From Pseudomonadota bacterium (GTDB lineage Bacteria; Pseudomonadota; Gammaproteobacteria; Acidiferrobacterales; Acidiferrobacteraceae): DNA of 49,502 bases. Below the pieces are notes generated by a model. That model made no database searches. It saw nothing but the letters and a program-made list of their open reading frames with translations, and was not told the DNA's origin. Position numbers and translations under genes: made by a program. Location of the stretch: contig JAJYHM010000058.1 in assembly GCA_021784755.1 (NCBI GenBank), forward strand, positions 1-49,502, in the 5' to 3' direction. Positions 1 to 49,502 of the stretch are shown here, in pieces. Position 1 is the stretch's first letter. Every line of letters begins with the position of its first letter.

Positions 1-662
1 GTCTCCGCCGAATCGACGAGCATGGTCGCGGGGCCCGCGAGCCGCGCGAGCAGGGGCTTTAGCAAGGGGTAATGCGTACAGCCAAGCACCAGGGTATCGA
101 CCCCCTGAGCGAGCACAGGCCGCAGGTATTCGCGGGCGGTGAGTTCCGTGACGGGATGGTCGAGCCAACCCTCCTCCACGAGCGGCGCAAACAAAGGGCA
201 GGCCTGGGACACAACACGCGCATCGGGGGCGTGCACACCGATCGCGCGCTCGTAGGCCCCCGAGCTCACCGTAGTGAGGGTCGCGAGCACGCCTATGCGC
301 CGCGAGCGGCTCGAGGCGGCGGCGGCCCGCGCACCGGCGTCGAGCACGTCCACTACCGGGACCGGGGACAGGTTCGTCACGACCGGGAGAGCGACCGCCG
401 CCATGGTGTTGCAAGCGACAACCAGCATCTTGACGTCGCGCTTGAGCAGAAAATCCGTGATCTGCGCGGCGTAACCGGCGACCGTCGCCTGCGATTTCGT
501 TCCATAGGGAAGTCGGGCGGTGTCCCCGAAATACACGATGCGCTCATTGGGGAGGGCCGCCATCAAGGCATGCGCGACCGTAAGCCCGCCGATACCTGAA
601 TCGAATACCCCTATGGGCCGGTCGCGGTTCACGACGAGACGAGCGCGTCTGCCGCGGAGCAC
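1..662 (-). CDS. murI: Glutamate racemase, C-terminal end cut by window edge
   Basis: Interconverts L- and D-glutamate in the cytoplasm to supply D-Glu for peptidoglycan. Read on the minus strand, the N-terminal region contains GVFDSGIGGLT and VACNT (first catalytic Cys), and near the window edge LGCTHYP (second catalytic Cys), the two-cysteine signature of the family. About 220 residues are present and the last part lies outside the window. The start is uncertain: GTG at 662 has AAAGG about 6 nt upstream and is preferred, while GTG at 632, ten codons later, sits directly before the conserved RPIGVFDSG and is also possible. pilU lies downstream on the map, in the same orientation. Confidence 0.9.
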   Translation of the reverse strand, partial: MLRGRRARLVVNRDRPIGVFDSGIGGLTVAHALMAALPNERIVYFGDTARLPYGTKSQATVAGYAAQITDFLLKRDVKMLVVACNTMAAVALPVVTNLSPVPVVDVLDAGARAAAASSRSRRIGVLATLTTVSSGAYERAIGVHAPDARVVSQACPLFAPLVEEGWLDHPVTELTAREYLRPVLAQGVDTLVLGCTHYPLLKPLLARLAGPATMLVDSAE

Positions 663-749
663 GCGCACCTTTCGCAATGGAGGACGGGGATCAGCACGGC
701 GGCATGTTACCAGCTATGGCGCGTAAATGCAGCGCGACGGATGGTTCCA

Positions 750-1862
750 CTAGTAGGTCATATTGCGCAGAGAATCGCCGAGCCCGCCCTCTTTTGCGCT
801 CTTGCTGTTCAGTTTGATACGCAGCCTGAGGTCGTTTTGCGAATCGGCATTGAGCATGGCCTCCTCGTAACCTATGAGGCCCGCCTCAAACAAGCCGAAC
901 AAGGCCTGATCGAAGGTCTGCATGCCCGCTTCCTCAGACTTGGCCATGAGTTCCTTGATGCTGTGGATCTCACCTTTCAGGACGAGGTCCGCGATCAAGG
1001 GCGTGTTGATCATGATCTCGACCGCCGCGACCCGCCCCTTGCCATCCTTTCGCGGTATAAGGCGCTGCGAAACCACGGCCTTCAGGTTCAGGGAAAGGTC
1101 CATCAGCAGTTGGCTGCGCCGGTCCTCCGGGAAAAAGTTGATGATGCGATCGAGCGCCTGATTCGCGCTATTGGCGTGCAGCGTGGTGAGACATAAGTGG
1201 CCGGTCTCGGCGAACGCGATCGCGTAGTCCATCGTCTCGCGGGACCGCACCTCGCCTATGAGGATCACATCGGGCGCCTGCCGCAGGGTGTTCTTCAACG
1301 CGGTATCGAACGAGTCCGTGTCGACCCCCACCTCCCGCTGCGTGATGATGCAGCTCTTGTGCTCATGCACAAACTCGATCGGATCCTCAATCGTAATGAT
1401 GTGGCCACTCGAATATTCGTTGCGGTACCCCACCATGGCGGCAAGCGATGTGGACTTACCGGAGCCCGTGGCGCCGACGAAGATCACGAGTCCGCGCTTG
1501 GTGAGGGCAATATCCTTAAGGACCGCCGGGAGATTCAATTCCTCGAAGTGCGGGATGCGGGTCTCGATCTTGCGCAACACCATCCCCACCCGCTGCTGCT
1601 GACGAAAGACGTTGACGCGAAACCGCCCCACACCTTGCGGACTGATCGCGAAATTGCACTCGTTCGTTTCCTCGAACTCGGCGCGCTGCTCCTCGTTCAT
1701 GATGCTATAAACGAACTGACGGGCCTGCTCGGCGCTGAGCGGCTGGCGCGTCACCGGCGTGAGACTTCCATCCACGCGCAAACTCGGCGCGACCCCGGCT
1801 GTGATATACAGGTCCGAGGCCCGCTTCTCGACCATAAGCCGTAGGAGATCGAGGAAGCCCAT
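750..1862 (-). CDS. pilU: Type IV pilus retraction ATPase PilU
   Basis: Accessory hexameric ATPase that works with PilT to depolymerise type IV pili at the inner membrane. The 370-residue protein starts with the PilT/PilU N-domain (KRASDLYITAG) and has Walker A GATGSGKST near residue 130, an Asp box, Walker B ILIGEVR and the AGMQTFDQ (AIRAEG-type) retraction motif near the C-terminus. Length and the adjacent pilT paralogue favour PilU over PilT. The ATG at 1862 follows GGAGGTAGG and lies 2 nt after the pilT stop, so the two are surely co-transcribed as pilTU. Confidence 0.95.
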   Translation of the reverse strand: MGFLDLLRLMVEKRASDLYITAGVAPSLRVDGSLTPVTRQPLSAEQARQFVYSIMNEEQRAEFEETNECNFAISPQGVGRFRVNVFRQQQRVGMVLRKIETRIPHFEELNLPAVLKDIALTKRGLVIFVGATGSGKSTSLAAMVGYRNEYSSGHIITIEDPIEFVHEHKSCIITQREVGVDTDSFDTALKNTLRQAPDVILIGEVRSRETMDYAIAFAETGHLCLTTLHANSANQALDRIINFFPEDRRSQLLMDLSLNLKAVVSQRLIPRKDGKGRVAAVEIMINTPLIADLVLKGEIHSIKELMAKSEEAGMQTFDQALFGLFEAGLIGYEEAMLNADSQNDLRLRIKLNSKSAKEGGLGDSLRNMTY

Positions 1863-1863
1863 C

Positions 1864-2934
1864 CTACCTCCGCGCGGCGGCGGGCGCCGCGTTGTTATTC
1901 GTGAACGAGTCTTTGTTGGCCGCCTTGCTGCGCGCCTCCTCGATCGACACCTGACGCGACCGCACCAACTCCGTGAGACACTGATCGAGGGTCTGCATAC
2001 CCGCCGACTGGCTGGTTTGAATCGCCGAATACATCTGTGCGATCTTGTTTTCGCGTATGAGGTTGCGGATCGCCGGCGTGCCGATCATGATCTCGTGGGC
2101 GGCCACACGGCCACCGCCGACCTTTTTCAGAAGCGTCTGCGAGATCACGGCGCGCAGGGATTCCGACAGCATCGAACGCACCATCTCCTTCTCGGCGGCC
2201 GGGAACACGTCGACCACGCGATCTATGGTCTTGGCGGCGGAACTCGTGTGCAAGGTGGCGAACACGAGGTGACCGGTCTCAGCCGCGGTGAGCGCCAGGC
2301 GGATGGTCTCCAGATCGCGCAATTCACCCACCAGGATCACATCCGGATCTTCACGCAGCGCCGAACGCAAGGCGTTTTCGAAACCAAGTGTGTCGCGATG
2401 GACCTCGCGCTGATTGATGAGGCAGTTCTTGCTCGTATGCACGAACTCGATCGGGTCCTCGATCGTCAGGATGTGTTCGCGCCGACTCTCGTTGACGTGG
2501 TCTATCATGGCCGCGAGAGTGGTCGACTTGCCTGATCCCGTGGGCCCGGTCACGAGAACGATACCGCGCGGCTGGTCGGCGATCTGCTTGAAAATTCCGG
2601 GCGCGTTCAATTGCTCGAGGGTCAGCACCTTGGACGGGATGGTCCGGAACACCGCGCCTGGGCCGCGGTTCTGATTGAAGGCATTGACGCGAAAGCGCGC
2701 AAGGTTCGGCAGCTCGAACGAGAAATCACATTCGAGCCGTTCCTCGTACTCCTTTTGCTGCTTGTCGTTCATGATATCGTAGACCATATTGTGCACGGCG
2801 CGCTCATCCAAGGGGTCTACGTTGATGCGCCTGACGTCTCCATCGACGCGGATAAGGGGTGGCAGTCCGGCCGAAAGATGCAAATCCGACGCGTTCTGTT
2901 TGTAGGCGAAGGCCAGGAGTTCCGCGATATCCAT
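1864..2934 (-). CDS. pilT: Type IV pilus retraction ATPase PilT
   Basis: Hexameric motor that powers pilus retraction (twitching motility, DNA uptake). The 356-residue product starts MDIAELLAF and has the N-domain ASDLHLSAG, Walker A GPTGSGKST, Walker B ILVGELRD, and AGMQTLDQ near the C-terminus. An open frame continues upstream to 3195, but that extension has no family similarity and would run into the divergent proC, so the ATG at 2934, matching the canonical PilT N-terminus, is chosen. In many gammaproteobacteria yggS lies between pilT and proC. Here only 105 bp separate them and yggS is absent. Confidence 0.95.
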   Translation of the reverse strand: MDIAELLAFAYKQNASDLHLSAGLPPLIRVDGDVRRINVDPLDERAVHNMVYDIMNDKQQKEYEERLECDFSFELPNLARFRVNAFNQNRGPGAVFRTIPSKVLTLEQLNAPGIFKQIADQPRGIVLVTGPTGSGKSTTLAAMIDHVNESRREHILTIEDPIEFVHTSKNCLINQREVHRDTLGFENALRSALREDPDVILVGELRDLETIRLALTAAETGHLVFATLHTSSAAKTIDRVVDVFPAAEKEMVRSMLSESLRAVISQTLLKKVGGGRVAAHEIMIGTPAIRNLIRENKIAQMYSAIQTSQSAGMQTLDQCLTELVRSRQVSIEEARSKAANKDSFTNNNAAPAAARR

Positions 2935-3039
2935 GAGTCGTAAGCCACCAGGATGGAGAAGGTCTTTGAAGTATAACGGGCAGAAACGCAGAGACAAGGC
3001 GGGCTTTTCCTGGACGACGAGTCCCCTTACACTGAGCTC

Positions 3040-3861
3040 ATGCACAACCTCTCGATAGGTATCATAGGCGCAGGCAATATGGGCCTCGCGCTGGCGTCGG
3101 GGCTCAGGGCGAAAGTGACGCCGGGGCGGCTTGCGGTCTCCGATCCACATCCCGACAAACGGCAGAAAATCCAAGAGATGGGGCTTACCGTCCACGCCGA
3201 CAACGACGCCCTGGTGACGAATGCCGACCTCCTCGTGCTCGCGGTCAAACCCCAGGGGCTGCGGGCGCTCTGCGTGGCGATCGCGCCGGCAGTCCAGCGC
3301 CGGCAGCCGCTGATAATCTCGGTGGCGGCGGGCGTGCGCACGGCCGATATAGACCGTTGGCTTGGGGGCGGGGTCGCCACCGTCCGCGCTATGCCCAACA
3401 CGCCGGCCTTGATCAACGCCGGCGTAAGCGTGCTATGGGCAAACGATCGCGTAACCCAGGCGCAGCGGGATGCGGCGACCGCCGTGCTCGCCGCCGTATC
3501 CGAGGTGTTCTGGGTGGCAGACGAGGGGCTCATGGACGCGGCCACGGCGGTCTCCGGCAGCGGGCCCGCCTACCTCTTCCTGTTAATCGAGGCGCTCACC
3601 GCGGCCGGCGTTAGAGCCGGCCTCCCCCGCGAGCTCTGCGCCGCCCTGGCAGCGGGGACTGCGGCGGGTGCCGCGCGCATGGCGCAGAACGCCCCAGGGG
3701 ATGCCGCCCTGCTGCGCGCACGGGTGACCTCGCCCGGAGGTACCACCGAGCAGGCCATCAAGCGCCTACTCGACGACGGCTTCATGGAGATGTTCGCACG
3801 CGCCATACAGGCAGCCTGCGACCGCTCACGGACACTCGGCGAACAGCTGGGGGCCACATGA
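3040..3861 (+). CDS. proC: Pyrroline-5-carboxylate reductase
   Basis: Last step of proline synthesis: NAD(P)H reduction of 1-pyrroline-5-carboxylate. The 273-residue protein has an N-terminal Rossmann motif GIIGAGNMG and the C-terminal ProC signature region (GSGPAYLF, then TSPGGTTEQAI). Length is normal for the family. It is divergent from pilT across about 105 bp and overlaps yggT by 4 nt (ATGA), which indicates translational coupling. No strong ribosome site is visible before the ATG at 3040. Confidence 0.96.
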   Translation: MHNLSIGIIGAGNMGLALASGLRAKVTPGRLAVSDPHPDKRQKIQEMGLTVHADNDALVTNADLLVLAVKPQGLRALCVAIAPAVQRRQPLIISVAAGVRTADIDRWLGGGVATVRAMPNTPALINAGVSVLWANDRVTQAQRDAATAVLAAVSEVFWVADEGLMDAATAVSGSGPAYLFLLIEALTAAGVRAGLPRELCAALAAGTAAGAARMAQNAPGDAALLRARVTSPGGTTEQAIKRLLDDGFMEMFARAIQAACDRSRTLGEQLGAT

Positions 3862-4430
3862 GCTACCTAAGTCAGGCCCTGGCCTTTCTAGTCGACACCC
3901 TGTTTGGGATGTATATCCTCTTGGTGTTACTGCGTTTCCTGCTGCAGCTCACCCATGCCGACTTCTACAACCCCTTCAGTCAGTTCATCGTGCGCGTGAC
4001 CAACGGCCCGCTCATGCCGCTTAGGCGGCTGATACCGGGCGTCTATGGGATTGATTTCGCATCGGCTGTGCTGCTGATCATGCTCGAGGCCGTGCGCATC
4101 ACCTTGATGACGCTTCTAGGCGATCAAACCCCTCGATTCGCGGGCATCCTGATCCTGAGCTTCGCTGACCTGATCCAGCTCATCCTCTATGTCCTGATCG
4201 GCGCAGTTTTCGTGCGGGTACTCATGAGCTGGGTCAGCCCGTATGGCGATCATCCCTTCACAGACCTCGCCGCGCATCTGACCGAACCATTCATGCGCCC
4301 GGCCCGGCGCCTGCTGCCTCTGATCTCGGGGATAGACCTTTCGCCCGTGCTCGTGGTCATAGGGCTCGAGCTCGTCGCCATACTCGTCGTGCACCCGCTC
4401 CACCATCTCGGTCGCGTGCTCCTGACGTGA
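3858..4430 (+). CDS. yggT: YggT family integral membrane protein
   Basis: Small inner-membrane protein of the YGGT family. About 190 residues hold two tandem YGGT repeats, each a membrane helix followed by an NPF/P-rich segment (NPFSQFIVRVTNGPL in the first, TEPFMRPARRLLP in the second). The family has been linked to membrane and osmotic processes, but the biochemical role is not established. The gene overlaps proC by 4 nt, the usual arrangement. The expected downstream yggU (DUF167) gene is not seen. Instead about 270 bp without a convincing gene follow. Confidence 0.9.
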   Translation: MSYLSQALAFLVDTLFGMYILLVLLRFLLQLTHADFYNPFSQFIVRVTNGPLMPLRRLIPGVYGIDFASAVLLIMLEAVRITLMTLLGDQTPRFAGILILSFADLIQLILYVLIGAVFVRVLMSWVSPYGDHPFTDLAAHLTEPFMRPARRLLPLISGIDLSPVLVVIGLELVAILVVHPLHHLGRVLLT

Positions 4431-4698
4431 CAGCCCCCCGGGAATGCCTGTCCTCGCGGATTCGGTTCCTGCTGCGCGGAAACCGGCCCATGCCGCCTTA
4501 CAGCCACGCAGGACTTAGCGCCTTGCCCCAGACGCGCCCTGCCCGTCCCGCGATCAACCGCTTGCCCGCCCACATAAAGACGCGGGCCGCCGCGCTGCAT
4601 GTGGTGGGTAATCAGGCTAAAGTTCGCCGACCCACCCAGGAGAAGCAGAACCAGGCGCCATCCCGCCCCGGCCTCGATACCGGGGCCTTCCGCACCCC

Positions 4699-5187
4699 AT
4701 GAGGAAGCGGATCGCGGCCCTCGCGCTCGAGTTGCTCGCGGCGGCTGCCCTCATCCTGGCCGGCAACGCCTATCTCACGCGCGGCGCCTCCGGGGGCCGC
4801 GCCCCTGCCCTCCCCCAGGCATCCCTGAACGGGCGCGCCCCGCGCCTGGGGGCCGGCAAGCCGGTCCTGGTCGATTTCTTCGCAGACTGGTGTCCCATCT
4901 GCCGCGCAGATCAAGGAGCGGTGCAGGCGGTCGCCCGCCGCGCGACGGTCGTGGTCGTAGCAACCCAGTCCAAGACCTCGGCGATCCGGGCCTTTGCCAA
5001 GCGCCATCACTGGCGGACGCCTGTCATCTTCGATGCCGACGGCCGCCTTGCCCGACGTTATGGTGCGCGCGTCCTGCCGATGGCTTTCATTCTCGGACCG
5101 CACGGCACTATCCGCTTCGTCGTGGCCGGTTACACGACCGAGGCGGGCCTACGCGCACGACTATGGCTCGCTGGCGTCGGCCTCTAG
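4699..5187 (+). CDS. Membrane-anchored thioredoxin-fold protein (TlpA/ScsD-like)
   Basis: Probable periplasmic thiol-disulfide oxidoreductase. The 162-residue protein begins with a basic tip and one hydrophobic segment (about residues 5-23) that should anchor or export it. A thioredoxin fold follows, with WCPIC (CxxC) near residue 68 and the cis-proline region VLPMAFILG. The short WCPIC domain resembles the TlpA/DsbE/ScsD group rather than cytoplasmic thioredoxin. It sits between yggT and a cytoplasmic thioredoxin gene. The substrate cannot be told from sequence; cytochrome c maturation or copper/oxidative stress proteins are typical for the family. Confidence 0.8.
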   Translation: MRKRIAALALELLAAAALILAGNAYLTRGASGGRAPALPQASLNGRAPRLGAGKPVLVDFFADWCPICRADQGAVQAVARRATVVVVATQSKTSAIRAFAKRHHWRTPVIFDADGRLARRYGARVLPMAFILGPHGTIRFVVAGYTTEAGLRARLWLAGVGL

Positions 5188-5193
5188 CGCCCC

Positions 5194-5373
5194 CTACCCC
5201 GAATCGTTCAGCTGCCGGCGGTAGTACCAGCGCTGAATGATCACGAGCAGCGCCGCACCCAAAAAAGCGCCGGCCGGGAGCCAGGCCAGAGGCGGCGGCA
5301 GGAACTCCGCGCACAGCCACCCGGCCACCGTATAAAAAACGGGCAAGACCTCGTACAGAAATCTCGGATACAC
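5194..5373 (-). CDS. Small hydrophobic membrane protein, 59 residues
   Basis: No family recognised. The frame read leftward from GTG at 5373 has GGAGG spaced 6 nt upstream, which decides the start, and ends at TAG 5194. The product has two hydrophobic segments (about residues 7-22 and 27-45) separated by a proline-rich turn, then a basic, Tyr/Arg-rich tail (QRWYYRRQL), a topology with both ends cytoplasmic. It lies convergent to the TlpA-like gene and divergent from the thioredoxin gene at 5493. The strong ribosome site and the membrane pattern support a real gene. Confidence 0.55.
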   Translation of the reverse strand: MYPRFLYEVLPVFYTVAGWLCAEFLPPPLAWLPAGAFLGAALLVIIQRWYYRRQLNDSG

Positions 5374-5492
5374 ACCCCACCTCCCCCAGGTGCCCCCTGC
5401 CCTTGCAAGCGATATGCCGTTCGTGTCCCGCGCGATGCGCGTCCGGAACCTCTTGCTTGTTGTATGATGGCTACTCACCCAGGAGAGATATT

Positions 5493-5906
5493 ATGGCCAC
5501 GATTGAGGCAACCAAGGCAAATTTCGAGCAACTGATCGACGAGAACGCGTTCGTCATTGTCGATTTCTGGGCACCTTGGTGCGCTCCGTGCCGGGCCTTC
5601 GGGCCCATCTTCGAGGAGGCCTCGGAGCGGCACAAGGACATCGTCTTCGTCAAGATCAACACCGAGGCCGAGACCGAGCTTGCCGCCCATTTCCAGGTCC
5701 GCTCCATCCCGACCCTCATGATCTTCCGTGACCAGATTATTCTGTTCGCCCAGCCCGGCAGCCTTCCCAAGCAGGCCCTCGAAGACGTCATAGGGCAGGT
5801 CCGCGAAGTGGACATGGACCAGGTGCGCCGCGAGGTGGCAGACGAGGCCGAGCACGACCACGGGTGTTGCGGTCATGACCACGGCGACGGGGACCATCAC
5901 CATTAG
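5493..5906 (+). CDS. Thioredoxin with histidine-rich C-terminal tail
   Basis: Cytoplasmic thioredoxin-fold protein of 137 residues. The active site WCAPC lies near residue 30 and the cis-Pro motif SIPTLMIF follows about 40 residues later, both as in canonical thioredoxins. The ATG at 5493 follows AGGAGAG, and the upstream in-frame extension is not thioredoxin-like. After the core, about 30 residues form an acidic and His/Cys-rich tail (EHDHGCCGHDHGDGDHHH), which looks like a metal-binding appendage (Ni, Zn, Co or Cu). Reduction of protein disulfides is the family role; the tail may add metal storage or metal-dependent regulation. Confidence 0.88.
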   Translation: MATIEATKANFEQLIDENAFVIVDFWAPWCAPCRAFGPIFEEASERHKDIVFVKINTEAETELAAHFQVRSIPTLMIFRDQIILFAQPGSLPKQALEDVIGQVREVDMDQVRREVADEAEHDHGCCGHDHGDGDHHH

Positions 5907-5966
5907 GCCATTGCGACCCCAACCTTGAGCCAGTACACTGCGGGCTTTGCGTGATCCCGTGGATTC

Positions 5967-7112
5967 GTGAAGCCCATTCCCCCAGATTCCGTGGGACTGG
6001 TGACCCCAGCCCGCTTGCGATTTCCGGAGCCGCTGGCACTCGCAAGCGGCGGCGTCCTGGCGAACTATGAACTCGTTTACGAGACCTATGGGACGCTGAA
6101 CGCCGAGGCAAGCAATGCTGTGCTCGTCTGCCATGCCTTGAGCGGCAGCCATCACGTCGCCGGTTACCATAGCGAAGACGACAAAAGGCCGGGTTGGTGG
6201 GAACACCACGTCGGTCCCGGCAAAAGCCTCGACACCCAGCGCTTCTTCGTCGTGGCCTGCAACAACCTCGGCAGCTGCTTTGGTTCGACGGGCCCGGCAT
6301 CGATCAACCCGGCGACCGGTCGCGCCTTTGGCCCGGATTTTCCCATGGTGACGGTTCGCGACTGGGTCGAAAGCCAGGCACGGCTCGCCGATCGGCTTGG
6401 GATTCGCCGGTGGGCGGCGGTCGTGGGGGGCAGCCTCGGGGGCATGCAGGCCCTGCAGTGGGCGATCGACTACCCTGAGCGCGTGGCGCACGCCATCATC
6501 ATCGCCGCGGCTCCTAAGCTCACCGCCCAAAACATCGCCTTTAACGAGGTGGCCCGGCAAGCGATACTGACCGATCCCGACTTTCATGACGGGCGGTTCT
6601 ATGACCATAGCACGGAGCCCCGCCGGGGCTTGCGCATAGCGCGCATGCTGGGACACATCACCTATCTCTCCGATGACATCATGCGCGAGAAATTTGGCCG
6701 CGATCTGCGGGGAGGCAAGATCAACTTCGATTACCAGGTGGCCTTCGAGGTCGAAAGTTACCTGCGCTATCAAGCCGACAGCTTCGTGGGGCACTTCGAC
6801 GCGAACACCTACCTGCTCATGACCAAGGCCCTCGATTATTTCGACCCGGCGGGCAACACGGACGGGCGCCTCGCGGCCGCTCTTGCACCCGTGAAGGCCG
6901 ACACCCTGGTGCTGGCCTTCACAAGCGACTGGCGATTCGCCCCGGCGCGGTCCCGCGAGATCGTCAAGGCCCTTCACGACAACGATCTCAACGTAAGTTA
7001 CGCGGAGATCAAGGCCGCCCACGGCCACGACGCCTTCCTGATGCCGATACCACGTTACGTCGAGATCCTCCGGTCCTATATGGATCGCGTATCCATGGGC
7101 CTCGCCACATGA
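5967..7112 (+). CDS. metX: Homoserine O-acyltransferase MetX
   Basis: Activates homoserine by acylation for methionine synthesis. The 381-residue alpha/beta-hydrolase protein carries the nucleophile elbow [10 protein letters not shown], and a C-terminal GHDAFL that supplies the catalytic His, with the Asp of the triad before it. Whether acetyl-CoA or succinyl-CoA is used cannot be decided by eye; many MetX proteins paired with MetW in Gammaproteobacteria use succinyl-CoA. Start is GTG at 5967 with a weak ribosome site. It overlaps metW by 4 nt, the standard metXW operon. Confidence 0.95.
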
Positions 7113-7720
7113 GTCCGGTACGTCTCGACTTTCGTATCATCGGCGACTGGATCAAACCCCAGAGCCGCGTCCTGGATCTGGGTTGCGGCGATGGCTCTCT
7201 GCTCGCCTATCTCGCCCAAAGCAAGGGGGCGAGTGGCTATGGGCTCGAGATCGACGACGCCCATGTCAGTGAGTGCATCCGGCGTGGAGTCAACGTCATT
7301 CAGACCGACCTCGACGCGGGCCTGTCCGAGTTCGACGAGCGCTCGTTCGATTTCGTGGTGCTGTCACTCACCCTTCAGGCGGTGCGCTATCCCGACCGTC
7401 TGCTGCGGGAGATGCTGCGCGTGGGTACCGAGGGTATTGTCACCTTCCCCAACTTCGGCCACTGGCGCGCCCGCTGGCAACTCGGCGCCCTTGGCCGCAT
7501 GCCTGTGTCGGCAGCCCTTCCGCACGAGTGGTACAGCACACCAAACATCCACCTCTGCACGCTGCGCGATTTCGAGCGACTCTGCAAGCGCGAGGGAATA
7601 GAGATCCTCGAATCACAGGTGGTCGACCACGCCCACAGGCGGCGCCTCGCTTTGCGACTCTTTCCCAACACCCTAGGTGAAATCGCCCTCTACAGGTTTC
7701 GGCGTGCGCGACTACCTTAA
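7109..7720 (+). CDS. metW: Methionine biosynthesis protein MetW
   Basis: SAM-dependent methyltransferase-fold protein that is obligately paired with MetX; it stimulates or is required for MetX activity in several bacteria. The 203-residue product starts with [10 protein letters not shown] and has the SAM-binding glycine loop [11 protein letters not shown] near residue 24. The ATGA overlap with metX couples their translation. The 3' end overlaps the permease gene that follows. Confidence 0.95.
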
Positions 7721-9170
7721 GCGCCGTGACGTCCGCACGCGGCTCTTCTGGATAGCCGTCTTGTATGTGGCCGAGGGCCTGCCCTTTGGGCTCTTCAGCG
7801 ACGTCTTTCCGGTCGCGTTCCGCGAGGCCCATGCGCCACTCTCGGAGATCGGCGTGATAAGCCTCCTTGGGCTCCCCTGGACCCTCAAGTTCCTCTGGGC
7901 ACCCGCCATCGACCACTTCCGCCACCATCGCTTGTGGATGCTCGGCGCGGACCTGCTCATGGCGCTCGCCTTGGCGCATCTTGCCTGGGATCGCGGCGCG
8001 GGACCCGAGGCACTGGTGGCCATCGGGTTTTTCACAGTGTTCTCCTCGACCAACGACATCGCCATAGACGGCTACAGCCTCGAACTGCTTGAGGTCGAAG
8101 AGATGGGCATAGGTAACGGCCTGCGCATCGGCTTCTACCGCGCCGGCATGCTGGCCGCGGGCCTCGTACTGATCGCAAGCACCTATGTCGGTTGGCGCTA
8201 TGCCTATCTCCTTGCCGCCATCTTGTTGGTGGCCGACGGACTGGTCTGTCTGCGCGCCCCCAAGGAGCGGGTACGCCCGACCGTCGACCGGCAATCCCTC
8301 GGAGAGGAACTCGTCTCGTTGAGCCGTCGCCCCAAGGCGCTCGCCCTGGTGCTGGCCCTGCTCCTGGGCGCCCTGTGGCTTATCAACGACACCTTACATT
8401 GGTCGCGCAGCATCCCCCATCTGTTCGTCTACGCCATCGTGGTCGCCGTATTGGTCTGGGCAACGAGCCTCTGGCGGCACCATCCGGGGGTCCCGCAGGC
8501 CTCCGACGGCCCGCTCTTTGGAGCCTTGCTGGAAATGACGGCCCGTCCCGGGATCGCCGCCGTATTTGCCTTCATCGTCCTCTACAAACTGGGCGACAGC
8601 GCCATCGGCTTCATGATCAAACCGTTTTGGGTCGACCGCGGCTTCAGTGCCGCGCAGATCGGGACCGTCTCAGTCATAGCCGGGATAGGCCTGTCCATCC
8701 TCGGAGGGCTCGCCGGCGGCTACATCACAGACCGCATCGGGATCTATAGAGCCCTTTGGGCGCTCGGCCTCGTCCAGGTGCTCCCCAATCTCGGCTACGC
8801 GCTCTGCGCGCGCCTGCTGCCGCGCGCGAGCACGACAGCGGCGATCCCCATGGCTCACCAGATACTGCTCTACTCGGTGAGCGCCCTTGAATCGTTCGCC
8901 GCCGGCCTCGGCACAGCGGCCTTTCTGGCCTTCCTGATGGCGATCGTGCGCAAGGAACGCGCCGCCACAGAATACGCCCTGCTGTCCTCACTCTTCGCCA
9001 TCAGCCTGCGCCTGGCCGGTTTTGCGAGCGGCTTCGGGGCGCAAGACCTCGGCTACGCGCCCTACTTCCTGTTGACCTTCGTGCTGGCATTCCCTGCCTA
9101 CTTCTTCTTGCCGGCGGCCGGGCGCATGCTGGCCACCATGAACACCCGAACCGGAGAGCCCGCCGCATGA
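7704..9170 (+). CDS. Major facilitator superfamily permease, AmpG-like
   Basis: Polytopic inner-membrane transporter of about 488 residues with roughly 12-14 predicted helices. The segment ending YVAEGLPFGLF in the first helix and DIAIDGYSLELL after the fourth match AmpG-type permeases, which import anhydromuropeptides for peptidoglycan recycling; related members have other substrates, so the substrate stays open. GTG at 7704 is preferred (ACAGG upstream), overlapping metW by 17 nt; another GTG at 7677 would add nine residues. The gene is in line with metXW and may be co-transcribed. Confidence 0.8.
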   Translation: MRDYLKRRDVRTRLFWIAVLYVAEGLPFGLFSDVFPVAFREAHAPLSEIGVISLLGLPWTLKFLWAPAIDHFRHHRLWMLGADLLMALALAHLAWDRGAGPEALVAIGFFTVFSSTNDIAIDGYSLELLEVEEMGIGNGLRIGFYRAGMLAAGLVLIASTYVGWRYAYLLAAILLVADGLVCLRAPKERVRPTVDRQSLGEELVSLSRRPKALALVLALLLGALWLINDTLHWSRSIPHLFVYAIVVAVLVWATSLWRHHPGVPQASDGPLFGALLEMTARPGIAAVFAFIVLYKLGDSAIGFMIKPFWVDRGFSAAQIGTVSVIAGIGLSILGGLAGGYITDRIGIYRALWALGLVQVLPNLGYALCARLLPRASTTAAIPMAHQILLYSVSALESFAAGLGTAAFLAFLMAIVRKERAATEYALLSSLFAISLRLAGFASGFGAQDLGYAPYFLLTFVLAFPAYFFLPAAGRMLATMNTRTGEPAA

Positions 9171-9219
9171 AGACCGCATCAAAGACCCCCCAGGCCGGAC
9201 GCGGGGACCCCTAGCCGCC

Positions 9220-9996
9220 GTGTTTCGGATCGCGACGATCAATCTGAACGGCATCCGCTCGGCCTACACCAAGGGTCTTCTTGCCTGGCTCTCGGCACAG
9301 GACGCCGATGTCGTGTGTCTGCAGGAACTGAGGGCCCAGGAGGCGGATATGACACCGGAAATGCGCGCGCCCGCAGGCTACAAGGGCTACTTCCATTGCG
9401 CCAGTAAACGCGGCTACAGTGGGGTCGGCATCTATACAAAAAAGACCCCGGACGAGGTCGTGGTCGGGGTCGGACGCCCCGACATCGATGAGGAAGGACG
9501 CTATCTCGAGCTTATATTCGGATCCTTGTCCGTCGTATCCGTGTATCTGCCATCGGGCTCGAGCGGGCCCGAGCGCCAGGCGGCCAAATTCGCCTTCATG
9601 GACCACTTCTTCCCGCGCCTCGCGGCGCTCGCCCAGTGCGGTCGCGAGGTTGTGCTCTGTGGAGACTTCAATATCGCGCATCAGGAGATCGACCTGAAGA
9701 ACTGGCGCGGTAATCGCAAAAATAGTGGCTTTTTGCCCGAAGAGCGCGCATGGCTCACCCGGGTCTTCACGGAACTTCACTTCGTCGACGTGCATCGCCA
9801 TCTGCGCCCATCCGATCAAGAGGCCTGCTATACATGGTGGAGCAACCGTGGGCAGGCCTATGCCAAGAATGTCGGGTGGCGCATCGACTACCAGATCGCG
9901 ACCCCGGCCCTCGGCGCGCGGGCCCGCGATGTCCGTGTCTACAAAGAGCAGCGCTTCAGCGATCATGCGCCGCTCATAATCGACTATGACCTATAG
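9220..9996 (+). CDS. xthA: Exodeoxyribonuclease III
   Basis: Mg-dependent AP endonuclease and 3'-5' exonuclease of base excision repair. The 258-residue protein shows the exonuclease III motifs in order: NLNGIRSA at the start, LQELRAQE (metal-binding Glu), GDFNIAHQEIDL (catalytic Asp/Asn), and SDHAPLIIDY at the C-terminus. Length is normal. The start is GTG at 9220. It lies 50 bp after the permease stop in the same direction. Confidence 0.95.
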   Translation: MFRIATINLNGIRSAYTKGLLAWLSAQDADVVCLQELRAQEADMTPEMRAPAGYKGYFHCASKRGYSGVGIYTKKTPDEVVVGVGRPDIDEEGRYLELIFGSLSVVSVYLPSGSSGPERQAAKFAFMDHFFPRLAALAQCGREVVLCGDFNIAHQEIDLKNWRGNRKNSGFLPEERAWLTRVFTELHFVDVHRHLRPSDQEACYTWWSNRGQAYAKNVGWRIDYQIATPALGARARDVRVYKEQRFSDHAPLIIDYDL

Positions 9997-10043
9997 TAGC
10001 CGGGCGGCCCGGTAAGGCCGGGCGGCCCCTTGAGGATACCGAC

Positions 10044-10799
10044 ATGTCACGCATCAAAGCCGCATCCCTCCACCTTGCGATCACGGTCATAGCGCTGGGC
10101 GCCGTTTTCGCGGTGGTCCGGACCCTTTGGTACCCACACCCCTTGCTCACGGCCGATGGGGGATGGCAGGCCTTCGCGCTCTTGGCGGGTGCCAGCCTCG
10201 CGCTCGGGCCACTGCTCACCCTGGTCGTGTTCCGCTCCAGTAAGAAGAACCTGCGCATGGACCTGGCACTGGTGGCCTTCGCGCAAATCGTTGCATTCGG
10301 GTTTTGTGCTCACCTCCTCTACGTGCGCCGCATCCAGATGGTCGTCTACTCGCAGGGCGCCTTCCATGCCCTGGACCAGGCCCATATCGCGCTCATAGGG
10401 CCCAAGGGCCGCGCGCTCCTGCGCCGCCTGCCGGATAGACCGGCCTACGTCTACGTGAAACTTCCGCACAGCAAAAAGGCCATGCTCGGCGTGGAGATAC
10501 GGACGCTACAGGGCGAGCCGCCGATTTTCCTGCGCGGCTGGCGCTACCGGCCCTATACAGCGAGTGAACGCAAGAAAATCCTGACCCAGGGCTACCCACT
10601 GGTGGCGATCGCGCGCAAGAACCCAATCGCGGCCCGCATGCTGGCGCGTTTTCGCGCGGAGCATCCGCGGCAGACGCAAAGCGTGTTCGTGCCCTTACGC
10701 GGGACCTATTCGAGCGTCATGCTCGCCTTCAACCCGCGAGACGGGCAGCTTGCGGGCATGCTCCCCTTCAACCCCGGCATCGGAGGACCCCACTCTTGA
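10044..10799 (+). CDS. Type IV pilin accessory protein, TfpX/TfpZ family
   Basis: Inner-membrane protein of about 251 residues. Three hydrophobic segments (about residues 10-27, 45-60, 75-95) lead into a periplasmic domain with LPHSKKAMLGVEIRTLQG. The architecture and wording match TfpX/TfpZ accessory proteins, which in Pseudomonas are encoded next to pilA and are needed for assembly of particular pilin types. No pilin gene is adjacent here, but pilT and pilU lie 7 kb away. The start ATG has GAGGA upstream. It overlaps pyrE by 4 nt. Confidence 0.75.
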   Translation: MSRIKAASLHLAITVIALGAVFAVVRTLWYPHPLLTADGGWQAFALLAGASLALGPLLTLVVFRSSKKNLRMDLALVAFAQIVAFGFCAHLLYVRRIQMVVYSQGAFHALDQAHIALIGPKGRALLRRLPDRPAYVYVKLPHSKKAMLGVEIRTLQGEPPIFLRGWRYRPYTASERKKILTQGYPLVAIARKNPIAARMLARFRAEHPRQTQSVFVPLRGTYSSVMLAFNPRDGQLAGMLPFNPGIGGPHS

Positions 10800-11461
10800 G
10801 CGACGCCCAAAACGCGTTTTTCGATCTCGCGGTCTCCTGCGGCGCACTGCGTTTCGGGGATTTCACTTTGAAATCAGGCCGTCAGAGTCCCTACTTCTTC
10901 AACGCCGCGGCCTTCGCCTCCGGGCGCGCAATAACGGAACTGGGGCGCCTGTACGCGCGCGCCGTCGAGACCGCGGGTCTAGGCTTCGACATGGTATTTG
11001 GGCCCGCCTACAAGGGCATACCGCTCGCGGTAGCGCTCGCCACGGGGCTTGCCCTCGAATACGGCCACGACACCCCCTACAGCTTCAATCGTAAGGAGAC
11101 TAAGGACCATGGCGAGGGTGGTATCACGGTGGGCGCACCCCTGCGCGGTCGGGTGCTCGTCATAGACGACGTCATATCCGCCGGGACCTCGGTCGGCGAG
11201 TCCGCGCGCATCATCGCCGAGGCCGGGGCGGTAATGGCGGGCGTCGTGATCGCCCTCGATCGTGAGGAGCGTGGGGCCACCGAGCACTCGGCGGCCTCCG
11301 AGGTGATGGCGCGCTACCAGATCCCGGTGATAAGCCTCGGGCGACTCTCGGGATTGCTCGCCTACCTGGATCGGCACGACACCCTCGCCCAATACCGCCC
11401 GGCAATCGCCGACTACCGGGCCCGTTATGGCGTGACCGACGAACCCAAAGGCTCCGCCTGA
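10796..11461 (+). CDS. pyrE: Orotate phosphoribosyltransferase
   Basis: Joins orotate to PRPP in de novo pyrimidine synthesis. The 221-residue protein has the N-terminal FGDFTLKSGRQSPYFFN segment, FGPAYKGIPLA, and the PRPP-binding loop VLVIDDVISAGTS. Length is typical. The start is TTG at 10796 overlapping the previous stop (TTGA), which implies coupling to the pilin accessory gene even though the functions are unrelated. Confidence 0.96.
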   Translation: MSDAQNAFFDLAVSCGALRFGDFTLKSGRQSPYFFNAAAFASGRAITELGRLYARAVETAGLGFDMVFGPAYKGIPLAVALATGLALEYGHDTPYSFNRKETKDHGEGGITVGAPLRGRVLVIDDVISAGTSVGESARIIAEAGAVMAGVVIALDREERGATEHSAASEVMARYQIPVISLGRLSGLLAYLDRHDTLAQYRPAIADYRARYGVTDEPKGSA

Positions 11462-11476
11462 TCATAACGGGTGCGC

Positions 11477-12226
11477 CTACACCAACAAACGAATACCGAC
11501 CCCGATCGTCAGGACTTCGAAGGCGCGCTTGATCCACCGGTTGGAGGACCCGACCGCGATGTGGGCGCCGACATAGCTCCCGCTCAAGGCCCCCACGAGC
11601 AGCCACGGCAGCCATGACCAACGGATCTCGCCCAACGAGCCCAGGGTGGCGGCACCGCTCGCGTTCCAGGCAAGACCCACAAGGGCCAGGGTGTAGGCCA
11701 CCGCAGACTTGTAGTCGAACCCGAACCACCGCACCAGCCATAGGGTACAGAAGAGCCCGGTCCCCGAGGTTACCGAGCCGTTCAAAAGGCCAACGACGAA
11801 GAGACCGGCCCCGCCGAGGACCAGGCCGCGCCTGTCCCGATGGCGCGCCGCCGTGACCTGCCCGAGCTCACGGCGGCGCAGCGAATAGAGACCGAGCCCT
11901 GCCGTCAGCAGCCCCAGCACCACCCGTATGACTGTGCTCGGGATGGCCAGCACCCCAAGCGCCCCGAGAAAAACGCCGGGGAGACCGGCGGCCAGGATCA
12001 GAAGGACGAAGCGCTTGTCCAGGACACCGCTTTGCCAATAACGCGTCCCGGCCCCCACGCCTAAGGCCACGCTCGCGACCTTGTGGGTAGCCAGGGCCTG
12101 AGGGTAAGGGAGACCCAGAAAAAGCAGCAAGGGCAGTTGGATGAGGCCCACGCCGCCCCCGGCGGTGGCGGCAAAGCCGTTAGCCACAAAGGCCACGCCC
12201 AACAACAGGAGAGGATGTTCGACCAT
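11477..12226 (-). CDS. TSUP (TauE/SafE) family membrane permease
   Basis: Inner-membrane protein of 249 residues with about 7-8 hydrophobic segments. The opening NGFAATAGGGVGLIQLPLLLFLGLP and the second-half repeat NGSVTSGTGLF are the duplicated glycine-rich signatures of TSUP proteins, which export or import sulfur-containing anions such as sulfite, sulfoacetate or thiosulfate. In a sulfur-oxidising context sulfite or thiosulfate is plausible but unproven. It is convergent with pyrE. The ATG at 12226 has GAGAAG upstream. Confidence 0.85.
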   Translation of the reverse strand: MVEHPLLLLGVAFVANGFAATAGGGVGLIQLPLLLFLGLPYPQALATHKVASVALGVGAGTRYWQSGVLDKRFVLLILAAGLPGVFLGALGVLAIPSTVIRVVLGLLTAGLGLYSLRRRELGQVTAARHRDRRGLVLGGAGLFVVGLLNGSVTSGTGLFCTLWLVRWFGFDYKSAVAYTLALVGLAWNASGAATLGSLGEIRWSWLPWLLVGALSGSYVGAHIAVGSSNRWIKRAFEVLTIGVGIRLLV

Positions 12227-12261
12227 TGACTTCTCGGGTATGCGCGTCTCTATTGTAACTC

Positions 12262-12687
12262 ATGCCGTGCCCCTCCCGCGCCGCGTCTGTGCTTGCTCTG
12301 GTCCTGCTTGCGGGATATGCGCCGCTGCCCTACGCGGCCGCCGCCATCTTCAAGTGCCGCTCCGCCGATGGACACTGGTCCTACGCCGACCGGCCTCAGC
12401 CGAATTGTCGTGGCGGCTGGATCACCCTCCAACCCCTACCGGCGCCGCGCCGCCCCCGTCCGACCGCCCCCGTCCGGGCCACCCGCCAGCCATCACCCCT
12501 TGCACGGCGTACCGCCCGGCGGCGCCTGCGACACTGGCAGGCCACACTGAACGCGCTGCGCGCGACCCGTGTCCCGCGCGACCACACGCTCGCCCTTTGG
12601 CGCGCCGAGGCCCTGCATATCGTCGTAGCTGACATCGAAAAACTGCGTGGCACCCTAGACCCGCAAGGCCGCCCGCGTCCCCCCTAG
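12262..12687 (+). CDS. Secreted DUF4124-domain protein
   Basis: About 141 residues with a signal peptide (hydrophobic run ALVLLAGYAPL, then AYAAA-type cleavage near residue 28) followed by a short DUF4124-like module (IFKCRSADGHWSYADRPQ, the K-C...G...Y-[AST]-D-x-P pattern). A Pro/Arg-rich low-complexity linker follows, then an Arg-rich helical tail. Such proteins are common in Gammaproteobacteria; function unknown. It is divergent from the TSUP gene with only 35 bp between starts. No neighbour suggests a role. Confidence 0.7.
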   Translation: MPCPSRAASVLALVLLAGYAPLPYAAAAIFKCRSADGHWSYADRPQPNCRGGWITLQPLPAPRRPRPTAPVRATRQPSPLARRTARRRLRHWQATLNALRATRVPRDHTLALWRAEALHIVVADIEKLRGTLDPQGRPRPP

Positions 12688-13065
12688 GCCACCATTGATG
12701 CCATTGAGTTCGTTGTATTCCCACAACAATGTCGGCGGCGCCCGCGTCCCGCGCGAGCGCACTCCCTGACGCCCGCGCGGCGTCAAAGGGCGACGCCGTG
12801 AGCGGCGATCGAACCTTCCCGGCGAATGACATGCGGCCCCATCAGGCGCCTGCCAGGCGCGCCTTGCCAACATCCCACGGGCATCGCATAGTACCGGGTC
12901 GCGCACGCGCCGCATTATTGACATTAGTCATTTAGTTTTTGCTTTTATAAAGGGGCTTTATCGGTTTGGCGTAAATCCTAATTAGTTTTACAAAGCGTAA
13001 GGTTATAGAGTCTCGCCAGCCGGGCGCGCCCGGCATTCGCCCTAATCACCCGAGGAAAATCGTTC
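12688..13065. other. Intergenic region upstream of sat with AT-rich island
   Basis: The first 220 bp are GC-rich and hold only short unconvincing frames. From about 12911 to 13010 the composition changes sharply to AT-rich, the only such island in this half of the window, and leads into the sat ribosome site (AGGAAAA before ATG 13066). The island is taken as the sat-apr promoter region. Confidence 0.6.
12918..12951 (+). promoter_or_regulatory. Candidate sigma-70 promoter elements for sat-aprBA
   Basis: A perfect TTGACA (12918-12923) is followed by TTTATAAA, with TTTATA at 12944-12949 (20 bp spacing) or TATAAA at 12946-12951 (22 bp). The spacing is longer than the ideal 17 bp, so the exact -10 is unsure. 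TATAGA at 13004-13009 is an alternative -10 closer to the gene. The start lies about 110 bp before the sat ATG. Confidence 0.4.
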
Positions 13066-14283
13066 ATGTCGAGATTGGTGAGACCTCATGGCAGCGCGGC
13101 ACTGAAACCTCTCCTCCTAACGGGAGCGGCGGCTGCCGCCGAAAAGGAGCGGGCCAAAGGCCTCCTTGCCGTGCCCATGACATCGCGCGAGACCGGGGAC
13201 GTCATCATGCTCGGGATCGGCGGATTCACACCCTTGGATGGGTTTATGGGCCAGGCCGATTGGCGCGGCGTCTGTGACGACATGCGCCTCTCGACGGGCG
13301 TGTTCTGGCCCATCCCGATCACCCTGTCGACGGACGAGGCCACCGCTGCAAAACTGAAGGTCGGATCCGAGGTGGCGCTGCTAGACAGCGAGACCCGCGA
13401 GATCATGGCCACGATGAAGGTGACCGAGAAGTACACCATCGACAAGGCCCACGAGTGCCAGAGCGTATTCAAGACCACCGATCTCGCGCACCCTGGCGTC
13501 AAAATGGTCATGGAGCAGGCGGCCGTGAATATCGCAGGCCCGGTCAAGGTCCTTTCACAAGGGGACTTCCCGACGAAATACGCGGGAACGTATATGACGC
13601 CGGCCGAGACCCGCGCACTCTTCGAGAGTAAAGGCTGGTCCACCGTCGCCGCCTTCCAAACCCGCAACCCCATGCACCGCTCCCACGAATACCTAGCCAA
13701 GATCGCCGTCGAAATATGCGACGGGGTCATGATCCACTCCCTCCTCGGTAAGCTGAAGCCCGGTGACATACCGGCCGAGGTGCGATCGAATGCGATCGCG
13801 AAGCTCATTGAAGTCGCATTCGTCAAGGACACGGTTGTTCAGTCCGGCTATCCTCTCGATATGCGCTACGCCGGACCCCGCGAGGCGTTGCTGCATGCCC
13901 TGTTTCGCCAAAACTACGGCTGCTCCCATCTCATAGTCGGACGCGACCATGCGGGCGTCGGCGACTACTACGGACCCTTTGACGCCCACAAGATCTTCGA
14001 CGAAATCCCGGCGGGCGCGCTCGAAACCAAGCCCCTGAAGATCGACTGGACCTTCTGGTGCTACAAGTGCGGCAGCATGGCCTCGACCCGGACCTGCCCG
14101 CACGATGAGAAAGACCGCCTGCTTCTGTCAGGCACGAAACTGCGTAAAGCCTTGTCGGAAGGACAGGACGTCCCGGCTGAATTCAGCCGGCCCGAGGTCC
14201 TGGCCATCCTGCGAGAGTATTACGCCAACCTTAAAGACGACGAAAAGGTGGAGGTCAAACTGAGCGGCCATTCGGCGAAATGA
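13066..14283 (+). CDS. sat: Sulfate adenylyltransferase (ATP sulfurylase), dissimilatory type
   Basis: Interconverts ATP + sulfate and APS + PPi. In sulfur oxidisers it runs toward ATP, giving substrate-level phosphorylation from APS. The 405-residue homomeric-type enzyme has [13 protein letters not shown] (nucleotide-binding QxRN and HxxH), [12 protein letters not shown], and a CYKC...CPH cysteine/histidine cluster near residues 327-345 as in Zn-containing dissimilatory ATP sulfurylases. No APS kinase domain is fused. The gene leads the sat-aprB-aprA block, 60 bp before aprB. Confidence 0.96.
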
Positions 14284-14343
14284 AGCCGGTCTTGGCCCCT
14301 TCTTTGGACGCGTCTTTCATTTCTTTCAAAAGCGGAGTGAACC

Positions 14344-14811
14344 ATGCCAACGTTTGTTCGCACTGATAAATGCGATGGCTGCAAGGGTCAAGACAAGACC
14401 GCATGCATGTACATCTGCCCCCACGACCTCATGTTGCTCGATAAAGACGGGTCCAAGACGGGCCATGCCATGAAGGCCTTCAACCAGGAACCCGAGCAGT
14501 GCTGGGAATGCTACTCCTGCGTGAAGATCTGCCCGCAGAACGCGATCGAGGCACGCGCCTACGCCGACGTGGTGCCCATGGGCGGCTCGGTCCAGCCGCT
14601 GCGGGGAACGGATTCGATCATGTGGACAATCAAATTCCGCAACGGCAACATGAAGCGCTTCAAGTTTCCGATCCGCACCACACCGGAAGGATCGATCAAC
14701 CCCTACGGCAATAAGCCCAAGGCGGACCTTTCCAAGCTTACAGAGATGGCGCTCTTCACCGAAGAAAAGCCGTATCCGTGCGACCGTAGTCAGCTGATCC
14801 GCGTCAAGTAA
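14344..14811 (+). CDS. aprB: Adenylylsulfate reductase beta subunit
   Basis: Iron-sulfur subunit that passes electrons between AprA FAD and the electron acceptor. The 155-residue protein has two 4Fe-4S motifs: CDGCKGQDKTACMYICPHDL, with the insertion between the second and third Cys characteristic of AprB, and CWECYSCVKICP. The C-terminal tail (about residues 90-155) is the segment that wraps around AprA. Start ATG has GGAG upstream. Neither aprM nor qmoABC, the usual membrane partners, is encoded in this window. Confidence 0.96.
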   Translation: MPTFVRTDKCDGCKGQDKTACMYICPHDLMLLDKDGSKTGHAMKAFNQEPEQCWECYSCVKICPQNAIEARAYADVVPMGGSVQPLRGTDSIMWTIKFRNGNMKRFKFPIRTTPEGSINPYGNKPKADLSKLTEMALFTEEKPYPCDRSQLIRVK

Positions 14812-14887
14812 GGCGACGCGGTTTTGAAACGACACCCGGCGGTACGGGCCGTGATCCCGGGCCGGGGTCTCTCAATTAGGGTGGAAC

Positions 14888-16807
14888 ATGTCAACAGAAG
14901 CTACATTTGGTAATCCCCAGGTGGTCGAGGAGACCGTCGATATCCTTCTTATCGGCGGCGGTATGGCAGCCTGTGGCGCGGCCTACGAGATCATGCGCTG
15001 GACAGAAGGCACTGGGCTCAAGGTTAAGTTGGTCGACAAGGCCGCCATGGACCGCTCCGGCGCCGTGGCCCAGGGCCTGTCCGCCATCAACACCTACATG
15101 GGCGGCCAGGATCCGGCGGATTACGCGCGCATGGTGGCGAATGACCTCATGGGCATCACGCGTGACGACCTGGCGTATGACGTCGGCCGCCACGTCGACG
15201 ACTCGGTGCATCTATTCGAGGAATGGGGCCTGCCGATCTGGAAGCAGCCAGGCGATGAAGACAAGCCGTTGAAAGATGGCGGCAAGCCGGTGCGGTCCGG
15301 CAAGTGGCAGATCATGATCAACGGCGAATCCTATAAGGTCATCGTCGCCGAAGCCGCCAAGAAGGCCCTCGGGATGGACAACATCCAGGAGCGCGTTTTC
15401 ATCGTCAAGCTCGTGAACGACAAGAACGATCCCAAGCGGGTCGCGGGTGCGGTGGGCTTCAGCGTCCGTGACCACAAGGTCTACGTCTACAAGTTCAAGG
15501 CCTGTCTGCTGGTTGCAGGCGGCGCAGTCAACATCTTCCGTCCGCGCTCCGTCGGCGAAGGCACGGGCCGCGCCTGGTATCCGGTCTGGAACGCGGGCTC
15601 GACCTATGCAATGGCCGCCGAGGCCGGCGCCGAGCTCACCATGATGGAGAACCGTTTCGTGCCCGCCCGCTTCAAGGACGGCTACGGGCCGGTAGGGGCC
15701 TGGTTCCTGCTCTTCAAGGCGAAGGCCGTCAACGCCTTCGGCGAGGTCTACATGGAACGTAATAAGGAGATGCTGAAGCAGTATCCTCCTTACGGCTTGG
15801 CCCATGTGCCGGCAAGCTGCCTGCGCAACCACCTCATGCTCCACGAGATGAAGGAAGGCCGCGGCCCGATCTATATGGACACGCCGACGGCGCTTGCCAA
15901 GCTTGCTGAGACCATGACGCCGAAGGAGATCAAGCACCTCGAGGCGGAGGCCTGGGAAGACTTCCTCGATATGTGCATAGGCCAGGCAGGGGTATGGGCG
16001 GGCGAGAACATCGAGCCCGAGAAGAAGCCCTCCGAGCTCATGCCGACCGAGCCCTACCTCCTCGGCTCGCATTCCGGCTGCTCGGGCATCTGGGTCTCCG
16101 GCCCCGAGGATCTGGGCGCCCCCGACGACTGGCATTGGGGCTACCGCTCCATGACCACGGTCAAGGGGCTCTTCACCGCCGGCGACGGCGTTGGCGCCTC
16201 GGGCCACAAGTTCTCCTCGGGGTCCCATGCCGAAGGACGCATCGCCGCCAAGGGCATGGTGAAGTTCGCGCTCGACAACAAGAGCTGGGTCCCGGAGCTC
16301 GATACCCCGGTCAACGACTTGGTCGAGGAGATCTATCGGCCGGTGCGGACCTTCCTCGAGCACAAGGACTACACGACGGCCATCGACATCAACCCGCACT
16401 ACATCACGCCCAGGATGCTGCAGTTCCGCTTGCAGAAGATCATGGACGAGTACGTGGCAGGCGTTGCTACCTGGTACCAGACCAACGCCAAGATGCTCGC
16501 CGTGGCGGAAGAGAAGCTCGAGATGTTGAAGGAAGATGCGTTGAAAATGCGCGCCAAGGATCTGCATGAACTGCTGCGCGCGTGGGAGAACTACCACCGC
16601 GTGCTGGCAGCCGAGGCGCACATGAAGCACATCCAGTTCCGCGAGGAATCGCGTTACCCGGGCTTCTACTACCGGATGGACTTCAACATAGTCGACGAAG
16701 TGAACTGGAAGTGCTTCGTGAACTCGACCTATGACCGCAAGACCAAGAAGTGGAACGTGTTCAAGCGTCCCCATGTCGACCTCGTAGCCAAGCCGACCGC
16801 GCCCTAA
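14888..16807 (+). CDS. aprA: Adenylylsulfate reductase alpha subunit
   Basis: FAD subunit that in sulfur oxidisers converts sulfite + AMP to APS. The 639-residue protein has the FAD-binding motif IGGGMAACGAAYE near residue 22, RSGAVAQGLSAIN, and GVGASGHKFSSGSHAEGR in the FAD domain, then the helical C-terminal domain. Full length for the family. ATG at 14888 follows AGGGTGG. A strong terminator 36 bp after the stop closes the unit. A 573-codon open frame on the opposite strand is a codon-bias shadow. Confidence 0.97.
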   Translation: MSTEATFGNPQVVEETVDILLIGGGMAACGAAYEIMRWTEGTGLKVKLVDKAAMDRSGAVAQGLSAINTYMGGQDPADYARMVANDLMGITRDDLAYDVGRHVDDSVHLFEEWGLPIWKQPGDEDKPLKDGGKPVRSGKWQIMINGESYKVIVAEAAKKALGMDNIQERVFIVKLVNDKNDPKRVAGAVGFSVRDHKVYVYKFKACLLVAGGAVNIFRPRSVGEGTGRAWYPVWNAGSTYAMAAEAGAELTMMENRFVPARFKDGYGPVGAWFLLFKAKAVNAFGEVYMERNKEMLKQYPPYGLAHVPASCLRNHLMLHEMKEGRGPIYMDTPTALAKLAETMTPKEIKHLEAEAWEDFLDMCIGQAGVWAGENIEPEKKPSELMPTEPYLLGSHSGCSGIWVSGPEDLGAPDDWHWGYRSMTTVKGLFTAGDGVGASGHKFSSGSHAEGRIAAKGMVKFALDNKSWVPELDTPVNDLVEEIYRPVRTFLEHKDYTTAIDINPHYITPRMLQFRLQKIMDEYVAGVATWYQTNAKMLAVAEEKLEMLKEDALKMRAKDLHELLRAWENYHRVLAAEAHMKHIQFREESRYPGFYYRMDFNIVDEVNWKCFVNSTYDRKTKKWNVFKRPHVDLVAKPTAP

Positions 16808-16843
16808 GCGCGTTACGCAAGGCCTTAATAAGAGGTAGAATGA

Positions 16844-16873
16844 GGGGGTCCCGCGGGACCCCCTTTCTTTTTT
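16844..16873 (+). terminator. Rho-independent terminator after aprA
   Basis: GGGGGTCC and GGACCCCC form an 8 bp GC stem around CGCG, directly followed by TTTCTTTTTT. This is the clearest intrinsic terminator in the window and closes the sat-aprB-aprA unit before the cysteine-cluster gene at 16903. Confidence 0.85.
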
Positions 16874-16902
16874 CGCCCTATCCCGCACCCGACGAGGAAC
16901 CC

Positions 16903-17757
16903 ATGAACCAAGACTCCTCTGACACGCTCCCACAAAGCCCCGTCACGCCGGTGAAGCTCGAATTGGACGACAACTTCCAGTTCGCCTGTCACAAAGGCAT
17001 CGGCTGCTTCAATAAGTGCTGTCAAAGCATCGATATCCAGCTCACGCCCTACGACATCCTCCGCTTAAAAACGCGGCTTGGCGTGAGCGCCCGCGAATTT
17101 CTGTTTGGTCACACCGTACCCTTCGAAATGGATGGGCACGGGGTGCCGGGCCTCAAATTGCGGACGAAAGGCGAATCGACGCAGTGCCCCTTCCTCACTG
17201 AGGAGGGCTGCGGTGTCTACGAGGACCGGCCGACCGCCTGCCGCTATTACGCGCTCGGGCTCATGTCGATGCGCAAAAAGGATTCGCCGATCGACGAGGA
17301 CTCCTATTTCGTCGTCAAGGAAGACCACTGTCTCGGGCATTACGAGCCCCAGGTCCAGACCGTGCGAACCTATCGCCAAAGCCAGGGGGTCGACACCTAC
17401 GACGAACTGAACCGCGAATGGCGCCAAGTCATCTTGAAGAAACGCTCGTGCGGACCGACCATAGGCAAGCCGTCCGACCGCAGCCTGCAGCTCTTCTTTC
17501 TCGCGAGCTACGACCTGGACGGTTTCCGGGAATTCATGAGCACGCCCTCCTTCGACGAAGTCTACGAGGTCGCCGCGGCAGAGCGCGAACAGCTCCGGCA
17601 AGACGACGTTGCACTCATGCGCTTCGCGTTCCGCTTCCTAAAACAGGCGCTCTTCGGCGAAAACACCATACCCGAGCGGGCAGACGCCAGGGACAAGCGC
17701 ATGGCACGACGGAAGGAGCGCCTACGCGAGGCGACGCCCTCGGATCAGCCTGCCTAA
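16903..17757 (+). CDS. YkgJ-type cysteine-cluster protein
   Basis: About 284 residues. The N-terminal half has the CxxxxxCC-type cysteine cluster (CHKGIGCFNKCC at about 26-37, then CPFLTEEGCGVYEDRPTACRYY about 65-85 residues later) of the YkgJ/Fe-S oxidoreductase family, which probably binds a metal or Fe-S cluster; molecular function unknown. The C-terminal part is charged and helical. ATG at 16903 has GACGAGGAAC upstream; an open frame extending back to 16750 overlaps aprA and the terminator and is rejected. It is convergent with the cyclase gene. Confidence 0.8.
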   Translation: MNQDSSDTLPQSPVTPVKLELDDNFQFACHKGIGCFNKCCQSIDIQLTPYDILRLKTRLGVSAREFLFGHTVPFEMDGHGVPGLKLRTKGESTQCPFLTEEGCGVYEDRPTACRYYALGLMSMRKKDSPIDEDSYFVVKEDHCLGHYEPQVQTVRTYRQSQGVDTYDELNREWRQVILKKRSCGPTIGKPSDRSLQLFFLASYDLDGFREFMSTPSFDEVYEVAAAEREQLRQDDVALMRFAFRFLKQALFGENTIPERADARDKRMARRKERLREATPSDQPA

Positions 17758-17830
17758 GACCGGGAGCGCGGCGCGGGCCGCGCATTCCGCGCAGCTCGTC
17801 TCCCGACCACCATAGGGAGACTGAGAGGTG

Positions 17831-20479
17831 TTATGTAGCCAGGCAACTCTCGCAGCCATCCGCACGCAAGAGCGGACCTGCCAGATTGCCTGCATAGCGG
17901 TCGCACCCCGCGTACCGCATAGCCTCACGCTGTTCGATCGTTCCGACCTGGGCGGCCGTCACCGTGGCACCAAGCGCGTGTAAGGTGGTCGTGACCACCA
18001 CCAATGTCTCCACGGTCTCGTGATCCGCCGCGCTATCGAGGGTGAACGACGGGTCCAGCCGGACGAAGCGCGGCGCGAAACTCTTTAGGTACGGTAGGCT
18101 GGAATAACCGCCCCCATACTCGCAGAGCGCGACCTCCAGCCCTTGACGCCGCCATTCATGGAGCGCCTCAAGACCGGTCGCAGGATCGTCCATGAAGTCA
18201 TCCTCACCGATCGCCACGATCACGGCACCTGGGGCCATGCCCAGGTCAACCATGATCGCGCGGAAAGATTCGCGCAGACGCGCGTCGCGGAACGGCTCGG
18301 CGCCTAAGCGGATCAGGACCGGCGGCCTTCTCAGATCACGATCCCGCCAGCGCGAGAGTTCGCGACCGACCTGCCGCAGGGTCCACTCGGCCAGCGATAA
18401 GGCGAGCCCCGCCTCTGTGGCAATCGGCAAGAATTCTTCGGCCTCCAAAACGCCCCGCTCGGCGTGATGCCACTTGAGCGCAGTCTCCATCGCAACGACG
18501 GACTCGTCACTACACTGGCGCACAGGCTGGTAATAAAGCACGAGATCACCCGTACCCAAGGCCTTGTGCAGATCCGCCGCGATCCGCACCTGGTCGCCGG
18601 TCGGTGCATCCATCGCGTCATCGAAACAGTGATATTGGCGGCCCCCTGACCGCTTCGCCCGATACATCGCCGCGTCGCTATTCTTCAAAAGGGCGTCGAC
18701 GTCACGACCATCTTGCGGATAAAGCGCGACCCCGATACTGGCGGTGGTATAGAGCACATGTTCCTCCACGGGATAGGGCTCCGACAGGACTCGCACGAGT
18801 TTGTCGGCGATGAGCGCCGCATCCATGGGCGTCACAAGCGCGGGGGCCAGCACGACGAATTCGTCGCCTCCGAGCCGTCCCACCGTATCCTCGACCCGCA
18901 GAGTCTCGCGGAGACGCTGGGCTACCTGCCGTAAGAGGCGGTCGCCGACGTCGTGACCGAGCGAGTCGTTGACACCCTTGAAGCCGTCGAGATCGATAAA
19001 CATGACCGCAAACAGCTGACCGCTACGTTCGGCGCGGCGTATGAGCTGGTCGACGCGAACCTGGATCAAGGCGCGGCTCGGGAGATCCGTCAAGACATCA
19101 TGGGTAGCGACATGCTCCAACCGGCGTTCCGCCTCCCGGCGTCCGGTGGCGTCGCGCACGGTGCCTATGAAACGGCGCGTGCCGCCTAAGGTAAACTCGG
19201 AGACCCGCAGATCGATCGCGAACTCGGTACCATCCTTGCGCCGTCCCACGAGCTCTCGCCCGATGCCGATCACCCGCGCCTCGCCCGTCTCCCGATAGTG
19301 CCGCAAATAGTCGTCGTGATGGCTGCGATGCGGCTCCGGCATGAGTAGAGCCACGTTATGGCCGATCACCTCCTCGACAGCGTAGCCAAAGAGACGCGTC
19401 ATGGCGGGATTGAAGGTCTCGATGATGCCAAGTTCGGAGATCGTGGCGAGACCCTCGTCGACACCACTCAAGATTGCCTGAATGTAAGCCTCTGTGTCCT
19501 TCAGTTGCGCATGAGCCTCCCGCGCTGCACGTTCCGAGGCCACGAGCGCCCGCACAAGCGGCGTCAGACGCCAGCGCAAAATCGCAAGCGCTGCTGTCAA
19601 TACGGCGATAAGCAAAGGCAAAACCACCGCGAACTGCCGGTACACGGGGGCGTAGAGCAACGCCGTATTCACGGTCAGCACCATCCCAAGCCCGGTCTTA
19701 TCCAAGGGGCGAAAGGCCGCCGCCACCTTTGAGCCAAGATAATTGTGGGTCACTATGAAACCGGTCTGACCGGCCAGGGCCAAGCCCATGGGCAGGAGCT
19801 TCCCCCCATAGGTCCGCGCCATGTCATGGATGGCACGGTGGGGCGACAGGGTGTCCGGGAAGCAACTCATGTCGGCACCGGATGGCCCGCACAAAGCCAC
19901 ATTGGCGCCCCGCTGCAGATGTTGGACTTCGAACAGCACTTTATCGAGCATGGGCAGGGGCACATCGCCCACCGCCCAACCGACGACCGCATGCCGCCGA
20001 TAGACAGGCAAGACGGCGCGCAGCACGAAACCGTGCACATTGTTCCACAAGAGAGTGGCCCCGAGCGCCCCACTCACCGGGAGTCCGGCCGCAGGATGCG
20101 TCATGAAATGGCCGGCGGTGGCGAAGACCTTCCCCGCATTGGTATAGAGCGCGACCCCCAAAAGCCGGAATGCAAGGAAGGAGCGCAGCCCCCGCTCAGC
20201 AGCCTTGCGGGCAGCTACCCGGGGCTTGCCGGTGGTGGCAAGCAGATCGGCGAGGAAAGGGCGGCTCGCCACCACACGCACCCGTAGGTCAGCATCATGG
20301 AGGTCCCGCGCCGCCCACTGGACGCGCAGGGCGAGCTGCGAAACGAGGTTGCGGCGAAGGGCCACATCGGCATTTGTGCGCATGATGGAAAAGACCGCGA
20401 ACCCCGCGACCAGGCCCACGCCCACAACCAGTAAGGCCGCCACGAGAATGATCGCGCGCTCGCGTCGAGCAAACCCCAT
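17831..20479 (-). CDS. Membrane sensor diguanylate cyclase (PAS-GGDEF) with degenerate EAL domain
   Basis: The 882-residue protein starts with a transmembrane helix (about 8-32), a periplasmic sensor region (33-280), a second helix (283-302), a PAS domain (about 330-445), a GGDEF domain (455-615) and an EAL-like domain (632-875). The cyclase site RLGGDEFVVL is intact and preceded by the inhibitory I-site RVED (528-531) at the correct five-residue spacing, so c-di-GMP synthesis is expected. In the EAL domain the signature reads ETALKW rather than EALxRW; the usual DDFGTGYSSL is CEYGGGYSSL, and the VAEGVET region is TAAQVGT. Key metal ligands are missing, so phosphodiesterase activity is unlikely. 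The ATG at 20479 matches the start of the first helix; a longer frame to 20809 is not supported. Confidence 0.88.
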   Translation of the reverse strand: MGFARRERAIILVAALLVVGVGLVAGFAVFSIMRTNADVALRRNLVSQLALRVQWAARDLHDADLRVRVVASRPFLADLLATTGKPRVAARKAAERGLRSFLAFRLLGVALYTNAGKVFATAGHFMTHPAAGLPVSGALGATLLWNNVHGFVLRAVLPVYRRHAVVGWAVGDVPLPMLDKVLFEVQHLQRGANVALCGPSGADMSCFPDTLSPHRAIHDMARTYGGKLLPMGLALAGQTGFIVTHNYLGSKVAAAFRPLDKTGLGMVLTVNTALLYAPVYRQFAVVLPLLIAVLTAALAILRWRLTPLVRALVASERAAREAHAQLKDTEAYIQAILSGVDEGLATISELGIIETFNPAMTRLFGYAVEEVIGHNVALLMPEPHRSHHDDYLRHYRETGEARVIGIGRELVGRRKDGTEFAIDLRVSEFTLGGTRRFIGTVRDATGRREAERRLEHVATHDVLTDLPSRALIQVRVDQLIRRAERSGQLFAVMFIDLDGFKGVNDSLGHDVGDRLLRQVAQRLRETLRVEDTVGRLGGDEFVVLAPALVTPMDAALIADKLVRVLSEPYPVEEHVLYTTASIGVALYPQDGRDVDALLKNSDAAMYRAKRSGGRQYHCFDDAMDAPTGDQVRIAADLHKALGTGDLVLYYQPVRQCSDESVVAMETALKWHHAERGVLEAEEFLPIATEAGLALSLAEWTLRQVGRELSRWRDRDLRRPPVLIRLGAEPFRDARLRESFRAIMVDLGMAPGAVIVAIGEDDFMDDPATGLEALHEWRRQGLEVALCEYGGGYSSLPYLKSFAPRFVRLDPSFTLDSAADHETVETLVVVTTTLHALGATVTAAQVGTIEQREAMRYAGCDRYAGNLAGPLLRADGCESCLAT

Positions 20480-20784
20480 TATCCAAGCCCCCCGGATACA
20501 GATACCCTGCCCGCGACCCTTATCTGCCCGCGCTTCCGCGGACCCGCGTGGCAACTGCACCCCTGCTCGTTTGACAAATATCACTATTAGGGGCGATCGT
20601 ACGCCTCGCGACGCCTTTTTACGAAATCCAAGCCCCACGCCTCCGACCGACAAGCGCCCTCGCCCTCCGCAGTATAAAAGGCGGCGGCCTACAAGAAAAC
20701 CGTATAATGAGTGTGGTTTACGGGCAAAGACCCGGTGAACGCGGGCACGGCGAGCGTCATGCACTCGACAAACGGGGGTCACGG

Positions 20785-20800
20785 GGGCTGAGACCTTGGA
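20785..20800 (+). repeat. 16 bp direct repeat, copy 1
   Basis: GGGCTGAGACCTTGGA recurs at 20981-20996 with one change (T to C at position 5). Both copies lie in the unassigned spacer between the cyclase and peroxidase genes, 196 bp apart. Confidence 0.6.
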
Positions 20801-20980
20801 TACCCCCATGGAACGCGCTGGAACAGGCGCGCCGCCTCCCGCTACGCGCAGGAACGCCTCTTGGGCCGCCCGCTCAAAGCCTGGTGCCAGCGCCGCTCAC
20901 GGGGAGCTTAAGGCCTCGACAGCATCGTTCGGGAGCGCGTCACGACCGTGGCGCTCGGGGCAACGGCCAGTAGACGACCC

Positions 20981-20996
20981 GGGCCGAGACCTTGGA
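20981..20996 (+). repeat. 16 bp direct repeat, copy 2
   Basis: GGGCCGAGACCTTGGA, 15 of 16 identical to the copy at 20785. Role unknown; it may be part of a structured transcript or chance similarity in GC-rich DNA. Confidence 0.55.
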
Positions 20997-21078
20997 CGCA
21001 GCCGGCGGGCAAAGTGGAGGGGCGCCGGCTTCACAGCAAAAAGGGCCTTCCCACGGGACCGTCGCTCATCGCCTGCCG

Positions 21079-22188
21079 CTACTCACGATTCAAAGGCAGG
21101 GCCGCGTTCAAGGTAACCGGCAACCGCGGCATAGTCTGCCGGGGAGGGCGACCAGTCAGAGTATCGAGAAAGGCGACGATCTCGCGCACCTGGGGCACCG
21201 TGAGCTTTTTGTCGAGTTGCACCCGGGCCATGACACGGACCGCCTGCGACAAAGTATCCACTGAGCCGTTATTGAAATAAGGTGCTCTAAGCGCCACGTC
21301 GCGCCACGATTGCACGATCCACATGTGCTTGTCGGCGGCCTTATGTGTGACCTTATAGCGGCCCAAATGAGCCATGAGGTGATACTCAGCGACGTATTTG
21401 TTGTTCGTATAGATCGGGAATTTCATAAAGAACCCCTGCCCCATCGGGGTCTTAGGCCCATTGAACATGGGTCCGCTATGGCACGCGATGCAGCCCAGCT
21501 CCTGCACGTCGACGAAGCCCTTGCGCGCCTCCGGACTTATGGCGTTACGGTCGCCTTTTGCATAGCGATCGAACGGACTGTTGGGGGTGACCAGGGTTCG
21601 TTCATAGGTGGCGACCGCCTGGGCGATGTGACCGAAGGACACGGGGTGCGGGCCGCCGAAGACGCGCTTGAACTGCCGACGATAACCGGCGATGGCATCG
21701 ATCCGCGCAGCGACCGCTTGGCCATTCGGCATGCCCATCTCTTTGGGGTTCAAGATCGGTGCCTTCGCCTGCGCCTCGAGCGAGGCCGCACGCCCATCCC
21801 AGAATTGAACCGAGAGAAAGGCCGCGTTGAAGACCGTGGGCGTACTGCGCGAAGTATCGAGACGCCCATTCACCCCTTGCGAAAATTTCCGATTGTCGGT
21901 GCCGGTACCCATAACATCGTGACATGAATTGCAAGACACCGTGCCGGTGCTGGAGAGCCGAGGGTCGAAATAAAGCTCCTTACCCAGCGAAATCTTGGCG
22001 GGCGTCATGGGGTCACCGGCCGGTACCGGCGGCTTGTTCGGCAACACCAAGCTGCGCAAGGCCTGCTGTGACAGCGTCACAGTCTCTGCGGTGGCTGCGG
22101 CGCTCATCATCATCGCGCCCCCAATTGTTAGGTAGGCGGCGGCGGTAAACGTCCCGCTCCACGCCCACATAGCGTCTTTTCGATCCAT
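21079..22188 (-). CDS. Di-haem cytochrome c peroxidase
   Basis: Periplasmic enzyme that reduces hydrogen peroxide with electrons from cytochrome c. The 369-residue precursor has an N-terminal hydrophobic export segment (about 10-36), then two haem c attachment motifs, CNSCH (about residue 94) and CIACH (about 240), the CCP/MauG arrangement. MSAAATAE gives a plausible signal peptidase site. ATG at 22188 has GGGGAGCGC upstream; a longer frame to 22278 lacks support. It stands alone between two long spacers, so its link to the sulfur or nif genes is unclear; peroxide protection of nitrogenase is only a possibility. Confidence 0.9.
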   Translation of the reverse strand: MDRKDAMWAWSGTFTAAAYLTIGGAMMMSAAATAETVTLSQQALRSLVLPNKPPVPAGDPMTPAKISLGKELYFDPRLSSTGTVSCNSCHDVMGTGTDNRKFSQGVNGRLDTSRSTPTVFNAAFLSVQFWDGRAASLEAQAKAPILNPKEMGMPNGQAVAARIDAIAGYRRQFKRVFGGPHPVSFGHIAQAVATYERTLVTPNSPFDRYAKGDRNAISPEARKGFVDVQELGCIACHSGPMFNGPKTPMGQGFFMKFPIYTNNKYVAEYHLMAHLGRYKVTHKAADKHMWIVQSWRDVALRAPYFNNGSVDTLSQAVRVMARVQLDKKLTVPQVREIVAFLDTLTGRPPRQTMPRLPVTLNAALPLNRE

Positions 22189-22717
22189 GATTTTGCGCTC
22201 CCCAGGCCCCGCTGGCCCCGTTATCTCTATTCCATAGGCGTCCAATCTGACACATCCCGCACCTGCGCAGCCCCCCACGATGGCTTCCGCAGGCGGATGG
22301 CGCGGCTCGCGAGACCCCGACCAAACGCGTTAGACAATACACCCGACCGCCGGGCCGCGTATCCACCTATCATGCCCCTTGTCGGGCCCCCAAAGTCTCC
22401 TGCGCGGCCTTTTTGCGCCATCAGAGTAAGCCCCGAGCAACCTGCGACTTTAGTCGCGGGAGGGATTGCGCTCCATTGACTGTATCGCCTGCAGGGCATG
22501 CCGAGGCGAATAGATAACGAGGAATGGCCGGGCAAGCTTAAGGTCTTGAGGCAGGTGTATGGGAAGCGAGCCCGCCGGCCGATCCGGCCGCCGGTCGAAC
22601 GCGACCGAGATATATCGGGCCAGGCGCCCAAGCCTCCGTGGTAAGCTCCGACATGCCCCGCGATCGAGACATTGCGTGCTCTCTGGAACAAAACCCGCGG
22701 CTTCAGGGCGCTTTATT
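22189..22717. other. Intergenic region between peroxidase gene and nifQ
   Basis: About 530 bp with no convincing gene on either strand. The main structure is the palindrome at 22444-22457 described separately. No clear terminator with a T-run was found for the long nifH-to-nifQ operon, which must end here. Confidence 0.5.
22444..22480 (+). repeat. Possible solo end of an IS200/IS605-type element
   Basis: GCGACTTTAGTCGC is a palindrome followed by GGG and, 23 bp after the palindrome, TTGAC. The order stem-CTTTAG-stem, G-run, TTGAC is the same as at the right edge of the window (49364-49395, opposite strand) and resembles right ends of IS200/IS605 or tnpB-only elements. No transposase is nearby, so this would be a remnant. 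An ordinary hairpin is the alternative. Confidence 0.3.
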
Positions 22718-23254
22718 TTACTCGGCGCCGAAACAGGCTGCGTAGTCCGCGCATACGCCACAACTTGGGGCCTTGCACAAGACCACCCTCTCTCGCCGAC
22801 AGAGCTCCTTATAGAAGAACTTCTTCCATTTCATGTTATCGACATTCTTTTCGTAGAGCGGAGTAAAGTGGCGTTTCAAGAGCCAGGACAACTCCTCGCG
22901 CCCCGCGAGCCCCATGTCCTGCCAAAGGTGATTGTCGCCCAGGCAAGCGGTGGCGATCGTGTTAGCAAGCCAGAACGTCTCCTTTGAATCATCGGCGCGG
23001 GACACAAGTAGAAGCTCCACAAGTTCGCCGTGCTCGTCGGCGCGCAAGGCTACGCATGCGCCAGCCTCCACAATCGTCTCGTCGAGATGGAACCGTTCGC
23101 CCAGATATCGCCGTCTTAGGGCCGCGAACTCGTGCGGATCGAGACCAAGCGTCCGGAAACGCGCAGTCACGCCCGCAAATGCGCGTACCAATGCGCTGTC
23201 GATCGCGCCCGTCGCCGCACAAGATGCTTCATGCCCAGGTCCGGCTGTAGCCAT
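22718..23254 (-). CDS. nifQ: NifQ, molybdenum donor for FeMo-cofactor synthesis
   Basis: Iron-sulfur protein that channels molybdenum to the NifEN/NifH assembly step. The 178-residue protein ends with CKAPSCGVCADYAAC, the C-x4-C-x2-C-x5-C motif that defines NifQ and holds its Mo-Fe-S cluster. ATG at 23254 has GGAGGATAGGG upstream; the longer frame to 23353 overlaps fdxB and is rejected. It is the last gene of the operon that starts at nifH. Confidence 0.93.
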   Translation of the reverse strand: MATAGPGHEASCAATGAIDSALVRAFAGVTARFRTLGLDPHEFAALRRRYLGERFHLDETIVEAGACVALRADEHGELVELLLVSRADDSKETFWLANTIATACLGDNHLWQDMGLAGREELSWLLKRHFTPLYEKNVDNMKWKKFFYKELCRRERVVLCKAPSCGVCADYAACFGAE

Positions 23255-23258
23255 GGCC

Positions 23259-23576
23259 CTATCCTCCGTCCTGCATGGGTGTGTGGGTATAGCACTTCTT
23301 CGGGCAAATCTTCGCGCACGCCTCGCAGCCCACACAGTTCCTTGGCTGCGCAATGGTCATGACCTTCTTCTCGTATTCCCGGTCGTCATCGTCGTCCGCC
23401 CCGACGGCGAGAGCTACGGTCGCACCCTCGTCGGTCACGCCCACGAGTTGCAGGACGTCGCGTCCGCACACCCGGTAGCAACGCCCGCAGCCTATACACT
23501 TGTCGCGGTTCAAGCCCTGCACGAACCGGGGGACCCAACTCCGTCCGTCCGGCATGGTGACCGCGATGTCAGCCAC
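23259..23576 (-). CDS. fdxB: Nif-specific ferredoxin III (2x[4Fe-4S])
   Basis: Low-potential electron carrier of about 105 residues. Two cysteine clusters, CIGCGRCYRVCGRD and CVGCEACAKICPK, bind 4Fe-4S clusters; an acidic insert (AVGADDDDDREYEKK) separates them as in FdxB. GTG at 23576 has GGAGG 5 nt upstream and overlaps the preceding gene's stop by a few bases. It sits between the DUF683 gene and nifQ, the normal place for fdxB in proteobacterial nif clusters. It is expected to serve cofactor synthesis rather than nitrogenase turnover. Confidence 0.9.
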   Translation of the reverse strand: MADIAVTMPDGRSWVPRFVQGLNRDKCIGCGRCYRVCGRDVLQLVGVTDEGATVALAVGADDDDDREYEKKVMTIAQPRNCVGCEACAKICPKKCYTHTPMQDGG

Positions 23577-23793
23577 TATCGCCTCCCACCCCCGCGAGTT
23601 CGGTGCGTGCCGCAGCCAAGGCTTGGTAAGCCTCATGGGTGCAAGCGGCCACGTCGCGGATTGTCTCCCATCCGATCGGAAGCTCCTCGGCGAGGTCGTG
23701 GAGCCGCATCTTGTGTTCGATGGCCTGGGCGCTCAGTTTCTTGATGCGCTTCTTCAGGGTTTCGATGTCATCGTCGGCAAGCCTTGCGCTCAT
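23569..23793 (-). CDS. Nif-associated DUF683 (CCE_0567-type) small protein
   Basis: 74 residues, mainly two predicted helices (LKKRIKKLSAQAIEHKMRLHDL, then the segment ending IRDVAACTHEAYQAL). This matches the small helical family found just downstream of the DUF269 gene in most Mo-nif clusters. Members are thought to bind a metal or to act as a clamp in cofactor assembly, but the function is not settled. It overlaps fdxB by 8 nt and follows the DUF269 gene by 4 nt. Confidence 0.88.
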   Translation of the reverse strand: MSARLADDDIETLKKRIKKLSAQAIEHKMRLHDLAEELPIGWETIRDVAACTHEAYQALAAARTELAGVGGDSG

Positions 23794-23797
23794 GGCC

Positions 23798-24274
23798 TCA
23801 GCCTCCGTAGTTGGCCAGATCGGGATATTGCAGAATCATGGCGACCGCAGCCGCGACGATCTTCTCGCCCTCCGCGCCGAGAGCAGCGAGTGTCGGGTAG
23901 CCGTAGCGGTGCACGTCACGCAAGTGCTTATTCACGACCACGAGGCGTCCCGCGAGCAGCACGAGGCGCCCGAAACCCTCATGGTGCATCTTGATCATGG
24001 GCTGGGCCATGACGCCGGTGCGGCGCTCAACACAGAGCCCCACGGCGTTATAGAAGAGCTCGAGACGCCAGAGCGTCTCTGGGTCCGGGTCGCCAATAAT
24101 GGGCATCTCCTTGCGCTTGACCTTGTCGACGACATAGGGTTCGAGCAGGTCGGACTCGGTCTTTCCGTCCCAGGCCCCATGAGTGTCCTGCGCCCGCCAT
24201 TGCTTCACGAGCTCCTGGACAAAGGGCAACTGGAGGACGGCCTCGTCTTCCAAAACAGCCTCACTGTGCGCCAT
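23798..24274 (-). CDS. NifX-associated nitrogen fixation protein (DUF269)
   Basis: About 158 residues; family of soluble proteins encoded directly after nifX in nif clusters, with no assigned activity. Recognised from [18 protein letters not shown] near the N-terminus and [21 protein letters not shown] in the second half. ATG at 24274 follows AGAGGTGGG and lies within the last codons of nifX (14 nt overlap), so translation is coupled. A longer frame to 24310 lies inside nifX and is not used. Confidence 0.9.
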
Positions 24275-24677
24275 GGCCCACCTCTTCATCCAAAGCAAAC
24301 GTGCGCTCACGACCTTTCAACAAGGCCTTGCGCAGCCACGGCGGCGGCGTACCAGCCAAAACCGTGCGCAACTGTGCCAGGAGATCCTCGATCAGCTCCG
24401 GACTCGAGACCTTGACCGGATGCACATTCTTCGCGACCACGCGGGCCGCGCCCGATCCCCCTATGGCGGCGACATAAAGAATGGCGCAATCGGCAACCGC
24501 CTCGAGCTTGGGCCCGAGCTTGTCTTCGTTGCCATCCTCATTGAGTTCTCCGTCGAATTCATGCACCTCCACGCACTCGTAGCCGTCCTCCGATATCTCA
24601 TAGACGGCGATGTTCTTGGCCCAACCGAAATGGGCGTCGACGCGCTTCATATCCTGTGTTGCGAACGCAATCTTCAT
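24261..24677 (-). CDS. nifX: NifX, NifB-cofactor carrier
   Basis: Small soluble protein that binds NifB-co and VK-cluster intermediates during FeMo-co synthesis. The 138 residues form a NifX/NafY-type domain: MKIAFATQD at the start, [15 protein letters not shown], then [17 protein letters not shown]. The same fold is fused to the C-terminus of NifB in this window. It follows nifN by 6 nt and overlaps the DUF269 gene. Confidence 0.93.
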
Positions 24678-24683
24678 GGCGAT

Positions 24684-26111
24684 TCAAGCCTCTTTAATGG
24701 AATGATGACTTTGACAAGAGCCGGCGCATGTCACGTCTCCCGTCGCGGGCTTGTGGCAGGGGTCTTTCGCGACGCGGGAGTCCGCGTCGGCCGGCCGTAA
24801 CTCATGACCATGGGCAAGAAAGATATTGCCAACCTCGAAGACGAGATCGCGCGTACCCTTGTAGCCCACGATGACGCGGTGCGCGGCCCCCAGGCGATCA
24901 AAGATCGGCAGGCCCATGCGCAAGAACGGAATACCCAGGCGCTGCGCCGCCTGGCGTCCATGCGAATGGGTGATCAAAAGGTCGCAACCGAAGGCCTGCG
25001 CCTCCAAGTCCTCGAGATCACCGAGATGCGCGCCTTCCGCGGCAAGCCACGCGAGCACCGGAGACTCGGTGGTGGTGACGGCCGCGGCCAGCTCGCATCC
25101 CATATCCTTGCACCACGCCCCCAAGGCCCACAGCAGGTCCGGTTCAGCACCGATGGCGACACGTTTGCCGCCGAAGAAGAAGTGGGCATCGAGCATGGCA
25201 TCCACAAGCTGGCTGCGCTCACGACGATACTTGTCGGGCACCGCCCGCCCGGATAAGGCGCTCAAATACGCCAAGAAATCGTCGGTGGCTGCAAGTCCCG
25301 TGAGGCGGTCGAAGATTCGAGTCGGAACCCCCGTCTTTTCCGCCAGCACTCGGGCCGCCGGCCGCATCTGTTCGCCAATGGCGATAGCGGCCTCCGACGC
25401 CCCGATCCGTGCGATGTCTGCGGGGGTGGTGCCACCAAGACTCGTGGGGCTGAAGTCCACCGGCACGTGGCCATCGAGTGAACCGGACAGATCGGGCAGC
25501 ACGAGCGGAGACAAGCCGAAATCGATGACGATGGCGCGCAGCTCCGCGATGTCCCCCGGGGTCACATGGCAACCGGGTAGAATGGTCACCTGACCCTTGA
25601 CGGTCGCCACGGGCGCTGTGAGCGATTCGATAATGGCGGTCACGGCCTTGGCCCAACCGTCCTGGAAGGCCCCCTGATAATCGGGCGTCGAGACATAGAC
25701 AATCGGCATGTCGAGCTCTGGATGCGCCCCCTTGGTCACCCGCAGATCACCCGCGACGTCGTCACCCTTGGTCTCTGTAAGCCCTGTCGAAGCGATACCG
25801 ATGAACGCAGGCTTGGCGCGCTTGTGGATGTTGAGAAGTGCCTTTTCGATGTTCTCCCCGCCGCCGAGTATGGTCGTGACCTCGTTCATGGCGGTCGTCT
25901 GCAGCGGGATGGACTCGCGAAAGTGGCGGACGAACAAGACCAGCCCGAAGGCCGTGCATCCCTGCGACCCATGAAAGACCGGCATGGACCCGGCGATGCC
26001 AAGAAAGGCAAGCGCCGCCCCAAGGGGTTGACTCATCTTCAGGGGGTTGACCGTGCAGGCCTTACTTGCGGGCTGCGCGGCGCGCTCATGAATGGCGGCC
26101 GAGGCGATCAT
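24684..26111 (-). CDS. nifN: FeMo-cofactor scaffold subunit NifN
   Basis: Beta subunit of the NifEN scaffold on which NifB-co matures into FeMo-co. The 475-residue protein is a NifK homologue: [20 protein letters not shown] near residue 20 and [11 protein letters not shown], with cluster-ligating cysteines conserved. ATG at 26111 overlaps the nifE stop by 4 nt (ATGA) and has AAGGGG upstream; the frame extending to 26132 is not needed. Confidence 0.95.
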
Positions 26112-27502
26112 GACACCCCTTCCGCATCCCATGGCGCCGGACGGCGCACCTGCCCCCAGATCGGGTTGTAGAGGGCCTTATCGATCTCGGCCACCAGGGC
26201 CACCATGCCATCGTAACCGGCGTAGGCGTGATGCCGCTCCTGATTGATGTCGAGCCATGGAACCTTGGCCTTTAGGGCCACGAACTGCGAGCGTCCGCCC
26301 GACAACATGATGTCGGCGCGTGCGTCCTTCAGCAATTTGTACATCTCGCGCGGCGTCATATCCTCGATCATATGGGCCTCGTCACCCATGATATTTTTGA
26401 TGCGTTCCTTATCTTCCTTGGTCGATTTCTTGACGCTCGTGCCGACGATCTCGATGCCGATTTCCTGGAGCGCCGCCACCACCGACCAGGACTTCACGCC
26501 ACCTGTGATCAAAAGTACGCGCTTGCCCTGCAGTCTCGGTCGGTAGGCTTCAAGTCGCGCCCAGGCACGCGCCTCCTCGCGGGCGACCAGAACCTCGACG
26601 CGCGCGCTAAGATCCGCAGGTGCGTCACGGGCCACGAGCAGCCGCGCGATCTCGCGCAGCGCCTCGCTCATATCCGACACGCCATAGAATGAACCCTCGA
26701 AGAACGGGATGCCGTAACGCTCCTCCATCTTGCGCGCCACATTGATCATGGCCTTGGAGCACACCATCATGGCCGCGCGGGCGCGATGGGACGAAGCTAC
26801 TTCGTGATAACGCGCATCGCCACTGATGCACGCCAGAACCCGAATGCCAAGCTCGGCAAGCAGGGGTTTGACCTGCCAGAGCTCCCCGGCCAGGTTGTAT
26901 TCGCCGATAATGTTAATGTCGTAAGGCGTCGTGTACCCTGGCTCCTCGGTTCCTATGACGTATTCGAGCAGTGCCTCGCCCGCAAGTTTGTTGCCTAAGT
27001 TCTTGCTGCCGACAAAACCCGGCGCATTGACCGGGATGATGGGCTTTCCGAAACGGGCACTCGCGGCCTTGCACAAAGCCTCGATGTCGTCCCCTATGAG
27101 GGCCGTCACGCACGTTTGATAGACGAACACCGCCGGCGGATCGTATTTGGCGAGGATCTCCTTTATAGCGCGAAACAAGCGCTTTTCCCCACCGAACACC
27201 ACATCTGTCTCGTTGATGTCGGTTGTGAATCCGGTCCGGTAGAGGAGCGGACCGGAGGACTTCGCCCCGCGGTTGTCCCAGGAGTTGCCCTCGCAGGCAA
27301 TGGGTCCATGCACCAGGTGAGCGACATCGGTGATGGGCTGCAAGGCAATCTTGGCCCCATCGAAGGCGCAACCGCCGGCCGCCGCGCCGGGTTGCAGGGC
27401 CTGCGTGCAGCCTTTCTTGCGCTCCCGGTCGCCCTTCGTCAGATTCTTGCCGCAAGCGGGCTCGTTGAAGACCTGCTGCACGGTATTCGCCAAGCTATCC
27501 AT
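26108..27502 (-). CDS. nifE: FeMo-cofactor scaffold subunit NifE
   Basis: Alpha subunit of the NifEN scaffold, homologous to NifD. The 464 residues begin with the Cys-containing region [19 protein letters not shown], followed by [15 protein letters not shown] and [15 protein letters not shown], typical for NifE. CTGGAGG precedes the ATG at 27502. It is third in the block nifK-ferredoxin-nifE-nifN-nifX and coupled to nifN by a 4 nt overlap. Confidence 0.95.
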
Positions 27503-27531
27503 GTCGCCTCCAGACGTTCAGCAGCGCCTTG

Positions 27532-27882
27532 CTAGGCGAAGACCAGAATATCCTCGTCTTCCACCACGTACTGACAGGCCAGCCGCCAGAGCGCCGGATG
27601 GGCCGCGATGTCTTGGGCCCGGTATTCGGCGTCTGTGAGCTTGCCCGCTTGATAGAGAACCATCTTTTCGTCCGGGCTTAAGATCACCCGCGCCGCAGCA
27701 CGGCCCCGGTCCCGGTACACGATCTTGACGGCGCAGGCCCCGCAGAGGCCCTGGCCGCAGGTCTTATGGGCAGGCCACGGTATCTCGCGCGCGATCATAA
27801 GCAGCGTCGCGCCATGGCACGGTTCGAGCTTGATCACGCGCTCCACATCGAACGGTGGAGCGATAAACGTCACATTGCCCAT
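27532..27882 (-). CDS. 2Fe-2S ferredoxin within the nif operon
   Basis: 116 residues of beta-grasp ferredoxin type. The cluster motif is CGQGLCGAC (C-x4-C-x2-C) with the fourth Cys near residue 102 (RLACQYVV). It is likely an electron donor dedicated to nitrogenase or to cofactor assembly, because it lies between nifK and nifE with its own GGAGGTGAC ribosome site. The nifK stop is 53 bp before it, and two hairpins occupy that spacer. Which reductase feeds it is unknown. Confidence 0.88.
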   Translation of the reverse strand: MGNVTFIAPPFDVERVIKLEPCHGATLLMIAREIPWPAHKTCGQGLCGACAVKIVYRDRGRAAARVILSPDEKMVLYQAGKLTDAEYRAQDIAAHPALWRLACQYVVEDEDILVFA

Positions 27883-27894
27883 AAGTCACCTCCT

Positions 27895-27926
27895 AGCCGC
27901 GACCTTTGCGGCTGCCCTGTGAGGGC
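27895..27926 (-). other. Two tandem hairpins between nifK and the ferredoxin gene
   Basis: AGCCGC (27895-27900) pairs with GCGGCT (27908-27913) around a 7 nt loop, and GCCCT pairs with AGGGC (27914-27926) around 3 nt. There is no T-run, so these are not standard terminators. They lie immediately upstream of the ferredoxin ribosome site and could stabilise the 3' end of nifHDK mRNA or reduce read-through. Confidence 0.5.
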
Positions 27927-27934
27927 GGAGCCTC

Positions 27935-29491
27935 TTAGCGGATGATGTCGAAGCTATAGTCGGTCTTGCCCGGAATCATCGTATCGGCATCGGTCACGTC
28001 GAAGACCTTGTCCAGAATCTTCACCAGCGTGTTCATGGCTCCCTGGTAGCCCCACAGCGGATAGCGGTGGTGATGATGACGATCGAAGATCGGGAAGCCT
28101 ATGCGGATCAGAGGCGTACGCGTATCGCGCTCGAGGAATTTCCCGTAGGTGTTGCCGATCAGGAAATCGACAGGCTCGGTAAAGAGCAAGGACCGCATAT
28201 GCCAGAGATCGCGCCCCGGGTAGACGTGGCACCCCTTGCCAAACGGCGAGGCATCCAGAAGGGCATGCACACGGGCCTCCCAGTCCGGCGTCCCGTTGCT
28301 CGCGAGAATATGCACGGGCTCCGCGCCCAATTCGAGCAGGAAGCCCGTAAGCCCGAGCGTCAGATCCGGGTCACCATAGAGCGCGAACTTCTTCCCATGG
28401 ATATGCGCCGAAGAGTCGGCAATGGCATCCACCAGACGTCCGCGTTCGCGCGTGATCTCCTCCGGGATCGGGCGCCCCGAGAGACGGGCGACCTCCATGA
28501 GGAAGCGATCGGTTGCGGCCACCCCGATCGGGTGATTGAAGGCCGCGACTTCATGCCCCTTCTTTGCCGCATAGGCGAGCGTCTTCAAGGTACAGAACTC
28601 CTGCATGGAGATCGTAGCCTTGGCGTGAACGGCGGCGGCCGCGTCCTCAAGCTTGGTGCCGCCGTCATACATGCGGAAGTGACCGTCGGTGGGGGTATCC
28701 CAGACGTCGCTGTTGTCCCCTAGCATCGTATAGTTGACGCCCATAAGACTGAACAGGCGCTTCACCTCGCGCATGTTGCCCACCGCGTAGCCATCGAATC
28801 CGCCGATAAGGTTTATGCTATCTCGCGGTTCGCGCACGAGTGGCGGCTCGGTCCCGGCCTTGCCGTCCCAAAAATGTTCCAGGATGCTCCTCATGGTGTT
28901 GTCGTAACCCGTGACGTGACTGCCCACGAAGGCCGGCGTGTGGGTAAAAGGGACGTCGAACGCTGCGGGTACCGAGCCCTTCTCCTTGGCGGTCTTAATG
29001 AAGGCGTTCAGGTCATCGCCTATGACCTCCGCCATACAGGTCGTCGACACCGCGATCATCTTCGGCTTATAGAGGTTGTAGGCGTTGGCCAGGCCGTCGA
29101 TCATGTTGTTCAGGCCCCCAAACACCGCAGCATCCTCGGTCATCGATGACGACACGCACGACGTGGGCTCTTTGAAATGGCGGCTAAAGTGGCTACGGTA
29201 ATAAGCGACGCAGCCCTGCGAGCCGTGCACGAACGGCAAGGTCCCCTCGAAGCCCACGGCCGCAAACACCGCACCCAGCGGCTGGCAGGCCTTGGCCGGG
29301 TTCACCACCAAGGCCTCGCGAGCGAAGTTCAGGTCGCGATATTCCCGGGTTTTGGTCCAGTCGACGGCACTTTGAAGCTCGGCCACAGGCACTGCGTTCT
29401 CGAAGGCCTTTTTGTTTTCGAACATATCCACATATTCCTGTGACCGGAACAGGCTAAAGTGGTCGAGGACTTTGTCAGCATTCTGGCTCAT
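27935..29491 (-). CDS. nifK: Nitrogenase MoFe protein beta subunit
   Basis: Beta subunit of dinitrogenase, sharing the P-cluster with NifD. The 518 residues contain the N-terminal alpha-helical extension ([15 protein letters not shown]), [18 protein letters not shown] and [20 protein letters not shown] (P-cluster Cys), and [16 protein letters not shown] (third P-cluster region). Length is normal. GGAGAG precedes the ATG. It follows nifD by 42 bp. Confidence 0.98.
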
Positions 29492-29533
29492 ACAAACTCT
29501 CCATTCGCTCGATTAAGGGCGGGGGCTACGGAA

Positions 29534-30994
29534 TTATTGCTCCGCGTTCCAGGGGGCCTTCGCGAGACCCCAGACCGGGTTATTGATCGCCATATCCATG
29601 TCGCGGGCGAATATCGCGAAACCGTCGTAACCGTGATAGGGCCCCGAATAATCCCAGGAATGCATTTGCCGGAACGGCACGCCCATCTTCTGAAAGACGT
29701 ACTTCTCCTTGATGCCCGAGCCCACAAGATCCGGCTGCAGGCGATCGACGAACTTTTCGAACTCGTAGCCGGTCACGTCGTCATAGATCAGCGTCCCGTC
29801 CTTCACGTAATGTGTCGTGCGCTGATAGTCGTCGTTATGGCCGAACTCATAGCCCGTGCCTATGACCTCCATACCGAGATCCTCATAGGCCCCGATGACG
29901 TGTCGGGGACGCAGCCCCCCCACGTACAACATGACCTTCTTGCCTTGGAGGCGCGGCTTATACTTGGCGATGACCGCGTCCATGAGCGGCTGGTACTTGG
30001 CGATCACACGCTCCGCCCCTTCCTTGATGTGGTCATCGAAATGGCTGGCGATGGCGCGCAGGGACTCGGCGACCTTGGACGGGCCAAAGAAGTTGTACTC
30101 CACCCACGGAATGCCAAACTTCTCCTCCATGTAGCGCGATATGTAGTTCATGGAGCGATAGCAGTGGAGTATGTTGAGCTTGGCCTTGGGTGTGTTCTCG
30201 AGCTCCGCCAGGCTGCCGTCTCCGGACCATTGGGCGATGACCCGAAGACCCATCTCCTCGAGTAGGATGCGCGACGACCAGGCATCGCCGCCGATATTGT
30301 AATCACCGATGATGGCGACGTCGTAAGCCGTGCTCTCAAAAGACACCGGCCTGTCGCCCGGCCTCTCGAAGACCCAGTCACGGACCGCATCGTTCGCGAT
30401 GTGATGGCCCAAGGACTGCGATACACCCCGGAACCCCTCGCAGCGCACCGGCACTATGGTCTTACCGTCGTACTCCTTGGACTTTTTCTTGGCGACCGCC
30501 TCGATGTCGTCGCCTATGAGGCCAATCGGACATTCGGACTGGATCGTTATGCCGTGGTTCAGAGGAAACAGGGCCTGGATCTCGTCTACGATCTTGTCGA
30601 GCTTTTTGTCGCCCCCGAAGACGATGTCCTTCTCCTGGAAATCGGACGTAAACTGCATGGTCACGAAGGTGTCGACACCCGTGACGCCAATATAATAATT
30701 GCGTCGCGCAGCCCAAGAGTACTGGCCACACCCGACCGGCCCGTGGGAGATGTGTATCATGTCCTTGATCGGCCCCCACACGACCCCCTTGGAGCCCGCG
30801 TAGGCGCAGCCGCGGATCGTCATGACACCGGGCACCGACTTGATGTTGGATTTCACCCCGCAGTCGGGCTTATCGCCCTCATAGACGTTCAGGTGTTTGG
30901 CCCGCTTCTTGGCGGTCTTGTCCGGGTATACGGAAAGCGCCTCCGTGATGACCTCGGCGTTGCGGGCCTTTGCTTCATCCAGTGTCAGATCCAT
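29534..30994 (-). CDS. nifD: Nitrogenase MoFe protein alpha subunit
   Basis: Alpha subunit that carries FeMo-co. The 486 residues contain [15 protein letters not shown] and [11 protein letters not shown] (P-cluster Cys), [14 protein letters not shown], and near the C-terminus [14 protein letters not shown] with the FeMo-co His. The cofactor Cys lies in the middle region. CAGGAG precedes the ATG at 30994. It is 53 bp after nifH, with a strong hairpin in the spacer. No VnfD/AnfD features or vnfG/anfG gene are present, so this is the Mo type. Confidence 0.98.
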
Positions 30995-31012
30995 AGCGAA
31001 CTCCTGTCAGTG

Positions 31013-31035
31013 CGGCCGGGGCCACGCCCCGGCCG
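31013..31035 (-). other. Strong hairpin between nifH and nifD
   Basis: CGGCCGGGGC and GCCCCGGCCG form a perfect 10 bp GC stem around CAC in the nifH-nifD spacer. There is no T-run. Such spacers elsewhere protect nifH mRNA from 3' decay and give an excess of NifH over NifDK; that role is inferred here. Confidence 0.65.
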
Positions 31036-31047
31036 GCGTCAACGTCG

Positions 31048-31986
<939 letters not shown>

Positions 31987-32083
31987 TCAATCCTTTTTAG
32001 GTCCAAGAAACATCATGGCCACCGCCGCATTTGCGCCTTGACTCCCGGCATCCCGCAACGGCGTGCCCTACGGGCGAACCAAG

Positions 32084-32100
32084 AGCAAATGCCGTGCCAT
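32084..32100 (-). promoter_or_regulatory. Sigma-54 promoter of nifH
   Basis: On the minus strand ATGGCACGGCATTTGCT, a perfect match to TGGCAC-N5-TTGCW with GG and GC at correct spacing. Transcription would start near 32073, about 140 nt before the nifH ATG. Confidence 0.93.
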
Positions 32101-32140
32101 CTGGAAATACGGCGAAAACGGCTTTCTCTCGGAAAGATCC

Positions 32141-32156
32141 TGTCAGCCTTGCGACA
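32141..32156. promoter_or_regulatory. NifA upstream activator site, proximal to nifH
   Basis: TGTCAGCCTTGCGACA, a perfect TGT-N10-ACA. It lies 42 bp upstream of the nifH -24 element and 40 bp from the second site. Confidence 0.85.
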
Positions 32157-32180
32157 AAGTCGCGGTGTTGTTGTGTGACT

Positions 32181-32196
32181 TGTCTCAAACCCAACA
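32181..32196. promoter_or_regulatory. NifA upstream activator site, distal to nifH
   Basis: TGTCTCAAACCCAACA, a perfect TGT-N10-ACA, 82 bp upstream of the nifH -24 element and about 72 bp upstream of the divergent sigma-54 promoter, so it can serve both. Confidence 0.85.
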
Positions 32197-32266
32197 GAAA
32201 CGTCGGACGTCCCGTGGGCCCCCGCCTACAAAGGCCGAACCGGCGAGCCACGAGCGGCGCTCAGGC

Positions 32267-32282
32267 CGGAACGAAACTTGCT
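32267..32282 (+). promoter_or_regulatory. Sigma-54 promoter of the pseudo-receiver gene
   Basis: CGGAACGAAACTTGCT keeps the essential GG/GC pair and the TTGCT box; two of the outer -24 bases differ from consensus. Transcription would start near 32293, 25 nt before the ATG. Confidence 0.7.
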
Positions 32283-32317
32283 GCGCCGCTCTCGACCGAC
32301 TGAAAGGAGGCTCTGGC

Positions 32318-32743
32318 ATGCAGATTGGCGTGACAAGCGACGCGGCAGTGGCAAATTTTTGTGTATTCGTCATCTCGGCTTGCGAGATCAAGCGCACGGC
32401 CTTGCAGTTCATGCTGCAGGACGACTATGAGACCCACGAATGGAGCGAACTTGATCAGGCGCTCGGCAGGATGCGCGAACGCCCGCCCGATGTGGCGATC
32501 GTGGATAGGGTCGAGCTTGGGGACGCCGACGCGAGGCTTATGGATCGCATTCGCGAGATAAGCCCTAAGATCCAGGTGGTGGTCCTGGTGGGCTCGATAA
32601 GCGAGCCGGAGGGGGCATGCTGGCTTGCTCAAGGGGCCCACAGCCTCCTACCCCAACCGCTTACGGTGGAGGCCGTGCGCCGCAAGGTGCGACTCGCCTT
32701 AGGATTGCGCGCGGCGATCGGGATAGGAGTGGGGACCAGTTAG
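32318..32743 (+). CDS. Receiver-like protein lacking phosphorylation residues
   Basis: 141 residues with the alternating beta/alpha pattern of a response-regulator receiver domain: CVFVISACEIKRTALQ (beta1/alpha1), PDVAIVDRVE (beta3, with Asp where the phospho-Asp would be), QVVVLVGS (beta4), GAHSLLPQPLTVEAV (beta5). The acidic pair after beta1 is replaced by SACE and the conserved Lys before the last Pro is Gln, so normal phosphorylation is unlikely. No output domain. AAAGGAGG precedes the ATG. It shares the nifH control region and ends 4 nt inside the convergent SIR2-like gene. A protein-binding regulator of nitrogen fixation is a guess. Confidence 0.75.
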   Translation: MQIGVTSDAAVANFCVFVISACEIKRTALQFMLQDDYETHEWSELDQALGRMRERPPDVAIVDRVELGDADARLMDRIREISPKIQVVVLVGSISEPEGACWLAQGAHSLLPQPLTVEAVRRKVRLALGLRAAIGIGVGTS

Positions 32744-33621
32744 TTTAGGACGCGGCCCCAACCATGGGCCGCGCCCGCGAGACCCTGCGGGTATGGGGTG
32801 GCGGCGTCTGCGGCGAGCGCGCGGGTAAAGCTTGCGAGATCTTGAGCGATGGGCGTAATCGACTGCTCGCTGAGGAAACGGGCCTCGTTGCGCGTAAGGG
32901 GATCCGCCAGGACCGCCCAGTGCGGCCCGTGTGAGCGCTTCATGATCTGGCGCGCGAACACGCGTTCGAGCTGGGTCGTGAAGCGGCATCCGAGAAAGAG
33001 AAAGCCGCGGTCTGCACGCAGTTCCTGCACCCGAGCTGGGATCGGGGTCTGGATATCGATCTCTGTCAGGACCTCGACGAAGTCGGAATCCGACACGAGG
33101 AAATTGCACGCCGGATGGATCGCGCCGAGCGGTTCGTAGAGAAGCGTGGCCCAGAGCGCCTCGTCACCTTGCGGCGAGCGCGCGCCATCATACCGGAAAG
33201 AGTGCACCCACGTGCCGTAGTGCTCGGCCTGGCTCACGGCCTGCACAAGCCCCCAGTCGTCGGACCGGCGCTCCAAGGCCTGCCGCAACAAGTCGTCGTA
33301 CCAGACGTGGACTATGAGCGGGAAACCGGGCGCAGCGAGCCACTCGTGCAGGATGTTGGGCGCAGCCTGCACGGCGAAGGCATCCCGCATGAGCGTGTTG
33401 ACGGTCTTTCGGTGCTTGAAGTTTTCTATGAACTGGGCGGCGGCGGTGAGATTTCCGCGGATCTTGTGGGGAACGGCGACCTTGCTCGTAAAACGCAAGA
33501 CCAGATCCTCCGGGGTCGCAGGCAGCGGACAGACCCCGTCGAGGGCGAGCGCGCCCGGACCCACGTAGGGGATGATGTGCCCTGCGGCCAGGGCCGCGCG
33601 CAAGTCGTTCGGTATGATCAT
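32740..33621 (-). CDS. SIR2-like domain protein in the nif cluster
   Basis: 293 residues. The N-terminus IIPYVGPGALAL resembles the GAG-x-S NAD-binding start of SIR2_2-type domains (here G-P-G-A), and the stretch around ILHEWLAAPGFPLIVHVWYDD matches the family's H-x-L...P...T/V-x-N-x-D core with the usual TTNYD replaced by VWYDD. NAD binding or hydrolysis is therefore possible but the active site diverges. AAGGAG precedes the ATG at 33621. It is the last gene of the nifB operon, after the DegT-like gene, and converges with the pseudo-receiver. Confidence 0.65.
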   Translation of the reverse strand: MIIPNDLRAALAAGHIIPYVGPGALALDGVCPLPATPEDLVLRFTSKVAVPHKIRGNLTAAAQFIENFKHRKTVNTLMRDAFAVQAAPNILHEWLAAPGFPLIVHVWYDDLLRQALERRSDDWGLVQAVSQAEHYGTWVHSFRYDGARSPQGDEALWATLLYEPLGAIHPACNFLVSDSDFVEVLTEIDIQTPIPARVQELRADRGFLFLGCRFTTQLERVFARQIMKRSHGPHWAVLADPLTRNEARFLSEQSITPIAQDLASFTRALAADAATPYPQGLAGAAHGWGRVLN

Positions 33622-33689
33622 GACAGAAGACTCCTTTTCATCATTGAACGCAGGGACTGCAGGCCTTGTTCGCCGTATTTGCCGCCCCT

Positions 33690-34802
33690 CTAGAGATAGA
33701 TCGCAGACCCCGCGCCGACATTAATCGAGGCGTCCTTCAGGGACTCGACGATCCGCGCGATGTCTTCCTCGGCAAGCCCGGCATGGAACGGGAGGACGAT
33801 CCCGCGATCGGCGATTTTGTCGGTCAATCCGCAACCGGCCCCCGAAAACCCTCTGCGCCGGCACTCCTCATCGCGATAAAGGGGTATGGCATATGCTCGC
33901 GCCTCTATGCCGCCTTCGCACAGATCGTCGACAATGGCGTCGCGCGCATGCCGGCTGAAGCGCGCGCCCAAATGGACGAGAAAGGTAAACGTGTGGTGGG
34001 CGCTTACCCGGGGCCCGGTGTAGGGGTCTTTAATGCCCTCGAAGGAGCGGATGGTGCGCCCGTAGAGCGCCGCGACCGAAGCACGTGCGGCCAGGGTGTC
34101 CTCCAGGCGCTCCCACTGCGCATCCAGCAAGGCCGCCGTGGAGGCGCTCATGGCATCGGCCCGGGGAGCTGCTTTCACCTGCTGGTCCAAGGCCTGCGCG
34201 AGTCGCGCATCATCGGTCAAGACGAGCGCCCCCGCGCCGGCCGCGACCGGGCCCCGTGTCTGGAAATCGAGCAAGCTCACGTCACCAAAACAGCCGACCG
34301 GCCTTCCCTGGTACGTGGACCCGATAGCCTCCGTCGAATCCTCAATGAGGATGAGATCGTGGTGTAGGCGCAGCTCCTCGAAGGCCGTCCAATCGGCGGG
34401 GTGGCCATTGGTATTACCGACCAGGAGGGCGCGCGTGGCGGGCCCGATTCTGGCAGCGGCCTTTTCGGGATTGAGCGTGCCGGACCAATAATCGATGTCG
34501 GCGAATACCGGTGTCGCCCCCGCCCGCCACACCGCGCGGGCGATCTCGTGCCAGGAATAGGCCGAGACCACGACCTCGTCGCCGGGCCCAAGCCCGTAGG
34601 CCTCGAGGACACGCTGAAGACCGCCTGTGGCGCTTGCGCAAGCCACGGCGTGGCGCCTTGCAAGCTGCGTGGCGACACGCGCCTCGAAGGCCGATATGAT
34701 CGTCGCCTGCACAGCCGGACTTGCCTGTTCCGCCGCCCGCATGCGCTCGCGATCGGCGGCGGCGACGTCCCAAACTTCAGCCCGGATCTTGGGGTCGCTC
34801 AT
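33690..34802 (-). CDS. DegT/DnrJ/EryC1/StrS-fold protein without Schiff-base lysine
   Basis: About 370 residues of the fold-type I PLP family used for sugar aminotransferases. Conserved parts include ACASATGGLQRVL, GDEVVVSAYSW, and IEDSTEAIGSTYQGRPVGCFGD (Asp that contacts the pyridine N). Where the PLP lysine belongs (SFxxTK then GEGG) the sequence reads LLDFQTRGPVAAGAGALV: no lysine is present in that segment. Transamination is therefore unlikely. ATG at 34802 follows the preceding stop at once; GTG at 34808 is an alternative. Operon position after nifT suggests a nif accessory role; none is known to me. Confidence 0.75.
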   Translation of the reverse strand: MSDPKIRAEVWDVAAADRERMRAAEQASPAVQATIISAFEARVATQLARRHAVACASATGGLQRVLEAYGLGPGDEVVVSAYSWHEIARAVWRAGATPVFADIDYWSGTLNPEKAAARIGPATRALLVGNTNGHPADWTAFEELRLHHDLILIEDSTEAIGSTYQGRPVGCFGDVSLLDFQTRGPVAAGAGALVLTDDARLAQALDQQVKAAPRADAMSASTAALLDAQWERLEDTLAARASVAALYGRTIRSFEGIKDPYTGPRVSAHHTFTFLVHLGARFSRHARDAIVDDLCEGGIEARAYAIPLYRDEECRRRGFSGAGCGLTDKIADRGIVLPFHAGLAEEDIARIVESLKDASINVGAGSAIYL

Positions 34803-34804
34803 AC

Positions 34805-35056
34805 TCACTCGCGCACGGCTATGAGCAGACCGGTGGCCGCGGCCAGATCAGGCGTCACCGCCACGCAATGGTCGCGCCCATCCACGAGGTAGACATCGGC
34901 CGTAGGGGTGACCCGAAACGGCTGGCGTCCGACCATATCCACGGCATCGCAACGCACAAAGGCAAGCTCCGGGAACTCACGCCGTAGGACTGAAAGAGCC
35001 GGGCCTGAGTCGGCGTCGAGGAAACCTTGCAGGCGGCGCCAATCGGATTCCCTCAT
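34805..35056 (-). CDS. Small nif-associated protein (DUF6129-like)
   Basis: 83 residues with no enzymatic motif: a helical N-terminus (ESDWRRLQGFLD) and a C-terminal beta-rich part (TADVYLVDGRDHCVAVTPDLAAA). Small proteins of this sort occur beside nifT/nifS in some nif clusters; assignment to DUF6129 is from memory and tentative. ATG at 35056 is 4 nt after the nifT stop, so it is translated with nifT. Confidence 0.6.
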   Translation of the reverse strand: MRESDWRRLQGFLDADSGPALSVLRREFPELAFVRCDAVDMVGRQPFRVTPTADVYLVDGRDHCVAVTPDLAAATGLLIAVRE

Positions 35057-35060
35057 GGCT

Positions 35061-35273
35061 TCATGCCTCCGCAATCCGCCGCGCATCGACTGTGATCGGC
35101 AAGGCCGTCTCCACCGCCAACGCGGGCAACTCCAGCTGCCAGCCGTTGGCAAGCGTAACGCGGCCGCCCCACATGGCCGGCTGCTCCATGGCCACGATCG
35201 GTTCCTCCAGATCCTTCTTCGCGACATAGACCGACAACACACCCTCGCGATTTCTGCGTATCATCACCTTCAT
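35061..35273 (-). CDS. nifT: NifT/FixU protein
   Basis: 70-residue beta-rich protein, normal for the family: MKVMIRRNREGVLSVYVAKKDLEE at the start and WGGRVTLANGWQLELP in the centre are the NifT hallmark segments. Function is unresolved; mutants have weak phenotypes in other diazotrophs. GGGGGATGG lies before the ATG. It follows nifS by 29 bp. Confidence 0.92.
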   Translation of the reverse strand: MKVMIRRNREGVLSVYVAKKDLEEPIVAMEQPAMWGGRVTLANGWQLELPALAVETALPITVDARRIAEA

Positions 35274-35302
35274 TGCCCATCCCCCTGCATCCTCGTGTAC
35301 TC

Positions 35303-36460
35303 TTAAGCCGCGCGCGCGGCCACCTCGCCCAGGATCTCAGGAAGTAGGGCCAAGACCCGTCCCACGCACGCCTCACTGTTGTAACGCCCGAACGAAAACC
35401 GGATCGCGCCCAGGGCCACGCGCCGATCGACCCCCATGGCCGTCAGCACATGCGACGGATCCATCCCGCCGGCGGCGCATGCCGCCCCCAGAGAGACTGC
35501 CACGCCTCGGCGATCAAGGGCCGCCATGATCCGCTCACCGTCCAAAGTCCCGAAACTGATGTTGCTGGTATTGGGCAGCCGCGGCGCTTGCACCCCATGG
35601 ATCCGCGCCGCCGGGAAGCGCTCAACGATGCCGCGCTCAAGATCGGCCCGCAGCCTGCCTATGCGGAGGGCCTCCACCTCCAGATCCTCCTGGGCGAGGG
35701 CGCAGGCGCTCCCGAAGCCCACGATGGCCGGAAGATTCTCGGTGCCGCCACGCATCCTGTGCTCCTGGTGGCCCCAAAGCAGGGGCGCGATCCTGAAGGC
35801 CTTACGCACAAACAACGCGGCCGCCCCCGGCGGCGCATGCAGCTTGTGGCCAGAGAGGGACAGCATCTCGATGGGCAGCTGCTCAAGGTCAATCGGTATC
35901 CTGCCGGCCGCCTGCACGGCATCCACGTGGAGCGGCACAGCCAAGGCGTGCGTCGTCTCCGCGATCTCGGGGATCGGAAAGAGCACGCCGGTCTCGTTAT
36001 TGGCCCACATGAGCGTCACAAGCGCGGTATCCTGAGTGATGGCGTCCCGCACCGCGCCCACGGCCAGCCGCCCTTCGCTGTCGACAGGCAGATAGGTCAC
36101 GGCTATGCCCGTCTCCTCCAGATGACGCAACAACATCAGGGTCGAGGGGTGCTCGACGGCACTTGCGACGATATGCCTGCGGCCTGCGCGTGCGGCCAGC
36201 GTCCCCAAAATCGCTGTGTGGTTCGCCTCGGTCCCCGAACTCGTGAAAACGATCTCTTGGGGTCGCGCGCCCACAAGCCCCGCCACCTCGGCGCGCGCCT
36301 CGTGCAGGAGACCCTTTGCGCGCATGCCCGCGGCGTGCGCGCTCGACGGGTTGCCGATACCCGATCGCAGACAGGCAAGCATCGCCTCCAGGCACTCGCG
36401 CGCCACGACCCCGGTCGCGTTGTTATCGAGATAGACATGGGCCGCGCCCTTTTCGCTCAT
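35303..36460 (-). CDS. nifS: Cysteine desulfurase NifS
   Basis: PLP enzyme that mobilises sulfur from cysteine for nitrogenase clusters. The 385 residues have YLDNNATG at the start, the PLP lysine in SLSGHKLHAPPG, and the persulfide Cys in SLGAACAAGG. Length is normal. Location between nifZ and nifT identifies NifS rather than IscS. There is no nifU in the window, so the A-type carriers at 36850 and 39475 may be its partners. Confidence 0.95.
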   Translation of the reverse strand: MSEKGAAHVYLDNNATGVVARECLEAMLACLRSGIGNPSSAHAAGMRAKGLLHEARAEVAGLVGARPQEIVFTSSGTEANHTAILGTLAARAGRRHIVASAVEHPSTLMLLRHLEETGIAVTYLPVDSEGRLAVGAVRDAITQDTALVTLMWANNETGVLFPIPEIAETTHALAVPLHVDAVQAAGRIPIDLEQLPIEMLSLSGHKLHAPPGAAALFVRKAFRIAPLLWGHQEHRMRGGTENLPAIVGFGSACALAQEDLEVEALRIGRLRADLERGIVERFPAARIHGVQAPRLPNTSNISFGTLDGERIMAALDRRGVAVSLGAACAAGGMDPSHVLTAMGVDRRVALGAIRFSFGRYNSEACVGRVLALLPEILGEVAARAA

Positions 36461-36507
36461 CGCCTAATCCCCTCTGGTCTTGGGATCACCGGCCGGGCCC
36501 GGCGCCA

Positions 36508-36804
36508 TCAACACCCCGGGTCGGACCCGTCGGCCGGTGCGGCGCTCTCGAGTTCCCGCCCCTTCATGCCCACGCGATAGCCGTTGGCCACGAAGTCCAC
36601 GCCGTAGATATAGAACTGCTGCAAAAATGTTCCGATGCTCGTCACGTAGCCCTCATCGCCCTTTTTCACGAGGACGTCCCCTATGTCCTTACCGGGAAAG
36701 GTCCCGTCATTGCGCACGGTCTTGCGCGATCGGACCTTCTCCCCGTAATCGAATCGCGGCGGCCCGTTCAATTCGACCGTGTCGCGATCTCTGTTGATCT
36801 TCAT
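36508..36804 (-). CDS. nifZ: NifZ protein, short form
   Basis: 98 residues. The NifZ core is seen in PPRFDYGEKVRSRKTVRNDGT, GKDIGDVLVKKGDEGYV and the segment ending FLQQFYIYGVDF. NifZ assists P-cluster maturation of the second half of MoFe protein. It is shorter than many NifZ proteins, lacking the C-terminal extension. GAGGAGGG precedes the ATG. It is 48 bp after nifS on the map and in the same operon. Confidence 0.9.
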   Translation of the reverse strand: MKINRDRDTVELNGPPRFDYGEKVRSRKTVRNDGTFPGKDIGDVLVKKGDEGYVTSIGTFLQQFYIYGVDFVANGYRVGMKGRELESAAPADGSDPGC

Positions 36805-36849
36805 ATGCGCCCTCCTCTCGTGGCCGCTTGCGCGCGACTTCTGGAAGCC

Positions 36850-37212
36850 CTAGGACCGGCGCTTGAGGGCGCTTATGTCGACTACGGCCGCGCCGGCGCT
36901 GGCGCCCGAACAGCCGCATCCGCTGCCTTTCGGATCCATTACCGTGAAGCCAGACGAATGGGCCGCGTCGGAGAAGTCCAGAGTGCAGCGCTCGAGGAGC
37001 GCCTGGGTCGCAGGCGGCATGTGGAGTGTGACGTCCTCGTACTGCATCGTTACGTCGCCCACGCGCGCCGCCGCCTCCACAGAGAATTCGACGCCCATGC
37101 CGGAACATCCTCCGGGGCTTGCGAGCAGACGAAAGCCGTGCGCCGGGTTGCCGCTCATACGCAACATGCGGCGCATAAACTTGAGAGCTGATGGTGTGAT
37201 CGTCATGCACAT
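36850..37212 (-). CDS. Nif-type IscA/HesB Fe-S carrier
   Basis: 120 residues of A-type carrier fold: ITPSALKFMRRML, then GGCSGMG with the first ligand Cys, and near the C-terminus GSGCGCSG with the CxC pair; these three cysteines bind the transferred cluster. Its place between fdxN and nifZ indicates the nif-specific IscA that delivers 4Fe-4S units to NifB or nitrogenase. ATG at 37212 or ATG at 37206 (two codons later) could be the start. A second A-type gene lies across the nifB promoter. Confidence 0.88.
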   Translation of the reverse strand: MCMTITPSALKFMRRMLRMSGNPAHGFRLLASPGGCSGMGVEFSVEAAARVGDVTMQYEDVTLHMPPATQALLERCTLDFSDAAHSSGFTVMDPKGSGCGCSGASAGAAVVDISALKRRS

Positions 37213-37222
37213 AGGCGCGCCC

Positions 37223-37441
37223 TTAAGCCTGGTAGCGTGCGACGCTTGTGTCGATCACGCAGGTGTTCTCGACTGGACACACGGCAACACACTGGGGGTC
37301 ATCGAAATACCCTATGCATTCCGTGCACTTTTCGGGCTTTATGATGTACGTTCCGTCCTTCTCGCGGATGGCGTTGTTGGGACATTCCGGCTCGCAGGCC
37401 GAGCACGCGGTGCACTGCGAGCCTATGATCTTGTATGGCAT
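37223..37441 (-). CDS. fdxN: 2x[4Fe-4S] ferredoxin FdxN-type
   Basis: 72-residue bacterial ferredoxin. [12 protein letters not shown] and [18 protein letters not shown] form the two cluster motifs; the second has the longer spacing typical for nif-linked ferredoxins. GAAGGAGAT precedes the ATG at 37441; a frame to 37474 is rejected. It directly follows nifB, as fdxN usually does, and should feed electrons to NifB or to nitrogenase. Confidence 0.92.
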
Positions 37442-37479
37442 GGGTATCTCCTTCGGTTTTCGATAGCGTCGCACGGGAC

Positions 37480-39033
37480 TTAGGCGGCGACGTAAGCCCC
37501 TTGGCGAATCGCCGCATCACCCTTTAGCGCGTGCGTGATCTCGCCCTTCTCCACTCGGTCGACATAGCCCTTGTAGTAGGCCAGTACCGCCGCGTCGATG
37601 AACTCGTGAGCACAGGAGTCGACCGGCTCTATTCCGGCCTCCTTCAACGAAGCCCGCGGGCAGCCGCCGATCTTGGCCACCAGGACCGCGGTGCAATCAT
37701 TCAGGGCCCGGATAATGGTCGGTAAGGCATCTTCCTCCCCGTAACCACCCTGGCAGTAAAGATCGACACGCCTATGACCCACGAATTTCGCGCCACCGGC
37801 GCCGGCCTCATAGATCTGGAATTCCTTGGCGTGCCCAAAGTGCTCGTTCACGCGCCCCTCGCCCTTGGTGGCAACGGCCACCAGAATGGCGATGTCGGAC
37901 TGGCGCTCGCGCAGCCCCTCGAGCCAGGCCCCCTTGGCGGCCGCCTTTTCTTGTCTTTGATCCTCCACGGTCGCTTGGTAGGCGCGGCGCGCTGCGCCAT
38001 CGTAGGAAAGCGCCATCTCCATCACCTTCTCGGTGGTAAATTCCGCAGAGCGATCCTCGCCCAAAAGTCCCACGGCATCGGCACGGCATTGCCGGCAATG
38101 CCGCATCATGTTCATCTGCCCCTCACAACGATCCTGCAGGGCCTTCAGTTCCTGGGCGGTAGGGCCGCGCTGCCCGTTTAGACCGAACACCGTTCCGTGC
38201 TCCGGCGCCGAGATGAGGGGCATAATGTTGTGCAGGAAGGCGCCCCGTGACTTCACGGCCTTATTGACGTCGACTAAGTGCTGATCATTGATCCCCGGGA
38301 TCATGACCGAATTGACCTTGCAGAGGATGCCGCGCTCGGTGAGCATCTCGAGGCCCTGCATCTGACGCTCATGAAGGATCTGCGCGGCCTCGCGTCCGGT
38401 GTAGCGTTTGTGCCGATAGTAGATCCACGGGTAGATTCTGGCGCCCACCTCCAGATCAACCATATTTATCGTGATCGTCACGTGATCGACGTTGAGATCC
38501 TTGATCCGGTCGACATAGTCGGGTAAGGCAAGCCCGTTCGTGGACAGGCAGAGCTTTATGTCCGGGGCCTCGCGGGCTATGAGCTCGAATGTCTTGAAGG
38601 TCTTTTCCGGATTCGCCAATGGGTCCCCTGGTCCTGCGATTCCAAGAACCGTCATCTGCGGTATGGCGCTTGCCACTGCCAAGGTCTTACGAGCAGCCTG
38701 TTCAGGCGTCAATCGCTCGCTGACGACGCCGGGGCGAGATTCGTTGGCGCAGTCATATTTCCGGTTACAGTAGTTGCATTGGATGTTGCAAGCAGGTGCC
38801 ACAGCCACATGCATGCGCGCGTAGTGGTGGTGAGCCTCTTCGCTGTAACAAGGGTGATTCTTGACTTTTTCCCATACGCCCTGGGCCATGTCCTCGGGCG
38901 CCATGGACGAGCCGCAGCCGGCCTTGCCGGACCCACCCGAGGCGCCGCAACCCTTATGCTCGGAGACCGCAACGGCTACGCCCTCCAAAGAGTCTTGCGG
39001 CCTGGCCGTATCCGAAATGTCTTTTGATTCCAT
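37480..39033 (-). CDS. nifB: FeMo-cofactor biosynthesis protein NifB
   Basis: Radical-SAM enzyme that builds NifB-co, inserting the central carbide. The 517 residues comprise an N-terminal Cys/Gly-rich lead, the radical-SAM domain with ACNIQCNYC (C-x3-C-x2-C), and a C-terminal NifX-like domain ([13 protein letters not shown]) after about residue 390. This is the two-domain form. ATG at 39033 has AGAGGAATC upstream; the upstream extension to 39090 is rejected. It leads the operon nifB to SIR2-like and has a sigma-54 promoter. Confidence 0.97.
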
Positions 39034-39101
39034 GGAACGATTCCTCTGCCAGTGAAAGAACCGCCGCCTGTGCGGTGGCGCATTATTCACATCGGTCCTT
39101 C

Positions 39102-39118
39102 AGCAAACGCCGTGCCAG
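39102..39118 (-). promoter_or_regulatory. Sigma-54 promoter of nifB
   Basis: Minus strand CTGGCACGGCGTTTGCT, a perfect TGGCAC-N5-TTGCT. Expected start near 39091, about 58 nt before the nifB ATG. Only three bases differ from the nifH element. Confidence 0.92.
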
Positions 39119-39181
39119 CGTCTATGGGAACGCGGGGGCGTGTCGTGACGGGCGTTTTCGCAGGGCGGGATGGGTCAGATG

Positions 39182-39197
39182 TGTCGGATTAGCGACG
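39182..39197. promoter_or_regulatory. Probable NifA site upstream of nifB, proximal
   Basis: TGTCGGATTAGCGACG matches TGT-N10-ACA except for the last base. It lies 65 bp upstream of the nifB -24 element. Confidence 0.6.
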
Positions 39198-39220
39198 AAG
39201 CCGAACAAAAACGCCCGATT

Positions 39221-39236
39221 CGTCGCTTATGCGACA
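39221..39236. promoter_or_regulatory. Probable NifA site upstream of nifB, distal
   Basis: CGTCGCTTATGCGACA matches TGT-N10-ACA except for the first base and is a good inverted repeat. It lies 39 bp from the neighbouring site and 113 bp from the rightward promoter. Confidence 0.6.
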
Positions 39237-39348
39237 TGCGCAGGGACGCGCGGGATCGCGCAGCACAAAGTGGCTTGCCCCGACGTTCCGTGTAACCACG
39301 GACGATCAGGACGGATGTGGTGGAGACACCCCGAGGCGAAGGCATATG

Positions 39349-39364
39349 TGGCATGGGACTTGCT
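39349..39364 (+). promoter_or_regulatory. Sigma-54 promoter of the A-type carrier gene
   Basis: TGGCATGGGACTTGCT matches TGGCAC-N5-TTGCW with one base off. It is nearly identical to the nifV promoter at 45271. Expected start near 39375, 100 nt before the ATG. Confidence 0.85.
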
Positions 39365-39474
39365 CTTTATACGAACTGAGACTCGCGCCCTTCCAGGGAG
39401 ACGGATGGGTTGTTCGCCGGGTGACACGAAAGATTCGCGTTGTGCCCCCGCGGTCAAAAAACGGAGGTGAAAAC

Positions 39475-39870
39475 ATGGCTCAGAAGGCATTGCAGAAAAA
39501 CTCGGATCCGGTAGAAGAGATGGGTCCGGTCGGCGGCATCGGTGACCCTATTACGGTGAGCACCGATGCGCTCAGGAAGATGCGGACGCTTATGGCCGAG
39601 GAGGGGCTGGGGGAGGTCTATCTGCGGATATGGGTCGGTGGCGGAGGCTGCGCCGGATTCCAATACGGCTTCTGCTTCGAGGGCACGACCGAGCCGGGAG
39701 ACCGGGTGATCGACAAAGACGGGGTGCGCGTCGTGATCGATCCGCTCAGTCTGCCCTACCTCATGGGAGTCGACATCGACTACCGGGACGACCTTAAAGG
39801 GGCCCGTTTTGTTGTGAAGAACCCCAACGCGCGCTCGACCTGCGGCTGCGGTAACTCGTTCTCGGCATAA
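39475..39870 (+). CDS. A-type Fe-S cluster carrier (ErpA/IscA-like)
   Basis: 131 residues: about 25 extra at the N-terminus, then VSTDALRKMRTLMAEEG, GGGGCAGFQYGF (first ligand Cys) and STCGCGNSFSA (CGC pair) as in ErpA. It delivers 4Fe-4S clusters to apo-proteins. ACGGAGGTG before the ATG decides the start. The gene has its own sigma-54 promoter opposite nifB, so it is a nif-regulated carrier and perhaps compensates for the missing nifU. Confidence 0.9.
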   Translation: MAQKALQKNSDPVEEMGPVGGIGDPITVSTDALRKMRTLMAEEGLGEVYLRIWVGGGGCAGFQYGFCFEGTTEPGDRVIDKDGVRVVIDPLSLPYLMGVDIDYRDDLKGARFVVKNPNARSTCGCGNSFSA

Positions 39871-39879
39871 AAAGGGCAA

Positions 39880-39928
39880 AGCGCGTCGCGCCATCCGGCC
39901 GCTTTCGTCGGATGGGGGCGTCGCGTTT
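39880..39928 (+). terminator. Possible terminator after the A-type carrier gene
   Basis: CCATCCG (39891-39897) pairs with CGGATGG (39909-39915), with partly complementary GCGTCGCG flanks and a short TTTT at 39925-39928. It lies between two convergent units (this gene and fixX). Confidence 0.4.
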
Positions 39929-40165
39929 TGTCGCCAAGAAACCACCCTCCTGAGTGGCGAGGGGACCGGGAGACAGCCCACCGCAACGCCTGGTACGCGG
40001 ACGCCCGTGTAGCCATAACGGCGTTTTAGTGGATGCAAGGGCAAACAATGCTCGCGGCGGACCGAATGCGGGCAGCGGCCTATAGGGCGGCACGGCTTGC
40101 CACAAGCTCCAGAACACCCCTTCCCAGGAAGGCCTAGTCAAGAGAGACCGTGCCCGGCTTCAATG

Positions 40166-40453
40166 TCAGCCGAACTTGAACAAGATGCCGTAGCCCCCTC
40201 GAGGGTACTCCCAACGAACGTTGCGGTGCTCGCCACATATGACGCGGCAGGTCCCACACTCAAGGCAGCCGTCAGTGATTAATGTCACACGCCCGCCGTT
40301 GTCCTCAGCGTAGCACCCCGCCGGACAACAGAACGTGCAAGGCTTTTCCTTGCACTGAACGGCGCAAATGTCCCCATCGGTGATCTCGATATGGGCGCGC
40401 CCAGCGTCCACGCGGTACCGGTTCTGGAAAAGTTTTTCCTCTATGCGCATCAT
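40166..40453 (-). CDS. fixX: Ferredoxin-like protein FixX
   Basis: 95-residue 4Fe-4S protein that belongs to the electron-bifurcating FixABCX complex, next to FixC. Cysteine-rich segment [19 protein letters not shown] and [11 protein letters not shown] (cluster ligands) are as expected. The ATG at 40453 overlaps the fixC stop (ATGA) with GGAGGG upstream; a frame to 40468 exists but the overlap start is more likely. Last gene of the nifV operon. Confidence 0.93.
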
Positions 40454-41748
40454 TCGAACGCCCTCCACAACTTGAACGCATCGGCGAACAATCCGAACCT
40501 CGATCGCGTGCGCGTGAATTCCTGCCGAATTGCGCGCTCCTTGGTTTTTTTGTCCATCCCATCTACCGTCAAGAGAGTATGGGCCGCGTGGCTTACGAGA
40601 TGGGGATAGTCGGTAAAAAATTGCCGGTTTTTGTCCATGACGCTCGGCACATTTTTGTATTTTTTCATGTCTTTCATGACGAAGCTTTCATCCAGAGCCT
40701 TGCGGTAGGCCGCCAGATTCCGGGCGGTCATGGGTTTACCGCGCGCCTTCAGATCGATGATCGTCTCGGCCGCGAGACGCCCGGTGGTCATGGCCAGATT
40801 CGATCCCTCGCGATGCACGGCGTTGACGAACATGCCGGCGTCACCCACCATGAGCCAGCCGTCGCCATAAACAGCCGGGATGGCGTTGTAGCCGCCTTCT
40901 GGGATCAGATGCGCGGTATATTCCTTCATCTCGCCCGCTTCGAGCAGCGGCCTTATGGCCGGATGGGCCTTCATGCGCTCGAGCAAGACATAAGGGGCGA
41001 TTTTGCTCTTCTTGAAGTCGGAGAGCAGACAACCGACTCCGATCGTCACAGACTCTTTGTTTGTGTAGAGGAAGCCCGTACCCACCATGCCTTGGGTGAT
41101 CTTGCCGGCCATCTCGATGACGACACCCTCGGTCCCTTTGACGTTGAAACGGTCCTCTATCGTCTGCTCGGGCAGAAAGTGGATCTCCTTGACGGCCAGC
41201 GCCACATCTTTGGGTTTTAGTTCGCCGTGAAATCCCGCCTTGCGTGCAAGGAGGGAATTGACGCCATCAGCCAGAATAACAATATCGGCATACACCGATC
41301 CGTTCTCGCGGTCGGTGCGGACTCCCACCACGCGGTGCCCGTCCATGTGCAAGTCGAGCACCGTGGTCTCGCAAACGACGAGCGCCCCGGCATCGCGGAC
41401 TTTTTTGGAGAACCAGCGATCGAACTGGGAACGGATGATGGTGTAGCGGTTATAAGGAGGCTTGCTGAAATCGGCCGATCGATAAGTGCCGCCGATATAG
41501 GACTCATCATCCAAGACCCACATGCGCTGCTCGATGACATGACGCTCCAGCGGCGCATCCTCGCGGAAGTCCGGTATGATCCTCTCCAGGGCATCAGAAT
41601 AGAGAATGGCCCCCTGCACGTTCTTAGACCCTGAGTACTCGCCGCGCTCGATTTGCAGGACCTTGAGGCCGGCCCGGGCCAGGGTATAGGCAGCACTGTT
41701 CCCGGCGGGGCCCGCGCCTACGACAATGGCATCGAAATGTTCCGACAT
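40450..41748 (-). CDS. fixC: FixC, ETF-quinone oxidoreductase-like flavoprotein
   Basis: 432-residue FAD protein. The dinucleotide motif [19 protein letters not shown] is at the N-terminus and the second FAD contact is [19 protein letters not shown]. FixABCX uses NADH to reduce quinone and, by bifurcation, low-potential ferredoxin or flavodoxin for nitrogenase. Overlaps fixX by 4 nt. It follows fixB by 16 bp with AAGGAGG before the ATG. Confidence 0.96.
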
Positions 41749-41764
41749 AAAACCTCCTTAACCG

Positions 41765-42868
41765 TCAGCCGGCCCGCTTCCTGGCCTTTAAGTGCTCCGT
41801 AAACGCCTGGGTCAAGGCCGGCAGTATGGTCATGGCGTTGCCGACGATGCCGTAGTGCGCGAAATCGAATATCGGGGCGTTGGCGTCCTCATTGATCGCA
41901 ACGATCACGTCGGATTTGTCCATGCCGACGCGATGCTGGACGGCCCCCGATATACCCGCCGCGATGTAGAGCCGCGGCCGAACTGTCTTTCCGGACTGCC
42001 CCACCTGCCGCTCGGGGCCGACCCAGCCTGCCTGGATCACCGGACGACTCGCACCCACCTCCGCACCCAGTACGCGCGCGAGATCGTGTATGAGACGGAA
42101 GTTGTCCTGGCGCTTCATGCCGCGCCCACCGCTTACGATAATGTCGGCGAAGGGCAGCTGGGCCTCTGCGACACGGTCGTCGGGGATAAATTCCAGGATC
42201 TTTGTGGCGATCGACTCCTCGACGATCGCAACCGGGTGCTCGACCACGCGGCCGGTACGGGTGGCGTCGGCGACCGGCATGGCCATGACCCGCGGCCGCA
42301 CGGTCGCCATCTGCGGGCGGTAGTTCAAGGTCACGATAGTGCACAAGAGGCTGCCGCCGAAGGTCGGGCGAGTGGCCGCAAGACCCCGGTTCTCGGGGTC
42401 GATCACAAGGCCCGTGCAATCGGCGGTAAGCCCTGTCTTTAAAGTCGTGGCAACACTGCCGGCCAAGTCGCGCCCGAGCGTCGTCGCCCCCAGAAGCAAG
42501 ATCTCCGGGCAGTAGCGATTGACGAGCTCGGTGAGCACGGTCGTGTATGGGGCATTGCGATAGTCTTTGAGGGTCGGATGACAGGCGAGATAACAGAGGT
42601 CCGCGCCGAAGTGTATAGCCTGATCGCAGCAATCCCGAATGGCGTCACTGGGGGAGCCGAGCAGGACCGCTGCGAGCTCCACATTCAGGGCATCGGCCAG
42701 CTTGCGGCCCTCGCCCAGTAATTCCCAGGATACGGGATGGACCTGCCCGCGCTCGTATTCGACAAAGACCCAGACCCCCTTGTAGCCTGCCAGACGTTCG
42801 TCAAGCTTCATGACGCGGCGGCCGGCAGCTCGCGGTGCCTGCTTTTGTTGTGCTGGTGAGGACGTCAT
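41765..42868 (-). CDS. fixB: FixB, electron transfer flavoprotein alpha-type subunit
   Basis: 367 residues: ETF alpha N-domain ([26 protein letters not shown]) and C-terminal FAD domain with [23 protein letters not shown]. Together with FixA it holds the bifurcating flavin. ATG at 42868 overlaps the fixA stop by 4 nt. About 20 extra basic residues precede the usual FixB start; an internal ATG at 42811 lacks a ribosome site. Confidence 0.95.
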
Positions 42869-43728
42869 AGGGAACTCCCGTCGGGCGTGGGGGAAGGGTT
42901 GATGGCAAGCGCCACATCCGGGCGGTTCGAGAAGAGCTTGGCAACCAAGGTCGCCGCCAGATCGATCGGCTGTCCGCTCTGCGTCTCGATGATCTCCGCG
43001 CGACGGTTAGTGGGAGTAGGCGCGAAGACCTTGGAGACGGCAGTCGGCGACCCCTTCAGGCCTATCTTTGTGGCATCATCGATATGGGCGTCGTCCTTGC
43101 TCCATAGCGCGAGCGCATGGCGCTCGGCACGAAGCATGTCGGTCAAGGACGCGAAGCGCATCTCGTTGATGCCCTCAAGCACGGTAATGAGCGCCGGCAA
43201 CTGGGTCTTCAAAACCTGCACCCCGCCCTCGGACCGTCTGTGCACGACGATCTCTCTGGCAGCCGGATCGAGGGAGACGATCTTGCTCACATACGTAAGC
43301 AACTGCATATCAAGACGCGTGGCGATGCCAGGCCCCACCTGTGCTGTGTCGCCGTCTATGGTCTGCTTGCCGGCAAAGACGAGATCGACCGGCAGGCCCT
43401 TATGGACCTGGCGTATCGCTGCCGATAAGGCGTAACTCGTGGCCAGGGTGTCGGCACCCGCGAAGGCGCGGTCGGTCAGCAGGATAGCCTCGTCGGCACC
43501 GAACGCCAGGGCCTTGCGCAGCGCCGCCTCGGCCTGTGGCGGCCCCATGCATAGCGCGGTCACGCGCGCCCGGTAGCGATCCTTCAGGCGCAGCGCCTCC
43601 TCGAGAGCATAGAGATCGTAGGGGTTCACGATCGCAGGCACCCCTTGGCGCATGATGGTATTGGTAACCGGGTGCACGCGGATCTGTGCGCTGTCGGGGA
43701 CCTGTTTTATGCAAACCAGGATATGCAT
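42865..43728 (-). CDS. fixA: FixA, electron transfer flavoprotein beta-type subunit
   Basis: 287 residues of ETF beta type: [20 protein letters not shown] at the start, [16 protein letters not shown], and [23 protein letters not shown] near residue 120. ATG at 43728 has AAAGGAGAG upstream, in the last codons of nifW; the frame to 43854 is the shadow of nifW. The presence of fixABCX and absence of rnf or nifF suggest that this is the main route of electrons to nitrogenase. Confidence 0.96.
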
Positions 43729-43729
43729 C

Positions 43730-44092
43730 TCACTCTCCTTTGGGGCGCACCGCGGGGGTACGCCCGATCGTCTTGACCGCAACCTCCGCCGTCTGGTCCT
43801 GAAAAACCCGGAAGACCTTCTCGATGCGTGCGTTCGAGCACACGAAATCTCCATGAGCCCTCTCTAGGAGGGACGCGCACAAGGCGTGCAGGTCCTCGCC
43901 GTCTGCAGACGCGTCGTCGAGGGCAGTCGCTAGATATTGGCGGAAACGTTTTAGGATATGGAGACGGTTCACGTTCACGACGTGTTTGTCGTAGGGCACC
44001 GCCAAATACTCGAAGAACTCCTCGGCCGCCGATAATTGGCTCAACTCACGAAAGAGCCTCTGGCTTGCCGATCCCCGGGATTGGACGCTCAT
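43730..44092 (-). CDS. nifW: NifW, nitrogenase-stabilising protein
   Basis: 120 residues matching NifW: LFRELSQLSAAEEFFEYLAVPYD at the N-terminus, VNVNRLHILKRFRQYL, and FVCSNARIEKVFRVFQDQ. NifW protects or assists maturation of MoFe protein, notably under oxygen. Overlaps the nifV stop by 4 nt (ATGA) and ends just before fixA. Confidence 0.93.
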   Translation of the reverse strand: MSVQSRGSASQRLFRELSQLSAAEEFFEYLAVPYDKHVVNVNRLHILKRFRQYLATALDDASADGEDLHALCASLLERAHGDFVCSNARIEKVFRVFQDQTAEVAVKTIGRTPAVRPKGE

Positions 44093-45234
44093 ATGGCTAC
44101 CATCGCCGCCGCCTGGGCGCCGGTCTCGCCAAGGAAGCCGCGCAAATCCTGATCGCTCGGCGGGTTTTTGGTGCGCATGGCGTGGGCACGGACCAAAGTC
44201 ACGATCTCCTGCGCCTGCTCGCGGCTTAGCGCAATGCCCATCTTGTCGTAGACGTAGGCCACGGCGCGCGAACCTGAGTGCTTACCGAGCACGACGCGAT
44301 GCGCGCGCCCCACCTCCGCCGGGTCGAAGCCCTGATAGGTACGGACATCCTTCAATAGCCCGTCGACGTGAATACCGGCCTCGTGGGTGAACACCGCATC
44401 GCCGACGATGCTCTTCTGGGCGGGGGTCGGGCGACCGGAGGCCCGGCTGACGAGTTCTGAGATCAGAGGCAGGTGCGTCATGTCGATGCCTGTCGGGCGT
44501 TGATGGATCACGCGCAGCGCAAGCACCACCTCCTCCAGGCTCGCGTTACCGGCCCGCTCACCCAGACCGTTTACGGTAGTGTTTGCGTAACGGGCGCCGG
44601 CAAGCACCGCCGCCAGGGTATTGGCGGTGGCAAGGCCAAGGTCGTCGTGCGCATGGATTTCGATCGGCAGGTCGGTATTGTGAACAAGCGCAGCGATGCG
44701 CTCGTGTGTGGTGAACGGGTCCAGCACCCCGAGGGTATCGGCAAATCGTAGCCGCCAAGCCCCTGCCTTTTGCGCCGCGTCAGCGATCCGATGCAGGAAG
44801 CCTGGATCGGCGCGCGAGGCGTCCTCGGCCCCGACCGAGACCGTCAGGCCCCGATCGACGGCGTCCCCCACAAAGCGCGTCACGGTCTTCAAGACCCAAA
44901 GGCGGTCACGCCCAAGTTTACGGCGGATCTGGATGTCCGAGGCCGGGATCGAAAGATGGACGAGTACCGGTCCGCAAAGAGCGGCGGCGTCGAGGTCAGA
45001 GCGGCACATGCGCGCCCACACCATAAGGCGCGCGCCGAGCTTGAGCGCACCAAGCGCACGTATCGTTTCGCGTTCCTCGGGGCCCAGGGCCGGTATGCCG
45101 ACCTCCATTTCGGCGACTCCAGCGCGATCCAGGGCACAGGCGATGGCGATCTTTTCCTCGGTGCTGAAGACCACGCCGGCCGTCTGTTCCCCGTCACGCA
45201 AGGTGGTGTCGTTGATCCCTACCGCAAGATCCAT
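44089..45234 (-). CDS. nifV: Homocitrate synthase NifV
   Basis: Condenses acetyl-CoA and 2-oxoglutarate to homocitrate, the organic ligand of FeMo-co. 381 residues with NDTTLRDGEQTAGVVF (metal and substrate), IHAHDDLGLATANTLAA (HxH metal ligands), and NTTVNGLGERAGNASLEEV. ATG at 45234 matches the family N-terminus and has GGGGG upstream; the long frame to 45465 crosses the promoter and is rejected. First gene of nifV-W-fixABCX. Confidence 0.95.
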   Translation of the reverse strand: MDLAVGINDTTLRDGEQTAGVVFSTEEKIAIACALDRAGVAEMEVGIPALGPEERETIRALGALKLGARLMVWARMCRSDLDAAALCGPVLVHLSIPASDIQIRRKLGRDRLWVLKTVTRFVGDAVDRGLTVSVGAEDASRADPGFLHRIADAAQKAGAWRLRFADTLGVLDPFTTHERIAALVHNTDLPIEIHAHDDLGLATANTLAAVLAGARYANTTVNGLGERAGNASLEEVVLALRVIHQRPTGIDMTHLPLISELVSRASGRPTPAQKSIVGDAVFTHEAGIHVDGLLKDVRTYQGFDPAEVGRAHRVVLGKHSGSRAVAYVYDKMGIALSREQAQEIVTLVRAHAMRTKNPPSDQDLRGFLGETGAQAAAMVAI

Positions 45235-45270
45235 GTCGCAAACCCCCATGATCGCCCACGCACTCCCGAT

Positions 45271-45286
45271 AGCAAGCCCCATGCCA
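45271..45286 (-). promoter_or_regulatory. Sigma-54 promoter of nifV-nifW-fixABCX
   Basis: Minus strand TGGCATGGGGCTTGCT, one base off consensus and 15 of 16 identical to the promoter at 39349. Expected start near 45260, 26 nt before the nifV ATG. Confidence 0.85.
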
Positions 45287-45372
45287 AGGACTGGAATGGC
45301 GTGAAAAGGCGGGCCGCCGCCATAGCGCCCGGTAAAGGAGCCCCGCGATGTGGGCTTTGCGACCGACACGCC

Positions 45373-45388
45373 TGTCGCAAACCGGACG
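45373..45388. promoter_or_regulatory. Probable NifA site for nifV
   Basis: TGTCGCAAACCGGACG matches TGT-N10-ACA except the last base, 88 bp upstream of the -24 element. It shares TGTCGCAAA with the site at 45742. A weaker TGT-N10-ACC lies at 45349. Confidence 0.55.
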
Positions 45389-45695
45389 TACCGCCCATCA
45401 AAGGGGGCCGCACGCAAAACCGGCCGCGCCCCGCCGGGGTGTCCACAAGAGGGCTTGGCAGACACGTGGCGAACAGGGAGCCCCCCGACCCTTAGTCGCC
45501 CGCGCCCCGAGCGAGGGGCTCCGATCGCCTGGCAGGCGCTCGATCACGGCAGGCGTCTGACCGATAGACCTTTTGCGGGACCTTTCGGCTTCGATGCAGG
45601 GGTCTGGCTCCGGCGCGGTGCGGGGTGCGCGGAGCGGCGACGATGGGTGCGCCCCTTGCCACCACGTGCCCCCGCTCACCCCGCGACGCCGTCCG

Positions 45696-45711
45696 AGCAA
45701 GTCTTGTGCCC
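45696..45711 (-). promoter_or_regulatory. Second, distal sigma-54 promoter upstream of nifV
   Basis: Minus strand GGGCACAAGACTTGCT keeps GGCAC-N5-TTGCT with only the first base changed. Two perfect NifA sites lie 32 and 72 bp upstream of it. It points toward nifV but 450 bp away, giving either a long leader or a separate small RNA. Confidence 0.7.
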
Positions 45712-45741
45712 CCTCAACAAGTCATTGGAGTCCACGGCCTA

Positions 45742-45757
45742 TGTCGCAAAGCCGACA
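45742..45757. promoter_or_regulatory. NifA upstream activator site in nifV-nifA region, site 1
   Basis: TGTCGCAAAGCCGACA, a perfect TGT-N10-ACA and near-complete inverted repeat. 40 bp from the next site, the same spacing as the nifH pair. Confidence 0.8.
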
Positions 45758-45781
45758 ATATCTCGACAAAGTGGCGCCATT

Positions 45782-45797
45782 TGTCTGAACAACGACA
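45782..45797. promoter_or_regulatory. NifA upstream activator site in nifV-nifA region, site 2
   Basis: TGTCTGAACAACGACA, a perfect TGT-N10-ACA, about 195 bp before the nifA ATG. May activate the leftward promoter or autoregulate nifA. Confidence 0.8.
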
Positions 45798-45992
45798 AGG
45801 CCCGGTTCGAAGCGCTGGGGCGCCTGGGCGTGCTTGCCCCGCCTCGCAAGCCGCGTTGGCCCTTCTCGAGTGGACTCAATGCCACCCATAACAACGCGAA
45901 TGGCGGACAGCCCTCGTGACGGTACATAAATTGCCTTGGATAGCGGTAGAATCACTACTTAAGGGCACTCGACACGCAATGGGGATGGTGCC

Positions 45993-47600
45993 ATGACCAA
46001 GCGGCCAGAAGGTAACGCGACGGCGCAAGTGCTTGCCATGTATGAGATCGGTAAGGCGCTGAATGCCTGCGCCGATCTCACCAAGACCCTGCGCGCGACG
46101 CTCGAGATTCTCGCGTCTTATCTCCATATGCAGCGCGGCATGGTGGCGCTCGTACAAGACGATGGGGCCTTGCAGACCGTCAGCGCACATGGCTTGAATT
46201 ACCAGGAAAAGGAGCGCGGACGCTACCTGAAAGGCGAGGGCATCATCGGCAGAACCCTTAAAACCGGCCTGCCCGTCGTCATACCGAATGTCGCGGACGA
46301 ACCACTTTTTTTGAACCGCACACGATCGCGCGACCTGGGAAAAGGACACGCGATCGCCTTCATCTGCGTCCCGATCAAAGCAGGCCGCGACACCATAGGC
46401 GTCTTGAGCGTCGACCGCGAGACCGATGCCGCGCAGAAATCCCCACGCTTTGAGCAGGACGTGCGATTCCTCAAAATGATCGCCATTCTGATCGGCCACG
46501 CAGTCCGGCAATACCGGCTCATCGCCGCCGAAAAGGCCGAACTCCTGTCCGAGAAGCGGCAGCTTGAGACCGCCCTGAAGGGCCGCTACAGCATCGACAA
46601 CGTCATAGGCTACGGCAAACGCATGCAGGAGGTGTTCGCGGAGGTCCACAAAGTCGCGCCCGGGCGCGCAAGCGTGTTGCTGCGCGGCGAGTCAGGGACC
46701 GGCAAGGAGATGATCGCGCGCGCCATTCATTACCTGAGCCCACGCAAGGATAAACCCTTCATCCGCGTCAACTGCGCGGCACTTACCGAAACCTTGCTCG
46801 AGTCCGAACTGTTCGGTCACGAAAAGGGCGCTTTTACCGGTGCCTCGCAGGAGCGCAAAGGGCGTTTTGAGTCCGCCCACGGCGGCACACTCTTTCTGGA
46901 TGAGATCGGTGAGATCTCACCGGCCTTTCAGACCAAGCTCCTGCGGGTGCTCCAGGAGCGCGAGTTCGAGCGGGTCGGCGGCAACAAGTCGATCCGGGTC
47001 GATGTGCGTCTAATCTGCGCCACCAATCGTGATCTGGAGGCGGCGGTTACCGACGGCTCGTTCCGCGAAGACCTGTATTATCGCATCAACGTTGTGGCGA
47101 TCTTTCTGCCGCCCTTGCGTGAGCGCCATGAGGACATCCCCTTCCTGGTCGAACATTGCCTCGACAAATTCAACACGGAAAACGGCCGACAGGTGCGCAT
47201 GGCGCCCGAGGCGATGCGTACGCTCCTTAAGTGTAGCTGGACCGGCAATGTGCGCGAACTCGAGAATTGCGTGGAGCGTTCCGCGACCATGGCGCAGAGC
47301 GACGTCATCGAACTGCCGGATCTTTCTTGCCAGCAAGGCAAGTGTTTTTCGGGTGCCTTCCAGGAGGGCTCGACTGCCAGAGGCGGCGCCTATCCCCTGA
47401 TGCGCGCGGACGGACGGCCGGGGCTTGCGAGCGCAAACGGCGGGCCCACGCAATCGCCGGCCTCGGAGCGCGATCGCCTCGTGTGGGCGCTCGAACAATG
47501 CGGGTGGGTCCAGGCGAAGGCCGCGCGCCTCCTCAACCTCACGCCGCGCCAGGTGGGCTACGCCCTGAAGAAATACGCCATCCCGCTGCGGCGCCTGTAA
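45993..47600 (+). CDS. nifA: NifA, sigma-54-dependent activator, oxygen-sensitive type
   Basis: 535-residue enhancer-binding protein that activates nif operons. Domains: GAF (about 20-175); AAA+ with Walker A GESGTGKE (232-239), the sigma-54 contact loop GAFTGA (279-284) and Walker B GGTLFLDEIG (297-306); inter-domain linker; Fis-type HTH (490-532). Cysteines 414, 426, 446 and 451 form C-x11-C-x19-C-x4-C, the complete motif of oxygen- and metal-sensitive NifA proteins such as those of rhizobia. No nifL precedes it, which fits direct oxygen sensing. ATG at 45993 lacks a strong ribosome site. Confidence 0.97.
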   Translation: MTKRPEGNATAQVLAMYEIGKALNACADLTKTLRATLEILASYLHMQRGMVALVQDDGALQTVSAHGLNYQEKERGRYLKGEGIIGRTLKTGLPVVIPNVADEPLFLNRTRSRDLGKGHAIAFICVPIKAGRDTIGVLSVDRETDAAQKSPRFEQDVRFLKMIAILIGHAVRQYRLIAAEKAELLSEKRQLETALKGRYSIDNVIGYGKRMQEVFAEVHKVAPGRASVLLRGESGTGKEMIARAIHYLSPRKDKPFIRVNCAALTETLLESELFGHEKGAFTGASQERKGRFESAHGGTLFLDEIGEISPAFQTKLLRVLQEREFERVGGNKSIRVDVRLICATNRDLEAAVTDGSFREDLYYRINVVAIFLPPLRERHEDIPFLVEHCLDKFNTENGRQVRMAPEAMRTLLKCSWTGNVRELENCVERSATMAQSDVIELPDLSCQQGKCFSGAFQEGSTARGGAYPLMRADGRPGLASANGGPTQSPASERDRLVWALEQCGWVQAKAARLLNLTPRQVGYALKKYAIPLRRL

Positions 47601-47682
47601 GGTAACCACCAACCCCCGTGTCGAAAACTTCCCGCGCACGTGGCACACCCGCGCCTAGCACGACCGCGCTGGATTGCTTGCC

Positions 47683-47698
47683 TGGTACGCTATTTGCT
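47683..47698 (+). promoter_or_regulatory. Candidate sigma-54 promoter of the LRV gene
   Basis: TGGTACGCTATTTGCT matches TGGCAC-N5-TTGCT with one change. Expected start near 47709, 75 nt before the LRV gene. A TGT-N10-CCA at 47596-47611, at the end of nifA, is a possible weak NifA site 86 bp upstream of it. Confidence 0.65.
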
Positions 47699-47783
47699 GC
47701 GTAGACCCCTGTCGGTGGCAACACGCACGCCGGCTACGCTTAATTTCCCTTCCCCAGAGGATGACCGGGCGTGGAGAGGGCCA

Positions 47784-48407
47784 ATGACGATCGATAGGGA
47801 GCACAGCACGGCAACAGAGGGTGAGGACCTCTGCACGGCATGTCGCGCCCGGGGCTGGCCTCGGCCGCCACGATGCCGGCCTGAATCCGCCTGCCTCTTC
47901 GCGCAGAACCCCTGGGGTGTCCACCGCTTTTTCCGATATAACCCGCTGCTCGGCACGCGTTGCGCCACGGCCGAATGGCCGCAAACAGTGCGACGTGCCG
48001 CGGCTGCCCGCGCCCACCCCTATTTCGCACCCGAGCTTCTCTGTGACCCGGATCGCCATGTGCGGCGCCAGGCGATCAAGCAAGCACCGCGAGAACACAT
48101 CGCGCCACTGCGCGAGGATGCCGACCCCAGCATTCGGGCCGCCGTGGCACGCAAGCTTTTGGGTAACGATCTTATCATCATGATGGGCGACCCGGAGGTC
48201 GCCATCCGCCGCATCGTGGCATCGCGGATCACGGCCTCTATGCTGCCGCTCATGCTCGGCGACACGGACCACCATGTCCGGCGCGTCCTGGCGCGACGCA
48301 TAGATGCATCCTGGCTCACGATCCTGGCCGAGGATCCCGTCGCTGACGTCCGGGCCATAGTCGCAGGCCGCCTACAATGGGCCGCGCAAACGTCTCGTCT
48401 CGGGTAG
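47784..48407 (+). CDS. LRV repeat protein with N-terminal Fe-S cluster domain
   Basis: 207 residues. The N-terminal part has a cysteine cluster (CTACRARGWPRPPRC, then C five residues later) like the 4Fe-4S module of the leucine-rich-variant protein of Azotobacter nif clusters. Then at least five LRV repeats follow, such as LLCDPDRHVRRQAIKQ, MMGDPEVAIRRIVASRI and MLGDTDHHVRRVLARRI. ATG at 47784 follows GGAGAGGG; a longer frame from 47640 crosses the promoter. Function unknown; repeats suggest protein binding. Location after nifA and a sigma-54 promoter tie it to nitrogen fixation. Confidence 0.85.
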   Translation: MTIDREHSTATEGEDLCTACRARGWPRPPRCRPESACLFAQNPWGVHRFFRYNPLLGTRCATAEWPQTVRRAAAARAHPYFAPELLCDPDRHVRRQAIKQAPREHIAPLREDADPSIRAAVARKLLGNDLIIMMGDPEVAIRRIVASRITASMLPLMLGDTDHHVRRVLARRIDASWLTILAEDPVADVRAIVAGRLQWAAQTSRLG

Positions 48408-48490
48408 CCCATGAATGCGACCGCGCTTCGCCTCGGGTACGTAACGAAAATCGAAAGGACAGTGGCATCCACCCGCTGGCTTATCGGCTC

Positions 48491-48865
48491 GTGAACGACA
48501 TACGCCGCACCCACGCAGCATCGGCCCCAAGCCCGCCGATACCCCCCGTCCACCCGAATGACGTGGATAGGCGCCGTATCCTGCGGCTTCTCAAGAATCG
48601 GCGCCGTTACCGCTATACCCAGCCTGTCGTCCTTCCGGGCCCTGACGGCTACATCGTGCGTAGCCCCTGCTGCTCACGTCGAATCGACGGCGCCGGCGGC
48701 GTGATAGACATCGCGTGGCTACGTTATCGTAGCGGACATAACATCTGGCACCTCTACCGACGCGATCACGCAACCGAGGCCTGGGTGATCCAGAGCACGC
48801 AAGCCAGCCTTACCGAGGCCATAGCCGAACTCAATAACGATCCGATGCGTGTGTTCTGGGCGTGA
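48491..48865 (+). CDS. Uncharacterised protein, possibly DUF3024-like
   Basis: About 124 residues. The C-terminal half, IDIAWLRYRSGHNIWHLYRRDH then LNNDPMRVFWA at the end, resembles the W-x-L-Y...D-x-x-x-x-FW pattern of DUF3024; two Cys (CC in SPCCSRRID) lie in the centre. GTG at 48491 is chosen; the same frame is open from ATG 48377, which would overlap the LRV gene by 31 nt, with no better ribosome site. Likely co-transcribed with the LRV gene. Function unknown. Confidence 0.55.
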   Translation: MNDIRRTHAASAPSPPIPPVHPNDVDRRRILRLLKNRRRYRYTQPVVLPGPDGYIVRSPCCSRRIDGAGGVIDIAWLRYRSGHNIWHLYRRDHATEAWVIQSTQASLTEAIAELNNDPMRVFWA

Positions 48866-49363
48866 AAGGCCACTGCCGGGCCAACCCCTGGTCCCAGTCG
48901 ATGGCGCGCAACGGCTAAGGACGCGCATCCGGGCGCGATCAAGGCGATCCGTCCGCCTTGGACGCGGCCCAGGTTCGCGCAGCCCATGGGGCGGACATAG
49001 AAACGAGCAGAGTGGGCTCGGATGCGCAAGTGATGGGCAAAGACTTACTCAAGGCGCACGCGGCGCGCGGACTGCCGCGCGTCTATATGGTGGGGGGCCG
49101 CGCCTCTTCCGCGGGCTCCTTATGGACAAGGTCGTCCAAAGGCTCTCTCACCACCGCCTGTCGGCGGCTCGGGGGCTGGGAGGATGCCGAGACGCTGGTT
49201 GCCAAGGCCCCGCTCCGGCTACCGACCGAGGCCACGCTGCGACGCCGGACTTTGGATCTCGACGCGCAACCGCCGCAGATCTCGGCAAGCTAGGGCCTGG
49301 CCTCGTATTGACCGGCACGGAGAGGGTTTCTATGATGACGCTCCACAATTCAACGCGTCTTCC
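48866..49363. other. Spacer between the nif island and a possible insertion element
   Basis: About 500 bp. One frame (48958-49293) is open but has no family resemblance or ribosome site. Nothing else is recognised. Confidence 0.4.
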
Positions 49364-49395
49364 GTCAACTACCCCGGGCTAAAGCCCGGAGCTTG
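49364..49395 (-). mobile_element. Right-end hairpin of an IS200/IS605-type element
   Basis: On the minus strand a stem CCGGGCTTTAGCCCGG is followed by GGTAGTTGAC. This layout (hairpin with CTTTAG, G-run, pentamer TTGAC at the boundary) is characteristic of the 3' ends of IS200/IS605 and tnpB-only elements. The element would extend to the right, outside the window; a minus-strand frame 49372-49502 could be the end of tnpB, but too little is present to be sure. Confidence 0.45.
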
Positions 49396-49502
49396 GAGGT
49401 GAAGACCCAAAAGCTCGGTTGACCAGGGGGCACAAGCGGTACCGTGCAGACGTGGACAATAGGTCGTTCGGACCCACTCCGGGATGCTTCCTCAGTCCCG
49501 GA

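Follow-up and report, generated by a model that had tools for sequence, protein, structure and literature searches.

Sirtuin-like genes linked to nitrogen fixation (nif) genes have been noted several times. In M. loti, msi351, described as “prokaryotic sirtuin-like”, follows fixU (nifT) under a NifA promoter; an insertion in msi351 left the symbiosis with Lotus fully effective, a fixU mutant was partly effective and only slightly affected, and nifT of K. pneumoniae is reported to have given no obvious phenotype (PMC3538637). Two papers on Z. mobilis state that ZMO1821 is upregulated under N2 fixation and guess that it is a deacetylase (PMC8594446, PMC8600466), and, in R. capsulatus, a nifA double mutant had no detectable Rcc03262, which shows NifA control of this gene (PMC6925177). 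In P. stutzeri, PST1325 (pnfA), later annotated as SIR2 family, is NifA/sigma-54-dependent and divergent from nifH, and its relative in A. vinelandii is AvoP; at 0.5% O2, nitrogenase activity in a non-polar pnfA mutant fell to 23%, the level of nifH mRNA did not change, and the mutant could no longer fix nitrogen with the support of nitrate (PMC2820453, PMC11332353).

The locus analyzed here belongs to an Acidiferrobacteraceae bacterium with a 73-contig draft genome, 85.65% complete, and lies on a stretch of 49,502 nucleotides from one contig (hereafter, the window). The feature of interest is real, widespread, conserved and known in part before, and the NAD or ADP-ribose reading attached to it in a preliminary description is unsupported. 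All genes of the operon are on the minus strand, with short gaps or overlaps, in the order nifB (37480..39090), fdxN ferredoxin (37223..37474), an iscA-type Fe-S carrier (36850..37212; PF01521, E 1e-7; TIGR00049), nifZ (36508..36804; PF04319, E 5e-33), nifS (35303..36460; PF00266, E 7e-69; TIGR03402 at 457 bits, below the cut-off of 531), nifT of the MWGG/NGW subtype (35061..35273; PF06988, E 8e-31; subtype assigned by subtype analysis), a small DUF6129-like protein (34805..35056; PF19624, E 6e-4, under the gathering score), a DegT/DnrJ/EryC1/StrS-fold protein without the catalytic lysine (33690..34808, with the likely start at ATG 34802 and a GTG at 34808) and, as the last gene, a SIR2-fold protein of 293 amino acids (32740..33621) that starts 68 bp past the DegT stop. 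This order confirms the earlier placement of the last two genes in series with nifB, separated by short gaps. The claim that neither belongs to the nif set proved wrong, as both are regular constituents of the clusters of one nif lineage.

Immediately upstream of nifB is a perfect -24/-12 sigma-54 promoter, TGGCACGGCGTTTGC (39103..39117, minus strand). The only other perfect site (TGGCAC-N5-TTGC) in the window, at 32085-32099, lies just 5' of nifH (31048..31980, minus strand), the product of which contains the GCAGRGV arginine motif; sites with one mismatch number 6 against 3.8 expected, that is, not above chance. A possible NifA site, TGT-N10-ACA, is present 5' of nifB (39411..39426, plus strand) but is weak taken alone, given that there are 8 such sites in the window against 4.3 expected.

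Searching species-level genomes with a profile of the SIR2-like protein yielded at least 545 relatives, and all counts over 80 loci given here refer to the best 80 of these. Hundreds of Alpha-, Beta- and Gammaproteobacteria and Acidobacteria carry the gene within their nif clusters; the best 80 of at least 545 include Rhodopseudomonas, Methylocystis, Methylocella, Beijerinckia, Hyphomicrobium, Methylococcaceae and Acidobacteria as well as Methylophilaceae, Thiobacillus, Sulfuriferula, Aromatoleum and others, and the nearest named relative locus among the matches listed is labelled Acidiferrobacter. Restriction to a single strain, an outcome that would have spoken against a functional system, was thus not seen. 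Among these best 80 loci, nifB is found near the SIR2-like gene in 72, fdxN is likewise conserved in 72, and the DUF6129-like gene in 65. The eight loci without nifB comprise two with nifH and nifD, five on short contigs with other operon genes only, and one of 7 kb (L088) with no marker.

The gene also occurs on plasmids: in R. etli CFN42 and Mesorhizobium, the symbiotic plasmids carry nifA-nifB-fdxN-nifZ-nifT-SIR2, and plasmids of Methylococcus and Paraburkholderia carry nifB followed, further on, by nifS-nifT-hypothetical-DegT-SIR2. On the Methylococcus plasmid, but not on that of Paraburkholderia, a 2Fe-2S ferredoxin and a 93-amino-acid hypothetical protein are inserted between DegT and SIR2 (L140:14362-14989). 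Neither is present in the window; relatives of the two occur near the SIR2-like gene in 42/80 and 39/80, respectively, of the best 80 loci.

Co-inheritance with nitrogenase was quantified in 398 genomes of the phylum, with a family threshold of E <1e-12. NifD is present in 14 of the 16 carriers of the SIR2-like gene (the window genome apart) compared to 26 of the 381 other genomes (Fisher p 1e-13). Of the two exceptions, G293 has the gene in a nifA-nifB-fdxN-nifZ-SIR2 cluster with no nifH in the draft, and G108 has a gene of the sister branch discussed below, with nif absent nearby. In the NifD tree, all 14 genomes with a nifT-linked SIR2-like gene fall inside one 19-row group, and the distribution of the gene requires 4 changes, compared to 12.2 when labels are shuffled. 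Among the five genomes of this group that lack the gene, G075 retains a decayed remnant adjoining nifT.

In 74 of the best 80 (of at least 545) loci, nifT precedes the SIR2-like gene in the same orientation; in 73 of these 74, NifT bears the NGW signature. Where DegT is absent, the gap between nifT and the SIR2-like gene ranges from 31 to about 1,090 bp. In most genomes that lack the SIR2-like gene, and in all those with a PnfA-type gene, NifT displays a WGG...DG pattern instead, often near nifK; the genomes lacking the gene that depart from this pattern are G075, with its remnant, and G331. In G240 and G167, nifT and the SIR2-like gene are adjacent (80 and 62 bp), with DegT 4-5 kb away. G240 also contains a second, broken nifT-SIR2 pair (L197:1186-1760), as if both had been duplicated together. 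The association supports a physical link between the two proteins but does not prove it, because both follow the same nif lineage, and shared ancestry, not contact, may be what lies behind it. Decades after its recognition, NifT is not known to have a function.

These features place the window gene next to the described genes. Like the Msi351-type family, it lies 3' of nifT in the nifB operon and encodes the invariant block described below. ZMO1821, Rcc03262 and msi351, all sirtuin-like genes linked to nif, are likely its orthologues (msi351 by position and description); the sequences aligned here were those of the R. etli and Mesorhizobium plasmids. In Mesorhizobium and R. etli, unlike the window, no DegT gene is present at this place. 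The preliminary description considered the system undescribed, which does not hold for the SIR2-like gene, already noted and even knocked out (PMC3538637, PMC6925177, PMC8600466); the accessible parts of these accounts mention neither the loss of catalytic residues nor a DegT partner. As far as the searched literature goes, the loss of the catalytic residues, the invariant loop with its predicted flexibility, the DegT protein that is specific to nif and lacks the lysine, and the link to a NifT subtype appear to be unreported. Full-text searches, which covered mostly papers outside subscription, gave no account of the nif DegT gene.

The relationship to PnfA is more distant. For PnfA-like loci chosen by their matching layout, rather than for PST1325 itself, the alignment with the window family is full-length (hhalign probability 99.8, E 2e-29, 268 columns, 25% identity); in G018 and G404, these genes are divergent from nifH, as is pnfA, whereas the window gene is at the end of the nifB operon. 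The PnfA-like proteins differ in keeping the catalytic Asn (in DINRD), and their genomes occupy the opposite part of the NifD tree; the catalytic His is absent in these proteins too. PnfA is likely a sister family of the nifT-linked SIR2 family. No PnfA-type gene was found in the plasmid collection, and a search of the PnfA-type profile against solved structures returned nothing usable. PnfA-type genes are present in two drafts, G108 (L155:10245) and G030 (L038:255-1115), with no nifH match, which could mean either loss of nif or a role independent of nif.

The assignment of the window protein to the SIR2 fold, already made in the preliminary description, is borne out by the Pfam profile (PF13289, SIR2_2; E 5e-17; 62.8 bits vs a cut-off of 24.5) and by a confident AlphaFold model (pLDDT 89, pTM 0.88), for which Foldseek finds KomC, ThsA and DSR2 (TM about 0.6, best E 3e-10). 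The resemblance to these SIR2 NADases is limited to the fold: the window protein has no effector domain, is encoded in a nif operon, and has neither the Asn of TTNYD nor the His of KLHG. The profile alignment to ThsA places Trp107 (codon 33301..33303, minus strand) on the catalytic Asn, and this position is Trp in 80/80 of the best 80 of at least 545 homologues; the ThsA entry 8bto, which has Ala aligned with Trp107, is the catalytic N112A mutant. The catalytic His appears to be replaced by Leu, given that KLHG is aligned with xPLG in the SeThsA profile, in a stretch that aligns weakly. The GAGxS motif is altered; a GPG-type loop is retained (Pro22 in 68/80 and Gly23 in 64/80 of the best 80), and GCRF at residues 211-214 is almost invariant in the same homologues. 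Invariant residues include W107-Y108-D109, H134, D178, D180, E183, E187, D189, C212, K228 and R229. In the SDSDFVEVLTEIDIQTPIP block (residues 177-195; 33037..33093, minus strand), nearly every position is invariant, and residues 185-190 within it have pLDDT <50 in the model. An invariant loop predicted with such low confidence may be a binding loop that becomes ordered on contact.

The reading that we favor, tentatively and at somewhat less than even confidence, sees in the SIR2-like protein an accessory factor linked to NifT, which would have no catalytic role, act post-transcriptionally and be needed only under certain conditions; DegT would serve as a second scaffold that is dispensable. 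Under NifA/sigma-54 control, the operon would produce an accessory protein of one nitrogenase lineage that kept the SIR2 fold, lost the NAD-cutting chemistry, and would act as a binding or assembly factor after transcription, a role that we carry over by analogy from PnfA. Its partner would be NifT, and the invariant flexible loop, together with the charged invariant surface, might bind a nitrogenase component or an assembly intermediate; the outcome would be a nitrogenase kept working under, for example, microaerobic growth. The data establish the operon, the restriction to a lineage, the fold, the missing catalytic residues, the linkage to nifT and the repeated disappearance of DegT; physical contact with NifT or nitrogenase is our inference. 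The M. loti knockout argues against a strong role, msi351 (an orthologue by position and description) being dispensable in symbiosis. The mild effect of the fixU mutation in M. loti, the lack of an obvious nifT phenotype in K. pneumoniae and the low identity with PnfA, about 25%, also count against this reading. Oxygen in nodules is low and buffered, and the knockout may therefore be compatible with a function in free-living cells under microaerobic conditions.

The main rival to the accessory-factor reading is a ligand sensor: the protein would hold NAD(H), ADP-ribose or a different nucleotide uncleaved, and its bound state would tune nitrogenase, or the assembly of nitrogenase, to redox or energy status. 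The retained nucleotide-binding fold, with its GPG-type loop and near-invariant GCRF, is consistent with such a function, and the nearest fold matches are SIR2 domains that bind NAD; the altered GAGxS motif and the invariant Trp in place of the catalytic Asn argue against it, and we regard a sensor as possible, with a minor but substantial chance of being correct. A bolder combination, in which NifT, the dead sirtuin and the lysine-less DegT form a complex of inactivated enzymes, with a nucleotide or cofactor as the signal sensed and the invariant flexible loop as the docking site for nitrogenase or its assembly machinery, seems rather unlikely, but, if true, would give NifT a defined role. 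An enzyme activity of a new kind would account for the invariant polar residues just as well: the unusually large set, including W107-Y108-D109, H134 and D178, might support new chemistry in a remodelled SIR2 pocket. The neighboring genes suggest no substrate, however, and msi351, identified by position and description, is dispensable in nodules, so that we find this explanation unlikely.

The DegT-like protein shows a parallel loss. Its family membership is clear (PF01041, E 1e-60; 203 bits vs a cut-off of 19.8), and its model (pLDDT 91) matches GDP-perosamine synthase over the whole fold (TM 0.87, 28% identity), with the PLP-contacting Asp157 retained. Unlike the sugar aminotransferases, in the nif DegT, the catalytic Lys is replaced, mostly by Gly or Ser, Asp181 is invariant where the aminotransferases have a Ser, five positions ahead of the Lys, and the C-terminal tail is KDASxNVGAG. 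Gly186 of the window protein (codon 34251..34253, minus strand) aligns with Lys186 of GDP-perosamine synthase. In the dehydratase branch of the DegT family, this position is occupied by His, which the window protein lacks as well. Among 55 homologues, the position is Gly in 27, Ser in 24, Ala in 2, Cys in 1 and Leu in 1, and Lys in none, in full agreement with the initial description of the fold as lysine-less. With the folds retained and the catalytic residues lost, both proteins look like repurposed enzyme folds and are probably nitrogenase helpers rather than NAD enzymes.

Whether the two proteins form an obligate two-component module can be judged from their distribution. The close family of the nif DegT turned up solely in nif context, and, among the 398 genomes, all 6 carriers (E <1e-80), the window genome included, also have the SIR2-like gene and NifD; furthermore, the distance matrices of the two proteins correlate (r 0.71). 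The reverse does not hold: of the 73 loci in which the sequence extends far enough upstream, 19 have no DegT. The gene is cut short in G003, carries a frameshift in G034 and is gone from G013 and G021, with the SIR2-like gene intact in all four genomes, and it is likewise lacking in Rhodopseudomonas, Rhizobium, Mesorhizobium and Acidobacteria loci. Together with the separation of the genes in G240 and G167, this weakens the notion of an obligate pair, which we consider quite unlikely. DegT is optional and often lost where SIR2 stays; in the accessory-factor scheme, it would be a second scaffold of mostly free-living lineages that perhaps holds PMP or another ligand. In G021, nifS is present in short fragments only (L037:8779-8932), an indication that nifS, too, can decay in this operon.

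An active NAD-dependent enzyme, be it a deacetylase, as assumed for ZMO1821 in PMC8600466, an NADase, or a remover of ADP-ribose from NifH, as suggested initially, is very unlikely. The family name and fold, and the acetylated nif proteins of Z. mobilis, are in its favor; both catalytic residues are replaced, with Trp for Asn in 80/80 of the best 80 of at least 545 homologues and Leu for His, and the proposed NAD chemistry is not supported. The preliminary description was correct in that the window contains no draT or draG: the draft genome gave no match to DraT, and its single ADP-ribosylglycohydrolase is on a different contig. Elsewhere, 10 of the best 80 SIR2 loci contain complete draT-draG pairs, as do two further relatives, G020 and G021 (12 loci altogether), and the pairs are placed between SIR2 and nifH wherever the layout is readable; in genomes of the same genus that carry the SIR2-like gene, DraT had no match. 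Because both systems coexist in these 12 loci, the SIR2-like gene is no stand-in for draT/draG; it neither substitutes for nor depends on DraT/DraG, and removal of ADP-ribose from NifH is not supported. Neither PF07357 nor PF03747 matched the SIR2-like or the DegT-like protein. The replacement of DraTG was considered as a candidate and rejected after the DraT/DraG search, with draT-draG beside SIR2 elsewhere. That a phage-defence SIR2 gene drifted by chance into a nif island, as the defence NADases among the nearest solved structures and a weak ThsA match (E 0.0014, the only PADLOC result) might hint, is refuted for practical purposes by the nifB operon position conserved across phyla, the co-inheritance with NifD and the replaced catalytic residues.

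Hundreds of nif clusters encode, 3' of nifT, a family inherited with one NifT subtype, and the function of NifT thereby becomes a testable question about a protein pair. The label “SIR2 family deacetylase” in nif islands, which already motivated acetylome work in Z. mobilis, is probably wrong, and the results point to genes that may be required additions in the transfer of nif clusters into new hosts.

Two further genes of the window deserve mention. Convergent with the SIR2-like gene and divergent from nifH is a receiver-like gene (32318..32743, plus strand; PF00072 at 29.1 bits, below the cut-off of 30.2), which recurs at the same place in 25 of the best 80 of at least 545 loci. The phospho-accepting position is Asp in 3 of the 36 copies and Gly in 21, and, with so few copies keeping the Asp, the gene looks like a nif-specific pseudo-receiver; we regard it as associated with the locus and do not claim it as part of a module. 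Between nifK and nifE, an open reading frame for a 2Fe-2S-type ferredoxin (27532-27882, minus strand) shows 75-87% identity in the closest relatives.
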